64,000 bases of DNA from Candidatus Cybelea sp. (lineage in GTDB: Bacteria > Vulcanimicrobiota > Vulcanimicrobiia > Vulcanimicrobiales > Vulcanimicrobiaceae), in NCBI GenBank assembly GCA_036489315.1, contig DASXFZ010000013.1:1-64000 (forward strand), read 5' to 3'. This document shows, piece by piece, positions 1-64,000 of the stretch. Position 1 is the stretch's first letter; every line of letters begins with the position of its first letter. A program made the position numbers and the translations under genes. The notes under the pieces were generated by a model. The model was not told the origin of the DNA. It searched no databases and saw nothing but the letters and a program-made list of their open reading frames with translations.

Positions 1-55
1 CGAGGACCGTCTGACCGAGCGCCGGAGCAGGATGCGGAAGGCGCGAGGCAGTCGA

Positions 56-90
56 TAGGAGGGCCACACGGATGTGGCCCGACGAATGTG
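56..90 (+). promoter_or_regulatory. shc translation start with hairpin between Shine-Dalgarno and GTG
   Basis: A purine-rich Shine-Dalgarno (AGGAG, about 56-60) lies some 25 nt upstream of the GTG start at 88. The bases between form a perfect 8-bp hairpin, GGGCCACA-cgga-TGTGGCCC (61-80). Folding it would bring the SD to about 7 nt from the GTG. An ATG at 72 also opens an 11-codon reading frame (MWPDECVRVRR) that ends at 107 inside shc, so this may instead be a coupled leader peptide. The shc frame has no stop back to base 1 but also no start codon there. Confidence 0.4.
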
Positions 91-2028
91 TCCGAGTCCG
101 ACGGTGAGCGGCATCCGTCACAGTCTAGTGAGTTTAAGAAGCAGACGCACGTCGCACTGGGGAGAGCCGTCGACTGGCTTCTTTACCAGCAAAACGAGGA
201 GGGGTGGTGGAGCGGCGAGCTCGAGACCAACGTGACGATGACCGCCGAGCACGTGCTGCTCTTTAAATTCCTGGGCCTGCCGATCGACGAGTTCCGTACC
301 GGCGCGATCGCGCACATCTTCAACCATCAGCGCAGCGACGGTTCGTGGGCGCTGTACTACGACGGACCCGCGGATCTGAGCACGACGATCGAAGCGTACG
401 TTGCGCTCAAAGTGCTCGGCGTCGATCCCTCGCGCGACGAGATGCGCCGCGCTCTCGAGGTGATTCTCAAAGCGGGCGGTGCCGTGAAGGCGCGGGTCTT
501 CACAAAAATTTGGCTCGCGCTCTTCGGCATCTATCCGTGGTCGGGCGTGCCTTCGCTGCCGCCCGAGATCGTGTACTTTCCGCTGTGGATGCCGTTCAAT
601 CTCTACGATTTCTCGTGCTGGGCTCGCGGAACGGTTGCGCCGCTGACAATCGTCGTTTCGCTGCGGCCGATTCGCCCGCTCGGAACCGACGTGAGCGAGA
701 TCATTGCGCCGGGCACCGAGAAGGAGCTCGGGCGCGTCACCGGACCGCGCCACTGGCTGATGGCCGTCGAGCGCCTGCAGAAGCTCTACGAACGCCTGGC
801 TCGCCAGCCGGGGCGCACCGAGGCGCGCAAACGCGTCGCGCAGTGGATCGTCGAGCGCCAAGAAGCCGACGGAAGCTGGGGCGGGATTCAGCCGCCGTGG
901 GTCTATTCGCTGATCGCACTCAATTTGATGGGCTACGAGCTCGACGATCCGGTGATGCGCAAAGGGATCGCCGGCATGAAGCGCTTTACCATCAACGATC
1001 GGGAAGGCTGGCGCTTTCTGGCGTGCATGTCGCCGGTCTGGGACACCGCGTGGGCGGTGCGCGTGCTGGCGCTCGCGGGTTTTGAGCGTACGCATCCGGC
1101 GATGCAGCGCGCGGTGCGCTGGATACTGCGCGAGCAGATTCCCGACGACGCTCCCGGCGACTGGCGGATGAAGTGTAAGGAGACCGGCGGCAACGGCTGG
1201 GCCTTCGAGTTCGATAACGACGCCTATCCCGATATCGACGACACCACCATCGTCGTGCTCTCGCTGATCGAGGGCGGCGATCGCACAGCGGTGGCCGATG
1301 CGGTCGAACGCGCCCGGCGCTGGACGCTCGCGATGGACTCGCGCAACGGCGCGTGGGGCGCCTTCGATCGCGACAACGACCGCCAGCTGCTCTATCGCAT
1401 GCCGTTCTCGGATTTCGGAGCGATGATCGATCCGCCAACCGAAGACGTCACCGCGCACGTGCTCGAGATGCTGGCCGCACTCGGTGAAGGCTTCGATCAT
1501 CCCGCGGTAGCGCGCGGCATGGCGTACTTGCGCGAGACGCAGAAGCCGTCGGGCTCCTGGTTCGGGCGCTGGGGCGTCAATCACATCTACGGAACCTGGT
1601 GCGTCATCTCGGCGCTGCGCGCGCTAGAGACCGGGCAAGAGATGATGGACCGCGCGGCCGCGTGGCTGCTTTCGGTGCAAAATCCCGACGGCGGCTGGGG
1701 CGAAAGCTGCCACTCGTACGTCGACGAGTCGTTTGCCGGGATCGGCGCGAGCACGGCCTCGCAGACCGCGTGGGCGATTCTGGGGCTGCAGCTTGCCGGC
1801 CACGCGCAACACCCGGCGGTCGCGGCGGGTCTGGAGTACCTGTGCAAGCGCCAGCGAAGCGACGGTACCTGGGACGAGCGGGAGTGCACCGGCACCGGCT
1901 TTCCGCGTGATTTCTATATCAACTACCATCTGTACCGGCATCTCTTTCCGACGATGGCCCTTGCGATGAGCGCGAAAAGCTGCCATTCTGACCGAGAGAC
2001 CGACAAGGAGCCAGCAACCAACCTATGA
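88..2028 (+). CDS. shc: squalene-hopene cyclase
   Basis: This enzyme cyclises squalene to the pentacyclic hopene/hopanol skeleton at the membrane and commits carbon to hopanoids. The 646-aa product matches the family length (about 630-720 aa). It carries the catalytic DXDD motif as DIDD at residues 382-385, in the context DNDAYPDIDDTT, and several QW repeats (for example QEADGSWGG, QKPSGSWFGRWG, QNPDGGWGE). The PPSEDVTAHVLE-type block is present as PPTEDVTAHVLEM. GTG at 88 is the only start codon I see in frame near the conserved N-terminus. The gene overlaps hpnH by four bases (ATGA), so the two are probably translationally coupled. Upstream hopanoid genes may lie outside the window. Identity is secure. 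Confidence 0.96.
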   Translation: MSESDGERHPSQSSEFKKQTHVALGRAVDWLLYQQNEEGWWSGELETNVTMTAEHVLLFKFLGLPIDEFRTGAIAHIFNHQRSDGSWALYYDGPADLSTTIEAYVALKVLGVDPSRDEMRRALEVILKAGGAVKARVFTKIWLALFGIYPWSGVPSLPPEIVYFPLWMPFNLYDFSCWARGTVAPLTIVVSLRPIRPLGTDVSEIIAPGTEKELGRVTGPRHWLMAVERLQKLYERLARQPGRTEARKRVAQWIVERQEADGSWGGIQPPWVYSLIALNLMGYELDDPVMRKGIAGMKRFTINDREGWRFLACMSPVWDTAWAVRVLALAGFERTHPAMQRAVRWILREQIPDDAPGDWRMKCKETGGNGWAFEFDNDAYPDIDDTTIVVLSLIEGGDRTAVADAVERARRWTLAMDSRNGAWGAFDRDNDRQLLYRMPFSDFGAMIDPPTEDVTAHVLEMLAALGEGFDHPAVARGMAYLRETQKPSGSWFGRWGVNHIYGTWCVISALRALETGQEMMDRAAAWLLSVQNPDGGWGESCHSYVDESFAGIGASTASQTAWAILGLQLAGHAQHPAVAAGLEYLCKRQRSDGTWDERECTGTGFPRDFYINYHLYRHLFPTMALAMSAKSCHSDRETDKEPATNL

Positions 2029-3032
2029 GCATGCCCCTCCAGCAGAAGATCGCCGTCGCCAAGTACGTTGCCGGCAAGCGGCTGCGCGGCGAGAAGAAGT
2101 ATCCGCTCGTCCTCGAGCTCGAACCGCTGCTGCAGTGCAACCTGGCTTGCGCCGGCTGCGGCAAGATCCAGCACCCCGATGAGATCCTTCGCCAACGCTT
2201 GAGCGTCGAAGAGTGCATCGCCGCGGTCGAAGAGTGCGGCGCCCCGATGGTCTCGATCGCCGGCGGCGAACCGCTGGTCCACGAGCAGATGCCGCAGATC
2301 GTCGAGGAACTGGTCAAGCGAAAGAAGTTCGTGTTTCTTTGCACCAACGCGCTGCTGCTCGAGAAGAAGATCCATCTCTTCAAGCCGTCGGTCTACTTCG
2401 TCTGGATGATCCACCTCGACGGCATGCGCGAGCGCCACGACGAATCGGTTTGCCGCAAAGGCGTCTTCGATAAAGCCATCGCCGCCACCAAGGTGGCTAA
2501 GGAGCGAGGCTTCCGCGTCTTCACCAACACGACGTTCTTCGATCAGGACGGCCCCGAATCGGTCCGCGAGGTGCTCGATTATCTCAACGACGATCTGAAG
2601 GTCGACATGATGCAGATCTCGCCGGCCTACGCATACGAGAAAGCCCCCGATCAAGGGCACTTTTTGGGCGTAAGCCGCACGCGCGAGGTCTTCAAGGAAG
2701 CCTTCGCGGGCGGTAAGCGCAAGAAATGGCGCCTGAATCACAGCCCGCTCTATCTCGACTTTCTCGAAGGGAAGGTCGACTTCGAGTGCACGCCGTGGGG
2801 CATCCCGTGCTACACGGTTTTCGGCTGGCAGCGCCCTTGCTACCTGATGAGCAAAGAGGGCTACGCCCGCACGTACAAAGAGCTGCTCGACGAGACCGAC
2901 TGGTCGAAGTACGGCCGCGGCAAGCATGAGTCGTGCAATAACTGCATGGCGCACTGCGGCTACGAGCCGACGGCGGTGATTCGCACGACGGCCTCGCTGC
3001 GTGAATCGGTTCGCGCGGCCTTCAGCGGCTAA
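2025..3032 (+). CDS. hpnH: adenosyl-hopene transferase, radical SAM protein HpnH
   Basis: HpnH joins the 5'-deoxyadenosyl group of SAM to the hopene made by Shc. This is the first step toward C35 extended hopanoids such as bacteriohopanetetrol. The 335-aa protein has the radical-SAM cluster motif CxxxCxxC as CNLACAGC (Cys38, Cys42, Cys45), then GGEPLVH. A C-terminal Cys-rich stretch (ESCNNCMAHCGYEPTAV) is typical of this family. It starts inside the shc stop codon, and the shc-hpnH pairing supports the call. HpnG, which acts on the HpnH product, is encoded about 4 kb downstream. Confidence 0.95.
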   Translation: MSMPLQQKIAVAKYVAGKRLRGEKKYPLVLELEPLLQCNLACAGCGKIQHPDEILRQRLSVEECIAAVEECGAPMVSIAGGEPLVHEQMPQIVEELVKRKKFVFLCTNALLLEKKIHLFKPSVYFVWMIHLDGMRERHDESVCRKGVFDKAIAATKVAKERGFRVFTNTTFFDQDGPESVREVLDYLNDDLKVDMMQISPAYAYEKAPDQGHFLGVSRTREVFKEAFAGGKRKKWRLNHSPLYLDFLEGKVDFECTPWGIPCYTVFGWQRPCYLMSKEGYARTYKELLDETDWSKYGRGKHESCNNCMAHCGYEPTAVIRTTASLRESVRAAFSG

Positions 3033-3046
3033 AGTTCGTCCGTTCC

Positions 3047-4630
3047 ATGAGGCGCGGCGCGATCGGGCTGCTGGTTGCGTCGTTTGCACTTGCGGCTTGC
3101 GGCGGCCACGATAGCGGGCCCGTAACGCCGCTTCCCGGAGCGCTGGCCGTTGCGCCCGGAGCCGTCGCGCGCCCGATGTCCGGGCGTGAACTTCCGGAGC
3201 CGCCCCTGGTCAAGTCGGTCAGCGGCGTCGCTAAGGTCGATCTCGAAGCCGCGCAAAATTATGCCGACGGCATGCCGACCTTCGACTACCAAGGCGCCAA
3301 CGACGTCGCGCCGACGATCGAGGTGCAGCCGGGCGACACGATCGTCCTCAATCTCCAAAACAATCTTCCCGACGTTCCGCCGCCGGCGGCGGTGCAGGGC
3401 GGCATGCAGATGGAAGGCATGAAACCGGATACGGGGGCGCAGGAAGATATGAACCTGCACTTTCACGGACTCGGCAGTTCACCGAAAAAGCCGGGCGACG
3501 ACGTGCTGACGATGCTCGCGAAGCCGGGGCAGTCGCTGCATTACGTCGTGCACGTGCCGGCCAATCAGGAACCCGGACTCTACTGGTATCACCCGCACGT
3601 TCACGGCGAGACCAACTTCCAGGTTGGCGAGAGCGGGATGTCGGGCGCGATCGTCGTCGACGGCCTCGAGCGGCATCTGCCGGGCCTGCGCAAGATGAAG
3701 CAGCGGGTGATCATCGTGCGCGCCACCGGCCTCGGCGGGGACGACGCGCGCCCCGACGGCAGCAACAGCGCGCCCTGCGTAACCAAAGACGGCGTGACGA
3801 CCTCGCTCAACAACGCCGTCAAGCCGACGATCACGATCGCGCCCGGCGAGAAACAGTTCTTCCGGCTCGTCAACGCGACCGGGCATCGGACGCTGAAGCT
3901 GAAGATCCCGGGCGAGCGGCTCGAGCTCGTCGCGATCGACGGCTTTGCGCTCGATACATATCCCGGAACGCCGGCCACGAAGATGGTTTCCTCGATCACG
4001 ATTCCGCCGGCGGCCCGCGCGGAGTTCGTGGTCACCGGACCGTCCGGCGGCCACGCGCTTTTCCGTTCGCTCTGCTACAACACCGGGCCCAACGGCGACC
4101 CCGATCCGCCGCTGGTCCTGGGAGATCTGCGCGCGCCCAGGCACGGCGGTCACATCGCGCACATCGCATCGCCCTTACGCGTCGGCGAGCCGCTGCCGCG
4201 CAACGTCTACACGACCCCGCTGCCGCCGCCTTCGGTCAAGCGAGTCGTGATCATGAGCGAGAACGGCAAACCGCGATTCTTTATCAACGGTAAGGCTTAT
4301 TCGGTTCACGCTCCGCCAATGTTCGTGGTGCATACCGGCACGACTGAAGAATGGCAGATCCAGAACGTCACCGAGGAGATTCACGACTTCCACATCCATC
4401 AAACGCACTTCGTCGTCGAGAAGATCGACGGGGTCGCCGTCGAGCATCCGCACTGGGCGGATAGCGTCGTCGTGCCGCACCGGCGCACCGTCGGCGGCAA
4501 GACCGTTCCCGGCACGCTCACGCTGCTGATGGACTTCCGCGACCCCACGATCAGGGGCGAGTTCTTGTTTCACTGCCACATCCTCGATCACGAAGATCTG
4601 GGGATGATGGCAAAGATCGAAGCCATTTAA
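3047..4630 (+). CDS. multicopper oxidase, predicted lipoprotein
   Basis: A laccase-like multicopper oxidase of 527 aa with cupredoxin domains. It would oxidise phenols or metal ions and reduce O2 to water outside the cytoplasm. All copper-site signatures are visible: HFHG (138-141), HPHVHG (182-187), HDFHIHQTHF, and HCHILDHEDLGMM from about residue 509, which contains the T1 Cys and the axial Met. The N-terminus (MRRGAIGLL...LAACGG) looks like a lipoprotein signal with lipobox LAAC. It follows hpnH by 14 bp on the same strand, so co-transcription is possible. Substrate cannot be told from sequence; metal resistance (CopA-like) and phenol oxidation are both open. Confidence 0.9.
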   Translation: MRRGAIGLLVASFALAACGGHDSGPVTPLPGALAVAPGAVARPMSGRELPEPPLVKSVSGVAKVDLEAAQNYADGMPTFDYQGANDVAPTIEVQPGDTIVLNLQNNLPDVPPPAAVQGGMQMEGMKPDTGAQEDMNLHFHGLGSSPKKPGDDVLTMLAKPGQSLHYVVHVPANQEPGLYWYHPHVHGETNFQVGESGMSGAIVVDGLERHLPGLRKMKQRVIIVRATGLGGDDARPDGSNSAPCVTKDGVTTSLNNAVKPTITIAPGEKQFFRLVNATGHRTLKLKIPGERLELVAIDGFALDTYPGTPATKMVSSITIPPAARAEFVVTGPSGGHALFRSLCYNTGPNGDPDPPLVLGDLRAPRHGGHIAHIASPLRVGEPLPRNVYTTPLPPPSVKRVVIMSENGKPRFFINGKAYSVHAPPMFVVHTGTTEEWQIQNVTEEIHDFHIHQTHFVVEKIDGVAVEHPHWADSVVVPHRRTVGGKTVPGTLTLLMDFRDPTIRGEFLFHCHILDHEDLGMMAKIEAI

Positions 4631-4656
4631 CGCCATAACGGTATTGAGGGGTTTGC

Positions 4657-5278
4657 ATGAGTATGGGAGCACCCGAGGCTAGCGTCACGGCGATCGACAT
4701 CGCTCTGGAACCGGGCACCGCGATGATCGAGCACGCGAACGCAGCCAACGCCGAGCTGCTCGGAGTCTTCCCCAAAGGCTTTGCTCTCGACGCAACGCAC
4801 CGGCCGCACATTACCGTCGTCCAACGGTTTGTTCCCGCGGCAGCGCTCCCCGAAATCGGTGCTAGTGTCGGCAAGGTATTACATTCCAGCCGGGCCGATC
4901 GGGCTTGGGGGCATCGTCGTCCGCCCGACGCCCGAGTTGCTCGAACTGCAGCAGCAAATCATCGCCGCCGTCTCGCCGTTTACGCTCGCTACGGGGACCG
5001 ATGCAGCCTTCTACGAGCTGGCCGGCTCGGGCGACCCGAAGCTAAACGCCTTCATGATCGACTACGTCGCGACGTTCGTTCCAAAGGCCAGCGGCGACCA
5101 TTTCAATCCCCACGTCACCATCGGCGTTGGTCCATCTGCCTACCTGGATAAAATGCTCGCCGAACCGTTTGAGGCGTTTACGTTTTCTCCGGTTGGGGCG
5201 TCCATCTATCAACTCGGCGAATTCGGAACCGCGCGCAAAAAGCTTGCCGCTTGGGAGCTCGGGGCGTCGCACGCGTAA
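4657..5278 (+). pseudogene. 2H phosphoesterase (2'-5' RNA ligase-like), frameshifted
   Basis: Two overlapping frames together make one 2H-phosphoesterase-like protein. The first frame starts at ATG 4657 and holds the N-terminal half with the first HxT motif (HRPHITVVQRF). The second frame runs to 5278 and holds the second motif (FNPHVTIGVG) and the C-terminal part. The switch falls at about 4870-4890, where ...ASVGKV in frame 1 meets YYIPAG in frame 2. From memory, homologues have roughly 20 residues between these blocks, so an out-of-frame deletion is likelier than a one-base sequencing error. The gene is probably dead, though programmed frameshifting or assembly error is not excluded. It follows the multicopper oxidase by 26 bp. 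Confidence 0.7.
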
Positions 5279-5323
5279 GCTCGGCCCCCTCTTTTTGCTG
5301 CCAGCTTTTGCGGAGTACGACCG

Positions 5324-5347
5324 TCCTTTGACAAGCTCAGGATGACA
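5324..5347 (+). repeat. dispersed 24-bp repeat, divergent copy
   Basis: A 24-base copy of a dispersed repeat (here CTTTGACAAGCTCAGGATGA as core) lies in the intergenic space. It matches the copies at 37397-37420 (inverted) and 61634-61657 at 22 of 24 positions. Motifs of this kind are common as short intergenic repeats in many bacteria; their role is unclear. Confidence 0.7.
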
Positions 5348-5378
5348 CCGAGGTGGGGTTAGCCGAGCGCAGACGCGG

Positions 5379-6008
5379 TTAGCCGCCGCCGGGGTATTTA
5401 TACCTCAAGACTTTGTCGAGGTTCTTCCCGCGAATAATGCCGTGGGAATGGTACGTGAGCCCCCACGAATCGATCGACGACATATCCGGGAAGATGCAGG
5501 CCTCGAGCGTTTCATCGATCGCGCCCTTGAGGTACCAGCCGCCGCCGGCGCCGGTCGACCCGCCGAACTGGTCGGAACCGCCGAGCTGCGAGCAGTAGCA
5601 CGACGCCGGATTGCCTTGGCACGTACCCGTCGGATAGGGTGCGAGGATGTAGGCCAGCGCCGCGAGCGTCGGCTTCTTCGTGTAGAGCGTGTTCAGCAAG
5701 ACGTGAATGCGCGAGCCGCTGGGCCCCTTTTGCGTATACTGGCAAAAGTTCGCCGTACGGGCGAGGAAAAGCAACGATGTGCCGTTGCTGCCGTACACGG
5801 CTTGGCGATGCTCGACTATGCCGTGAGTCCGCGTGCAATACGCAGCAGCGGCATTTTCGGATGCATCCGGTGAGACGGCCGCTCCAGCTGCCGTCGAGGC
5901 TGCTCCGGCGGGCGCATTGGCGACGGGTACCGACGAGGCCGTCGATCCCGCACTGCAACCGGCAAGGAGGGTTGTGAGGGCGGCAATTGCCGCAACGGAA
6001 AACTTCAT
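5379..6008 (-). CDS. hypothetical lipoprotein
   Basis: A 209-aa secreted protein of unknown function. From ATG 6008 it begins MKFSVAAIAALTTLLAGCSAG, a clear lipoprotein signal with lipobox LLAGC. A low-complexity Ala/Ser/Val linker follows, then a domain with many Cys (CTRTHG, CQYTQKG, CQGNPASCYCSQLGG) and a Gly-rich stretch (GGSTGAGGGWYLKG). The Cys content suggests disulfides outside the cytoplasm. A longer start at 6077 would place a non-signal stretch in front, so I prefer 6008. It is divergent from hpnA with about 77 bp between. I do not recognise the family. Confidence 0.75.
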   Translation of the reverse strand: MKFSVAAIAALTTLLAGCSAGSTASSVPVANAPAGAASTAAGAAVSPDASENAAAAYCTRTHGIVEHRQAVYGSNGTSLLFLARTANFCQYTQKGPSGSRIHVLLNTLYTKKPTLAALAYILAPYPTGTCQGNPASCYCSQLGGSDQFGGSTGAGGGWYLKGAIDETLEACIFPDMSSIDSWGLTYHSHGIIRGKNLDKVLRYKYPGGG

Positions 6009-6085
6009 ACTCTCGAAGTACCGTGCGCCTGCCGGATAGCCCTGGTGCGGCAGGCAGAATCGTATCGCCGCTCGCAATGTGCTCC

Positions 6086-7051
6086 ATGGCTAGCGGCGAG
6101 CGTGTTTTTCTCACCGGCGCGACCGGCTTCGTGGGCTCGCACATTCTGCGCGAGTTGCTCGATTCGGGCTACGCCGTACGCGCCTTGGTGCGTGACGGGA
6201 AGCGCGTCGACGACCGAGCGGAGCACGTCGTCGGCGATCTTCGCAACGTCGGTGCGTTTGCATCGGCCTTGCGCGGCTGCCGATATCTCGTGCACTGCGC
6301 GGCGCTCTACACGTTCTCGCCGCGGGCGGCGCACGAGATCGCCGCGGTCAACGTCGAGGGCACGGCGAGTTTGCTGCTCGCCGCACATCTCGGCGGCGCC
6401 GAACGCGCCGTGCTGACCTCGAGCTCGGCAACGCTCGGGCACGCCGAAGGACGCTACCATCGCTCGAAGCTCGATCAAGAACGCACGGCCTTTGCCGCGC
6501 GCATTCCAACCGTCGCGCTGCTCCCCACCGCGCCGGTGGGGCCAGGCGATGCCAAGCCGACTCCCACGGGAAAGCTCGTGCGCGACTTCGCGCGCGGGAA
6601 GATCCTCGCGAAAGCGCCGGGCAGCGGCGGGATGAACCTGGTCGCCGTCGAGGACGTCGCACGCGCGCACGTCGCCGCGCTGCAGCAAGGACGCGCCGGC
6701 GCGCGCTATCCGATCGGCGGCGAGAATCTGAGCATGGACGAGATCTGGGCGATGCTTGCAGAGATCACCGGCAAGCCGATGCCGGCGTGGCGCGCGCCCT
6801 ACGCGCTCGCATACGTGGCGGGATGCGCCGATGAGTTGCGCTCCCGGATCAGCGGCGCCGAGCCCGACGTTCCGCTCGAGGGAGTGCGCCTTTCCCGCGA
6901 GCGGATGTACGCCGATTCGTCAAGCGCGCAGCGCGATCTCGACTACCGCCCGACGCCGGTGCGCGATGCGCTGGTGCGCGCGGTCGCGTGGTTTCGCGAA
7001 AACGGCTACGTCGACGGATCGATGCAGCGTGACGATGCCGCTGCCGGCTAA
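6086..7051 (+). CDS. hpnA: hopanoid-associated sugar epimerase HpnA-like
   Basis: An NAD(P)-binding extended-SDR protein of 321 aa. The Rossmann signature is TGATGFVGSHILRELL near the N-terminus. The region PVGPGDAKPTPTGKLVRDF followed by MNLVAVEDVARAHVAAL and GGENLSM is typical of HpnA. The catalytic Tyr-Lys pair appears as YHRSK. HpnA genes sit in hopanoid clusters and are thought to act on sugar-derived side chains of extended hopanoids; the exact reaction is not well established. ATG 6086 gives a natural N-terminus (MASGERVFLTGATG), and ATG 6077 is an alternative. It overlaps hpnG by 17 bp. Confidence 0.87.
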   Translation: MASGERVFLTGATGFVGSHILRELLDSGYAVRALVRDGKRVDDRAEHVVGDLRNVGAFASALRGCRYLVHCAALYTFSPRAAHEIAAVNVEGTASLLLAAHLGGAERAVLTSSSATLGHAEGRYHRSKLDQERTAFAARIPTVALLPTAPVGPGDAKPTPTGKLVRDFARGKILAKAPGSGGMNLVAVEDVARAHVAALQQGRAGARYPIGGENLSMDEIWAMLAEITGKPMPAWRAPYALAYVAGCADELRSRISGAEPDVPLEGVRLSRERMYADSSSAQRDLDYRPTPVRDALVRAVAWFRENGYVDGSMQRDDAAAG

Positions 7052-7643
7052 TCCGGGCGTCGTGCTGATTGGCGCGACGGCGCTGGAGTGTAAGGCGCTG
7101 CGAAGCGCGATGCCGCGCGCGCGCATCGTGCAGACTGGAATCGCGCTGGCCGGTCTAAAGGAACCACTCGGCGATACGGTCGTGAGCTGCGGCCTCGCGG
7201 GCGGGCTGCGCCGCGGCTTGCCCACCGGGACGGTCGTGATTCCGCGCGAGGTGCGCCGCCCCGACGGCAGCGTGCTGCACTGCGACGAAGAGCTGACCGG
7301 TGCGTTGATTCGGGCCGCACTGGGATTGCGCATCGAGCCGGTCGTCGATCCGCTCCTGACCGCGGAGGCCATCGTCAACGGAGCGGCCCGCGGGCGCTGG
7401 GCGGCGCTGGGCTACGCGGCTGTGGATATGGAGACAGGGCGTTTGCGCGCCGAGCGCGTGGCGGCGGTTCGGGTGATCCTCGATACGCCCGAAAACGAGC
7501 TATCGGGCGACTGGACCAATCCCGTGCGCGCGATGCTGCGCCCCAGAAACTGGCGGCAAGCGCGCTGGCTTGCAAAAACCGCGCCGCGCGCCGCGGCCCT
7601 CTGCGCCCGCATCGTTGCGGCAACGCAGGGCATCGGCGCGTAG
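7035..7643 (+). CDS. hpnG: hopanoid-associated phosphorylase/nucleosidase HpnG
   Basis: HpnG removes adenine from adenosylhopane to give ribosylhopane, the step after HpnH. The 202-aa protein resembles nucleoside phosphorylases: an N-terminal ALECKALR segment, CGLAGGLRRGLPTGTVVIP, and VDMETGRLRA, where the ME pair normally contacts the ribose. ATG 7035 is chosen; GTG 7029 would add two residues. The gene starts inside the end of hpnA, and dxs follows 18 bp downstream. Together with shc and hpnH this supplies an adenosylhopane-to-ribosylhopane route. Confidence 0.85.
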   Translation: MPLPANPGVVLIGATALECKALRSAMPRARIVQTGIALAGLKEPLGDTVVSCGLAGGLRRGLPTGTVVIPREVRRPDGSVLHCDEELTGALIRAALGLRIEPVVDPLLTAEAIVNGAARGRWAALGYAAVDMETGRLRAERVAAVRVILDTPENELSGDWTNPVRAMLRPRNWRQARWLAKTAPRAAALCARIVAATQGIGA

Positions 7644-7661
7644 CTTCGTATAACCGCGCCA

Positions 7662-9578
7662 ATGATCATCGAGCGGATCGACTCACCGGCCGACGTCAAA
7701 CGTCTCAAACGCAGCGAAATCGATGTCCTGGCAAGTGAGATTCGCGACCTGCTCGTCCGCACGTGCGCCGTCAACGGCGGCCACCTCGCGCCGAATTTGG
7801 GCGTCGTCGAGTTGACCATTGCGCTGCATAAAGTCCTCGATCTGCCGACCGATAAGCTCGTGTGGGACGTCAGCCATCAGACCTACGTCCACAAGATTCT
7901 CACGGGCCGGCGCGACCGTTTCTCGACGATTCGCAAGGGCGGCGGCCTCTCGGGCTTCGCGATGCGCAGCGAATCGCCGTACGATCCGTTCGGGGCGGGC
8001 CACGCCAGCACGTCGGTCGCGGCGGCGCTGGGCATGGCGCTGGCGCGCGATCTGGTCGGCAGCGACGAGTGCGTCGTCGCCGTACTCGGTGATGGCGCGC
8101 TGACCGGCGGCCTGGCCTACGAGGCGCTCAACAACGCCGGAGCGCTGCGGACGCCGTTTATCGTGATCCTCAACGACAACGAGATGTCGATCGCGCCCAA
8201 CGTCGGCTCGATCGCCACCTATCTCTCGATGCTGCGCACCAAGCCGTTTGCGAACTTCGTGCGCCGCACCGGCCGGGAGGTGCTCAAGCGCATCCCGCTG
8301 GGCGGCGCAGCAAAGCGCGCGATCGAGGGCGCGGAGATCGGCGCGATGCACTTCATCGGCCCCGCGGAGAAGACGGCGGTGATCTTCGAGGAGCTCGGTT
8401 TTCGCTATATCGGCCCGGTGGACGGCCACAACTACGACGTACTGCTCGATGCGCTGCAGACGGCGAAGGACTTCGACCGCCCGGTGCTGCTGCACGTGCG
8501 TACCGTCAAGGGCAAGGGCTACGAGCCCGCCGAGCGCGATTCGCGCACGTTCCACGGCATCGGCGCCAACGCGTTCGAACCTAGCAACGGCAGCAAGAAA
8601 ACCTCGGCCGGCGGGCGCCCGAAGTTCCAGGACGTCTTCGGCGACGCGATGATCGCCGTTGCGCAGAAGGATCCGCGCGTCGTCGGCATCACCGCGGCGA
8701 TGCCCGACGGCACCGGCCTCGCGAAGTTCGGCAAACGCTTTCCCGAGCGCTATTTCGATGTCGGCATCGCCGAGGCGCACGCGGTCTGCTTTGCGGCGGG
8801 TCTAGCGTCGAGCGGCCTGCGGCCGGTCTGCGCGATCTACTCGACCTTCCTGCAGCGAGCGTACGATCAGATCGTGCACGACGTCGTCGTGCAGAATCTT
8901 CCCGTCGTCTTCTGCATGGATCGCGCCGGCTTCGTCGGCGACGACGGCCCGACGCACATGGGGCTCTACGATATCGCCTACCTGCGCACGCTGCCCAACT
9001 TCACGCTAATGGCGCCGCGCAACGAGGCCGAGCTGCTGCCGATGCTCGAGCACGCGCTGACGCTCAACGGGCCGACGGGGATTCGCTACCCGCGCGGCTC
9101 GACCAGCGGCCGCCACGACGAGCCGCTCGCGCCGCTGATTCACGGGAAGGCCGAAGTGCTGCGCCGCGGCCGCAAGGTGGCGATCCTTGCCTACGGCACG
9201 TCGGTCGACATCGCGCTCGACGCTGCGGCGCTGCTCGGCACGAGTCCGGAGAGCAGCCCGGTCACGATCGTGAACGCGCGCTTCGCCAAGCCGCTCGACG
9301 AGGCGCTGCTGCTCGATCTGGAACGCGACCACTCGCACGTCATTACTCTGGAAGAACACTCGCTGGCCGGCGGATTCGGCACCGCCGTGGCGGAGTTCGT
9401 CTCCGACCGCGGCCTCAATTTGCGCGTCGAGCGGATGGGCGTTCCAAACGTGCTGGTTCAGCACGATTCGCAGGATAAGCAGCGCGCGCTCTTCGGGCTC
9501 AACGGCGAGGCGCTGGCAGCCCGCGTCCGTCAGATCAGTGAATCGAAATCGGAGAAGTCGGTAGTCCGAGCTCGCTGA
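7662..9578 (+). CDS. dxs: 1-deoxy-D-xylulose-5-phosphate synthase
   Basis: DXS condenses pyruvate and glyceraldehyde-3-phosphate with thiamine diphosphate. It is the entry step of the MEP isoprenoid pathway that ultimately feeds squalene and hopanoids. The 638-aa length is typical. Visible landmarks are WDVSHQTYVHKILTGRRD, GAGHASTSVAAALGMA, the ThDP-binding GDGALTGGLAYEALNNAG near residue 143, and in the transketolase pyrimidine domain FDVGIAEAHAV and DRAGFVGDDGPTHMG. It lies 18 bp after hpnG, which suggests isoprenoid supply is co-expressed with hopanoid tailoring. Its last 44 bp overlap the 3' end of the convergent membrane-protein gene. Confidence 0.97.
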   Translation: MIIERIDSPADVKRLKRSEIDVLASEIRDLLVRTCAVNGGHLAPNLGVVELTIALHKVLDLPTDKLVWDVSHQTYVHKILTGRRDRFSTIRKGGGLSGFAMRSESPYDPFGAGHASTSVAAALGMALARDLVGSDECVVAVLGDGALTGGLAYEALNNAGALRTPFIVILNDNEMSIAPNVGSIATYLSMLRTKPFANFVRRTGREVLKRIPLGGAAKRAIEGAEIGAMHFIGPAEKTAVIFEELGFRYIGPVDGHNYDVLLDALQTAKDFDRPVLLHVRTVKGKGYEPAERDSRTFHGIGANAFEPSNGSKKTSAGGRPKFQDVFGDAMIAVAQKDPRVVGITAAMPDGTGLAKFGKRFPERYFDVGIAEAHAVCFAAGLASSGLRPVCAIYSTFLQRAYDQIVHDVVVQNLPVVFCMDRAGFVGDDGPTHMGLYDIAYLRTLPNFTLMAPRNEAELLPMLEHALTLNGPTGIRYPRGSTSGRHDEPLAPLIHGKAEVLRRGRKVAILAYGTSVDIALDAAALLGTSPESSPVTIVNARFAKPLDEALLLDLERDHSHVITLEEHSLAGGFGTAVAEFVSDRGLNLRVERMGVPNVLVQHDSQDKQRALFGLNGEALAARVRQISESKSEKSVVRAR

Positions 9579-10263
9579 GGCCGCGCAGCTCGAGCAGCCA
9601 GCGCATATAGGCGATGAACGTTACATAGTAAAGGTACACCACCCCGAGAAACGCGATCGGGCTGAGGACGACTGCGCCCGACGGGAAGACCCACGCCAGC
9701 GCGAGCGGCAGGCCAAGCAGCACGAGTTCGATGAGCCCCACGAAGATCGAGAGCACCACCATGAAGCCGAGCGTCTGCCAGAAGTGCCCGGTCGTGAGCG
9801 CCCACGACTCGCGAAACGGATTCGTCCCTGGGTCGAGCAGATAGGCGTAGGTTGCAAAGCTGAGCTTGACCGCGACCCAGATGCCGGGCCAGATCAGCAG
9901 CACGAAGCCGATCTCGGTGGCGATTCCGACCACCAACCCGATGCCGATGATGGCCAGCACCAGGATGAAGGTCATCTTGAAGGCCGGCCGGACGAGGCGG
10001 ATCACCTCGGGCAAAATGAAGAACATCGCGATCGCGGCGAAGGCCGCGACCGGCTGCGCAGCGATCTCGAGGTGCACCGCCTGCTGGTCGGACGGGCCGG
10101 CGAACTCTCCCAGCCACATTCCGAAAACGACGCCGAGCGCGGTCAGGGCGGCCAGGATCCAATAGACGAACATGCGCCGCTCCATCAGCGGCCAGGCGGC
10201 TCGGAAGGCCGAGCCGATGATCCCCATGATGTCCGGCTGCGCTGTCGTCACCGAGGCAAGCAT
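9535..10263 (-). CDS. hypothetical multi-pass membrane protein
   Basis: A 242-aa integral membrane protein. Hydrophobic segments are visible at MFVYWILAALTALGVVFGMW, VAAFAAIAMFFILPEVI, MTFILVLAIIGIGLVVGI, LGFMVVLSIFVGLIELVLLG, LALAWVF and VVLSPIAFLGVVYLYYVTFI, giving about six spans. A SFATYAYLLDPGTNPFRESWALTTGHFW stretch, broken here only for description, resembles the loop of DUF975/glycerophosphodiester-type membrane domains, but I do not claim membership. It is convergent with dxs (44-bp tail overlap) and divergent from rpoB. Function unknown. Confidence 0.75.
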   Translation of the reverse strand: MLASVTTAQPDIMGIIGSAFRAAWPLMERRMFVYWILAALTALGVVFGMWLGEFAGPSDQQAVHLEIAAQPVAAFAAIAMFFILPEVIRLVRPAFKMTFILVLAIIGIGLVVGIATEIGFVLLIWPGIWVAVKLSFATYAYLLDPGTNPFRESWALTTGHFWQTLGFMVVLSIFVGLIELVLLGLPLALAWVFPSGAVVLSPIAFLGVVYLYYVTFIAYMRWLLELRGLSELGLPTSPISIH

Positions 10264-10334
10264 TCAAGTGTCGCCTAGCTGACCCCCGCCGCCGCGCAAG
10301 CGGCGCCCGCCTGCTCCCTCCGAGGAAGGTTTCC

Positions 10335-10363
10335 TTGACGCTCGTGGCGACGGGTGATAAACT
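10335..10363 (+). promoter_or_regulatory. rpoB promoter
   Basis: TTGACG (10335-10340), a 17-nt spacer and TAAACT (10358-10363), preceded by TGA. The 9-mer TGATAAACT fits the pattern shared with the rpsL, tuf and rplC promoters. The predicted transcription start near 10370 gives a leader of about 150 nt. Confidence 0.65.
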
Positions 10364-10409
10364 CGTTTCCTATGCCCCGGGGCGCATGACAGTCGCCAAA
10401 AGAGAAGGG

Positions 10410-10450
10410 CGAGACACCTCCGGTAAACGGAGCCCGTGTTTCGTCTTTTT
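10410..10450 (+). terminator. terminator-like hairpin in rpoB leader (attenuator candidate)
   Basis: CGAGACAC (10410-10417) pairs with GTGTTTCG (10436-10443) with one G-U pair. Inside it CTCCG pairs with CGGAG around a GTAAA loop, and CCC is bulged. The stem is followed directly by TCTTTTT (10444-10450). This is the layout of an intrinsic terminator placed between promoter and rpoB, so it may attenuate rpoB transcription. No alternative antiterminator stem is obvious to me. Confidence 0.5.
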
Positions 10451-10522
10451 GGTGTGCCCGGAAGGCTGTAGTGCCCCACGAAATTATTAACTAAATATTT
10501 TCAACCGTACAGAAAGAGAGTA

Positions 10523-14422
<3,900 letters not shown>

Positions 14423-14447
14423 CTCTACGCCGGCAGCCGAAAGCGAA

Positions 14448-14483
14448 AAGCGCGAGAACGATTCGTTCTCGCGCTTCTCTTTT
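14448..14483 (+). terminator. intrinsic terminator after rpoB
   Basis: AAGCGCGAGAACG (14448-14460), loop ATT, and CGTTCTCGCGCTT (14464-14476) form a perfect 13-bp stem followed by CTCTTTT. It lies 25 bp after the rpoB stop codon and faces a convergent gene, so it could serve both strands. It shows that rpoB transcription ends here rather than continuing into rpoC. Confidence 0.88.
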
Positions 14484-14501
14484 AGCGGGAAGAGCCGGGG
14501 A

Positions 14502-15059
14502 TTAGTTCTTGGTGCAAACGGTCGACACACTAACGTGGCGTCCGGTCTTGGTTTCGGTAAAGGACGACGTCGACGTGAGCTTCGTGGGGCTCACCTTTGT
14601 CGTCGTCGTATCGGTCTGCGCGCTGATGTCGGGTCCCGGTGCAAACGAAACGTCGTGCCAAACGATCTGGTCGCCGACCCAGCCCTTTGAAAACGCGAGG
14701 CCGTAGGCGCCGCCGTCACCCCACGAAACGTCGACCCAGCGTTTGCTGTCCGAATCGTAGGTGATGCGATCCATCGTCGTGAGCTGCTTGGAGACCCACG
14801 AGGTCTTCGCCGTCGTGGAGGTTTGGTTGATCCAATAACCCGTCGGGTCGAGGGTGTAGGTCGACGTCGTTACGTAGACCGCCGGGCGCCGCGCGCTTTT
14901 GGTTTTGCAGGTCCAGTTACCGAGCAAGAACTCCTCCGATGAGAAGTTCGGTTTGTTTGGGGCCGGGATCGGCGTGCTCTCAACTTGTGCCGAGGCGAAG
15001 GTCCTCAGACTCGCCCCGATCAGCACCACCGCGGCGGCCAATGTTCGCTTGAAATGCAA
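14502..15059 (-). CDS. hypothetical secreted protein
   Basis: A 185-aa exported protein. A TTG start at 15059 is chosen because AGGAG lies 8 nt before it and the resulting N-terminus (KRTLAAAVVLIGASLRTFASAQ) is a good signal peptide. The mature part has EEFLLGNWTCKTKS, YTLDPTGYWINQT and a Thr/Ser-rich C-terminus (TDTTTTKVSPTKLTSTSSF). The opening GNWTC...-type motif recalls small DUF1579-like or lipocalin-like secreted domains, but this is a weak resemblance. Two Cys could form a disulfide. It converges on rpoB across the terminator. Confidence 0.65.
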   Translation of the reverse strand: MHFKRTLAAAVVLIGASLRTFASAQVESTPIPAPNKPNFSSEEFLLGNWTCKTKSARRPAVYVTTSTYTLDPTGYWINQTSTTAKTSWVSKQLTTMDRITYDSDSKRWVDVSWGDGGAYGLAFSKGWVGDQIVWHDVSFAPGPDISAQTDTTTTKVSPTKLTSTSSFTETKTGRHVSVSTVCTKN

Positions 15060-15247
15060 TTTGAGATCTCCTATATGGAGTAGCGTGAGAGATATTAAGG
15101 GAAGTGAGGCGGCCGTTAAGCGGTGTAAAGGGATGATAGCGTACTTCCCCATTCTAGTTCGGCCGCTTGGGGTGTTTGCCGGCAGGCTGCTGCTCGCCTC
15201 CTTGCAGGTTCGCTGGGCCGAGAGCAAGCATAGTCTCCGTCCCTGAT

Positions 15248-16150
15248 ATGAGCACGCTGCAAAAGGTCGGCATCGTCGGGACCGGGCGGATGGGTTCGAA
15301 CATCGCCAAGCGCCTCAACGACGCCGGCTATCCGATCGTGGCCCTCTACGATCTCAACCCCGAATCGGCCCACGCGACCGCCGCCGAGACGGGCGGCGAG
15401 GTGACCGCCTCGCTGCCGCGCGTCACGGCGCTCGCCGACGTCGTCGTCACGGTCGTCACCGACGACGCCGCGATGTACGAGATCTTTGCGCCGCCGGAGG
15501 ATTCGCTGCTCACCGGGGCCGCGGGGAAAGTCTTCGTTAACTGCGCGACCGTTTCGCCGCACGTGCACGTCGACATCGAAAAGCTTGCACGGGCAGCGGG
15601 CGCCGACGCGCTGGAAGCCTGCATGGCCAGCTCGATTCCGCAGGCGCGCAACGGCACGCTCTACTTGATGATCGGCGGCCGGCGCGCGACCTACGAAAAG
15701 CTCGAGCCGATGTTTGAAAAGATGAGCGCATCGCTGCGGTACATCGGCGAGGCGGGGCGCGCGGCCCAGGTCAAAGCGCTCGTGAACATGGTGATGAACA
15801 TTAACACCGCGGGGCTTGCCGAAGGGCTTGGCCTCGGCGACGCGCTCGGCCTCGATCTCGATATGCTGCGCGAAGTCTTTTCGCAGACGGGTGCAAACTC
15901 GCGCGTGCTTGAGACCGACGGCGCGGACATGCAGAACCGCGACCACGACGTCTACTTTTCGGCCGCGCACGCTGCTAAAGATAGCGGCATCGCGCTGGCA
16001 CTCGCAAAGCAAGCCGGGCTGGAGCTGCCGCTCGCAGCGGCAACCTTCGAACAGTACGAACGGATGAAGACTCTCGGATTGGGAGAACTCGATAAGTCCG
16101 GCATTTCCGAACTCACTTTCAAGTCTAGGAGGACTCGCAATGGCGTCTGA
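15248..16150 (+). CDS. beta-hydroxyacid dehydrogenase family oxidoreductase
   Basis: An NAD(P)-dependent dehydrogenase of 300 aa, of the 3-hydroxyisobutyrate/6-phosphogluconate dehydrogenase-like superfamily. The dinucleotide motif is VGIVGTGRMGSNIAKRL at the N-terminus, with DLNPE after the second strand. The catalytic Lys region is AAQVKALVNMVMN, and the all-helical C-terminal domain follows (HDVYFSAAHAAKDSGIALAL). The substrate motif, usually DAPVSGG, reads EACMASSIPQARNGT, so the substrate is uncertain. It overlaps the DUF5069-like gene by 11 bp. ATG 15248 gives the standard N-terminus. Confidence 0.85.
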   Translation: MSTLQKVGIVGTGRMGSNIAKRLNDAGYPIVALYDLNPESAHATAAETGGEVTASLPRVTALADVVVTVVTDDAAMYEIFAPPEDSLLTGAAGKVFVNCATVSPHVHVDIEKLARAAGADALEACMASSIPQARNGTLYLMIGGRRATYEKLEPMFEKMSASLRYIGEAGRAAQVKALVNMVMNINTAGLAEGLGLGDALGLDLDMLREVFSQTGANSRVLETDGADMQNRDHDVYFSAAHAAKDSGIALALAKQAGLELPLAAATFEQYERMKTLGLGELDKSGISELTFKSRRTRNGV

Positions 16151-16586
16151 TTCTCAAACCACCGTCGTTCCATTGGTCAGCTCGGGGACCGCGGGTCCGC
16201 TGGGAGCGATCCATCTCCCCCGTCTGTGGCTGAAGCTCTCGCTCGCGGCGCGCGACGCTTTGCCGGCGGGCTACGACGAATGCGGCGCCGGCTTCGACGC
16301 GATGACGCTCGGCGCGCTGGGGCTCGACCGCGACAAGACGATCGAGTTCGTGCGCACCGCCAAGCCGCGCTACATGGAGTTCGAAAAGTGGGTCATCGCC
16401 AACGGCAAGACCGACAAGGCGACGATCGAGGCGCACAACGCGGCAGTCCGCGGCTACAACCACGGCGACGAGCTGGCCGGCTCGATGCGGGCCTCCTGCG
16501 GGGTGGACAACTCGGCCGTGAAGGATGCGGTGACGCTCAACACGGTGGAAGATCTCGACGAGATCTACACGCGCTCGCTGCACTAA
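16140..16586 (+). CDS. DUF5069-like protein
   Basis: A 148-aa cytoplasmic protein. The layout LPRLWLKLSLAARDALP, then GYDECGAGFDAMTLGALGL, then TIEFVRTAKPRYMEFEKWV resembles DUF5069 proteins as I remember them. There is no signal peptide or membrane span. An SD-like AGGAGGA lies just upstream (about 16126-16135) inside the preceding dehydrogenase gene, and the 11-bp overlap points to coupled expression. The biochemical role of this family is unknown to me. Confidence 0.65.
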   Translation: MASDSQTTVVPLVSSGTAGPLGAIHLPRLWLKLSLAARDALPAGYDECGAGFDAMTLGALGLDRDKTIEFVRTAKPRYMEFEKWVIANGKTDKATIEAHNAAVRGYNHGDELAGSMRASCGVDNSAVKDAVTLNTVEDLDEIYTRSLH

Positions 16587-16657
16587 GAACTCATCCACTT
16601 TTAACGGCTCTCTAACTAAGCGCCCGCTAACTGATTGCGGATGGATTAGAATCGCCC

Positions 16658-16715
16658 GTGTAACTCCGTTTGCAGAGTTACACAAGTTGACGGTCGCTGC
16701 GTAGACTCCGACAAT
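16658..16715 (+). promoter_or_regulatory. promoter with upstream perfect inverted repeat
   Basis: GTGTAACTC (16658-16666) and GAGTTACAC (16675-16683) form a perfect 9-bp inverted repeat with an 8-nt spacer. TTGACG (16687-16692), 17 nt and GACAAT (16710-16715) follow directly. The repeat abuts the -35 box, as expected of a regulator site, though it could instead be a hairpin. A second hairpin, ACCGCAA-TC-TTGCGGT (16724-16739), would lie at the 5' end of the transcript. Confidence 0.5.
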
Positions 16716-16762
16716 TGTTGCATACCGCAATCTTGCGGTTCTTTGCCTTTGAGGAGTTTATG

Positions 16763-17578
16763 ATGCGCAAAGCGCTCGTTACTTTGAGCATTCTGCTTGC
16801 CGCTTCGCTCCAGATAGCGCGAGCCGATTCCCCGACAAGCGCCGCGCCGGCAGATGAATACTTCGGTCCATCTAGCCAGAGCGTGCTCGAAATTAGAAAC
16901 CGGTTAGACGACTACGACAAACGCGACGTTCGCGACATGCTCAACCCCGACACCTCGACTTCGTTGAATCACCTGGAGCTGGCGATTCTCGACTGGCAGC
17001 ACCGTTATCCGCGCGATCCGTGGCTGCCGCGGACGATGTCCCACCTGATGCGCGAGTACTGGCGCTGCGGCCAGTCCTCGAGTGCAGCCGGCGTCGCGAC
17101 CATCTCGGTGCTGCGGTCGGCCTATCCGGACTCGCCGTGGACGACGGCGGCCGTGACGATGGTCTACGGCTCGAACGGAACGCTGAACGAGGTCGCCCGC
17201 GACAAGGCGCCCTACGAAGAAGAAGCGCCGGCCCCGGTTCCGGACCAAGCGGCCTACTACTATCCCGCCCCGGCGGACCAGGGAATCCCGAGCTATGCGA
17301 CGCCGATCGCCGCCGCGGCGCTCCCGCAGGGCAACGCCGGCCCGACCGTCGCCGCCTTCGACGTCGCCCCGCCGGCCGATGAAGCTGCGCAGGGCGAGCA
17401 ACCTCAGGCTCAGGACGATCAGTCCCAACAGAACGATCAGCCGCAGCAGAACGATCAGCCGCAACAGAACGATCAGACCCAGACTCAGCAGGACGACCAG
17501 ACACTGCAGGCCGACGCGGCGCCGCAGGAACAGCAGCTCGATCCGCAAGAGGCTCCCACGCCTCCGCCTGCCAGGTAA
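16763..17578 (+). CDS. hypothetical exported protein with Gln/Asp repeat tail
   Basis: A 271-aa exported protein. Of the tandem ATGs at 16760 and 16763, the second sits 6 nt after GAGGAG and gives MRKALVTLSILLAASLQIARADS, a signal peptide. The middle (MLNPDTSTSLNHLELAILDWQ, read in parts, and HRYPRDPWLPRTMSHLMREYWRC) looks helical and is reminiscent of TPR-like folds. The C-terminus is low complexity: tandem QPQQNDQ units encoded by near-identical DNA repeats, then Pro-rich. Such tails are prone to copy-number change. Function unknown. Confidence 0.7.
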   Translation: MRKALVTLSILLAASLQIARADSPTSAAPADEYFGPSSQSVLEIRNRLDDYDKRDVRDMLNPDTSTSLNHLELAILDWQHRYPRDPWLPRTMSHLMREYWRCGQSSSAAGVATISVLRSAYPDSPWTTAAVTMVYGSNGTLNEVARDKAPYEEEAPAPVPDQAAYYYPAPADQGIPSYATPIAAAALPQGNAGPTVAAFDVAPPADEAAQGEQPQAQDDQSQQNDQPQQNDQPQQNDQTQTQQDDQTLQADAAPQEQQLDPQEAPTPPPAR

Positions 17579-17658
17579 CCCCGCGCGCGCGATGCCGAAT
17601 GAAGATGGGAACGCTCGATTTGCCCGAGCGCTCCCGCCTTCGGTGGTATCATACGGCG

Positions 17659-18318
17659 ATGACGACCAAAAGCGCGATACAAGACCCGACGATTCACGAG
17701 TACATCGTCAAGACGATGGCGCCCGAGCATCCGGTGCTTAAGGACCTGCGTGATGAGACGTCCAGGCTCTCCGACTCGCGGATGCAGATCGGCCCCGAGC
17801 AGGGCCGTCTAATGCAGGTGCTGGCCCACGCGATCGGTGCGCGCCGCTACCTCGAAATCGGCGTCTTTACCGGTTACAGCTCGCTGGCGATGGCTTTGGC
17901 GCTGCCGGCGGACGGCTATGTTCTTGCCCTCGACGTCAATGCCGAGACGACGGCCCTCGCGCGGCGCTACTGGCAGTCGGCGGGCGTGGCCGAGCGCATC
18001 GACCTGCGCATCGGTCCGGCTTTGGAGACGCTCGAAAGCGTGCGCTCGCAGGGCATCGAGCCGTTCGACATGGCCTTCATCGATGCGGACAAGCAGCGGG
18101 TCAACGAATACTACGAGCTTGCGCTCGAGCTCGTGCGCCCGGGCGGATTCGTGCTGGTCGATAACGTGCTGTGGGACGGCGCGGTCGCCGATCCTGCAAA
18201 CGACGATCCCAGCACGCGGGCGCTTCGCCTCGTGAGCAAACGAGCGGGGCGCGACGATCGCGTCGACGCGGCGCTTATTCCGATCTGCGACGGTTTGCTC
18301 GTCGCTTTGAAACGCTAG
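17659..18318 (+). CDS. SAM-dependent O-methyltransferase
   Basis: A class I methyltransferase of the caffeoyl-CoA/catechol O-methyltransferase type, 219 aa. The SAM motif I is EIGVFTGYSS (66-75), the acidic residue after beta2 lies in ALDVNAE, and the metal/catalytic region is FIDADKQ (about 140-146) with VDNVLWDG downstream. This fold methylates small phenolic or catechol substrates with a divalent metal. ATG 17659 gives a natural start; an in-frame ATG further upstream would add a non-homologous leader. The gene is convergent with the aspartyl protease-like gene 4 bp away. The substrate is unknown. Confidence 0.88.
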   Translation: MTTKSAIQDPTIHEYIVKTMAPEHPVLKDLRDETSRLSDSRMQIGPEQGRLMQVLAHAIGARRYLEIGVFTGYSSLAMALALPADGYVLALDVNAETTALARRYWQSAGVAERIDLRIGPALETLESVRSQGIEPFDMAFIDADKQRVNEYYELALELVRPGGFVLVDNVLWDGAVADPANDDPSTRALRLVSKRAGRDDRVDAALIPICDGLLVALKR

Positions 18319-18322
18319 CGTA

Positions 18323-19285
18323 CTAGAGCGGCGGGCGCAGTGAGTTAAAGCGCGACCACGCCCCGCCGTTGCTCGGCGGCTGCTGCGCCTGCGCCTGCGG
18401 CGGTGCTGCCGCCCAGCCCGGCGAGTACTGCGCGACATCGAAACAGATGCGCTTGCGCGGGTAGTCGACGGCCATCGCGTGGACGCTCGAAAGATTCGTT
18501 TCGATGATCCCGTTGTAACCGTCGGGACGCCGCGGTTCGGTGCAGATCGGCATCGATGTTTCGGGCGCACCCGCCGCGTACCGGATCCACGCCGAAGCGC
18601 CGCAGGCAAAGCCGTTGCGAACCGCGGACTGATTCGTCGTGTAGTCGGCACTCGCAATCAGCGGCCGGCTCAAGCGCGAGCGCACGCCATCCCACAGTGC
18701 ACCGCCGCCCGCCATTCCCGAATCGAGCACGACGTCGTCGAGCCACGTGCCGTTGATTTCAACGGTCGCCAGCGGTACGCGCGGGGCGAGCGCAACCGGC
18801 AGACAGTGCAGGTGCGCGACCTTCGACGCGGACGGGAAGAGCGTGACCGTGCGGTGGTAGCGGTCGATCAGGGTCGGGAAGTGCGCAAAAAAATCGTAGC
18901 CGCAGAGCGCGCTCGAGCCGCTGAGATTCGCGGAGATCAAAGCCGGGACGTTGCGCATTACGCTGCCGGCGACCGTGAAGCGGCCGACGACGGTCTGACG
19001 GTCGGCATAGGTGCGGCCGTCCGGCGCAATCTCGAAGGTTCCGCCTTGGCTCTGCAGCCCGGCCTCGCGGGCCAGCGCCGGCGAGACGAGCATCACCGAA
19101 CTGCCGGTGTCGAGAACGCACGAGGCGCGCACCCCCTCGACGGTCACGGGAATCGTCGTGCGCGTCTCGTTGAAGCCGCTCGCCAGCGTCACGGAAGCGG
19201 CGGCCTGCACGGGTCGCGCGCCGGCGCCGAAAACCAGGAGCACGGCGAACGAGAATAGACAGAGGGCCAGCGCAGTAGATCTCAT
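18323..19285 (-). CDS. retropepsin-like aspartyl protease domain protein, exported
   Basis: A 320-aa exported protein. [19 protein letters not shown] begins a signal peptide ending near VQAAA. The first aspartyl protease motif is [11 protein letters not shown] (Asp59), and a second pseudo-repeat is [14 protein letters not shown]. This two-lobed arrangement in one chain resembles bacterial pepsin/retropepsin-like proteins. A Pro/Gln/Ala-rich C-terminal segment follows. Whether it is an active protease is not shown. A second member with a PDZ domain is encoded at 47761-49614. ATG 19285 is chosen because it gives the signal peptide. Confidence 0.75.
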
Positions 19286-19350
19286 CGCGTCGAGGCCAGC
19301 GTACCATAGGGGGCGGGATTCGTCTGCGGCTCTCACCAAAGTGTAAGCAG

Positions 19351-21605
<2,255 letters not shown>

Positions 21606-21609
<4 letters not shown>

Positions 21610-22337
21610 GCGCCGCAGGCAAACACGCCGTCGTCACCGGCGCTTCGCGCGGCATCGGCCTCGCGGCCGCCACACAACTGGCGCAGGCGGGGGCGCGTGT
21701 AAGCATCATCAGCCGCTCGGCGGTCGCCGAAACACCGTTCTTTCACGCGCGCGCCGACGTCGCAAAAGAAGACGAGGTGCGCCGCGCCTTCGCGCAGTGC
21801 CGCGAGGCCAACGGCGAGGTCGCGATCCTCGTCAACAACGCCGGCGTTGCCGAGACGGCGACGCTCTCGCGCACGACGACGGCGATGTGGGAACGCATCC
21901 TTGCAACCAACCTCACCGGCACGTTCCTCTGCACCCGCGAAGTCTTTGCCGAGATGGCGGCGGCCGGCTGGGGACGGATCGTCAACATCGCCAGCACCGC
22001 GGGACTGGCGGGAGCGCCGTACATCGCCGCGTACTGCGCGAGCAAGCACGGCGTCATCGGCTTAACGCGCGCGCTCGCCGCCGAGTCGGCCGGCAGCGGC
22101 GTTACCGTCAATGCGATCTGCCCCGGCTACACCGAGACGGCGATCCTGCACGGCGCGATTGCAAATATCGTCGCCAAAACCGGACGAAGCGAGGACGAGA
22201 CACGTGCGCTGCTCGCGCAGGGCAATCCGCAAGGGCGCTTCGCGACCGTAGAGGAGGTGGCGCAGGCGGTCGTCGATCTCGTCAACGGCTCGCGCACCGG
22301 CGTCGCGCTGACGATCCCCGGCTTCGCTGAAGCGTAG
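21606..22337 (+). CDS. short-chain dehydrogenase/reductase
   Basis: A classical SDR of 243 aa. The cofactor motif is [13 protein letters not shown], followed by VNNAGVAE, the catalytic Ser in NIASTAG and the YxxxK motif YCASK. The lack of an acidic residue at the end of beta2 (ISRSA) is compatible with NADP. It starts at GTG 21606 inside the stop of the monooxygenase/reductase. It is therefore likely to act in the same pathway, plausibly as a 3-hydroxyacyl-CoA dehydrogenase on ring-derived CoA esters; that role is inferred from context only. Confidence 0.88.
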
Positions 22338-22450
22338 CCTTTGAGCCGGCGGCCGAGCCGGCAAGGTACGCTGCGCGCAAGTCGTCGAACGTAAATCGGG
22401 CCGGCCGATACGGAAGCGATGGGGTTGGCTCGGCGGTGAAGGAGCGGTAC

Positions 22451-23476
22451 ATGAGAGTTGGAAGCGTCCGTTTTCGTAGTTGCGCTCTGGTGCTTTCGGC
22501 AGCATTGGCGGGATGCGGCGGGGCGGGAAGTCTGCCGGCGCAAAACGGCGCGCCGGATGGCAGCCAGATCGCGAGGAGCCACGGCCGCTCCTACATGTCC
22601 CAGCATTTCGCGCGGCAGTGGCTGCTCTACGTTTCCAATAGCAACGGTATCGTGAACGTGTATGAATACTGGCAGCACGCCTTGGTGGGCGTGCTGACGA
22701 ACTTCGAGCAGCCTGCCGGCGCGTGCACCGGGAACTCCGGCGAGGTCTACGTCGTCGACTATCAAGCCAAAACGATCAGTGAGTTTGCGCATGGCGGCAC
22801 GAAGCCGCTCGAGGTTATCCAAGATTCATACCAGCCGCTTGCGTGTTCGGTCGATCTGACCACCGGAGACCTCGCCGTCGCAAACTACGGCGAGACGTAC
22901 GCCAATGGCGGACCTGCGTACGAGGGGGACGGCAACCTCGCGATCTACATTCACGGCAAGGGCAAGCCGACGTATTACGGCACTCGCGACGATCATTTCT
23001 CGGCGTGCGCCTACGACGACCGGGGCGACTTATTAGCGGCCAGCAGTAACGGCTACAGCGGCTATTACTACGGCGACTTCGCCTATCTCCCGAAAAAGAG
23101 CAAGAGCATCATCGCCATGAATCTCCCCGGGCCGAACTCGACCTCGAGTTGGAACTGGGGCTTCGTCGACGGAATCGCGTACGACGGCAAGGACTGGATC
23201 GTAGACGATCACGTTCTGTATCGGTATAAAATAAATATCAAGGCGGAGTACGTCGACACGATCAAGCTCACGGTAGGCTCCGGCGCCGGCGGGATTGCCG
23301 TTTATCGGCGAACGCCGAAGTCACCCGTCACCCAGTTCGTCGGCGCGATCGGCGACTACAGCGAAACGACCGACGTGGGCTATTGGAAGTACCCGGCGGG
23401 CGGCGCACCATACTACGAGATCACCAGCAATCTCGATCAGCCCGACGGCGTCGCAATCAGCCGGCGACAGAAATGA
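22451..23476 (+). CDS. beta-propeller-like lipoprotein, paralogue 1
   Basis: A 341-aa exported protein. ATG 22451 lies 6 nt after AAGGAG and begins a lipoprotein signal with lipobox LAGCGG. The body repeats short units of the type YVSNSNGIVNVY, VYVVDYQAKTISEFAHGG and LAVANYG. These resemble NHL/6-bladed propeller strands with consensus Y-V-x-D/N-x-x-x-N-x-I-x-x-F. The C-terminus has the family mark WKYPAGGAPYYEI. It is the first of three tandem paralogues, each overlapping the next by four bases. Surface or periplasmic ligand binding is likely; no catalytic residues are evident. Confidence 0.8.
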   Translation: MRVGSVRFRSCALVLSAALAGCGGAGSLPAQNGAPDGSQIARSHGRSYMSQHFARQWLLYVSNSNGIVNVYEYWQHALVGVLTNFEQPAGACTGNSGEVYVVDYQAKTISEFAHGGTKPLEVIQDSYQPLACSVDLTTGDLAVANYGETYANGGPAYEGDGNLAIYIHGKGKPTYYGTRDDHFSACAYDDRGDLLAASSNGYSGYYYGDFAYLPKKSKSIIAMNLPGPNSTSSWNWGFVDGIAYDGKDWIVDDHVLYRYKINIKAEYVDTIKLTVGSGAGGIAVYRRTPKSPVTQFVGAIGDYSETTDVGYWKYPAGGAPYYEITSNLDQPDGVAISRRQK

Positions 23477-24510
23477 TGAGCCCCTCAGTGCGTGCGGGCC
23501 TCGTCCTCGCGATCGCCTCTGCGCTGTGCGCGTGCAGCGGTGGTCTTTCCACGGCGCCCTCTGCCGCGGCGATCCCCGGACGTGCGTCGACCTCGGTCGC
23601 GCGATGGTCCAACCTCGCCCATCCCGACCGGCGTCCGTCGTGGATCTCGCCGGAAATAGCCGCCGCGAAATCTCCCTTGCTCTTCGTTTCGGACGCCGGG
23701 ACCGCCGACGTCTACATCTATCGTATGCCCGGGCTCAAGCTGCTGGCGCGGATTACGGGTTTTTCGCAGCCGCAGGGCGAGTGTTCGGATAACAAGGGAA
23801 ACGTCTGGGTGACCGACACCAACGCCGACGCCGTCTACGAGCTCTCCCACAGCGGCCGTCTGGAAAACGTGTTGAAGAGCACCGCCGGCCATCCCGACGC
23901 GTGCGCGTGGGACTCGACGACGGGAAACCTCGCCGTCATGACGCTGTTCAGCGGCAGCGGCAGCAGCGGAGCGGTGGTCGTCTACCGAAAAGGCTCCGGA
24001 ACGCCCGATCAATATGCCAACCCCAAGCAAGTGTACTACAACTTCGGCGGATACCAAGACGGAAATCTCTTTTTTGACGGGCGCGATGCACACGGAAAGT
24101 TTATGCTCTCCGAGTTGCCCAAGGGCGCGAAGGCCGCACATACGATCGTGCTGAGCGGAGGGACGATTTACTTTCCGGGAATGGTCCAGTGGGACGCAAA
24201 CGCAAACGACCTGATCGTTGGGGATCAGGCCTGCGGTCAGACGTATACGAGCTGCCTGTATCAGGTGAACACGGCTTCGAAGACCGGCACGATCGCGGGA
24301 ACCACGGATCTCGAAAGCTCCTCCGGCGGTGAGGTTTGCGATCTGGTTCAGGGGGTGGAGTACGACGGTGAAATTGCGGGGTCGGATAACGACTTTTGCG
24401 GATCGGCGGCCGGCACGACGTACCTGTGGGCGTACCCGGCCGGAGGAGCGCCGACGAACGAGAACGATCACGTGGATACTACTCCCGTTGGGGCGACGAT
24501 CAGCCAATGA
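23473..24510 (+). CDS. beta-propeller-like lipoprotein, paralogue 2
   Basis: A 345-aa exported protein and the middle member of the tandem set. The signal (VRAGLVLAIASALCACSGG) has lipobox ALCAC. Repeats such as LFVSDAGTADVYIYRMPG and VWVTDTNADAVYELSHSG match those of its neighbours, and the C-terminus has LWAYPAGGAPTNEND. Unlike the others it has extra Cys pairs (CGQTYTSC, FCGS) that may form disulfides. The start is ATG 23473 (or 23476), overlapping the previous stop. It has diverged most, so the duplication is not recent. Confidence 0.8.
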   Translation: MMSPSVRAGLVLAIASALCACSGGLSTAPSAAAIPGRASTSVARWSNLAHPDRRPSWISPEIAAAKSPLLFVSDAGTADVYIYRMPGLKLLARITGFSQPQGECSDNKGNVWVTDTNADAVYELSHSGRLENVLKSTAGHPDACAWDSTTGNLAVMTLFSGSGSSGAVVVYRKGSGTPDQYANPKQVYYNFGGYQDGNLFFDGRDAHGKFMLSELPKGAKAAHTIVLSGGTIYFPGMVQWDANANDLIVGDQACGQTYTSCLYQVNTASKTGTIAGTTDLESSSGGEVCDLVQGVEYDGEIAGSDNDFCGSAAGTTYLWAYPAGGAPTNENDHVDTTPVGATISQ

Positions 24511-25475
24511 AAATGCAAAAGTTCATCGCGGCGTCATGCTGCCTGATGGCGGCGAGTTTAGTCTCGTGCGGCGGCGGAGCGCCGGTTGCCGGCAGCGCCC
24601 TGGGCGCCATGACCGAGACACAGCCGCATGCTGCCGGCGGTCGGAGCAAACAAGACTTAATCTACGTTGCCAACGGCAACAATGAAGTGACGGTCTACAG
24701 TTACTCGTCGCAGCAGCTTGTGGGCGTTTTGACCCAGTTTACCAAGCCGGAAGGCGAGTGCGTCGACGGCGAAGGGAACGTCTATATCACCGACGCCTCC
24801 GCGAACCGGATCCTCGAGTTTGCGCACGGCGGAGCGAAGCCGATTAAAACCTACGATGATTCTCCCGACTCACCCTACGCCTGCGCGATCGATCCCGTTT
24901 CCGGCAACCTTGCGGTGGCCAACGACGACGGATCGTCGGGAAACATTGCGATCTGGTCGAAGAGCAGCGGCCAGCGGACGACCTACAGCGACTCCGCACT
25001 CGGTGTTTTTCAGGGCTGCGCCTACGATTCCAACGGAAACCTCTTGGTCACCAACGGCTATCTCGGCTATGCCAATCCGTCGCTCTTTGCGTGGCTTCCG
25101 GAGGGAGGTACCCGGCTGACGAACGTCAAGGTTCCGGGCCCCAATGGGAGTCGGACGTGGCACTACATTTTAGGGATCCAATGGGACGGCAAGTTTTTCG
25201 TACTGGACGACGGCCAGACGATTTATCGGGTACTGCTGATCCACGGTCAAGCGTACTACGTCGGCGATACCGAGTTATACTACGGGAGCGGCCAGTTCGG
25301 ATTCTACAGCAGCAAGAAGGGCTTTCAAGCGACAGTCGTCGTCGGCCCAGGGGATTCCGAGAGTTCCAGTTCGGTTTACTATTGGAACTATCCGGCGGGC
25401 GGCCAACCCGTTACCGAGATATCCCACGGCGTCGACTGGCCGGTAGCCGTGGTCGTGAGCCTAGCCGCGAAGTAG
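24507..25475 (+). CDS. beta-propeller-like lipoprotein, paralogue 3
   Basis: A 322-aa exported protein with a lipoprotein signal (FIAASCCLMAASLVSCGGG). Repeats are YVANGNNEVTVYSYSSQQLV, VYITDASANRILEFAHGG and LAVANDDGSSGNIAIWSK, and the C-terminus has YWNYPAGGQPVTEI. It is closer to paralogue 1 than to paralogue 2: both share EFAHGGxKP and LVGVLTxF. ATG 24507 overlaps the preceding stop codon. The three genes form one translationally coupled unit placed between two parts of the aromatic-CoA gene set. Confidence 0.8.
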   Translation: MKMQKFIAASCCLMAASLVSCGGGAPVAGSALGAMTETQPHAAGGRSKQDLIYVANGNNEVTVYSYSSQQLVGVLTQFTKPEGECVDGEGNVYITDASANRILEFAHGGAKPIKTYDDSPDSPYACAIDPVSGNLAVANDDGSSGNIAIWSKSSGQRTTYSDSALGVFQGCAYDSNGNLLVTNGYLGYANPSLFAWLPEGGTRLTNVKVPGPNGSRTWHYILGIQWDGKFFVLDDGQTIYRVLLIHGQAYYVGDTELYYGSGQFGFYSSKKGFQATVVVGPGDSESSSSVYYWNYPAGGQPVTEISHGVDWPVAVVVSLAAK

Positions 25476-25489
25476 CGCGCTGCAACCCG

Positions 25490-27016
25490 TTAGGCGCCGT
25501 ACCAGCGCAGGCTCGGCCAGATCGCGTCGAGCGGTGCGACGGGATCGCGGCAGAGGTAGATCGGCGACGGGCCTTCGACGATCCATTTGAGCGGTTCGCT
25601 CGAAATCCGCACGAGCCTGACGCTGCGGTAGTAGCGGCGCAAGAGAGCGATGCGCGTCGCCCCGATCGCGATCAGTTCGCGTCCGTCGTAGCCGCGCGTT
25701 CCCCAAAGGTAGTAGTTGTTCTGGCTCGAGATCGCCGGCGGCAATCCGTAGCGCGGCCCGAAAAAGTCGATCGCGCCGGCGTCGGCGTAGGTGTCGGCGT
25801 AGATCGCGGTGCGCGCGCGGACGTTCGGCGGCAGCGCACCGTAAACCGCGGCGACGTCGCTCGCCAAGCGATCCCAGCCAAACTCTTCGGCGAAGACCGG
25901 CTGAATCAGATGCGCGGGCGCGCCGTTGCGTCCGGTCAACCCGAGCGCTTGCGTGTACGAGATTAACGTTTGCACCGGCAGCACCGGCAGCGAGAGCGGC
26001 AGCGAGACGAGCGCGACCGCACCCAGCGCGAGCGAGAGCGCCGTGCGCAGCCACGCTGCGGCGCGTTCGAGCGCGACCGACCCGGCGGCGAGCAGCGCTG
26101 CGTAGATGCCGACGATGTAGTAGCCTTTGGCGGCGAGCGCCACGGCGACGATGAAGACGACGGCGTACGCCACGCCGGCAAAGCGCATCTCTCTGAGCGA
26201 TCCGAGCCTGAACGGCGCGATCGCGCCCGCGAGCCAGAGCGGTGCGGCGAGCGGATTCGTGTAGATCAGCTGCTCGAGGGCAAAGGCTTTCGCGTTGCTC
26301 GCGAGGTCGTAGTACTCGAGCGCGAAACCGTTGGCGAACGCCGGTCGATGCGCCGCATCGCCGCGGATCACCTCAAGGAAGGGCCAGCCGTGCAGCCCCT
26401 GCCACAGCAAATTCGGTAGCAGCAACAGCGCCGCCAGCGCTGCGGCCCCCAGCGCGTACTTCGAGAGCAGCACGTCGCGCCGTCCGGTGAGCAGCAGGCC
26501 GGCGATCGAGGCAACGACGAGCAGCAGCATCGAATACTTTGCATAGGTCCCCAGCGCCACCGTCATCGCCAGCGCGAGCCAAAGAGCAGGCAGCATTCTC
26601 GGCGACGCGCGAAGTATCCGCACGGTGAGATAGATCGTTAGCGTCCAAAAGAAGGGCTCGAACGAAGTCGTCGTCAGCGTCGAGCCGAGCAGCAAGTACG
26701 CCGGCAGCAGCATCGTCGCGACGCCTGCTAGCAACTGCGCGAAGCGCCCACCGCCGAGTTCTTTGGCCAGCAGCGCGCTGAGATAGACGGTTCCGGCGGC
26801 GGCCAGGACCGGCAGCGCGCGCAGCGCGAGCAGTTGATATCCGGCGGGCGCGGAGAGCCAGGCGGCGAGCGCGACGAGCGGCGGCTGATCGACGTAACCC
26901 CAGGCCAGGTGCTTCGAACACGCGATGAAGTAGAGCTCATCGCGGAAGTAGCCGTAGCGCCAGGCGGCCGCGCAGTGCAGCAGCAGCGCCGCACAGAGCA
27001 GGCCCGCCGGAATCAT
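25490..27016 (-). CDS. glycosyltransferase family 39-like membrane protein
   Basis: A 508-aa multi-pass membrane protein of the PMT/ArnT type. These enzymes transfer sugars from polyprenyl-phosphate donors on the outer face of the membrane. The N-terminal motif YFRDELYFIACSKHLAWGY followed by VDQPPLVALAAW is diagnostic, with the Asp-Glu pair in the first periplasmic loop. About ten hydrophobic segments follow (for example LAALLLLPNLL and VVFIVAVALAAKGYYIVGIY), then a soluble C-terminal region. ATG 27016 overlaps the stop of the next gene upstream by four bases, so the pair is coupled. Acceptor and sugar are unknown; lipid carriers or hopanoids are possible but untested. Confidence 0.82.
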   Translation of the reverse strand: MIPAGLLCAALLLHCAAAWRYGYFRDELYFIACSKHLAWGYVDQPPLVALAAWLSAPAGYQLLALRALPVLAAAGTVYLSALLAKELGGGRFAQLLAGVATMLLPAYLLLGSTLTTTSFEPFFWTLTIYLTVRILRASPRMLPALWLALAMTVALGTYAKYSMLLLVVASIAGLLLTGRRDVLLSKYALGAAALAALLLLPNLLWQGLHGWPFLEVIRGDAAHRPAFANGFALEYYDLASNAKAFALEQLIYTNPLAAPLWLAGAIAPFRLGSLREMRFAGVAYAVVFIVAVALAAKGYYIVGIYAALLAAGSVALERAAAWLRTALSLALGAVALVSLPLSLPVLPVQTLISYTQALGLTGRNGAPAHLIQPVFAEEFGWDRLASDVAAVYGALPPNVRARTAIYADTYADAGAIDFFGPRYGLPPAISSQNNYYLWGTRGYDGRELIAIGATRIALLRRYYRSVRLVRISSEPLKWIVEGPSPIYLCRDPVAPLDAIWPSLRWYGA

Positions 27017-28053
27017 GCCGGGCGGCGAGCGAGAATCAGCAGGCTGAGGGCAAACCCGCAGACGCCCGACCAGATCCACGAGCCGAGCGCGATGTTCCAA
27101 TCCCACCAAATTCCGCCGTACGCGGCCGTTCCCAGCAGATAGACGCCGATGTACGTCATCGGAATGGCGGCGGCGAACCAGCGAAAGGCTCGAGTCTTTC
27201 CGCGAACCGGGTGCGGATCGTAGAGGCGCACGAGCGTGTCGGCAAAGAGTCCCGTAATCAAAGACTGCGCGAGCGTGACGGCCAGCAGCGGCGTTTGATT
27301 GGTAAAGGCCGCCGCTGCGGGCAGGTTGCCGAGCAAGAGGATCGCCGTGAACATCCCGGGGCTCGGGTGCATGCGCGAGACCAGCCAGAGCGCGAAACCG
27401 GCAATGAGCGTGCTCTGGAAGATCACGATCAAGACGCCGCTGGCGATCTTGTAGTAGCCGATCGAGAGCGCCGTGAGATAGTCGGGCGTGAAGGGCGCGA
27501 TCGGCGGCGGCGCGTTGGTTTTTCCAGCGGCCGGATCGAAGCCGTACGCGGTGCCGAAGTGCGCCAGGACCAGCCACGTGGCCAGCCCGAGCGCGAGCGG
27601 CAGCTGGCGCCCCAGCGTCAGCGCGCCGCGATCGGCGAGCACCGAGCGGATCGGGGCGCTGGCCAGAAAGAAGATGCCCAGCCCGAGGAACTGATGCGTC
27701 GGGCTCAAGAGCGCGTCGACGCCCTCCTCGATGCCGTAGAGGTGATGCCAGAGCATGTCGCCGAGCCCCGCCCCAACGAAGACCGGGATGCCGACGAGCG
27801 CCAAGCGATAGGGCCGTGGGAAGCTCTCCGCCCAAGCGTAGCCGCGCGCGTGCGCTTGCAGAGCAAAACCGACGAGGATCAGCGCCAAGGCGAGCATTCC
27901 GGAGTAGAAAACGGCGTGGTATGGCGTGAAGAACGTGTCGACCAAAACGTGCCCGTGGGCCCAGGCGTCGAGAAAGAAGCCGGAGGATATCCAGATGCCG
28001 CAGATGCCGACCGCGTAATCGAGCGCGAGGCTTCGCGGGACCGCGTTCTGCAT
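27013..28053 (-). CDS. hypothetical multi-pass membrane protein
   Basis: A 346-aa membrane protein with about eight hydrophobic segments, for instance YSGMLALALILVGFALQA, LALGLATWLVLAHFG, FTAILLLGNLPAAAAF and IPMTYIGVYLLGTAAYGG. Conserved-looking polar marks inside the membrane region include DAWAHGH, TFFTPYH, MLWHHLYGIEEG and SPTHQ; the His-rich set could bind metal. It is coupled to the GT39-like gene. I do not recognise a named family. Its start is divergent from the lipoprotein at 28138. Confidence 0.75.
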   Translation of the reverse strand: MQNAVPRSLALDYAVGICGIWISSGFFLDAWAHGHVLVDTFFTPYHAVFYSGMLALALILVGFALQAHARGYAWAESFPRPYRLALVGIPVFVGAGLGDMLWHHLYGIEEGVDALLSPTHQFLGLGIFFLASAPIRSVLADRGALTLGRQLPLALGLATWLVLAHFGTAYGFDPAAGKTNAPPPIAPFTPDYLTALSIGYYKIASGVLIVIFQSTLIAGFALWLVSRMHPSPGMFTAILLLGNLPAAAAFTNQTPLLAVTLAQSLITGLFADTLVRLYDPHPVRGKTRAFRWFAAAIPMTYIGVYLLGTAAYGGIWWDWNIALGSWIWSGVCGFALSLLILARRPA

Positions 28054-28137
28054 TCCCCGAGCCTTACGAGCCGATGCTTCGAGGTGCCTTCCGTCGAGAG
28101 CAGGTGGCGTCGCGAACGAGTCCGTACGACCTCAAGC

Positions 28138-28551
28138 GTGCTTCATCGCATCGGCGCGTGGTCGTTGACAGTGCTGCTCGTTGGATGTGGGTCGCGGGTA
28201 CCGGAGACGCCCGCAAACGTCACCGTCGGCAGCGCGACGATGCCGACGCCGCCGATCGAGCGCGACGGCGCGCCCCCGAAGATCCTGGCGATGCGATTCT
28301 CTTCGCTCGACGTTCGCCGCGGCGAACGCTGGTCGGGATCGTTCGTGACCGGGACCAACGTCGCGAGCATCGAGGTTCGAACCAACCTCTTTTCAATCAA
28401 CGTGCCGCACATCAAGCCCGGGCGCTTCGCCTTTACGATCCACCTGCTCGATACGCCGCCGATCTTCGTGCGCGCGTACCGCCTGCGCGTGATCGCCCGC
28501 AACAGTCCCGGCAACGCCTATGAAGAGGATCTGCCATTCCGTATCAGATGA
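28138..28551 (+). CDS. small hypothetical lipoprotein
   Basis: A 137-aa exported protein. GTG 28138 begins a signal of the form [19 protein letters not shown] with lipobox LLVGC. The mature part ([21 protein letters not shown], in parts, and [21 protein letters not shown]) looks all-beta, like an Ig-type fold. It overlaps the enoyl-CoA hydratase gene by four bases (ATGA), so it is expressed with the acyl-CoA genes even though it is a surface protein. The start is uncertain; function unknown. Confidence 0.65.
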
Positions 28552-29336
28552 GCGCCGCGCGAGCGCAGCTCGAAGAGCGCGTGCTGACGATCACGCTCGA
28601 CCGGCCCGCTCGAAAGAACGCGCTGACCTTTGCGCTCTACGGCGAGCTGCGCGAACTCTTTACCTCGCTGCGCGCCGACGCGAGCGTCAAAACGATCGTG
28701 CTGTCGGGGGCGGGCGGCGACTTTTGCTCGGGCGGCGACGTCAACGAAATTATTGGGCCGCTGACGCAATCGACACCCGCGCAGCTCTTGGAGTTCACGC
28801 AGATGACCGGCGACGTCGTGAAAGCGATGCGTGCCTGCCCCCAGCCCATCGTCGCGGCGATCGACGGCACGTGCGCGGGGGCAGGCGCGATCTTGGCGAT
28901 GGCGAGCGACCTGCGCCTGGGCACCGAACGTTCGCGGATCGCGTTTCTCTTCGTGCGCGTGGGGCTGGCGGGATGCGATATGGGCGCCTGCGCGATGCTG
29001 CCGCGCATCATCGGGCTCGGACGCGCGAGCGAGCTCCTGTACACCGGGCGAACGCTGCAAGGCGCGCAAGCCTACGACTGGGGATTCCTCAACGAACTCT
29101 GCACGCCCGACGGATTGGCGGATCGTGCGCGAAAGGTCGCGCAATCGTTGGCCGACGGGCCTACGCTGGCGCACGCGATGACAAAACGGATGCTGCGCGA
29201 GGAGTGGTCGCTGCCCCTGGACGACGCGATCGACGCCGAGGCGCGCGCGCAGGCGACCTGCATGGAGAGCAACGATTTCCGCCGCGCCTACGATGCGTTT
29301 TCCGCCAAGCGTCCCGTGCGTTTCGAAGGCGACTAG
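28548..29336 (+). CDS. enoyl-CoA hydratase/isomerase family protein
   Basis: A crotonase-fold protein of 262 aa acting on acyl-CoA thioesters. The CoA/oxyanion motif is [12 protein letters not shown] and the second oxyanion region is [17 protein letters not shown]. The usual first catalytic Glu region (PEINLG-type) reads [19 protein letters not shown], so the acid/base residue differs from standard crotonase; an Asp lies nearby. The neighbouring acyl-CoA dehydrogenase, CoA ligase and ring oxygenase suggest it hydrates or cleaves a ring-derived CoA ester in aminobenzoate breakdown. It is coupled to the genes on both sides. Confidence 0.88.
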
Positions 29337-29338
29337 AC

Positions 29339-30478
29339 GTGCTCGAGCTGCCGCTCTTCGACGAAGAGCACCGCGCCTTTTGCGCCGGACTCGAACGCTG
29401 GCTGGCAACGGCGCCGGTTCGTGAAAACGAGGCGGACGCGGCGCAGAGCTGCCGCGACTGGGTTGGCGCGCTGGCCGGCGGCGGATGGCTGCGCGCGTGC
29501 GTGCCGGGTGCTTACGGCGGCATCCGCGCGGAGCTCGACGTGCGAACGCTCTGTTTGGCGCGCGAACGGCTCGCCTATCACAGTGCGCTGGCCGATTTCG
29601 CGTTTGCGATGCAAGGCTTGGGCGGCGGTCCGGTGGCGCTCTTCGGCAATGCCTCGCTCAAGAAACGCTATCTCCCGGAGATCGTCGCCGGCCGCTGCAT
29701 CGCCGCCTTCGCGCTTTCGGAGTTGGAGGCCGGCTCCGACGTCGCCGCGCTTGCAACGACCGCGACCCGGCGCGCCGGCGAGTACATTCTGGACGGGAAG
29801 AAGACGTGGATCTCCAACGCCGGCATCGCCGATCTCTACATCGTCTTCGCGCGCACCGGCGAACGCGGCGCCAGAGGCCTCAGCGCGTTTGCGGTCGACG
29901 CGGCCGCCGCCGGCGTTCGCGCCGAGGGAAGCATCGAAACGATCTCGCCGCATCCGCTCGGCACGCTGGAGCTCGAGCGCGTCGTCGTTTCGGAATCTGC
30001 CCGCATCGGTGCCGAGGGCGAAGGTTTTAAGGTTGCAATGAGCGTGCTCGACGTCTTTCGCAGCACGGTTGGAGCGGCGGCCAACGGTTTCGCGCGCCGC
30101 GCGCTGGACGAATCGGTGGCGCACGTCAAGCGGCGGCAGCTCTTCGGCGCGCCGCTGAGCGCGCTGCAGCTGACGCAAGCGGCGCTGGCGACGATGGCAA
30201 CCGATCTCGACGCCGCAACGCTGCTCGTCTATCGTGCGGCCTGGAGCAAAGATCGCGGCCGCGCTCGCGTGACCCGCGAGGCTGCGATGGCGAAGTGGTT
30301 CGCAACCGAAGCGGCGGGACGAATCTGCGACCGCGCCGTGCAGCTCTTCGGCGGACGCGGCGTTACGCGCGGCGAGATCGTCGAACGGCTCTACCGCGAC
30401 GTTCGCGCGCTGCGGATCTACGAAGGCGCCAGTGAAATTCAGCAAGTCGTGATCGCCAAAGCGGTCTTGGAAGGGTAA
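29339..30478 (+). CDS. acyl-CoA dehydrogenase
   Basis: An FAD-dependent acyl-CoA dehydrogenase of 379 aa. Visible landmarks are [19 protein letters not shown] (substrate/FAD loop), [19 protein letters not shown], the mid-chain [16 protein letters not shown] helix, [20 protein letters not shown] and the C-terminal [16 protein letters not shown], where the Glu of YEG is the usual catalytic base. The start is GTG at 29339, two bases after the hydratase stop. It probably oxidises a CoA ester from the ring-opening or reduction steps; chain-length preference cannot be read. Confidence 0.92.
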
Positions 30479-30482
30479 GGTC

Positions 30483-32096
30483 TTGCGCTTCACCGGCCAC
30501 ACGGATACGTTCGCCGAGGACCGGCTGCCGGCGAGTGCCGAGATGCCCGAGCTGCGCTTCGAGCTGCCCGAACTGCGATATCCCCAGCTGCTCAACGCGG
30601 CCACGAACTTATTGGACGAACGCGTCGCCGGGCACGAAGACGCTCGCTGCCTCCTGGCTCCCGGCGGCCTTTGCTGGAGCTACGGCGAACTGCTGGCGAC
30701 CGCGAACCGCATCGCGGGCGTGCTTGTCGACGAGATGGGCCTCGAGCCGGGGAATCGCGTGCTGCTGCGCGCCCCGAACACGCCGATGCTCGCGGCCTGC
30801 TGGTACGCAGTGCTCAAGGCCGGCGGAATCGCCGTCACGACGATGCCGCTCTATCGCGCGAACGAGCTGCGTTTCATGATGGAAAAGGCGCAGGTCAAAC
30901 ACGCGCTCTGCGACGTGCGGCTGCGCGCCGACTTGGAGAGCGCCTGCAGCAGCTACGGCGGCGTGCGAACCCTCTACTTCGGCGAGGGCGTGCACCCCAT
31001 CGCGTCGCTCGAGCAGCGGATGCGCACGAAGCCGGCCACGTTTGCCAACGTCGAGACGGCGGCCCAAGACGTCGCGATCATCGCCTTCACTTCGGGAACG
31101 ACGGGCACGCCGAAGGCCGCGATGCACTATCATCGCGACTTGGTGGCCTGCTGCGACGGTTACGGAACGCGCGTGCTGCAGCCGCGCGCGAGCGATCTCT
31201 TTTGCGGAAGCCCGCCGCTGGCGTTCACGTTCGGGCTCGGCGGCATACTGCTCTTTCCGGTCTACGCCGGCGCGGCGGCGCTTTTGCTCGAAAAGGCCGG
31301 CCCGGCCGAACTGCTCGAGGCGATCTCGACGCACGGCGTAACGACGCTCTTTACCGCGCCGGTCGCGTACCGTGCGATGGCGGCTCGAGCGCACGAGTTC
31401 GATCTCTCGAGCCTGCGAACGTGCGTCTCCGCCGGCGAAACGCTGCCGCGCGCCGTGTGGGAGCAGTGGCACGAACAGACGGGCATCGCGATCCTCGACG
31501 GCATCGGCAGCACCGAGATGCTGCACATCTTCGTCGGCTGCTCGCAAGACGAGGTTCGCGCCGGATCGACGGGGCGCGCCGTCCCGGGTTACGTTGCCGA
31601 GATCCACGACGAGGATGGAAACCCGGTGCCGGATGGGACGATCGGCCGGCTCGCCGTTAAAGGCCCCACGGGCTGCAAGTATCTGCAAGACGAGCGCCAG
31701 CAGATCTACGTTCAGCACGGCTGGAACTATCCGGGCGACGCCTACCGCCGCGATGCCGACGGATACTTCTGGTACGTCGCGCGCACCGACGACATGATCG
31801 TTTCCTCAGGCTACAATATCTCCGGCCCCGAGGTCGAACAGGCGCTCATCGCGCACGCCCACGTCAAGGAGATCGCCGTCGTCGCCAAGCGCGATCCGGC
31901 CCGAGAGACTAACGTCGTCAAAGCGTTCATCGTCCTCGTCGACGGATGCCCGCCTACCGACGCCAAGGCCGACGAGCTTCGCGAGTTCTGCAAAATGCAG
32001 ATTGCGCCGTTTAAGGCGCCGCGCGAGATCGAGTTCGTCAGCGAGCTTCCGCGCACCGAGACTGGGAAGCTGCAGCGCTACAAACTGCGTAGCTGA
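30483..32096 (+). CDS. benzoate/2-aminobenzoate-CoA ligase family protein
   Basis: An AMP-forming acyl-CoA synthetase of 537 aa. The P-loop is FTSGTTGTPKAAM from residue 202, the adenylate motif is GIGSTEMLHIF, and YFWYVARTDDMIVSSGYNISGPEVE (split as two motifs around DDMI) precedes the catalytic Lys region TETGKLQRY. The N-terminus (HTDTFAEDRLP, FELPELRYPQLLNAATNLLD) is the type seen in aminobenzoate- and benzoate-CoA ligases. It would make the CoA ester that the flavin monooxygenase/reductase then attacks. TTG 30483 is chosen because it keeps this conserved N-terminus and has AAGG just before it. Confidence 0.88.
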   Translation: MRFTGHTDTFAEDRLPASAEMPELRFELPELRYPQLLNAATNLLDERVAGHEDARCLLAPGGLCWSYGELLATANRIAGVLVDEMGLEPGNRVLLRAPNTPMLAACWYAVLKAGGIAVTTMPLYRANELRFMMEKAQVKHALCDVRLRADLESACSSYGGVRTLYFGEGVHPIASLEQRMRTKPATFANVETAAQDVAIIAFTSGTTGTPKAAMHYHRDLVACCDGYGTRVLQPRASDLFCGSPPLAFTFGLGGILLFPVYAGAAALLLEKAGPAELLEAISTHGVTTLFTAPVAYRAMAARAHEFDLSSLRTCVSAGETLPRAVWEQWHEQTGIAILDGIGSTEMLHIFVGCSQDEVRAGSTGRAVPGYVAEIHDEDGNPVPDGTIGRLAVKGPTGCKYLQDERQQIYVQHGWNYPGDAYRRDADGYFWYVARTDDMIVSSGYNISGPEVEQALIAHAHVKEIAVVAKRDPARETNVVKAFIVLVDGCPPTDAKADELREFCKMQIAPFKAPREIEFVSELPRTETGKLQRYKLRS

Positions 32097-32106
32097 GCCT
32101 CACTAG

Positions 32107-32256
32107 CGTAGCAGCGCCGCGGAACGCTTCGCCATCGAACCGCTCGTCGCTCCGCATCCTGCTCCGCTCCTGCTGCTCGGCCTCCTCGCTCCGCCATCCA
32201 TGGCTGCGCTCGTCGGTCCGAGCTTCTCCGGCAAAGCGTTCCGCGGCGCCGCTACG
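32107..32256. repeat. long inverted repeat between convergent genes
   Basis: Arms at 32107-32133 and 32230-32256 are complementary over 27 bp with two mismatches and enclose a 96-nt loop. The strongest part is AGCGCCGCGGAACGCTT against AAGCGTTCCGCGGCGCC. The loop carries the near-duplicate segments GCTCGTCGCTCCG and GCTCGTCGGTCCG. The element fills the gap between the CoA ligase and the convergent DUF4126 gene and overlaps the latter's stop by five bases. There is no T-run, so a classical terminator is doubtful; a small mobile or REP-like element is possible. Confidence 0.7.
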
Positions 32257-32824
32257 TACGGTGACTCGCTCGCACGCGCTTGTAGGCGCTGCGCGCGAGG
32301 ATGAAGAGCGCGGCTGCGAAGCAGAGCGCGAGAAATGCGGCGATGAACGGTGCGAAGAACGCGAGAATCGTTGCGACGATCGAGCCGCCGTCTTCGACGG
32401 TGCTGATTGCCGGATTGGCGATGCCGGCGGTCGTGAGCGTCGACGCGCCGCGTACTGAGGCGACCGCTGCGTGAATGCCGAGCGCGTTGAGCGCGCCGAG
32501 CACCATGAGCCCGGTGAGGACTTGCGGCGACTGCGCGTGCACCGATCCTCCAACTAAAACGGCGGCCGCGGCCGGTTTTACCGCGACGCCGATGACGTGC
32601 ATTAGGCTGTCGACGATCGGCACTTTATCGGCGATGAGTTCGAGCACGGCGATGCCGATCAGCGGCCACGTCACCTTGGCTCCGCCAAGCCACGCAAATC
32701 CCGGCGGCGAGTGTAGGAAGCCGAGATGGATCACGACGGCGAAGGCGGCCAGCGGAAGAAGGGCGCGTACGCCGGCGGTCGTCGTTAGCGCATACGCGAG
32801 CGCGTATTGGCTTGCCGCATCCAC
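32252..32824 (-). CDS. DUF4126-like membrane protein
   Basis: A 190-aa membrane protein. GTG 32824 is preceded by AAGGA at a proper distance and gives the start VDAASQYALAYALTTTAGVR. The pattern TTTAGVRALLPLAAFAVVIH, ELIADKVPIVDSLMH and GLMVLGALNALGIHA matches DUF4126 as I know it, with Gly-rich hydrophobic helices and a D-K-V-P loop. The C-terminal SAYKRVRASHRT is basic and cytoplasmic. Function unknown. It converges with the CoA ligase across the long inverted repeat. Confidence 0.75.
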   Translation of the reverse strand: MDAASQYALAYALTTTAGVRALLPLAAFAVVIHLGFLHSPPGFAWLGGAKVTWPLIGIAVLELIADKVPIVDSLMHVIGVAVKPAAAAVLVGGSVHAQSPQVLTGLMVLGALNALGIHAAVASVRGASTLTTAGIANPAISTVEDGGSIVATILAFFAPFIAAFLALCFAAALFILARSAYKRVRASHRT

Positions 32825-33005
32825 GCCGGAAGCTTCCTTGCCTTGCCAAGCCTGTCCCCCGCTTGCGGCGCCTTTTGAAGCAGGTCGGACCTCGCGTCGT
32901 CTCGGGGTACTGCTACGAGCGGATCGGTTTACCCGCAACCTGAGCGTCGTTCGTCGGCGCAACCCAAAGATTCAGCGAATCATTGGCAAATAGGGAACGC
33001 CAGAC

Positions 33006-33086
33006 ATGAACAACGACCACCCTGATATCCAGACCGAGCCGGCCTCGGTGGCGCCTCTACCGCCTCCGCCCTGGCGCTGGCAATGA
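33006..33086 (+). CDS. short Pro-rich open reading frame, possible leader or remnant
   Basis: A 26-codon frame starting ATG 33006 encodes a Pro-rich peptide ending PPPPWRWQ. Its stop overlaps the ATG of the next gene (ATGA at 33083-33086). It may be a short translated leader that couples to the downstream gene, or a remnant. The spacing of the ATGA overlap, shared by many real gene pairs here, is the only support; there is no homology evidence. Confidence 0.3.
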   Translation: MNNDHPDIQTEPASVAPLPPPPWRWQ

Positions 33087-33640
33087 GAATTAAGTTCCCG
33101 AACTACACGCGCGCAGTTACACTTGCACTCGCCTTTGTCTTTGTGCTGTGCGCCTCGGCGCAACAAGCTGATGCGGTTGAGCGTAGCGGCGTCTTTGTCG
33201 TTGGCTTGGAAACGGACAGGTCGACCTATGCGCTGGGACAACCAATAAAGCTTCGATTCACAATCCGCAATGTAACCGATGGCCCAATCTTTGCTACGAC
33301 CAATGTTCCCTGGGCGATGTTTAGCCTATCGGTCGTGGATTCCGGAAACCAGCCACTCTCTACAGAGGGAACCGAGGGTTATCGCATCTCGTCAGCCGAT
33401 CACCGAAGGTACGCGTCAGGCACGACTATCACCGTCCACTACACCGATCGAAACACCGGCCTAACCACGGCATGGGTTCCCATTAGCTTCTGGGGCTACA
33501 ACTTCACAACCCCTGGCAGATACGTGATAACGGCTACTCCGCATCTTTTGGGAATCCCGGAAGGCCCTGCCCCGCAGCAGTGGTTTACGACGTCGAGCGA
33601 CGATCGGTCTAATCCTGTCGTGATTACGATAAGTCGCTAG
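33083..33640 (+). CDS. exported protein with BsuPI-like domain
   Basis: A 185-aa secreted protein. The signal peptide is in RAVTLALAFVFVLCASAQQADA. The mature part begins VFVVGLETDRSTYALGQPIK followed by LRFTIRNVTDGPI, the beta-strand pattern of BsuPI (intracellular proteinase inhibitor-like) domains, and later has FWGYNFTTPGRYVITATPH. Codon choice is visibly less G+C-biased than in flanking genes (many A/T third positions), which may mean recent acquisition. Function as an inhibitor is not implied by this fold alone. Confidence 0.72.
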   Translation: MRIKFPNYTRAVTLALAFVFVLCASAQQADAVERSGVFVVGLETDRSTYALGQPIKLRFTIRNVTDGPIFATTNVPWAMFSLSVVDSGNQPLSTEGTEGYRISSADHRRYASGTTITVHYTDRNTGLTTAWVPISFWGYNFTTPGRYVITATPHLLGIPEGPAPQQWFTTSSDDRSNPVVITISR

Positions 33641-33727
33641 CTCGTCAAGCACTACGCCTTCCATGGGCCGATCGTTTGGGTCTTTAAGATGTGGGCGGCT
33701 TCGCACACTGTAGCCTTGAGGGCGCGT

Positions 33728-34129
33728 TTACGAAGCCGGCGGCAAAATCGCCGTGGCCTCGATTTCGACCTTTGCACCGTCTTCGAGCAGGTCGGCCACG
33801 ACGACGAGCGCCATTGCGGGATAGACCGCGCCGATGATCTCGCGATAGGCGCTCCCGAGCGCGGAGAGGCTCGCGCGATACTCATCTTTGTTGGTGACAT
33901 ACCAGGTAAGCCGCACGAGGTGCGCGGGTTCGCCGCCGGCGGCGCGCAGCACCGCGACGATGTTGCGCAGTGCTTGGCTCGCCTGTTCTGCAAAATCGCC
34001 CGAAACGAGCTCGTTGCGTTCGTTCCAGCCGATCTGTCCCGCGATCGCGAGATAGCGGCCTTCGCTTAAGACGCCGTTGGCGTAGCCGCTCGGGCGCGGC
34101 CACCCTTCTGGATCGATCCTGTTGCTCAC
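33728..34129 (-). CDS. RidA/YjgF family protein
   Basis: A 133-aa RidA-superfamily protein. RidA proteins hydrolyse reactive enamines/imines to ketones and ammonia; related members act as deaminases in aminoaromatic breakdown. Seen here are YLAIAGQIGWNE, the helix QASQALRNIVAVLRAAGG, VTNKDEYRA and a C-terminal VEIEATAILP. The Arg that binds carboxylate in RidA is not obvious in the usual R-x-C/T place (MALVVVADLLEDGAKVEIEA), so the substrate may differ. It overlaps the symporter gene by four bases and lies beside the aminobenzoate-CoA gene set. Confidence 0.88.
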   Translation of the reverse strand: MSNRIDPEGWPRPSGYANGVLSEGRYLAIAGQIGWNERNELVSGDFAEQASQALRNIVAVLRAAGGEPAHLVRLTWYVTNKDEYRASLSALGSAYREIIGAVYPAMALVVVADLLEDGAKVEIEATAILPPAS

Positions 34130-35583
34130 GTTGTGCCTCGCTTGAGAAGAAGTGTGAGTACGGCGCTCACCGCCAGGTTGAGCGCCAGGGAGTAGAGCGC
34201 GATGAAACCGGTTAGCGCACCGCCGAACGCGTGCAGCGCGTAGTTCGCGCTAAAGCCGCTCGCGTAGGCCATCGCGCAGCTGGCGATAAGACCGCAGGCC
34301 CAACCGGCGAGCAGCGCCTTGGGGTGAAACCAGCGCGTCCATAGGCCGAGCACGAAGGCGGGAAAGATCTGCAGCATCAGCGCGCCGCCCAAAAGCTGAA
34401 AGTCGATCGCGTACGGAACGGGGACGAAGAAGATGAAGAGCAGCGCGACCGCGCAGATAGCCAGCGTCAGCCGCTTCGCGATGACGGTCTCGACCTGCGA
34501 GCGCTGCAGCGAAAATTCGCGAAAGACGTTGCTTGCGAAGAGATTGGCGGCGCCGATGCTCATGATCGCTGCGGGGACGAGCGCGCCGATCGCGATCGCG
34601 GCGTCGGCCACGCCCACGAACCAGTTGGGAAAGAAGCGCGCGAAGAGCTGCGGTACGACGCTCGTCGTGTCTTTCGTCGAGATGCCGGCGGCCAGCGCGC
34701 AGTAGCCCAGCAGCGCGAGCAGTCCGAGCAGCAGCGAATAGATCGGCAGCAACGCCGCGTTGCGCCGAATCACCTCGCGGCTGCGCGCGGCGAGTACGCT
34801 CGTGATCGAGTGCGGGTAGATGAAGAGCGAGAGCGCCGAGCCGAACGCCATCGTCGCATAGGTGAAGTACTGCGGCGGCCCGAGGAAGATCGACGACGGT
34901 TTCGGACGGGCGGCCAATGCCGCCGCCGAGAGCGAGAATATGTGCCCCCAGCCCCCGAGCCGTGCGGGGATGACCGTGATCGCGGCGATGACGGTCACGT
35001 AGATCAGTATGTCCTTCACGAAGGCGATCATCGCCGGTGCGCGCAGGCCGCTCGTGTACGTGTAGGCGGCCAGCAGAACAAAGGCGACGGTCAGCGCGGG
35101 GAACGCGTGCATTGCTCCCAGCGTGCTGAACTGGCTGAAGACTGCCCGCATGCCGACGAGCTGTAAGGCGATGTAGGGGAGTGCCGCGACTACTCCGGTA
35201 AGCGCAATCGCGATCTCGAGCGCGCGGTCGTTGTAGCGATCGCGCACGAAGTCCGCGGTCGTCACGTAACCGCGATCTCGCGCGATGGTCCAGAACTTCG
35301 AAAGCACGATCAGCGCGATGGGATACGCGACCGTCGCGTAGGGCACGGCAAAGAATCCGAGCGCACCGACGCCGTAGACGAGCGCCGGAACGGCGACGAA
35401 CGTGTAGGCGGTGTAGAGATCGCCGCCGAGCAAGAACCAGGAAACGATCGTTCCGAAGCTGCGCCCGCCCAGTGCCCACTGTTCGAGGTCGCGCAGGTTT
35501 GCGCCGCCCCATCGCGCTGCGACGAAGCCGAGCGCCGTTACGCCCGTTACCGAGACGCCGAGGATCAGCGCCGCGCTAGACAC
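34126..35583 (-). CDS. sodium:solute symporter family protein
   Basis: A 485-aa SSS-family transporter with about 13 hydrophobic segments. N-terminal motifs are WALGGRSFGTIVSWFLLGGDLY and TAYTFVAVPALVYGVGALGF. GLRAPAMIAFVKDILIYVTV and AAIMSIGAANLFASNVFREF are also characteristic; together they resemble monocarboxylate permeases of the MctP type. It would import an organic acid with Na+ or H+. The DUF3311 partner upstream and RidA downstream make an operon-like trio, so anthranilate or a short carboxylate is a reasonable but unproven substrate. Confidence 0.88.
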   Translation of the reverse strand: MSSAALILGVSVTGVTALGFVAARWGGANLRDLEQWALGGRSFGTIVSWFLLGGDLYTAYTFVAVPALVYGVGALGFFAVPYATVAYPIALIVLSKFWTIARDRGYVTTADFVRDRYNDRALEIAIALTGVVAALPYIALQLVGMRAVFSQFSTLGAMHAFPALTVAFVLLAAYTYTSGLRAPAMIAFVKDILIYVTVIAAITVIPARLGGWGHIFSLSAAALAARPKPSSIFLGPPQYFTYATMAFGSALSLFIYPHSITSVLAARSREVIRRNAALLPIYSLLLGLLALLGYCALAAGISTKDTTSVVPQLFARFFPNWFVGVADAAIAIGALVPAAIMSIGAANLFASNVFREFSLQRSQVETVIAKRLTLAICAVALLFIFFVPVPYAIDFQLLGGALMLQIFPAFVLGLWTRWFHPKALLAGWACGLIASCAMAYASGFSANYALHAFGGALTGFIALYSLALNLAVSAVLTLLLKRGTT

Positions 35584-35767
35584 GCCCGTCTCTGGTCATC
35601 AGCACGACGATTCCGAGAAGGCCGGCGGTCACGAGGACCCACGCCAACTGATACCAGTAGAAGAAGGGCATCCCGAAGAGCGCGGGGGCCGCATGGTTAT
35701 ACAGCGGCGGGATGAGCGTCCCGATAAACGGCAAGACCAGCAGCAGGTACCAGCCGCGACGGCGCAT
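35576..35767 (-). CDS. DUF3311-like small membrane protein
   Basis: A 63-aa membrane protein with two hydrophobic spans (WYLLLVLPFIGTLIPPLYN and WYQLAWVLVTAGLLGIVVLM) separated by FGMPFFYWYQ. This matches DUF3311 proteins, which are regularly encoded directly before SSS-family permeases and are presumed accessory subunits. The reading frame can be extended upstream, but MRRRGWYLL at 35767 is the natural start. It overlaps the symporter gene by 8 bp. Confidence 0.82.
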   Translation of the reverse strand: MRRRGWYLLLVLPFIGTLIPPLYNHAAPALFGMPFFYWYQLAWVLVTAGLLGIVVLMTRDGRV

Positions 35768-35862
35768 CGGGCGCCTTTCTGCGTGAAGGTCGAACGTCCC
35801 GGCGAAGCAAAGCAAGGCCTGCAAGCTCGCAGATGCGTTCCAATGAGAAAGGGTCAGCCTAC

Positions 35863-36210
35863 ATGTCCGTAACCCCTCCAGCAAAAGATACTCCGTTCGG
35901 GTTAGAGCCGAACGTAGCGGCGGGACTCGCGTATCTTTTCTGCCTGCTCGGCGGCATCGTTATGCTCGTCGGCGGTGGAACCAACAAGTTTGTGAAGTGG
36001 GCCGCAGCTCAATCGATCACGATGTGGGCTCTCTACTTCGTCCTCTGGGTCATTTTGGGGTTCATTCACCTTCGGATCCTGTACCCGATCATCTGGCTTC
36101 TCTGGATCGTGCTCTGGGTCTGGACCACCGTGACAGGCTTCCAGGGTAAAGAGGTTCGCGTTCCCGGAATCGCCGAGCTCACGACCAGCATCTTCAAGGC
36201 TGCACTCTAA
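35863..36210 (+). CDS. DUF4870/Tic20-like small membrane protein
   Basis: A 115-aa membrane protein with three hydrophobic segments: VAAGLAYLFCLLGGIVMLVG, SITMWALYFVLWVILGFI and ILYPIIWLLWIVLWVWTTVTG. The arrangement, with FVKWAAAQS between the first two, is that of the DUF4870/Tic20-like group. ATG 35863 lies after AAAGGG and is preferred over an in-frame ATG at 35833. Divergent from the DUF3311 gene. Role unknown. Confidence 0.75.
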   Translation: MSVTPPAKDTPFGLEPNVAAGLAYLFCLLGGIVMLVGGGTNKFVKWAAAQSITMWALYFVLWVILGFIHLRILYPIIWLLWIVLWVWTTVTGFQGKEVRVPGIAELTTSIFKAAL

Positions 36211-37351
36211 CCGGATTGCGCGCCCCTCGCGGGCCGCGTATCCGCAGCAGAGGCCGTTCGAAACAGTAGGTCGTTACCGTCGCGAATGCGATGGTCGCCG
36301 CAAAGGCAAGTTCGGTATATCGGACTTGCCATTGCGTGTCGTAGTGCGGGTCCCCCCGATACGAGGGGATCTGATGCCATATCATCTCCCGGGCAATCAT
36401 TTGATGGTAGAGGTAGAGATTGTACGAGATCGTCGCGAGAAAACGCAGCGGCGGATTGTCGAGCAGCACTTGCCACCACTTCGGGCTGAACAGCGACCCC
36501 AGCGCGATTAACGCAAAGGCGAGGCCGAAGAGCGCCCGCCCGTGGATCTGCCAGACGCCGGCCCACTGGTCGGCAAAGCGAAAGTCGAAGACGCTCTCCA
36601 GCAACATCCAGAGCATCGCGAACCCGCCGAGCGCGACAAGCGGCGCGAGGTTACGCCGCAGCGCCGGCTTCGAGCGGGCGCTGAGCCCGACGAAGAGCTG
36701 CGCGCTGAGCATTCCGAAGGCGAAGATATCGAGATAGCCCGGCAGGTTCTCTTCGTACGTGGGAAAGAGCGTTGAAAAACAGCAGTGCGCCATCCAGACG
36801 CGCCACGCCCAGGCGATCGCGATCATCGCGCCGGCCGTAACGTACGGACGCCGAGCGAAGCACCACCAGATCAACGGGAAGACGCAATAAAATTCGACCT
36901 CGACGGCGAGCGTCCAGAGCACCCCGTTGATCGTTCCGAACCGTTCGGGAAACCAAGTGTGCACGAAGAGAAGGTGCGTCACCAGATCGGGCAGCGGCGC
37001 CGCTGAAGGTTGTACTTGCGCGTACCCGACGCAATAGGCGACCGCAATCGAGAGCACGTACGACGGCACGATCTTCATGAAGCGCCGCCAAGCGAAGTGC
37101 GCCCACGAGGGCCGCGGTGCGCCGCTGGCCCGCGATCGTACGAACGGATACGAGATAACGAAACCACTCAAAAAGAAGAAGAGCGTAACGCCGGCGAAGC
37201 CGGTCGCCGGCAGAAAGGCCAGCGACGGCGGCGGGCTGAGCCAGGAAAACTCCCAGACGTGGTACCAGAGCACGAGCAGAACCGCGAGGCCGCGCAACCC
37301 GTCTAAGACGCCGAGTCGCGCCTCCTCGCGAAGGGTTCCGCTTGCGGCCAT
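36194..37351 (-). CDS. acyltransferase family 3 (OafA-like) membrane protein
   Basis: A 385-aa integral membrane acyltransferase of the kind that O-acylates surface glycans, lipids or peptidoglycan. The N-terminal signature is LDGLRGLAVLLVLWYHVWEF with the catalytic-type His of WYH. LFFFLSGFVISYPFVR and FAWRRFMKIVPSYVLS follow, then about eight more spans and YNLYLYHQMIAREM. The acceptor is unknown. It converges on the DUF4870-like gene with a 17-bp overlap. Confidence 0.88.
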   Translation of the reverse strand: MAASGTLREEARLGVLDGLRGLAVLLVLWYHVWEFSWLSPPPSLAFLPATGFAGVTLFFFLSGFVISYPFVRSRASGAPRPSWAHFAWRRFMKIVPSYVLSIAVAYCVGYAQVQPSAAPLPDLVTHLLFVHTWFPERFGTINGVLWTLAVEVEFYCVFPLIWWCFARRPYVTAGAMIAIAWAWRVWMAHCCFSTLFPTYEENLPGYLDIFAFGMLSAQLFVGLSARSKPALRRNLAPLVALGGFAMLWMLLESVFDFRFADQWAGVWQIHGRALFGLAFALIALGSLFSPKWWQVLLDNPPLRFLATISYNLYLYHQMIAREMIWHQIPSYRGDPHYDTQWQVRYTELAFAATIAFATVTTYCFERPLLRIRGPRGARNPVRVQP

Positions 37352-37396
37352 GCCGCGAAATACGGTCGAACCTCCGGTCGGTCATTCTCAGCACCG

Positions 37397-37420
37397 TGTC
37401 ATCCTGAGCCTGTCGAAGGA
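37397..37420 (-). repeat. dispersed 24-bp repeat, inverted copy
   Basis: The exact reverse complement of the 24-bp copy at 61634-61657 (core CTTCGACAGGCTCAGGATGA). It is followed by a partial duplicate (TTGTCGAAGGAC), a sign of local duplication. It lies between the acyltransferase and the GntR-linked membrane gene. Confidence 0.8.
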
Positions 37421-37450
37421 TTGTCGAAGGACGCGTTTTGAACCAATGGG

Positions 37451-37486
37451 TTGACACAAAGCCGGCCTTTGTATTAGGGTGATGGT
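37451..37486 (+). promoter_or_regulatory. promoter and operator candidate for the GntR operon
   Basis: A perfect TTGACA at 37451-37456 is followed 17-18 nt later by a weak -10 (TTAGGG/TAGGGT), only about 10 nt from the ATG at 37490. That would give an almost leaderless mRNA. GTATTA (37471-37476) and TGGTAC (37483-37488) form an imperfect GTA...TAC inverted repeat over the -10 region. This is the sort of site used by YtrA-type GntR regulators. The match is short and the call tentative. Confidence 0.35.
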
Positions 37487-37489
37487 ACA

Positions 37490-38293
37490 ATGATTCCGCC
37501 ACACCACCACCACCCCGAGCTCATCCGCCTCACCATGGGACTGGCAATGGCTGCGACCGGCGTCGCCGCGTTGCGCTGGCCGCGATGCTTTGCCGGCATC
37601 GCCGGCACGTTCACCTGTTGGGCTGAGATGGGCGACGCGCAGCGCGAGCGGCTCGACCGTGTCGTGGCGGCGCGAGAACAGGCCGAAGGGGTCTCCCGCA
37701 ATTACGGCCGCGCCTTAGGCGTGAGCGCTTTCGCCTTGGCGGCGCTGGAGGCCGTGCCGAGCGTCCCGTTCGTGCTGCCCTATGCGCTCTTCTGTCTGGC
37801 GGGGTCGGCCGTCGCGCTGCTGGCCTATCTGCAGTTTCGGCGGGCGACCGAACAGCGCGTCGCCCCGCTGATCCGCCGTTCTCCGTTTTCCGCGCTGCCG
37901 CCGTTGCTGATCGCCTGCATCGCCGCGAGCTTCATCGTCGCGGTGCTCTTTGCGATCGAACCTCAGAATCGTATTGGGGCGATCGTCGTCGCGGCGTCGA
38001 CGCTCGTGCTCGGATTCGTTGCCTGGCGAATCGCCGCGGCGCCCGCGCTGCTGCTCGGCGTCGATCCGCAGTACGAATACGCGCTGGACGAACGCCTGCG
38101 CCTCGGCCGGGCGCGCAACGTTGCCGTGTTGGCCTGCGCGCCGGTGCTGGTTTTCTCCGCCCTTTCCGAACCCGGGCTACCGGAACAGTACGGCCTTTTC
38201 GGAACGGTCGCGATGGCGATTCTCATTGCCGCCTTCGTGGTAGCGCTCGCAGCGAGCATTCTTCCCCACTTCGGACGCGTGCGGGTGGCGTGA
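37490..38293 (+). CDS. hypothetical membrane protein linked to GntR regulator
   Basis: A 267-aa membrane protein. It starts with a His cluster (MIPPHHHHPE), which could bind metal. Hydrophobic segments include LTMGLAMAATGVAAL, FVLPYALFCLAGSAVALLAY, LPPLLIACIAASFIVAVLF, IVVAASTLVLGFVAWRIA and TVAMAILIAAFVVALAASIL. No family is recognised. The downstream GntR gene overlaps it by four bases, so regulator and membrane protein are co-expressed, as is usual for YtrA-type systems that sense envelope stress or antibiotics. Confidence 0.72.
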   Translation: MIPPHHHHPELIRLTMGLAMAATGVAALRWPRCFAGIAGTFTCWAEMGDAQRERLDRVVAAREQAEGVSRNYGRALGVSAFALAALEAVPSVPFVLPYALFCLAGSAVALLAYLQFRRATEQRVAPLIRRSPFSALPPLLIACIAASFIVAVLFAIEPQNRIGAIVVAASTLVLGFVAWRIAAAPALLLGVDPQYEYALDERLRLGRARNVAVLACAPVLVFSALSEPGLPEQYGLFGTVAMAILIAAFVVALAASILPHFGRVRVA

Positions 38294-38679
38294 GTCCGCT
38301 CTATCTGGTCGTCGATGCGGCCTTGGAGACTCCGCCCTACCAACAGCTCGCCGCGCAGATCCGCGCGGCGATCGAGCGAGGAGAGCTGCCGCCGGAGGCA
38401 CCTTTGCCAACTGTCCGCCAGCTTGCCGGCGATCTCGGCCTCGCACCCAACACCGTGGCGCGCGCGTACGGCGAACTGCAGTCCGAAGGCTGGCTCGTCG
38501 GCGATCGGCGACGCGGGACTCGGGTCGCGGGCGAGATCCCCGTCAACCGGCCGGCACGCCTGCGCAGCCTGCGGGAAGCGACGGAGAAATTCGTCACCTC
38601 CCTGCGCCACCGCGGCTTTTCGAGTGACGAAATCGCCGTCGAGTTGGCGCGTGCGGGCGTCGCCGGCCAGGAAATTTAG
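38290..38679 (+). CDS. GntR-family regulator, YtrA-like
   Basis: A 129-aa transcription regulator. The N-terminal winged helix is complete: PPYQQLAAQIRAAIERGELPP (split for length), LPTVRQLAGDLGLAPNTVARAY and ELQSEGWLVGDRRRGTRVA. Only some 50 residues follow, too few for a FadR, HutC or MocR effector domain, which fits the YtrA subgroup. It begins at GTG 38290 inside the stop of the membrane-protein gene. It probably represses its own operon, but no target has been shown. Confidence 0.88.
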   Translation: MSPLYLVVDAALETPPYQQLAAQIRAAIERGELPPEAPLPTVRQLAGDLGLAPNTVARAYGELQSEGWLVGDRRRGTRVAGEIPVNRPARLRSLREATEKFVTSLRHRGFSSDEIAVELARAGVAGQEI

Positions 38680-38701
38680 GCGCGCGCCGCTCGCTCGGCA
38701 T

Positions 38702-38730
38702 TTGACGCCCCCTGGGCGCCTTGATATAGT
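38702..38730 (+). promoter_or_regulatory. rpsL operon promoter
   Basis: TTGACG (38702-38707), 17 nt, TATAGT (38725-38730), preceded by TGA: the 9-mer TGATATAGT matches the group shared with rpoB, tuf and rplC. The leader to the TTG start is about 55 nt. Confidence 0.8.
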
Positions 38731-38792
38731 TGAGGCTCGGTCCCACCTGCGGGTGAGGCCGTTTCTGTGTCAGCGTGAGGAGCTTGTAGTTT

Positions 38793-39233
38793 TTGCCGAC
38801 CATCAACCAATTGGTGCGCCGCGGGCGTGAGAAGACCGAGCAGAAGGTCAAGACCCGGGCATTTCGCGTCATCTTGACGGGGCCCAAGCCGGGCCATCCC
38901 GATCTCCCGACGCGACAATTCGAAGTGACCGGCAATCCGCAGCGCCGCGGCGTCTGCACTCAAGTGAAAACGGTTACTCCCAAGAAGCCAAACTCGGCGC
39001 TGCGCAAAGTCGCTCGCGTTCGCTTGACCAATGGGGAAGAGGTGACCGCCTATATCCCGGGGATCGGGCACAACCTGCAGGAGCACTCGGTCGTGCTGGT
39101 CCGCGGCGGGCGCGTCAAGGATCTGCCGGGCGTCCGCTACCACATTATCCGCGGCACGCTCGATACGGCCGGGACGGCGAACCGCAAACAAGGGCGCTCG
39201 AAATACGGCGCCAAGCGCGAGAAAAAGAAGTAA
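38793..39233 (+). CDS. rpsL: 30S ribosomal protein S12 with N-terminal insertion
   Basis: S12 of the decoding centre, 146 aa against about 124 in most bacteria. The conserved blocks are intact: [54 protein letters not shown] and [13 protein letters not shown]. The extra length is an insertion of about 20 residues at roughly 25-45 (containing [19 protein letters not shown]), before GNPQRRGVC. Firmicute S12 has a different insert at the same place. The start is TTG with GAGGAG 11 nt before it. First gene of rpsL-rpsG-fusA. Confidence 0.96.
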
Positions 39234-39236
39234 AGG

Positions 39237-39707
39237 ATGCCACGCAAAGGACCCGCTCCCAAACGTCAGATTCTTCCGGACGGCAAGTTCAACTCGAAAG
39301 TGCTGGCGCGCTTCATCAATAAGGTGATGCTGCGCGGCAAGAAGTCGACGGCCGAGGGCATCACGTACGGTGCGCTCGATCTCGTCGCCGAGAAGACCGG
39401 CCGGGATCCGATGGAAGTTTTTTCACAAGCGCTCTCCAACGCGATGCCGCTGGTCGAGGTTCGTCCGCGGCGCGTCGGCGGCGCCACCTACCAAGTGCCG
39501 ATGGAAGTGCGTCCCGATCGCCGTCAGGCGATGGCGATGCGCTGGCTGATCGGTTTTGCCCGGGCTCGCGGCGGCCGCTCCATGGAGGAGAAGCTGGCCG
39601 GCGAGCTCCTCGACGCGTCCAACAACACCGGCGCGACGATCAAGAAGCGTGAAGACACGCACAAGATGGCCGAAGCGAACAAAGCTTTTGCCCATTATCG
39701 CTGGTAG
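39237..39707 (+). CDS. rpsG: 30S ribosomal protein S7
   Basis: S7, a primary 16S rRNA-binding protein of the 30S head, 156 aa, the usual length. It shows [49 protein letters not shown] and the C-terminal [21 protein letters not shown] (end of the protein). It starts 3 bp after rpsL and lies 20 bp before fusA, the standard str-operon order. Confidence 0.97.
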
Positions 39708-39727
39708 AATTTCAAACTAAGAACACC

Positions 39728-41824
39728 ATGGCTGCTAGGGAATATCCGCTCGAACGCACGAGGAATATCGGCATTGCCGCGCACATCGATGCCGGCAAGA
39801 CGACCTGTACCGAACGTATCCTCTTCTTTACCGGACGCGTGCACAAGATGGGTGAAGTGCACGACGGCGCGGCGACGATGGACTGGATGGTTCAGGAACA
39901 GGAACGCGGCATTACGATCACCTCGGCCGCGACCGCCACGACCTGGCGGGATACGCGCATCAACATCATCGACACGCCGGGGCACGTCGACTTCACCGTC
40001 GAGGTCGAGCGCTCCCTGCGCGTGCTCGACGGCTTAGTCGCGCTCTTCGACTCGGTGGCCGCGGTTCAGCCGCAGTCGGAGACCGTCTGGCGTCAAGCGA
40101 ACAAATATAAGGTTCCGCGCATCGTCTTCGTCAATAAGATGGACCGCATCGGCGCCGACTTCTTCAACGTCGTCGAAAAGATTCGCGAGCGCCTCGGCGC
40201 CCGCGCCGTACCGATTCAGGTGCCGATCGGCGCCGAAGATAAGTTTAAGGGCGTCGTCGATCTGTTCACGATGAAGAAGATCGTCTACACCGACGACCTC
40301 GGCTCGACGATGGCGCAAGAAGAGGTCGACGGCGAGCTGCGCGAGCTCGCGCTGGAATGGCGCCAGCACCTCGTCGAAGCGATCGCCGAACAGGACGACG
40401 AGTTGCTCGAGATCTTCTTCGAGGGCAAAGAGCTGCCGATCGACCGCATGAAGGCGGCGCTGCGCAGGGCGACGATCGAGGGCACGGTGCTGCCGATGCT
40501 CTGCGGTTCGGCCTTCAAGAATAAGGGCATTCAGCCGCTGCTCGACGCGGTGGTCGAATACATGCCCTCGCCGCTGGAAGCCAAGCAGATCGTCGGACGC
40601 GATCCGAAATCGGGCGGCGAGATCACCCGCAAGGCCGCCGACGCCGAGCCGTTCTGCGCGCTGGCCTTCAAGATCGCGACCGATCCGTACGGCAACCTGA
40701 CGTATTTCCGCGTCTATTCCGGCGTGCTCAACAAGGGCAGCTACGTGCTCAACTCGCGCTCGGGGCGCAAGGAGCGCATCGGCCGGATCCTGCGGATGCA
40801 CGCCAACCATCGCGAGGACATCGATTCGATCGGCGCGGGCGACATCGCGGCCGCGGTCGGGCTCTCCGACACGCGCACCGGCGACACCCTGTGCGACGAG
40901 AAGTCGCCGATCGCGCTTGAGTCGATCACGTTCCCGGAGCCGGTCATCCACCAGGCGATCGAGCCCAAGAGCAAGGCCGATCAAGACAAGCTCGGCTTGG
41001 CGCTGACGCGCCTCGCGCAGGAAGATCCGACCTTCCGGATGCGGACCGACGAAGAGACCCAGCAGACGATCATCGCCGGCATGGGCGAACTGCACCTCGA
41101 GATCATCCTCGACCGGCTCCGCCGGGAGTTCAAAGTTGAGGCCAACGTTGGTAAGCCGCAGGTTGCTTACAAAGAAGCGATTACAAAGACCGTTGAAAAG
41201 GAAGGCCGTTTCGTGCGGCAGTCGGGCGGCAAGGGCCAGTACGGCGACGTCTGGCTGCGCGTTCAACCGCAGCCCCCGGGAACGGGCTTTGTTTTCGAGT
41301 GGAAGATTGTCGGCGGCGCGGTTCCAAAAGAGTACGCCAAGGCGGTTCAGGAAGGCATCCGCGAGTCGGCCCAAAACGGCGTGCTCGCCGGCTTCCCGGT
41401 GATGGACTTCAAGGCCGAAGCCTTCGACGGTTCGTTCCACGAGGTCGACTCGTCGGAAATGGCCTTCAAGATTGCCGCCTCGATGGCGTGGAAGGAAGCG
41501 AACCGTTCCGCGGGCCCGATCCTGCTCGAGCCGATCATGAAGGTCGAGGTGACGACGCCCAAAGAGTACATGGGCGCCATCAACGGCGACCTCAGCCGGC
41601 GCCGCGGCGCGATTCACGCGACCGAAGAGGCACCGGGCGGAGCTCAGGTGATCACGGCGCACGTCCCGCTCTCGGAGATGTTCGGGTACGCTACGGATAT
41701 GCGCTCGGCAACACAAGGGCGAGCGACGTACACCATGGAGTTCTCGCATTACGAAAAGGCGCCGAAATCCGTCGAAGAAGAGATCGTCGCTAAGGCGGTC
41801 GGCAAGAAGTTGGCCCCCGCCTGA
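39728..41824 (+). CDS. fusA: elongation factor G
   Basis: EF-G, the translocase GTPase, 698 aa. G motifs are [15 protein letters not shown] (P-loop), [21 protein letters not shown] and NKMDRIGAD. Domain IV/V marks such as [14 protein letters not shown] and [20 protein letters not shown] are present. ATG 39728 is preceded by AACACC, with no strong SD (AACTAAGA), so coupling to rpsG is likely. A separate promoter for tuf follows it. Confidence 0.98.
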
Positions 41825-41839
41825 CCCGAGCACGGTCCG

Positions 41840-41869
41840 TTGACATTCGCGGGTTTTGCTTGATAATAT
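41840..41869 (+). promoter_or_regulatory. tuf promoter
   Basis: A perfect TTGACA at 41840-41845 is followed by 18 nt and TAATAT (41864-41869), preceded by TGA (TGATAATAT). A 16-nt spacing with GATAAT (41862-41867) is an equally good reading. The promoter begins 16 bp after the fusA stop, so tuf can be transcribed on its own at a high level. Confidence 0.82.
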
Positions 41870-41882
41870 TCCGGGGTTGTGG

Positions 41883-42052
41883 CGCCCCCTGCGATGGGGG
41901 CGTTTACCGCGTAAGGCGGAAAAGAGGCAACTAATACGCCTGGGTCCGTGTACTAGAGTTTAGCCCCAAGGCGGGGTTTGCGCGGCGTAGTCCGCGCGGG
42001 GCGGCAGCCCCAAGGCGTTCCGCGAAGTGGAGCGCGTACTGAAAGGAAAGAG
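41883..42052 (+). promoter_or_regulatory. structured tuf leader with shared element
   Basis: The leader of about 180 nt contains a strong hairpin, CGCCCCC-TGCGAT-GGGGGCG (41883-41902), then CCGC-gtaag-GCGG. Next comes AATACGCCTGGGTCCGTG (41933-41950), nearly identical to a segment in the rplC leader (49733-49750). Further G+C-rich repeats lead to a good SD (AAAGGAAAGAG) at the tuf start. It does not match any riboswitch I know. Control of tuf by leader structure is an inference. Confidence 0.55.
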
Positions 42053-43252
<1,200 letters not shown>

Positions 43253-43263
43253 AGATTTAACTC

Positions 43264-43572
43264 ATGGCGAAACAAATGATCCGCATCCGCCTCAAGGCGT
43301 ACGACCACAAAGTGCTCGATCAGTCGGCGGAACGGATCGTTGAGACCGCCAAGCGTACCGGCGCGTTCGTTAGCGGGCCGGTCCCGCTGCCGACCGAGAT
43401 CAACCGTTTCTGCGTGCAGCGCTCGACCAACAACGATAAGAAGTCGCGCGAGCACTTCGAAATGCGCACGCACAAGCGTCTCATCGACATTCTTCAAGCG
43501 TCGCCCAAGACGATGGACGCGCTGATGCACCTCGACTTGCCCGCCGGCGTGGATATCGAGCTGAAGGCCTAG
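43264..43572 (+). CDS. rpsJ: 30S ribosomal protein S10
   Basis: S10 of the 30S head (also NusE in antitermination), 102 aa, normal length. It shows [39 protein letters not shown] and [12 protein letters not shown]. It starts 11 bp after tuf. Normally rplC follows within a few bases; here rplC is 6.2 kb away and unrelated genes come next. Confidence 0.97.
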
Positions 43573-43624
43573 CCTTCTCGCTCCCGCCGAGCGTCCCAAC
43601 GCGCCCGCAAAGAGGAAACCTTCG

Positions 43625-43653
43625 TTGACGCGTTAACGCGCCTGTGCTACGTT
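43625..43653 (+). promoter_or_regulatory. promoter with 12-bp palindrome
   Basis: TTGACG (43625-43630), 17 nt, TACGTT (43648-43653). A perfect palindrome CGCGTTAACGCG (43629-43640) overlaps the -35 end and spacer, as an operator would. Downstream, GTAACG (43671-43676) and CGTTAC (43693-43698) enclose a CTCGAG-centred inverted repeat in the leader. It would serve the DUF5654-like gene at 43822. Confidence 0.5.
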
Positions 43654-43821
43654 CACCGTACCGAGCAGGTGTAACGGCGGTCTCGAGCCGGTCGTTACCG
43701 TGACGCGCTGTTCGTCGTCGGCCTCCGCGAACAGGCCCGCGTCAGCGGATCGGGCCGGGTCAAGCATCCGGCCCGCTCCTCGTTGGCGGTAATGCCCCGT
43801 TGCCGGAACGAAGAGCCACGG

Positions 43822-44088
43822 ATGGAAGTGAAGTCGAGCTACATCGGTACCATGATCGGTCTTGCGACGGTGGCCTTCGGCCTGATCGCCGCCGGTGCGT
43901 GGAACAAGTTCATCAGCGACGTCATCGCGCTCTTTCTCAAGCCCGGCAGCGGGGTCGTCGCCGAGTTGGTCTATGCGGTCGTGATTACGATCATCGCGAT
44001 CGTCGTCGTCCAGAGCCTCGCCAAGCTCGCCGAAAAAGAGGCGGAGCTCACGGCGAAGCTTCCGTTCTCGAAGAAGCCGCAGGAGTAG
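43822..44088 (+). CDS. DUF5654-like small membrane protein
   Basis: An 88-aa protein with two hydrophobic helices: TMIGLATVAFGLIAAGAWNK and AELVYAVVITIIAIVVVQSL, then a charged Lys/Glu C-terminus. The pattern ATVAFGLIAAGAWN matches the DUF5654 family as I remember it. ATG 43822 is preferred; an upstream ATG at 43783 would add residues unlike the family. It sits at the first position of the block inserted between rpsJ and rplC and has its own candidate promoter. Function unknown. Confidence 0.75.
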   Translation: MEVKSSYIGTMIGLATVAFGLIAAGAWNKFISDVIALFLKPGSGVVAELVYAVVITIIAIVVVQSLAKLAEKEAELTAKLPFSKKPQE

Positions 44089-44090
44089 CG

Positions 44091-44531
44091 CTAGCCCTCC
44101 GCAGCGCCGTTCGATCTCTTCGGCGGCCTCCCCGAACGGATTCGGAACGCCAGCTCCGGGCGGTGCTGCAGCGGCGGATAAACGTGCGCCCGCACCTCGA
44201 AGCCTTTCTTTTCAAGGCCTAATCCCAGCGCGGCTTGCTGGATGCCGTGCAGGATCGCGGCGTTGAGCGTCTCGTCGGCGACGCTTAAATCCATCAGGCT
44301 GTCGATGTGGCGGCTCTTCGTCAGCAGCGTGAGCCGGATCTCACCGGGAATCCGCTGCGACTCTTGCTCTTCGTCGAGGGGATCGTGAAAGACGACGACG
44401 TGGCGATCCTCATAGACGACCTCGTTGCCGGCGACGAGGTGCTCCCATGCCTTGCGCTCCTTGATCCAGCGCGGCTGCGCTCCCAGAACGTCGACGGGCG
44501 CAATGCCCCGCTTTAAAGCATCCTCGCTCAT
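44091..44531 (-). CDS. HIT-like protein lacking the catalytic histidine triad
   Basis: A 146-aa protein that aligns with its divergent neighbour (44613-45056): both have EVVYED at the start of the domain, a SLxDLSV/DISLGD segment, ILHGIQQAALGLGLEKKGF against GGIQKVALSLGLYETGF, and YPPLQH against LPPYQH. Where the active HIT protein has HVHIHIL, this one has ELAFRIR, so all triad histidines are gone. It is likely a pseudoenzyme or regulatory partner rather than a hydrolase. ATG 44531 or 44546 could be the start. Confidence 0.65.
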   Translation of the reverse strand: MSEDALKRGIAPVDVLGAQPRWIKERKAWEHLVAGNEVVYEDRHVVVFHDPLDEEQESQRIPGEIRLTLLTKSRHIDSLMDLSVADETLNAAILHGIQQAALGLGLEKKGFEVRAHVYPPLQHRPELAFRIRSGRPPKRSNGAAEG

Positions 44532-44612
44532 GCATTTGCCGTTCACCCGTTTTGCAGCGATTGCCTGCCGCCAAAGGACGTTGCTCGCCGCGTCGGAAAG
44601 CCAGCCTGACCA

Positions 44613-45056
44613 ATGACACGTTGGCTTTCAGAATTAATCGGCGGTCCCGAGCAGTCGGTGTGGGAAAAGCCCGACCCCAACCACACGTTCCGCGGACGGC
44701 TCGACGGTACGCGGGCAAAGGCCGATGAAGTCGTCTACGAAGACGACGAGGTTTTTGCCTTTCGTCACAACATCGACCCGAGCAAAGAGGAATGGTGGGA
44801 GATCCACGTCGTCATCATCCCGAAGAAATGGGTCCCGACGATTCTCGATATCTCGCTGGGCGACGCCTACATCTGGCACCGCCTGATCGGCGGCATTCAA
44901 AAGGTCGCCCTCTCCTTGGGCCTCTACGAAACGGGTTTTATGATTCGGATGGGCGTCCTGCCTCCGTATCAGCACACGGAGCACGTGCACATCCACATCC
45001 TCTCGGGTAAACACCGCTCCACCGTCGTCGACGGGCCGCTTCCGGATGTCAGCTGA
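44613..45056 (+). CDS. HIT family protein
   Basis: A 147-aa histidine-triad protein, the fold of nucleotide hydrolases/transferases such as Hint and AP4A hydrolase. The triad is EHVHIHILSG with His124, His126 and His128. The N-terminal half has VVYEDDEVFAFRHNIDPSK and IHVVIIPKKWVPTILDI. The GIQKVALSLGLYETGF helix matches the degenerate paralogue on the other strand. Its end overlaps the chromate transporter gene by 11 bp. The substrate is unknown. Confidence 0.88.
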   Translation: MTRWLSELIGGPEQSVWEKPDPNHTFRGRLDGTRAKADEVVYEDDEVFAFRHNIDPSKEEWWEIHVVIIPKKWVPTILDISLGDAYIWHRLIGGIQKVALSLGLYETGFMIRMGVLPPYQHTEHVHIHILSGKHRSTVVDGPLPDVS

Positions 45057-45603
45057 CGCGCGGCCGTCGCTGACAAGCATCGCGTTCGCCTTTGCCAGCA
45101 TCTCCGCCACCTCGTTCGGCGGCGGCCAGAAGGCTTCGATCCGCCAACAGGTGCTCGCGCGCGGCTGGATGGACGCCGATGGTTTTCTCGACGGTTTGGA
45201 GATCGCGCAGGTGCTGCCCGGGCCGAACCTGCTCAACCTCGCGATCTACTGCGGGCAGAAAGTTCGCGGCGTGCCGGGAGCGCTTGCCGCGTTCTGCGGC
45301 GCAAGCGTACCGCCGTTCGTCATCGTACTAATAGCCGGCGCGCTCTACTTTAAATACGCGGCAAATCCGTTCGTCGCGGGCGCTCTGCGCGGCTGCGCCG
45401 CCGGCGCGCTCGGATTAACGATCGGCAACGCACTCGAACTGACCTGGGACGAACGCAAGAGCTGGTACGCGATCGCGCTGGTCGCGATTACCGCGGCCGC
45501 CGTCTCGCTGCTGCGCATGCCGCTGCTGCTGGTGCTCGTGGTCTTCGGCGGGGCCGGCGTCGTTTTCGAAACGCTGCGAAGCCGGCGAGAAGCACGTGGC
45601 TGA
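45046..45603 (+). CDS. chromate transporter (CHR family), first half-size subunit
   Basis: A 185-aa membrane protein with one CHR domain: SISATSFGGGQKASIRQQVL (the FGG motif), EIAQVLPGPNLLNLAIYCG and several hydrophobic spans. Short-chain CHR proteins work as pairs of homologous subunits with opposite topology, and the second is encoded next. They export chromate or related oxyanions, although many homologues have no tested substrate. It starts within the HIT gene and overlaps the second subunit by 8 bp. Confidence 0.88.
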   Translation: MSADARPSLTSIAFAFASISATSFGGGQKASIRQQVLARGWMDADGFLDGLEIAQVLPGPNLLNLAIYCGQKVRGVPGALAAFCGASVPPFVIVLIAGALYFKYAANPFVAGALRGCAAGALGLTIGNALELTWDERKSWYAIALVAITAAAVSLLRMPLLLVLVVFGGAGVVFETLRSRREARG

Positions 45604-46138
45604 CACCTTTCATTCGGTGCTGCAGCTGCTCTGGGTCTTCGCGCAGCTCTCGGTGCTGGGCTTCGGCGGCGGAAAAGGGATCATCCCGCAGATGCACACC
45701 GACGCGGTGGCGACGCACCACTGGGTTTCGTCGCAGCGGTTCACGCAGTTCTATACGATCGGCAAGCTCGTCCCCGGCCCCACCACGATCTTTGCGGCAT
45801 TGATCGGCTACGCGGCGACGCCCTCGCGCCCGCTGCTGGGCGCGGCCGTCGCCACTATCGGAATGTTCGTACCCTCCAGCCTGATCATGATTGCGTTTGA
45901 CGCGCTGTGGCGGCGCTTCGCCGCATCGCCGTGGCGCGCCATCATCTCGCGCGGCCTCGCTCCGGCGATTGTCGGGCTCGTCTGGTCGAGCGTGATGACG
46001 ATCGCCCGCGGCGCGCCATCGTCGGTTATAGCCTACGTGACGGCGGCGGTGGTGGTCGTACTGATGCTGCGCACGAAGATCAGCGCGCCGCTGCTCATCC
46101 TCCTCAGCGGTGGCGTAGGGGTCGTCGCGCTTCGATAA
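45596..46138 (+). CDS. chromate transporter (CHR family), second half-size subunit
   Basis: A 180-aa membrane protein, partner of the preceding CHR subunit. It has LWVFAQLSVLGFGGGKGIIPQ with the FGGG signature, TIGKLVPGPTTIFAALIGYA (the PGP motif) and hydrophobic spans up to LLILLSGGVGVVAL. The start is GTG at 45596. The two CHR genes are translationally coupled and form the usual antiparallel pair. Confidence 0.88.
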   Translation: MADTFHSVLQLLWVFAQLSVLGFGGGKGIIPQMHTDAVATHHWVSSQRFTQFYTIGKLVPGPTTIFAALIGYAATPSRPLLGAAVATIGMFVPSSLIMIAFDALWRRFAASPWRAIISRGLAPAIVGLVWSSVMTIARGAPSSVIAYVTAAVVVVLMLRTKISAPLLILLSGGVGVVALR

Positions 46139-46153
46139 GCGAACGAACGGCGG

Positions 46154-46579
46154 ATGCCCATCGACCTTCACGAGCTCCGTTCGCGCTCGTTCCACGGCAC
46201 GAAACGCCGCATCTACCATTTGCTCGAGGAGATGGGTACCTCCGGCGATCAGATCTGGCCGTTTGCCTCGCAGCCCTTCATGCGCTCTCCGGGCCCGCTG
46301 ACGCCGGGGCGTACCGAAGAGTGGCACCTCGGCATCCATAGTATCCTCGAAGAGGCTGTTCCCGAGGAGCGGATCGTGTGGCGCTTTCAAAACGAGGGAT
46401 TCGACGGCACGCACGCGTTCGTCTTGGGAACGCTGGGGAAGGAGACGGTCGTGGAGTACCGCGTCGATGCGACGCTCTCCGATACCGACGGACGTCTGCT
46501 GTGGCGGCGCTTCGAAGATCAGTTCGAACGATCGATCGAAGCCCTCTTCGACAAGCTTGCGCGCGTCCTCAAGCGCTAA
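46154..46579 (+). CDS. hypothetical protein, possibly SRPBCC fold
   Basis: A 141-aa soluble protein. The order of short strands (WPFASQPFMRSPGPLTPG, WHLGIHSILEEAVPEERIVW, in parts) followed by TVVEYRVDATLSD, RLLWRRFEDQFERS and a long C-terminal helix suggests a START/SRPBCC-like domain such as polyketide cyclase or DUF1857-type proteins. No motif is decisive. It is 12 bp before gcdH on the same strand and may be co-transcribed with it. Confidence 0.55.
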   Translation: MPIDLHELRSRSFHGTKRRIYHLLEEMGTSGDQIWPFASQPFMRSPGPLTPGRTEEWHLGIHSILEEAVPEERIVWRFQNEGFDGTHAFVLGTLGKETVVEYRVDATLSDTDGRLLWRRFEDQFERSIEALFDKLARVLKR

Positions 46580-46591
46580 CCGTCCGTAGCG

Positions 46592-47752
46592 ATGCCTGAT
46601 CCAGTCGACTTCATCGACGTTTCGGGTTTGCTCTCCGACGAAGAGCGGCTCGTTCGCGACACCGTCCGCGCCTACGTGCGCGAGCGCATCACGCCGCAGG
46701 TCGCGCAGTGGTTCGAAGAAGGAATCCTACCGCGCGAACTGGGGCCGGAACTCGGCCGGCTCGGCCTGTTGGGGATGCATCTCGAAGGTTACGGCTGCGC
46801 GGGCGCGAGCGCCGTCGCTTATGGCATCGCGTGTCTCGAACTCGAGGCCGGCGACTCGGGCGTGCGCAGCTTCGCCTCGGTGCAGGGGTCGCTTGCGATG
46901 TATTCGATCTGGCGCTGGGGTGACGAAGCACAAAAGGAGCGCTGGCTTCCGGCGATGGCGCGCGGCGAAGTCATCGGCTGCTTCGGCCTTACCGAGCCGG
47001 ATTTCGGCAGCAATCCCGCCGGCATGCGCACCTCCGCGCGGCGCGATGGACCGGACTGGGTCCTCGACGGCACCAAGATGTGGATCACGAACGGATCGAT
47101 CGCCGATCTGGCGATCGTTTGGGCGCAGACCGCCGACGGCATTCGCGGGTTTATCGTTCCGCGCGACACGCCTGGCTTTAGCGCTTCTGACATTCACAAG
47201 AAGCTTTCGCTGCGGGCCTCGGTTACGAGCGAGCTCGCGCTGAACGGATGCCGGCTCCCGGCCGACGCGCTTCTGCCCAACGGCGGAGGACTGGGCGCCC
47301 CGCTCTCGTGCCTGAACGAAGCGCGCTACGGAATCATCTGGGGCGCGATGGGCGCCGCACGCAGCTGCTACGAAACGGCGCTGGAGTACGGCAAGACGCG
47401 CGTGCAGTTCGACCGGCCGATCGGGGGCTTTCAGCTCACGCAGGCCAAGCTCGTGGACATGCTGCTCGAACTGAACAAAGGTACGCTGCTCGCACTGCAT
47501 CTTGGCCGCGCGAAGGACGAGCACCGGCTGCATCCCTCGCAGGTCAGCTTCGCGAAGCTCAACAACGTCCGCGAGGCGCTTGCGATCGCTCGCGCGGCGC
47601 GCACGATCCTCGGCGCAAACGGCGTGACCCTCGAGTACCCGGTGATCCGGCACATGAACAACCTCGAGTCGGTGCTGACCTACGAGGGAACCAGCGAGAT
47701 GCACGCGCTGGTCGTCGGCAAAGAAGTTACCGGCATCGCCGCCTTTACATAA
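46592..47752 (+). CDS. gcdH: glutaryl-CoA dehydrogenase
   Basis: GcdH oxidises and decarboxylates glutaryl-CoA to crotonyl-CoA with FAD, in lysine, tryptophan and aromatic breakdown. The 386-aa protein has the glutarate-binding Arg in GVRSFASVQGSLAM, GCFGLTEPDFGSNPAGM, SLRASVTSELALNGC, CLNEARYGIIWGAMGAA and the catalytic base Glu365 in LTYEGTSEMHAL. These differ from ordinary acyl-CoA dehydrogenases and match GCDH closely. It may drain carbon from the aromatic CoA route encoded at 19-34 kb, an inference. It is in the block between rpsJ and rplC. Confidence 0.88.
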   Translation: MPDPVDFIDVSGLLSDEERLVRDTVRAYVRERITPQVAQWFEEGILPRELGPELGRLGLLGMHLEGYGCAGASAVAYGIACLELEAGDSGVRSFASVQGSLAMYSIWRWGDEAQKERWLPAMARGEVIGCFGLTEPDFGSNPAGMRTSARRDGPDWVLDGTKMWITNGSIADLAIVWAQTADGIRGFIVPRDTPGFSASDIHKKLSLRASVTSELALNGCRLPADALLPNGGGLGAPLSCLNEARYGIIWGAMGAARSCYETALEYGKTRVQFDRPIGGFQLTQAKLVDMLLELNKGTLLALHLGRAKDEHRLHPSQVSFAKLNNVREALAIARAARTILGANGVTLEYPVIRHMNNLESVLTYEGTSEMHALVVGKEVTGIAAFT

Positions 47753-47760
47753 CCGCAGGC

Positions 47761-49614
47761 CTACACGTAGTCCGCGAGCTTGAGGTTGACGTCGCGCTCG
47801 CCCGTTGCATTGCGCACGTGCAAGTGGACGACGGTGCCCGCCGATCCCGAGAGCAGACCGCGCAGTGCCGCGAGCGACATGCGCGAAGCCGGTCCGCCGT
47901 CGACGCTGACGATCACGTCGTCCTTGGCGAGCCCGGCAGCGGCCGCCGGGGAACCCGCGATCGCCGAAAGCACCGTGAACTCACCGGCGCGATCGATGAG
48001 GAAGAGGCCCGAGCGATCGTACGGGAAGCTCGAATCGAACGCGGCGCTCTTCACTAGATACAGCGCGTGCTTGCCGTAGTCGAAGGTGACGACGAAACGC
48101 CGCCAGACCCCACCGCCGAGGTTGGCGGGATTATAGGGATTCGAAAACGCGCCCGACTTGTCGCTGGTGAAGTCGGCGATGCTGTTGGCGATCGTGAACG
48201 GTCCGATCGTCAGGTTGGGAATCCGCCCCAGACGCCCGAACGACGGACCGCCGACCCCGAAGCCCGTTACTCCTACTGGCGTCTTGGCAAGCGCGGCGAT
48301 CGTTGGGTTCTGCGCGAGGAACGGAGCAGCGAGCGTCAGCGCGGCGCGGCTGCCGGTGTCGACTTCGGCGCTCGTCGTCACGCCGTCGACGCCGACGTCG
48401 ATGCGCGGGATCGTCCCGTCGATGATGAAGGGAAGGCTGGCGCTGCCGGCAGGCGGCGACGCGCTTGCGGGCATCGTCAGCGTCATCTTCGCGTTTGCGT
48501 AGTCGATCGTCGTGACGTAGCGCGCCAAGAACTGGTAGCCGAGCATCCCGTCGATCTGCATTCCCTCGCCCATTCCGAATCCGGTGGCGATCGGGAGCAC
48601 GAGCACGTATTGATTGCCGACCTTCGCGCTGCCGACGCCGATCGAATCGATGCGCGCGAAGGCGGCGCCCTCGGTTTGGCTGCCGACTCCGCCGAGCTGC
48701 GCCTCTCCGGAGGTTTTCGCGCCCAGGCGTCTGGCGAGCTCGGGCGTCACGATGTAATCGCCGCCGCTATCGAGCACGAACGTGTAGGGGCCGCGCCCGT
48801 TGAGCATTACGCTGACGTAGAGGTGGTTGTTGACGACCTGGACTGGTACGGTCGCGGTAGTTGCGCCGGCAATCGAGAAATCGTGGAGGTGCTGCGCCGG
48901 AAGATTCATCCGCTCGCCGATCGGCTCGTTGAGCACGAGGGCGCCGGTGCGACTGCTCGTCGCGTTTCCTTCAGAGGTCCTCGTACTGGTGAGAAACGGA
49001 TAGGTGAGGCCGTCGACGCGGTGATAGTTGGAAAGAACCGTCGTCGCCGAGACGTTGCCGAAGCTGGTATTCTCACGCGCGATGAGGTGTGTCTGCTCGT
49101 CGAGCCAGAGGTCGATCTCGCTGCCGTTCGCCGGGGTCACCGCGAGCACGTCGTAAGTGCGGCCGTTGTCGCTTCGGCTGCCGGCGTAGACGACGACGGC
49201 GCCGCCGGCGCCGGGCTTGAGATAGCCAAGCGTCGCCAGATAGGCTTGATCGATCGCCTGCTGGCGGCCGGGGATTCCGCCGTCCACCGTGACGAGGCCG
49301 GAGTAGTCCTGGTTCCAGGCAACGCTCCCGGTCCAGCCGCTTGCTCCGGTGAGGGCCCCGCCGGCCTGCGAGCTGTAGAAGCGACCGGCGCGGACGTCGT
49401 CCCACTCCGCCGCGGTCGCGCGAATTCCCACCGCCTCCATGCTGCCCGTGGTATGAATCGAGGTGATCGAGCCGATCGGGCGGCCGAGCGTCGCCTTGCG
49501 CAAAGCGTCGAGCAGCGCCGCCGTCGGCGTGGCGGCTGCCGCCGGGGCCGTCGATAGCACCGCTGGCAGGTAAATTGCGGCAAAAAGAACCGAAATCCGG
49601 CGATTGCGCGGCAT
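47761..49614 (-). CDS. aspartyl protease-like protein with C-terminal PDZ domain, exported
   Basis: A 617-aa exported protein. MPRNRRISVLFAAIYLP begins a signal peptide (to about APAAAA). The N-terminal third has outer-membrane lipoprotein-like strands (SVAWNQDYSGLVTVDGG). Two retropepsin-like half sites follow, FVLDSGGDYIVTPE and SAEVDTGSRAALTL, and the last 100 residues form a PDZ domain (SAIAGSPAAAAGLAKDDVIV, SVDGGPASRM). The fold is that of bacterial aspartyl protease/PDZ proteins. Proteolysis is not shown. The gene is divergent from rplC, and its start at ATG 49614 leaves room for the rplC promoter. Confidence 0.8.
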   Translation of the reverse strand: MPRNRRISVLFAAIYLPAVLSTAPAAAATPTAALLDALRKATLGRPIGSITSIHTTGSMEAVGIRATAAEWDDVRAGRFYSSQAGGALTGASGWTGSVAWNQDYSGLVTVDGGIPGRQQAIDQAYLATLGYLKPGAGGAVVVYAGSRSDNGRTYDVLAVTPANGSEIDLWLDEQTHLIARENTSFGNVSATTVLSNYHRVDGLTYPFLTSTRTSEGNATSSRTGALVLNEPIGERMNLPAQHLHDFSIAGATTATVPVQVVNNHLYVSVMLNGRGPYTFVLDSGGDYIVTPELARRLGAKTSGEAQLGGVGSQTEGAAFARIDSIGVGSAKVGNQYVLVLPIATGFGMGEGMQIDGMLGYQFLARYVTTIDYANAKMTLTMPASASPPAGSASLPFIIDGTIPRIDVGVDGVTTSAEVDTGSRAALTLAAPFLAQNPTIAALAKTPVGVTGFGVGGPSFGRLGRIPNLTIGPFTIANSIADFTSDKSGAFSNPYNPANLGGGVWRRFVVTFDYGKHALYLVKSAAFDSSFPYDRSGLFLIDRAGEFTVLSAIAGSPAAAAGLAKDDVIVSVDGGPASRMSLAALRGLLSGSAGTVVHLHVRNATGERDVNLKLADYV

Positions 49615-49640
49615 GCGGGCTAGTACGAGGGCGCTGCGCC

Positions 49641-49669
49641 TTGACCTCGCGCTACGGCCCTGATACACT
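49641..49669 (+). promoter_or_regulatory. rplC (split S10 operon) promoter
   Basis: TTGACC (49641-49646), 17 nt, TACACT (49664-49669), preceded by TGA (TGATACACT). This fits the rpoB/rpsL/tuf pattern and shows that the displaced rplC-rpsM segment has its own strong promoter. Confidence 0.78.
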
Positions 49670-49687
49670 GCCGAAGTTGCGGTTGAG

Positions 49688-49750
49688 GCCGGTACGCTTT
49701 TTCATGATGCGGACCGGCAAAAAAGATTTACCAATACGCCTGGCCCCGTG
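49688..49750 (+). promoter_or_regulatory. rplC leader: hairpin and element shared with tuf leader
   Basis: GCCGGT (49688-49693) pairs with ACCGGC (49713-49718), with CGC/GCG pairing inside it and AAAAAAG after. Then AATACGCCTGGCCCCGTG (49733-49750) repeats the tuf leader element AATACGCCTGGGTCCGTG with 16 of 18 bases identical. Its position, between promoter and first ribosomal gene in both cases, suggests shared control of the two transcripts. Confidence 0.55.
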
Positions 49751-49778
49751 GCCTCGCACTCTCTAAGAGAACGGACGA

Positions 49779-50408
49779 ATGAAGAACATCCTGGGCCGTA
49801 AAGTCGGGATGACCAGCATCTTCACCTCTGACGGGCGTTCTGTCCCGGTGACGGTGATCGCTGCCGGTCCCTGCACGGTCGTCGATCGGCGGACGAAGGA
49901 AACGCATGGCTACGAAGCCGTGGCGCTGGGTTTCGAGCCGCGCAAGCGCGGCTCGGTGACGCGCCCCATGGCCGGCTACTTCAAGAAGCAAGGCGTCGAA
50001 CCGGTCCGGTTCGTGAGGGAGTTTCGCGGCCCGCAGGAATGTGAAGTCGGCGATACGGTGACGGTCTCGGGCTTCGAGCCCGGCGATCGCGTCGACGTCT
50101 CCGGGGTCTCGAAGGGACACGGATTCTCGGGCGGCATCAAGCGGCATAACTTCCGCGGCGGCGGCGCGAGCCACGGATCGATGATCCATCGCCAGCCCGC
50201 GTCGAACGGCGACACCAACGCCGGCCGGACGGTCAAAGGCAGCCGCCGGCCCGGCCACTTCGGCGTCGACCGCACCACGTTACAGAATCTCGAAGTCGTC
50301 CAAGCCGACGGCGAGCGCAATCTGCTGCTCGTCCGCGGCGCGGTCCCCGGCGGCAAGAACGCGCTGGTGATTGTGACGCAGAGCGTGAAGACGCGAGGGA
50401 AGGCCTAA
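49779..50408 (+). CDS. rplC: 50S ribosomal protein L3
   Basis: L3, 209 aa. It shows MKNILGRKVGMTSIFTSDGR, the KGHGFSGGIKRHNFRGGGAS loop that reaches the peptidyl-transferase centre, RRPGHFGVDRTTLQNL and a Val-rich C-terminus. It is the first gene of the resumed cluster, with its own promoter 110 bp upstream. It overlaps rplD by one base. Confidence 0.97.
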   Translation: MKNILGRKVGMTSIFTSDGRSVPVTVIAAGPCTVVDRRTKETHGYEAVALGFEPRKRGSVTRPMAGYFKKQGVEPVRFVREFRGPQECEVGDTVTVSGFEPGDRVDVSGVSKGHGFSGGIKRHNFRGGGASHGSMIHRQPASNGDTNAGRTVKGSRRPGHFGVDRTTLQNLEVVQADGERNLLLVRGAVPGGKNALVIVTQSVKTRGKA

Positions 50409-51079
50409 TGCCCAACGTGATCGACGCTTCGGGCAAGGTCCTTAAGGAAGTGCAATCGCCCGCCGCGCTCGGCGGCGACTACGCCGATAAGCTTTCCGTG
50501 GTCTATCGCGCGGTCCATCGCGAGTTTGCCAACCCGCGGGCCGGCACCGCCTCGACGCTCAAACGCGACGAAGTCTCGGGCGGCGGCCGCAAGCCCTGGC
50601 GCCAGAAGGGCACCGGACGGGCGCGCCAAGGCTCGATTCGCTCCCCGCAGTGGCGCCATGGCGGCGTCGTCTTCGGACCCCAGCCGCGCAGCTACGTCGA
50701 ATCGCTCAATAAGAAGGAACGCCGCGTCGCCTTCCTGGCGGCGCTTGCAGACCGCTTCCAAAACGACGCCGTGACCCTGCTCGACAGCAGCGAGTTTCCG
50801 ATCGAAAAGACGGGCGCGTTCGCCAAGCTGCTCTTCGGCAGTGCCAAAGCCGCGCGAGTCGGCCCCTCGACCCTGATCGTCTGCCGGCGCGGTGAAACGC
50901 ACGCCGGCGCGATCGAACGGGTCGGCCGCAATCTTCAGCGCGTGGCCGTAACCGACGACGGAGCGCTCGACGTCAAGGACGTCCTGCGCTACGAGCGCCT
51001 TTTCTTTACGACGGCCGCCTACGAAGCATTGACGGAGCGTCTCGCCCCCAAACAGGAGACCGCCGATGGACGCCCGTGA
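50408..51079 (+). CDS. rplD: 50S ribosomal protein L4
   Basis: L4, 223 aa (E. coli 201). The basic exit-tunnel loop is [20 protein letters not shown] with [19 protein letters not shown]4 is also an S10-operon repressor in some bacteria; no E. coli-like S10 leader is visible here. Its 3' end overlaps rplW by 14 bp, and the C-terminus is slightly extended ([15 protein letters not shown]). Confidence 0.96.
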
Positions 51080-51374
51080 CGTCATCGTCGCGCCGCGCAT
51101 CACCGAAAAGTCGATGGCCGACGCGCAGATCAACCAGTACACGTTCGTCGTCCACCCGCAGGCGACCAAGACGCAGATCCGCCATGCGATCGAGGAGATC
51201 TTTCACGTCAACGTCCTCAACGTGAATACGGTCAACGTACGCGGTAAAGCGCGCACCTTCGCGCGCAAGGGCGTGCGGACTCGCGGCCAGCAGAGCGATT
51301 TCAAGAAGGCCGTCGTTACGATCAAGGCCGGTCAGAAGATCGAGCTCGGTGGAGTGAACTACTTTGAACAGTAA
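51066..51374 (+). CDS. rplW: 50S ribosomal protein L23
   Basis: L23, 102 aa, located at the tunnel exit where it docks SRP and trigger factor. It shows [36 protein letters not shown] and VNTVNVRGKARTF. Start ATG 51066 lies inside the rplD 3' end. Confidence 0.96.
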   Translation: MDARDVIVAPRITEKSMADAQINQYTFVVHPQATKTQIRHAIEEIFHVNVLNVNTVNVRGKARTFARKGVRTRGQQSDFKKAVVTIKAGQKIELGGVNYFEQ

Positions 51375-51392
51375 GCTTTTTGGGGAAATCGC

Positions 51393-52220
51393 GTGCCGGT
51401 AAAGAAATATCGCCCCACCTCACCCGGTAAGCGCTTCATGACGACCATCGACTTCTCGGAGCTGTCGAAGGTCGCGCCGGAGCGTTCGCTGACCGAAGTG
51501 CGCAAGAAGCACTCCGGACGGAACAACAACGGCCATATCACGGTTCGCCATCGGGGCGGCGGAACGCGCAAGATCTACCGGATCATCGACTTCAAACGCT
51601 CGAAGGACGGGGTTCCGGCGAAGGTCGCGACCGTCGAGTACGATCCGAACCGCTCGTGCCGCATCGCGCTGCTGCACTACCGCGACGGCGAGAAGCGCTA
51701 TATCCTGGCGCCGCTCGGATTGCGCGTCGGCGAACTGGTAGAATCGGGCCCGGCGGCCGACATCAAGATCGGCAACGCGCTGCCGATCAAGAACATTCCG
51801 GTCGGCACGGTCCTTCACAACATCGAGCTGCGTCCCGGCGAGGGCGGCAAGCTCGTCCGTTCGGCCGGCGTCTCGGCGCAGTTGATGGCCAAGGAAGACG
51901 AATACTCGCAAGTGCGCATGCCCTCGGGCGAGGTGCGGCGGATCCACATCAACTGCCGCGCGACGATCGGCCAGCTCGGCAACATCGAGCACGAAAACCA
52001 GATCATCGGCAAAGCGGGGCGTTCGCGGCATCTCGGAAAGCGCCCGAGCGTCCGCGGTATCGCGATGAATCCGGTCGATCACCCGCACGGCGGCGGCGAA
52101 GCGCGCTCGACTTCGGGTCGGCCGCCGACGACACCGTGGGGTCAGATGACGATGGGCAAAAAGACTCGGCGCAACAAACGCACGAGCAAGATGATCGTTC
52201 GCAAGAGAGGGTCTAAGTAG
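51393..52220 (+). CDS. rplB: 50S ribosomal protein L2
   Basis: L2, 275 aa, needed for subunit association and peptidyl transfer. It shows [38 protein letters not shown], and [18 protein letters not shown] with the essential His region. The start is GTG at 51393. Directly followed by rpsS with no gap. Confidence 0.97.
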
Positions 52221-52499
52221 ATGGCGCGGTCGCTAAAGAAGGGGCCGTACGTTGCGGACCACCTCGTCAAGAAGGTCGAGAAGCTCAACGAGACGCGCGA
52301 GCGGCGCGTGATCAAAACGTGGAGCCGCGATTCGACGGTGCTGCCGTCGATGGTCGGCCATACGATCGGCGTGCACAACGGCAAGACCCACATTCCGGTC
52401 TACATCAGTGAGAACATGGTCGGGCACAAGCTCGGCGAGTTTTCGCCGACGCGGCATTTCCGCGGCCACGGCGGCGACAAGGCCACGGTGAAATCGTGA
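52221..52499 (+). CDS. rpsS: 30S ribosomal protein S19
   Basis: S19, 92 aa, in the 30S head. It shows [37 protein letters not shown] and [20 protein letters not shown]. It overlaps rplV by four bases (GTGA). Confidence 0.97.
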
Positions 52500-53005
52500 A
52501 CGAGCGCGTCCCCCAGGCCGTCGCTCACCTGCGCTTCGTACGCCAGGGTCCGCGCAAGCTTCGCCGCGTCGCCAACGCGATTCGCGGCAAGAGCGTCCGC
52601 GAGGCCCTCGTGCTGTTGAAGTTTGCCGAAGTCTTTGCCGCCGAGCCGATCGAGAAGCTGGTTCGGAGTGCCGTCGCCAACGCCGGCAACAACCACGACA
52701 TGAACGTCGACGAGCTCTACATCTCGCGCATCACCGTCGACGGCGGTCCGGGCGGCCGCTTTACCAAGCGCATCGATCCGCGCGCCCAAGGGCGTGCGGC
52801 CTTCAAACGCAAGCGGTTCTCGCACGTGACGGTCATCGTCAGCGAGACGCCGCCGGCCAAGCCGCCCAGAAAATCGGCCGGCGCCTCAGTTCAAGCGGCG
52901 CGCGCGACCCGTCGTTCCGCGGCGGGCGCCGGAGCGGCCAAGAAAACACCGCGAAAGAAACGCAGCACGCGTAAGCAGGCGGCAAGCGCCGCTGCGGGAG
53001 CATAG
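52496..53005 (+). CDS. rplV: 50S ribosomal protein L22 with basic C-terminal tail
   Basis: L22, 169 aa against about 110 in most bacteria. The core (residues 1 to about 117) is normal: [39 protein letters not shown] and [20 protein letters not shown]. From about 118 a low-complexity Ala/Lys/Arg tail follows ([19 protein letters not shown] and beyond). The tail is on the solvent side in known structures and could contact rRNA. The start is GTG at 52496. Confidence 0.95.
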
Positions 53006-53905
53006 ATGGGACAGAAGATTCACCCCGTAGGCATGCGCCTCGGTATCACGCGCACTTGGGACAGCCGCTGGTTCGAAAAGAAGCACTACGTCGACTGGCT
53101 GCACGAGGACGTCGCGATCCGTAAGTCGTTCAACCGCTGGATGCGCTCGGCGTCGATCAGCAAGATCGAGATCGAGCGGCGCGCCAACCAGGCACGCGTC
53201 ATCGTCAACACCGCGAAACCGGGCATCATCATCGGCAAGCGCGGGGTCGGCATCGACGAGATTCGCAAGACGCTCGAGCGCCTGACCGGCAAGAGCGTGG
53301 CGGTCAACGTCATGGAGATCTCGCACCCCGAACTCGATGCACGGCTCGTTGCGCAGAACATCGTCGATCAGCTCGAGAAGCGGATCGCGTTTCGCCGCGC
53401 GATGAAGCAGGCCATCATGCGCACGATGCGCGCCGGCGCGCGAGGCATCAAAGTGCAGGTGTCGGGCCGGCTCGGCGGCGCGGAAATCGCTCGCACCGAG
53501 CACAATGCCGACGGCAAGGTGCCGCTGCACACGCTGCGTGCCGATATCGACTACTCGCAGGTCGAAGCGTTCACAACGTTCGGCCGTATCGGCGTCAAGG
53601 TTTGGATCTATCGCGGCGAGGTGCTGCCGGATCAGCCGCGCGGCGACGGCGCTATGCGCGATCGTCAGGATCGCGGCCGCGATCGCCGCGAACGCGGCGG
53701 ACGCGGACGTGGACGCGACGGACGGATGCCGCAGCCCGCCGCAGCCCGGCCGCCCGCACCCGTGCCCGAAACCCTACCTGTGCCGGAGAGCGCACCCGGG
53801 CCGGAGATTACGCCCGCGCCGGTGCCGGTACTCGAGGCCGCGGTGCCCGCCGCGCAAGCGATCGTTCCGGAGGCCGCGGCTCCGATAGTGGAGGTAACCG
53901 AGTAG
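53006..53905 (+). CDS. rpsC: 30S ribosomal protein S3 with extended C-terminus
   Basis: S3 of the mRNA entry channel, 299 aa against about 210-240. The core has [20 protein letters not shown], the KH domain ([20 protein letters not shown]) and [20 protein letters not shown]. After about residue 212 an Arg/Gly-rich stretch ([16 protein letters not shown]) leads into a Pro/Ala/Val tail. Arg/Gly tails suggest RNA contact. Directly after rplV. Confidence 0.95.
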
Positions 53906-53906
53906 G

Positions 53907-54323
53907 ATGCTTACGCCAAAGCGAGTCAAGTGGCGCAAGGTTCAGCGCGGCCGGATGTCCGGCGCGGCGCAGCGCGGCAACGCGCTGACCTTCGGCGATT
54001 TCGGTCTGCAGGCGATGGAGCCGTGCTGGATGACGAACCGTCAGATCGAGGCCGCGCGTGTCGCGATGACCCGCCACATCAAGCGTGGCGGAAAGGTCTG
54101 GATCAAGGTCTTTCCCGACAAGCCGGCCACCAAGAAGCCGGCGGAGGTACGCATGGGCTCGGGTAAGGGAAACCCGGAGTTCTGGGTCGCGGTCGTACGG
54201 CCGGGGCGCGTGCTCTTCGAGCTCTCCGGCGTCGCGCCGAACGTTGCTCGTGAAGCGCTGCAGCGCGCGGCGGCCAAGCTGCCGATCGGCACGAAGATCG
54301 TCTCGCGCGAGGACACACCGTGA
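53907..54323 (+). CDS. rplP: 50S ribosomal protein L16
   Basis: L16, 138 aa, organiser of the A-site tRNA region. It shows [58 protein letters not shown] and [19 protein letters not shown]. The Arg hydroxylated in some bacteria lies within the conserved P-A/V-E-x-R region. Overlaps rpmC by four bases. Confidence 0.97.
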
Positions 54324-54541
54324 AGAAAAACGACTTAGACGGGCTGCGCGTTCTCAGCGTCGCCGAACTGCAGGAGAAGGCCCGCGACGCAAAGTCCGAA
54401 CTTTTCAACCTGCGCTTCGCGCTGCGGACGGGCCATCTAACCGATTTCAGCAAGATTCGTGCGATGCGCCGCTCGTACGCGCGAATCCAAACCGTGATCT
54501 GCGAGAAGCGGCTCGCCGAGGAAAAGCATGGAGCAGCCTAA
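54320..54541 (+). CDS. rpmC: 50S ribosomal protein L29
   Basis: L29, 73 aa, at the tunnel exit next to L23. It shows [38 protein letters not shown] and [20 protein letters not shown], the two long helices of the family. The start is GTG at 54320 and the 3' end overlaps rpsQ by 14 bp. Confidence 0.95.
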
Positions 54542-54821
54542 CGAAACCGCCGCAGTGCGCCAAGAGAAATCACGCGGTACCCGGCGGGTGAAACAGGGGC
54601 GAGTCGCCTCCAACAAGATGGACAAGACGATCGTCGTTGTCTCGGAGACGCGCGTGCCGCACCCTTCCTACGGGAAGATCGTGCGCAAGTCGGCGCGCTT
54701 CAAGGCGCACGACGAGCGCAACGAGGCCAACGTCGGCGACCTCGTGCGTATCGCGGAATGCCGTCCGATGTCGCGCGAGAAGCGCTGGCGTCTCGTCGAG
54801 ATCGTGGAACGAGCGAAGTGA
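54528..54821 (+). CDS. rpsQ: 30S ribosomal protein S17
   Basis: S17, 97 aa, an OB-fold 16S-binding protein. It shows [39 protein letters not shown] and [19 protein letters not shown]. An N-terminal stretch of about 20 residues before [12 protein letters not shown] is longer than usual. Its stop overlaps the GTG of rplN. Confidence 0.96.
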
Positions 54822-55195
54822 TTCAGCAAGAGACGCGTCTGAAGGTCGCCGACAACAGCGGAGCCCGGGAGCTGCTCGTGATTCACGTCTCGGGCGGCGG
54901 CCGTCACGTCTACGCGCACGTCGGCGACATCATCGTCGGCACCGTCAAGAGCGCGATCCCCGGTGCCGCCGTGAAGAAGGGCCAGGTCGTCAAGGCCGTG
55001 GTCGTGCGCACGAGTGCGCCGATCCGGCGCCTGGACGGCTCGGTCGTGAAGTGCGACGACAACGCCTGCGTGATCATCAAAGGCGAAAAAGACAATTTGG
55101 ACCCGCGCGGGACGCGCGTCTTCGGTCCGGTCATGCGCGAGCTGCGCGATCGCGGATTTTTGAAGATCGCGTCGCTCGCACCCGAGGTACTCTAG
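54818..55195 (+). CDS. rplN: 50S ribosomal protein L14
   Basis: L14, 125 aa, at the subunit interface. With GTG 54818 the protein begins [19 protein letters not shown], the standard N-terminus; an upstream in-frame start would add unrelated residues. Also present are [20 protein letters not shown] and [16 protein letters not shown]-type ending (here [19 protein letters not shown]). It overlaps rplX by one base. Confidence 0.96.
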
Positions 55196-55551
55196 TGGCT
55201 ACGAAAGCAAATATCATCAAGGGCGACACCGTCATGGTGCGTCGCGGCAAAGAGCGGGGCAAGCGCGGAACGGTCCGCGCGCTGCACGGCAGCTCGGCCA
55301 CGGTCGAGGGGATCAACGTCGTCAAGCGCCATACGAAATCCGGAACGAAGTCGTCGAACATCGGTGCTTCCAGCCAGACGGGCGGCATCGTGGAAAAAGA
55401 GGCTCCGCTGCCGCTTTCGGCGCTGCAGTACGTCTGCGAAAAGTGCAAGGCGCCGGCGCGTCTGCGCCGTGGGCGCACCGCCGAGGGCGGCTTACAGCGG
55501 ATCTGCGCGCGCTGCGGCGAGCCCGCGCGCGAATCGGCGAAGGGAGGGTAG
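55195..55551 (+). CDS. rplX: 50S ribosomal protein L24 with zinc-ribbon-like C-terminus
   Basis: L24, 118 aa, an assembly initiator. The KOW domain is [20 protein letters not shown] with [10 protein letters not shown]. The C-terminal part has two Cys pairs, CEKC and CARC, around [16 protein letters not shown], a zinc-ribbon pattern seen in some bacterial L24 proteins. The start is GTG at 55195, the last base of the rplN stop. Confidence 0.95.
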
Positions 55552-55555
55552 CGCG

Positions 55556-56107
55556 ATGGCGGAGCGTTTGCGCGAGCGTTACCGGCAGCAGGTTCGCAAG
55601 CAGCTGCAGGAGCGTTTTGGTTATAAGAACGTCAATCAGATACCGCGGCTGGAGAAGGTCGTCGTCAACATGAGCGTCGGCGAAGCGATCGTCAATCCGA
55701 AGGCGCTCGATGCGGCGGTGAGCGAGCTCACGGCGATCACCGGGCAGAAGCCGGTCATCGCGAAGGCAAAGAAGTCGATCGCGGCCTTCAAACTGCGCGC
55801 CGGGATGAATATCGGCGCGAAGGTGACCCTGCGGGGCGACCGGATGTACGTATTCGTCGATAAGCTCTTTAATGTCGTGCTGCCGCGTATCCGCGATTTC
55901 CGCGGGCTTCCCGCAAAGTCGTTCGACGGGCGCGGCAACTACAACTTAGGGCTGAAAGAGCAGCTCGTCTTTCCGGAGATCAACTACGACAAAGTGGATA
56001 AGACCCGCGGCATGGACGTGACGATCGTCACGACCGCCAAGACCGACGAAGAGGCCTCCGAGTTCTTGACGGCGATGGGTCTGCCCTTACAGAAAGCGCG
56101 GAATTAA
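55556..56107 (+). CDS. rplE: 50S ribosomal protein L5
   Basis: L5, 183 aa, a 5S rRNA and P-site tRNA contact. It shows [60 protein letters not shown] and the C-terminal [23 protein letters not shown] 55556 follows GGGAGGG by a good distance. Overlaps rpsN by one base. Confidence 0.97.
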
Positions 56108-56292
56108 TGGCTAAGACCAGTTTGATCATCAAATCGCAGCGTGCGCCGAAGTTCTCCGTGCGCCGGCACAACCGGTGCAGAGTATGCGGCCGCCCGCGCG
56201 GTTATCTCCGCAAATTCGCGATGTGCCGGATCTGCTTCCGGGAGAACGCCCATCTGGGCGTCGTTCCGGGCGTGACCAAGGCGTCGTGGTAA
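56107..56292 (+). CDS. rpsN: 30S ribosomal protein S14, zinc-binding type
   Basis: S14 of the short, zinc-binding (type Z) form, 61 aa. The four Cys are [10 protein letters not shown] and [20 protein letters not shown] precedes and KASW ends the protein. No zinc-free S14 paralogue is in the window. Confidence 0.97.
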
Positions 56293-56306
56293 GGAGGCTG
56301 TAGCAC

Positions 56307-56705
56307 GTGTCGATAACCGATCCCATTGCGGACATGCTGACGCGGATTCGCAACGCGAATACCGCCAACCATAAGACGGTCGACGTCCCGGCCTCGCGGG
56401 CGAAGCAAGCCATCGCCCGAATTTTGCAGGACGAAGGGTTCATCGAGAGCTTCGAACGCCTCTCGGAGGGTCCGCAGGGCACGATTCGGATTGCGCTCCG
56501 GTACGGTCCTGAAAAAGAGAAGATCATCACGGGCCTGCGCCGCATCTCGCGTCCCGGTTTGCGCGTCTACACGCGTAAGACGGAGATCCCGCGCGTCCTC
56601 GGCGGCTTCGGCCTGGTCATCATGTCGACGCCGCAAGGCATCATGTCGGGGAAACTCGCGAAGAAGCGCGGCGTCGGAGGAGAGGTTCTTGCGTACATCT
56701 GGTAA
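56307..56705 (+). CDS. rpsH: 30S ribosomal protein S8
   Basis: S8, 132 aa, a primary 16S-binding protein and in E. coli the spc-operon repressor. It shows [40 protein letters not shown] and [20 protein letters not shown]. The start is GTG at 56307 after AAGGAGG. Confidence 0.97.
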
Positions 56706-56717
56706 GGCGGTGCAGCC

Positions 56718-57269
56718 GTGTCTCGGATAGGAAAGCTGCCGGTCGTCGTTCCCTCGGGCGTAAAGGTCGAGGTAGATGGCGGCGAGGTACTCGTTCGCGG
56801 CCCGAAGGGCGAGCTGCGCCAGCATATTCTCACGGACGTCGTCGAGGTGAAACTGCAGGACGATCGCGTCGTGGTCGACCGTAAGGGTGATGCCAAAGCG
56901 CACCGCAGCGCGCATGGCTTAACGCGCACGCTCATCGCCAACATGGTCGAGGGCGTCAGCAAAGGCTTCCGCAAGAGTCTCGAAATCACCGGTGTCGGCT
57001 ACCGCGTCGCAAAGTCGGGCGAGAACCTCACCCTCAGTTTGGGTTACTCCCACCCGGTTCCGTTCGCGGCGCCCAAGGGCGTCGTGCTCTCGGTCGAGGG
57101 CCAGACGAAGATTCACGTCGAGGGCATCGATAAGCAGGCCGTCGGACAAGTCGCCGCCGATATCCGGCGGTTGCGCAAGCCCGAGCCCTATAAAGGAAAA
57201 GGGGTTCGCTACGAGGGCGAGCGCATCCGCAAGAAGCTCGGTAAGGCCGGAAAGGCTGGTAAGAAATGA
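56718..57269 (+). CDS. rplF: 50S ribosomal protein L6
   Basis: L6, 183 aa, near the factor-binding site. It shows [47 protein letters not shown] and [20 protein letters not shown]. The start is GTG at 56718. Overlaps rplR by four bases. Confidence 0.97.
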
Positions 57270-57625
57270 CGAGCCGTCGAGACGCCCGTCGGGAGCGACA
57301 CGCTCGCCTGCGCAAGAAGTTGTCGGGCACGACCGCGCGTCCGCGCCTCTACGTGCGGCGCTCGCTCCATCACATCTACGCGCTGATCGTCGACGACAGC
57401 AAGGGCCACACGCTGGCCTCCGCCTCGACGGTCGATAAGTCGTTCGCGTCCTCGCTCGGTTCGAAGACCAATGTTGCCGCCGCCCAAGCGGTCGGCACGG
57501 CGATCGCCGGCAAAGCGAAAGAGGCGGGCATTTCGGAGGTCGTTTTCGATCGTGGCGGTTTCAAATATCATGGCCGGGTGCGCGCGCTCGCCGATGCGGC
57601 GCGTGAAGCGGGGTTGAGTTTCTAA
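57266..57625 (+). CDS. rplR: 50S ribosomal protein L18
   Basis: L18, 119 aa, a 5S rRNA-binding protein. It shows [40 protein letters not shown] and [20 protein letters not shown]. One-base overlap with rpsE. Confidence 0.97.
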
Positions 57626-58134
57626 TGCAATATCGTGGTAGAGATCGAGATAACAGCGGCATCGATGAGACGGTCGTACGCGTCAATCGGGTCGCCAAGG
57701 TCGTCAAGGGCGGCAAACGTTTCAGCTTCAGCGCGTTGGTCGTCGTCGGCGATCGCAAGGGCAAGGTCGGCTACGCCATCGGCAAAGCCACCGAAGTTCC
57801 CGAGGCGATTCGCAAAGCCGTCGAGCAGGCTCGCAAGAACATGGTGACCGTCGCGATGGTCGAAAAGACGATTCCGCACGAAGTGCGGCACGAGGTCGGT
57901 GCGGCCACGGTTCTGCTCAAGCCCGCGGCACCGGGTACCGGTGTGATCGCGGGCGGATCGATGCGCGCCGTTTTGGAGCTCGCCGGCATCCATGACATCC
58001 TCACGAAGTGCTTGGGGACGACCAACCCGATCAACGTCGTCATGGCGACGGTCTCGGCGTTGAAGTCGCTGCGCACCGTCGAGCAGGTCGCGGCGATGCG
58101 CGGCAAGACCGTCAAAGAAATCTACGCGGCATAG
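57625..58134 (+). CDS. rpsE: 30S ribosomal protein S5
   Basis: S5, 169 aa, a fidelity protein. It shows [58 protein letters not shown] and [18 protein letters not shown]. Only four bases separate it from rplO, so rpmD (L30), normally between them, is absent. Confidence 0.97.
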
Positions 58135-58138
58135 GATC

Positions 58139-58636
58139 ATGGCAGACAAACAAATTCTCAAGCTTGGAGCCCTCAAGCCGGCACCCGGAAGCCGGCCGAA
58201 ACGTCAGCGCATCGGCCGCGGCCACGGTTCGGGCATGGTCAAGACGGGCGGCGAAGGCGGCAAAGGCCAGACGGTTCGCTCGGGCGGCGGCAAGGGGCCG
58301 GCGTTCGAAGGCGGCCAGACCGCGTGGGCGCGGCGCCTGCCGCACAAGCGCGGCTACTCGCAAAAAGCGCGCGACTACGGCCACTTCCGCTCGCGTCTCG
58401 CGGTCGTCAACCTCGGCCGTTTGGCGGAATGGGACCCGAGCGTCGAAGTCTCCCCGGAATCGCTGCGCAGCCGCGGCGTCCTCAAGTCCGAACGGGACGG
58501 CGTGAAGATTCTCGGCAGCGGCGCGCCCGCGAGCCTGCCGTCCGGACTGCGTTTCCGCGACGTGCTCTTCTCGAGGAGTGCGCGCGAAGCGCTCGAGGCT
58601 GCAGGAGCCGTCATCTCCGACGGAGCGAAAGAATAA
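58139..58636 (+). CDS. rplO: 50S ribosomal protein L15
   Basis: L15, 165 aa. It shows LKPAPGSRPKRQRIGRGHGS, GMVKTGGEGGKGQTVRSGGG and FEGGQTAWARRLPHKRGY, the Gly/Arg-rich N-terminal RNA-binding part, and a C-terminal globular part (AREALEAAGAVISD). Followed 5 bp later by secY. Confidence 0.96.
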   Translation: MADKQILKLGALKPAPGSRPKRQRIGRGHGSGMVKTGGEGGKGQTVRSGGGKGPAFEGGQTAWARRLPHKRGYSQKARDYGHFRSRLAVVNLGRLAEWDPSVEVSPESLRSRGVLKSERDGVKILGSGAPASLPSGLRFRDVLFSRSAREALEAAGAVISDGAKE

Positions 58637-58641
58637 CTTAG

Positions 58642-59964
58642 GTGTTCGATAACCTGCGGGCGGCGGTGCTCGTACCGGAGATCCGCCAGCGTATCCTCTT
58701 CGTCTTTTTCGCCTTCGCGTGGTTCGTCTTCATGATCCACGTGCAGCTGCCCAACGTCAATCAGGCAGCCTGGCAGCGGGTGCTGCAGAGCGGCGCCTTC
58801 TACAACCTGCTGGGCTTCCTCTCGGGCGGCGCGCTGCAGAAGCTTTCGATCATCGCGATGGGCATCACGCCTTACATCAACGCGTCGATCATCATGCAGC
58901 TCATGACGGTCGTCATGCCGCAGCTCGAAGAGCTCGCCAAGAAAGGCGGCGAGGAAGGCCGTAAGAAGATCAGCCAGTACACCCGCTGGCTGACGATCGT
59001 TCTGGCGGCGGTTCAGGCGACGTTCATGGCGATCTCGATGGAGCGCTCCGGCGTCTTCTACGACACGAGCATCTGGTATCTGCTCTACGCGATCGTCGCG
59101 ATGGTCGGCGGAACGCTCTTCTTGATGTGGCTGGGGGAGCAGATCAGCGATAAAGGCATCGGCAACGGCGTCTCGCTGATCATCTTCATCGGTATCGTGC
59201 TGCGCTATCCGCAGTACGTCACGCAGACCTACGCATCGGCGAGCCAGGGGGCAGAGTCGACGCTGAACTTGGTTCTCTACGTCCTGACCGCGATCGTCAT
59301 CATCATCTCGATCATCTTTCTGTATCAGGGGCAGCGGCGCGTTCCCGTGCAGCAAGCGCGGCGGGTCGTCGGCCGAAAGATGTTCGCGGGGCGCTCGACG
59401 TACATTCCCCTGCGCCTCAACAACGCGGGCGTCATCTCGATGATCTTCGCGATCTCGATCCTGCTCTTGCCGCAGCAGGCGCTTTCGTGGTTCGGCCGCG
59501 GGCAGACGATTACAGCCTCGGGCATCTGGGGTGCGTTACAGCACGGCCTGCAGGCCTTCTCGGCCTGGCTCAACGTCTGGTTCACGCCCAACGGCCTGCT
59601 CTACAACATCGTCTACTTCGTACTCGTCGTCATCTTTACGTTCTTCTATAGCGGCATCGTGCTCAACACGCGCGACGTCGCGGATAACCTCAAGAAGACC
59701 GGCGCCTTCATCCCGGGAATTCGCCCCGGCCAGCCGACCGTCGATTATCTGAATAAGATCCTCACCCGCATCACGACGGCGGCGGCGATCTACCTCGGCT
59801 TGCTGGCGGTGCTCCCGGGTGCGCTGCAGCGCGGCCTTTCGGTGACGACCTTCTATCTCGGCTCCACCTCTCTGCTCATCGTCGTCGGCGTGGCGCTCGA
59901 CACGATCACGCAGATCGAGGCGCGTTTGGCGATGCGCGACTATCGCGGCTTCATCAAGCGGTAG
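58642..59964 (+). CDS. secY: protein translocase subunit SecY
   Basis: SecY, the pore subunit of the SecYEG translocon, 440 aa with ten membrane spans. It shows LSGGALQKLSIIAMGITPYI followed by NASIIMQLMT (plug/TM2 region), GISDKGIGNG-type loop as EQISDKGIGNGVSLIIFIG, RRVPVQQARRVVGR before TYIPLRLNNAGVISMIFAIS, and FIPGIRPGQPTVDYL. The start is GTG at 58642. Standard spc position before adk. Confidence 0.98.
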   Translation: MFDNLRAAVLVPEIRQRILFVFFAFAWFVFMIHVQLPNVNQAAWQRVLQSGAFYNLLGFLSGGALQKLSIIAMGITPYINASIIMQLMTVVMPQLEELAKKGGEEGRKKISQYTRWLTIVLAAVQATFMAISMERSGVFYDTSIWYLLYAIVAMVGGTLFLMWLGEQISDKGIGNGVSLIIFIGIVLRYPQYVTQTYASASQGAESTLNLVLYVLTAIVIIISIIFLYQGQRRVPVQQARRVVGRKMFAGRSTYIPLRLNNAGVISMIFAISILLLPQQALSWFGRGQTITASGIWGALQHGLQAFSAWLNVWFTPNGLLYNIVYFVLVVIFTFFYSGIVLNTRDVADNLKKTGAFIPGIRPGQPTVDYLNKILTRITTAAAIYLGLLAVLPGALQRGLSVTTFYLGSTSLLIVVGVALDTITQIEARLAMRDYRGFIKR

Positions 59965-59980
59965 GGCCTCGCGGAATTAC

Positions 59981-60643
59981 GTGCGAGTCGTCTTTTTGGG
60001 GCCGCCCGGTGCCGGCAAGGGCACGCAGGCGCGCATTCTTCACGAACGCTTTGGGTTGGAGCAAATCTCGACCGGTGACATCCTGCGGCGAAACGTCTCC
60101 GATGGAACCGAGCTGGGCCGCCGTGCCGAAGGGTACATGCATCGCGGCGAGCTGGTCCCCGACGACCTCGTGATCGCGATGATCGAAGCCGAGTTACGAA
60201 AAATGCCGGCGGGCTTCGTGATGGACGGTTTTCCGCGGACGGTCGCACAAGCGGAAGCGCTCGACAAAATGCTCGAACGCCGCCGTTGGCCGCTGGACGC
60301 TGCCGTGCTCTTCAAGACGGATCGCGCCGTGCTGATCGAACGGCTTGCCTCGCGCTGGACGAATCCGCGCACCGGCCGCACCTACAACGTTCTGACCAAC
60401 CCGCCCAAGCGTGCGGGCATCTGCGACGAAGACGGCGGCGAGCTGATCCAGCGCGACGACGATCGTCCCGAAACGGTCGCAACCCGGCTCGACGTTTACG
60501 ACGCGCAGACCAAGCCGCTGATCGAGTACTACCGTCGGACCGGCAGGCTCGTCGAGGTCGACGCGCTCGCCAGCGTGAAATCGGTCGCCGAGAAGATCGC
60601 GGCGGCGATCGGTTCGGCGCAGACTCCGGGCGCGCGATGGTAA
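59981..60643 (+). CDS. adk: adenylate kinase
   Basis: Adk interconverts ATP + AMP and 2 ADP; 220 aa, long-LID type. It has the P-loop GPPGAGKGTQ (7-16), FGLEQISTGDILRRNV, VMDGFPRTVAQAEAL and RPETVATRLDVYDAQT. In the LID (about 127-160) the usual four zinc Cys are mostly lost: RWTNPRTGRTYNVLTNPPKR leads into AGICDEDGGEL, with a single Cys. The LID is therefore probably held by hydrogen bonds, as in some Gram-negatives. The start is GTG at 59981. Confidence 0.97.
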   Translation: MRVVFLGPPGAGKGTQARILHERFGLEQISTGDILRRNVSDGTELGRRAEGYMHRGELVPDDLVIAMIEAELRKMPAGFVMDGFPRTVAQAEALDKMLERRRWPLDAAVLFKTDRAVLIERLASRWTNPRTGRTYNVLTNPPKRAGICDEDGGELIQRDDDRPETVATRLDVYDAQTKPLIEYYRRTGRLVEVDALASVKSVAEKIAAAIGSAQTPGARW

Positions 60644-61440
60644 GTCTCAAGTCACCGCGCGAGATCGAGCTGATGCGGCGCAGCGGCAAGATCACCGCGC
60701 GCGTGCTCGCCGAATTGATGAAGACCGCTCGTGCCGGAATGACGACCGGCGAGTTAGATGAGATCGCCGAGCGCGAGATTCGCAATGCGGGCGGCATCCC
60801 GACGTTCAAGGGATACAACGGTTTTCGCGCCTCGATCTGCGCCTCGGTGAACGAGGAGGTCGTGCACGGGATTCCGGGTTCGCGCACGCTGCACGACGGG
60901 GACTTGCTCTCGATCGATATCGGGACGACGCTGGCGGACTACGTCAGCGACAGCGCCGCGACGATTGGGATCGGCAACATCTCTGCGGGCGCGCAGCGCC
61001 TGCTCGAGGTGACGCGCGAGTGCCTGACGGTCGGCATTGGGCAGATGCAGCGCGGCAACCACGTCGGCGATATTGGGGCCGCCGTGGCGGAACACGCGGA
61101 AAAACACGGCTTCGGGGTCGTGCGCGAGCTGGTGGGCCACGGCGTCGGCCGGGCCATGCACGAGGAGCCTCAGGTTCCCAACTACGGGGAACGAGGCACC
61201 GGGATGGAGCTTCGGCCGGGGCTTGTCCTGGCCATCGAGCCGATGATCACTCAGGGAGGCCCGAAGGTGAACGTGCTGCGGGACGGCTGGACAGTTGTCA
61301 CCGCGGATGGTAAACTCGCAGCGCACTTCGAACACACGATCGCCGTGACGGAGGACGGGCCCAAGATTCTTACCCTGCGCGACTATGCTGAGGATCCGGC
61401 AGTCGAGCAGTACCGTCCTTTAACGCAGGCCTTGGCGTGA
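60637..61440 (+). CDS. map: methionine aminopeptidase, type I
   Basis: MetAP removes the initiator Met; 267 aa. Metal ligands are Asp94 and Asp105 (SIDIGTTLADYVSDSA), His in VGHGVGRAMHEEP, Glu in LAIEPMITQGG and Glu in AHFEHTIAVTEDG. ATG 60637 overlaps the adk end by 7 bp. infA normally comes next, but only 76 bases separate map from rpmJ, too few for it. Confidence 0.97.
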   Translation: MVSLKSPREIELMRRSGKITARVLAELMKTARAGMTTGELDEIAEREIRNAGGIPTFKGYNGFRASICASVNEEVVHGIPGSRTLHDGDLLSIDIGTTLADYVSDSAATIGIGNISAGAQRLLEVTRECLTVGIGQMQRGNHVGDIGAAVAEHAEKHGFGVVRELVGHGVGRAMHEEPQVPNYGERGTGMELRPGLVLAIEPMITQGGPKVNVLRDGWTVVTADGKLAAHFEHTIAVTEDGPKILTLRDYAEDPAVEQYRPLTQALA

Positions 61441-61469
61441 TTCGCCCGCGGCTTGAGGGCTTGGGCGAA
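61441..61469. repeat. inverted repeat between map and rpmJ
   Basis: TTCGCCC (61441-61447) and GGGCGAA (61463-61469) form a 7-bp stem with a 15-nt loop directly after the map stop. No T-run follows, so it is more likely an RNA-processing or stability element than a terminator. It occupies the place where infA would be. Confidence 0.5.
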
Positions 61470-61516
61470 GCGAAGGCGGCAGAACAACCTATCGATATAA
61501 GTAGAAGAAAAAGAAC

Positions 61517-61633
61517 ATGAAAGTACGACCCTCGGTCAAGAAAATGTGTGAGAAATGCAAGGTCATCCGCCGCCACGGAAAAGTGCGGGTGATCTGCGAC
61601 GCCAATCCAAAACACAAACAGGTTCAAGGATAA
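61517..61633 (+). CDS. rpmJ: 50S ribosomal protein L36
   Basis: L36, 38 aa, starting [19 protein letters not shown] and ending NPKHKQVQG. It is the zinc-binding form: Cys11, Cys14, Cys27 and His33. It starts at ATG 61517, 76 bp after map, and precedes rpsM as usual. A dispersed repeat begins at the base after its stop codon. Confidence 0.95.
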
Positions 61634-61657
61634 TCCTTCGACAGGCTCAGGATGACA
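61634..61657 (+). repeat. dispersed 24-bp repeat
   Basis: The copy (core CTTCGACAGGCTCAGGATGA) begins immediately after the rpmJ stop codon and lies inside the ribosomal operon, 22 bp before rpsM. It is identical, in opposite orientation, to 37397-37420. Confidence 0.8.
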
Positions 61658-61679
61658 CGAAAATAAAGGAAAGGTTTTA

Positions 61680-62066
61680 ATGGCTCGTATCGCTGGTATC
61701 GATCTTCCTCGCGAGAAGCGCGTTGAAATTGCGCTGACCTATATCTACGGCATCGGCACGCAGACGGCGCGCCGGCTGCTGGAGTTCGCCCACGTGGACC
61801 CGGACGTCCGCGTGAAAGCGCTGAGCGAAGAGGATGAGAAGAAGCTTCGCGATGCGATCGATTCCCTCCAGCTGCGGGTCGAGGGCGACCTGCGCCGTGA
61901 AGTGCAGGGAAACATCAAGCGCCTGATGGACATCGGGTGTTATCGCGGCATGCGCCATCGCCGCGGACTGCCGGTACGCGGGCAGCGCACAAAAACCAAC
62001 GCGCGCACCCGCAAGGGTCCGAAGCGGACCGTCGCCGGCAAGAAGAAAACGCTAGCCAAGAAGTAG
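61680..62066 (+). CDS. rpsM: 30S ribosomal protein S13
   Basis: S13, 128 aa, contacts tRNA and the 50S subunit. It shows [36 protein letters not shown], and [20 protein letters not shown] before [20 protein letters not shown] 61680 follows AAAGGAAAGG. In most bacteria rpsK, rpsD, rpoA and rplQ follow; here a nucleotidyltransferase gene starts 9 bp later. Confidence 0.97.
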
Positions 62067-62075
62067 CGCTCTGCC

Positions 62076-62810
62076 GTGAAAGCGGTGATCACCGCCGGCG
62101 GCAGGATCGACGGGGCCTTCGCGCAGGTGGCCGGCACGCAAGTCAAGGCACTCGCGAATCTGCGCGGCATGACGATGCTCGAGCGCGTCGTGGAATCGTT
62201 GCGCGCCTGCGGCGTGACCCGCATCGCGATCGTGGGCGGTGCCGAGGTCCGCGCGTCGTTTGCGTCACGGGTCGAGGCGATCGTCGATGAGAGCCCCTCG
62301 GGAAGCCAGAATCTGCTTCGTGCGTTGCGCGCCTGGCCCGAAGACGGCGAGGCGCTGCTCTACGCCACAAGTGATCTGCCCTACGTAACGGCGGCTGCCG
62401 TCGGCGATTTCGTCGACCGCCTCGACCCCGGGGCGATCGCCGTCTCCCTAAGCGAGTTCGCTGCCTACGCGTCACGCTTTCCCGGATCGCCGGCCGCCGG
62501 GATTACGCTCGGCGGCGAACGCGTCGTCAACGGCGGTATTTTTTCGATTCCCGCCGGCGCGTCCGCTCCGATCGCGAACACGGCGAGCCGCTTTTTCGAG
62601 GCGAGAAAACAGCCCTGGCGCATGGCCGGGCTCGTGAGCCCGCCGGCACTGCTTCGCTTTCTCTTCGGGCGGCTGCGCATCGCAGATCTCGAGGCGGAGG
62701 CGACGCGCGTCCTGGCCTATCCGGCTCGTGCAGTTCGCAACTGCGCGCCCGAGCTTGCATTCGATGTCGACGGTATCGCCGAGTACGAGTATGTCTGCGC
62801 GCAAGCCTAA
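62076..62810 (+). CDS. MobA-like NTP transferase domain protein
   Basis: A 244-aa nucleotidyltransferase of the GT-A/MobA type. The N-terminus (KAVITAGGRIDGAFAQVAGT with KALANLRGMTMLERVVESL) is the nucleotide-binding start, although the usual LAGGxSxRxG loop is altered. ATSDLPYVTAAAV carries the metal-binding Asp region, and NGGIFSIPA follows. Substrate unknown; molybdopterin guanylylation or sugar-nucleotide formation are both possible. The start is GTG at 62076, 9 bp after rpsM, so it may be co-transcribed with the ribosomal operon. Confidence 0.78.
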   Translation: MKAVITAGGRIDGAFAQVAGTQVKALANLRGMTMLERVVESLRACGVTRIAIVGGAEVRASFASRVEAIVDESPSGSQNLLRALRAWPEDGEALLYATSDLPYVTAAAVGDFVDRLDPGAIAVSLSEFAAYASRFPGSPAAGITLGGERVVNGGIFSIPAGASAPIANTASRFFEARKQPWRMAGLVSPPALLRFLFGRLRIADLEAEATRVLAYPARAVRNCAPELAFDVDGIAEYEYVCAQA

Positions 62811-63987
62811 CCCGCTATCGCTCGCGCTCTTCTGGCTTGGCATCCAGGCGGTATGGGGCGCGCTGCTGGGGATCTCGCTGCAATCGCGCACGATCGAACT
62901 CGTCAGCAGCGACGCACTCATCGCCTACGGGCGTCTGGCGACGATCGGCGCCGTCGTCGCGGCCGTCACGCAAGTACTCGTCGGATTCCTCTCCGATTCG
63001 CGGCGCCGCCGGGGGAGCCGGCGCATCGAGTTCTACATCGCGGGCGCGGTGGGGGGCGCCGCCGGCATCGCATTCTTTTACGGCGCCTCGAGCTTCACCG
63101 CGCTGGTCGTTGCGTACGTGGTGCTGCAGGCGGCACTCAATCTCGCCATCGGCCCCTATCAAGCGATCATTCCGGATTTCGTCGAACGCGCACGCACCGG
63201 AATTGCGTCGTCGGCGATGGCGGCGCTGCAGAGCGCGGGCAACGCCGCAGGAGCGCTCGCTGCGAGCTTCATCACGAGCGCCCGCGGGCTCGCCGCAACG
63301 CTCGACGTGCTGCTCCTGGGAACGTGTTTTGTAACCTGCACGCACGTACGCGACCTGCCGTTGATCTCGGCACCGCAAGAGACGCCGGAGCGTCCGCGCA
63401 TAACCAAAGCGTTCGTCGACCTCTTCATTTCGCGCGCGCTTATCTATGTCGGTTTTTACACGCTGCTGGGCTATCTGCTGTTTTACGTGAACGCCGTGCT
63501 TGCGCCCTCGACGCTCGCCGGCGCGCGCATGCAGACGGGAATCATTATCGTGAGTTTTACGCTCGTCGGCGCGGCGGGCGCGGCGTTGGCGGCCCGGCCG
63601 AGCGATCGCCTCGATAAACGGATCGTGGCAACGGCGGGCGCGGCGGCGTTCATCTGCGCGCTCGGGATCTTCATCGCATCGTCGGGAATGGCCGGCATCG
63701 GTGCGGCCACGATCGTGGCTGGGCTCGGGTGGGGCGCCTTTCTGGTTGCCGATTGGGCGATTGCCTGCCGCCTGTTGCCGAGAGGGGCGATGGCCGCAGC
63801 GATGGGCATCTGGAATCTCGCGATAGTCGTGCCGCAGATCGTCGCTCCGGCGCTTACGACGGCGGTCCTTGCGGGGCTTCGCCAGAGCGGCAGCCACTCG
63901 GCTCCCAGGCTGGCTTTCGGCCTGGCGCTTCTTGAGACTTTGGTCGGGGCGGCGTGGCTCTGGCGGCTTCCGAAGTTGCGAAATTGA
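62791..63987 (+). CDS. MFS transporter
   Basis: A 398-aa major facilitator protein with about 12 hydrophobic segments. It shows LALFWLGIQAVWGALLGISL, the loop SDSRRRRGSRRIEFYIAG (a variant of the MFS GxxxDrxGrr motif), YQAIIPDFVERARTGIASS, and a second-half GYLLFYVNAVLAPSTLAG. The YQA-I-PD-V pattern recalls the sugar/cation (GPH, SLC45-like) branch. It overlaps the nucleotidyltransferase gene by 20 bp. ATG 62791 is the natural start. The gene ends 13 bases before the window end. Confidence 0.82.
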   Translation: MSARKPNPLSLALFWLGIQAVWGALLGISLQSRTIELVSSDALIAYGRLATIGAVVAAVTQVLVGFLSDSRRRRGSRRIEFYIAGAVGGAAGIAFFYGASSFTALVVAYVVLQAALNLAIGPYQAIIPDFVERARTGIASSAMAALQSAGNAAGALAASFITSARGLAATLDVLLLGTCFVTCTHVRDLPLISAPQETPERPRITKAFVDLFISRALIYVGFYTLLGYLLFYVNAVLAPSTLAGARMQTGIIIVSFTLVGAAGAALAARPSDRLDKRIVATAGAAAFICALGIFIASSGMAGIGAATIVAGLGWGAFLVADWAIACRLLPRGAMAAAMGIWNLAIVVPQIVAPALTTAVLAGLRQSGSHSAPRLAFGLALLETLVGAAWLWRLPKLRN

Positions 63988-64000
63988 GCAAGAACGCGTA

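Follow-up and report, generated by a model that had tools for sequence, protein, structure and literature searches.

A predicted HIT-fold protein without its histidine triad, encoded divergently from a triad-bearing paralogue in a four-gene cassette with two chromate-transporter-family genes

HIT-family proteins of solved structure form dimers, and the middle histidine of the triad is the nucleophile in HIT enzymes. GalT carries two HIT-like repeats in one chain, one of which is catalytic, and is a precedent for a live and a dead HIT pair. The two proteins described here, HIT (triad present) and pHIT (triad absent), differ from the halves of GalT and DcpS in that each is a protein of its own, the two genes being divergently transcribed and associated with a transporter, although the model of pHIT aligns with DcpS at a Z of about 8 (VIA-align). 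HIT resembles the HinT/HINT branch (PF01230) in its fold, its histidine triad, a His at position 65 and a Gln before the triad. The pair is distinguished from that branch by a longer N-terminal segment, by an Asp to His replacement in HIT and by its separate grouping in the tree described below.

Activity on adenosine 5'-phosphosulfate is described for Fhit, which converts this compound (PMC8704414), and for Hint4 and DcpS in the title of a 2010 paper cited in the same source. MccH is a specialised HIT enzyme in a small, microcin C-like gene cluster and in this respect is similar to HIT; the passages on that cluster in PMC7157772 mention no pseudo-HIT protein, and its pump is MccC, not a protein of the chromate-transporter (CHR) family. 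Bacillus subtilis YwrB/YwrA, two adjacent PF02417 proteins of approximately 180 aa, are presented in parts of PMC8940164 as a chromium efflux system under the Lrp-type regulator ChrS, the regulation of which is said there to prevent sulfate loss. The CHR genes of the present locus encode a similar adjacent doublet, but they belong to a distinct group, are accompanied by the HIT pair at all 20 linked loci and lie in a four-gene unit which includes no regulator gene. Searches of the open-access full-text literature revealed no link between HIT proteins and a chromate transporter, no HIT pseudoenzyme ("histidine triad" with "pseudoenzyme") and nothing for "Eremiobacter" with "histidine triad".

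The locus is located in a window of 64,000 nucleotides (the whole stretch of DNA that was analysed) from a soil-type bacterium, Candidatus Cybelea sp. The original prediction described two divergent genes, 82 bp apart, for related HIT-fold proteins, one with HVHIH and one with ELAFR at the same place. Both reading frames and both motifs were found, with 81 bp between the two ATG codons. The pair thus stands as it was observed, but the wider unit had been overlooked: the pair constitutes half of a four-gene unit completed by a CHR doublet. The following features were identified:

44091..44531, minus strand: pHIT, predicted HIT-fold protein without the histidine triad (146 aa; paralogue alignment, model, structure matches)
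44142..44156, minus strand: ELAFR (pHIT residues 126-130), replacing HVHIH (alignment)
44532..44612, no strand: divergent intergenic region between pHIT and HIT (81 bp between ATGs)
44613..45056, plus strand: HIT, predicted catalytic-type HIT protein (147 aa; Pfam, alignment)
44982..44996, plus strand: HVHIH histidine triad (HIT residues 124-128; sequence, alignment)
45046..45603, plus strand: CHR1, short-chain chromate-transporter-family protein (185 aa; Pfam PF02417, E 1.8e-33)
45596..46138, plus strand: CHR2, second short-chain chromate-transporter-family protein (180 aa from the GTG at 45596; PF02417, E 2.1e-35)

The start of pHIT was taken as the ATG at 44531, the listed open reading frame beginning upstream at a GTG (44546), while the actual start of CHR2 is perhaps slightly downstream of its GTG. 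CHR1 and CHR2 scored 116.4 and 122.6 bits with PF02417 (cut-off 28.6) and, being in addition a pair of genes of about 180 aa, were assigned to the CHR family. In 17 of 20 loci, that of the window among them, the reading frames of HIT and CHR1 share 11 nt, the ATG of CHR1 lying ahead of the end of HIT; the overlap is absent as annotated in G016, whose CHR1 frame is disrupted close to an ambiguous base, and in G019 and G116. Across 21 loci the pHIT-HIT intergenic region is 56-106 bp long. An AGGACG block in this region was seen by eye in at least 14 of the 21, mostly as AGGACGCCTG, and is perhaps an operator or part of a promoter. Relatives of pHIT mostly read ELAFK or EVAFK at the ELAFR place, and HIT contains a strongly conserved segment, WEKPDP-x-HTFRGRLDGTR.

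That the two proteins are related was confirmed by BLASTP, which gave 35% identity over 101 aa (E 3e-18 in a single comparison). HIT matched PF01230 with an E of 2.2e-08 (35 bits, cut-off 21.5). This family was not listed for pHIT, for which the sole Pfam match was DcpS_C, below the cut-off (E 0.0021, 19 bits against 24), and a profile built from 18 pHITs gave weak matches to solved HIT proteins, the best with an E of 0.0061. The HIT fold of pHIT is therefore assigned from the paralogue alignment, an AlphaFold2 model and the structural matches of that model. The model is of moderate quality (pLDDT 71.7, pTM 0.60). Among Foldseek matches with E of 0.001 or less, the best 50 of 55 were all HIT proteins, headed by 6g9z (E 1.5e-05, TM 0.51/0.61), and the best VIA-align match was to a HIT hydrolase (Z 9.7, rmsd 3.5, 105 aligned). 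Based on this moderate model, pHIT is predicted to have the HIT fold, as had been claimed. The model of HIT was weaker (pLDDT 62.0, pTM 0.59) and also matched HIT proteins. Chance resemblance of the two proteins was rejected on the BLASTP alignment and the occurrence of the pair in 21 of 99 family genomes. With the NCBIfam HinT equivalog NF007965, HIT scored 37.2 bits against a cut-off of 206 and pHIT was unmatched. A weak PADLOC match of HIT to ThsC (E 0.0059) was also recorded.

All three triad histidines are present in 20 of 20 complete HIT copies, and based on this conserved triad HIT is probably a catalytic-type enzyme. None of the 21 pHIT copies keeps any of the three. Their places are occupied by Glu in 17 copies (Ala in 2, Phe and Tyr in 1 each), by Ala in 18 (Lys, Thr and Arg in 1 each) and by Lys in 19 (Arg and Gln in 1 each), and all 21 pHITs have Arg where HIT has H65. 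The original prediction treated the triad-bearing copy as intact. Its triad is indeed kept, but an Asp of hinT-type proteins, which we take to be their ribose-binding residue, has been lost: it is present in all five aligned hinT-type proteins (chosen from 32), has become His in 20 of 20 HIT copies, and is found in 20 of 21 pHITs.

In a tree of 73 proteins, a branch with 100/100 support split pHIT and HIT together from 32 further HIT proteins of the phylum; two of these 32 rows are fragments, and long branches make the deepest branching uncertain. The twins are thereby shown to descend from a common ancestor of their own, separate from the other HIT proteins. The pHITs formed one clade, also at 100/100, whereas HIT was monophyletic in merely 41% of bootstrap trees because the placement of G019 and G116 is open. 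This topology fits a single duplication of a divergent HIT protein, probably followed by loss of the triad. Mis-annotation of the pair as ordinary hinT was rejected on account of the separate group; an ordinary HIT gene does occur on the same contig as the window (C13:82997-83281).

The original prediction held that retention of an intact frame suggests selection for a non-catalytic role, put forward heterodimer partner and nucleotide sensor as candidate roles, and named dN/dS as a check against neutral evolution of the degenerate copy. pHIT frames of 140-174 aa are open in 21 of 21 genomes, some residues are invariant, and in eight pairs of close genomes dN/dS (Nei-Gojobori) was 0.070-0.207 for pHIT and 0.046-0.132 for HIT; four of these pairs come from one clade, and two (G026-G077 and G029-G102) are near synonymous saturation (pS >0.5). 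The value was higher for pHIT than for HIT in seven of the eight pairs, the exception being G029-G102. pHIT is thus under purifying selection, its triad replacements are conserved, and each of the 21 genomes has the intact neighbour; these data support the claimed selection and argue against neutral evolution. On the same values the gene is not decaying, and a pseudogene was rejected.

Profile searches for pHIT, undertaken in relatives as the original prediction had proposed, identified the divergent pair in 21 of 99 genomes of the family (Eremiobacterota), in 6 of 38 genera; 4 of the 21 pairs come from drafts less than 70% complete. Strong HIT matches (at least 129 bits) were obtained in the same 21 genomes, the remaining 9 of 30 positive genomes being weak (<33 bits). 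Neither pHIT without HIT nor HIT without pHIT was found by these searches in the 99 family genomes, so that pairing is constant in the sample. Stops flagged by the tool inside pHIT of G030 and G002 were counted as natural because the matches extend to or beyond the protein ends. Within the genus of the window, four genomes (G001, G011, G012 and G014) have neither gene. In the phylum sample 22 of 149 genomes matched the pHIT profile; the 22nd match (G058) turned out to be an ordinary HIT protein, its triad intact (L053 in the tree), and was excluded. When 84,980 species of bacteria and archaea, each represented by one genome, were scanned at a depth that reaches close relatives of pHIT only, 13 pHIT-like loci were identified, all in metagenome-assembled genomes (12 Candidatus Eremiobacterota, 1 Eremiobacteria). 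The cassette was found in a single bacterial family. A plasmid search returned 36 records, all below 60% identity and none covering 80% of HIT.

The gene order pHIT-HIT-CHR1-CHR2 was observed in 20 of 21 loci; in the 21st (G006) the contig stops within HIT, and a different G006 contig has, close to its end, a CHR2 belonging to the same group. The top 21 CHR2 matches in 149 phylum genomes were exactly the 21 genomes with the pair (172-370 bits), followed by matches of 150.5, 148.9, 127.3 and 107.9 bits. No HIT gene was detected by profile at these four loci or at 29 further CHR loci, some on short contigs, apart from two chance-level matches (E 0.5 and 0.74). The controls were a selection, 25 other CHR loci and 8 picked from the CHR2 matches, and not the full set of CHR loci in 56 genomes. 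In the CHR2 tree as labelled, the module group needs three changes, one row, G006c, being labelled "other". We read G006c as probably the cassette CHR2 of G006 itself, on its other contig, because it groups among the cassette rows of G003, G009 and G016; once it is reassigned, all module rows fall to the same side of a branch with 96/96 support. The data show a link of the cassette to one CHR group. Distances of the four genes were correlated in 19 genomes (r 0.88-0.93; G016 and G006 left out), but Spearman values fell to 0.40-0.60 without the two most diverged genomes, so the correlations add little.

Thirteen loci carry the cassette between a DUF5654 gene and a gene for a 141-aa protein, with rpsJ preceding in 12 of 13 and rplC following in 12 of 13. 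CHR2 ends 13-30 bp before the 141-aa gene in the eight filled loci measured, and extra sequence is present in some loci between the DUF5654 gene and pHIT (926 bp in G013, for example). In six genomes the site is empty, the flanking genes lying 27-66 bp apart with nothing between them; for this count 14 genomes were queried for rpsJ, 12 were positive, and 10 loci were examined, while G020, G022, G025 and G036, lacking a DUF5654 match, were uninformative. Four of the six (G003, G009, G016 and G019) have the cassette elsewhere. At the other two, G001 (96% complete) and G012 (79%), no copy of the pair was detected with the pHIT and HIT profiles. Neighbours of other kinds flank the cassette in G003/G009, G016, G006, G019 and G116. 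Based on the differing neighbourhoods and the empty sites the four genes behave as a unit, although draft assemblies may break or misjoin some of these contexts. An association due to the ribosomal genes alone was rejected, as the four genes are missing from this site in six genomes, of which four have them elsewhere.

The rpsJ-rplC interval of the window (43264-50405) holds, besides the cassette, genes for the DUF5654 protein, for the 141-aa protein, which has no match in Pfam, and for an acyl-CoA dehydrogenase, as well as an opposite-strand gene for a 635-aa protein. The DUF5654, 141-aa and dehydrogenase genes stay between rpsJ and rplC without the cassette in six relatives. The DUF5654-pHIT spacer of G007 (188 bp; L182, 4654-4841) consists for the most part of repeated copies of a unit like CCCTTCGACT(C/A)CGCTCAG.

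That all four genes, the transporter doublet included, come and go together points to the twin as a functioning partner rather than a gene in decay. Our preferred reading, to which a probability of about 0.5 is given, is a cassette in which a catalytic HIT protein and its non-catalytic partner form a complex serving a CHR anion transporter. An old duplication of a divergent HIT protein would have produced the enzyme HIT and the twin pHIT, in which Arg and Lys stand at two of the places once held by the triad and by a further active-site histidine. The two would pair into a soluble HIT:pHIT complex acting for the two-subunit transporter; in this scheme HIT would be the hydrolase of a nucleotide-linked compound, and pHIT would recognise a product or effector (nucleotide or oxyanion) and regulate or stabilise either HIT or the transporter. 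What we infer here is that a heterodimer forms and touches the transporter, and what the ligand and the transport direction would be. Identity between the paralogues is highest in the strand after the long helix (0.50), followed by the first two strands (0.40) and the helix itself (0.38), the other six segments ranging from 0.15 to 0.32. The helix and that strand sit at the interface of HINT dimers, but the helix is not the segment most alike, and the likeness may reflect constraints of the fold alone. As pHIT is divergently transcribed, equal dosage with HIT is not assured.

The same divergent orientation, with pHIT facing away from the HIT-CHR genes, speaks for the alternative which survives best, namely that pHIT is unpaired and acts as a free-standing anion or nucleotide sensor or as a direct regulatory subunit of CHR, HIT being a separate enzyme of the same pathway. 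Conserved basic residues of pHIT (R66, R114, K or R130, and R132), placed near the active-site positions by alignment, would suit an anion. However, the co-occurrence data fit pairing equally well, solved HIT-family structures are dimeric, and no partner-free pHIT was found, and we regard this alternative as possible but unlikely.

A narrower form of the cassette reading is more doubtful again: a HIT/pHIT heterodimer might act on a nucleotide-linked oxyanion (for example, an anhydride of the adenylyl-sulfate type), gating or feeding a dedicated two-subunit CHR exporter, with all four genes as one moving cassette. The oxyanion is a natural guess since some HIT proteins act on adenosine 5'-phosphosulfate and the regulation of the Bacillus CHR pair is said to prevent sulfate loss. 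Nothing found ties the HIT/pHIT pair to chromate, sulfate or another named ligand.

That pHIT is itself catalytic, its conserved Arg, Lys, Glu and His residues forming a novel active site, appears improbable. The replacements are specific and conserved (the Glu, Ala and Lys counts given above, and H116 in at least 90% of copies) and purifying selection would agree with catalysis, but the place of the nucleophilic middle histidine is Ala in 18 of 21, and the motif deviates in G019 (FIKLK) and G116 (YLRFK), unlike a conserved catalytic site. As a resistance unit, the cassette would comprise a HIT that cleaves a toxic nucleotide conjugate, comparable to MccH and microcin C, and a CHR pair that removes the released part. 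HIT hydrolases are known to confer such resistance (PMC7157772), and the patchy distribution and the movement of the cassette are in keeping with it; against this, CHR proteins are described in parts of PMC8940164 as transporting chromate, and possibly sulfate as a co-substrate, not as peptide or nucleoside exporters, and the named neighbours (EF-Tu, ribosomal proteins, acyl-CoA dehydrogenase) are not biosynthetic, many others being unannotated. This we consider a long shot. A decaying duplicate retained by chance is hardly credible: the median pN/pS over 210 pairs is higher for pHIT than for HIT (0.366 against 0.207), but the frames are open in all 21 genomes, dN/dS is 0.07-0.21, residues are invariant and the gene moves with HIT and CHR.

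If confirmed, the cassette favoured here would be a case of a HIT enzyme keeping a dead twin as its partner, and would offer a testable handle on the substrate of this CHR group. It can be tested directly by way of the naturally empty sites and the conserved residues that replace the triad.

CHR doublets without HIT genes were also encountered. The genome of the window has a second one, of another group (L157, 2420-3561, contig C10). Two doublets among those nearest to that of the cassette (L194, 3183-6817, and L196, 5008-9741) lie beside NMT1-type binding proteins, and one or other of them has TPP-enzyme, isochorismatase, LigB, Rieske and phosphorylase-type neighbours; on these Pfam domains, NMT1 included, the initial idea of sulfonate catabolism at the sister CHR loci is at most conjectural. 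The context of both hints at CHR pairs linked to a catabolic pathway.
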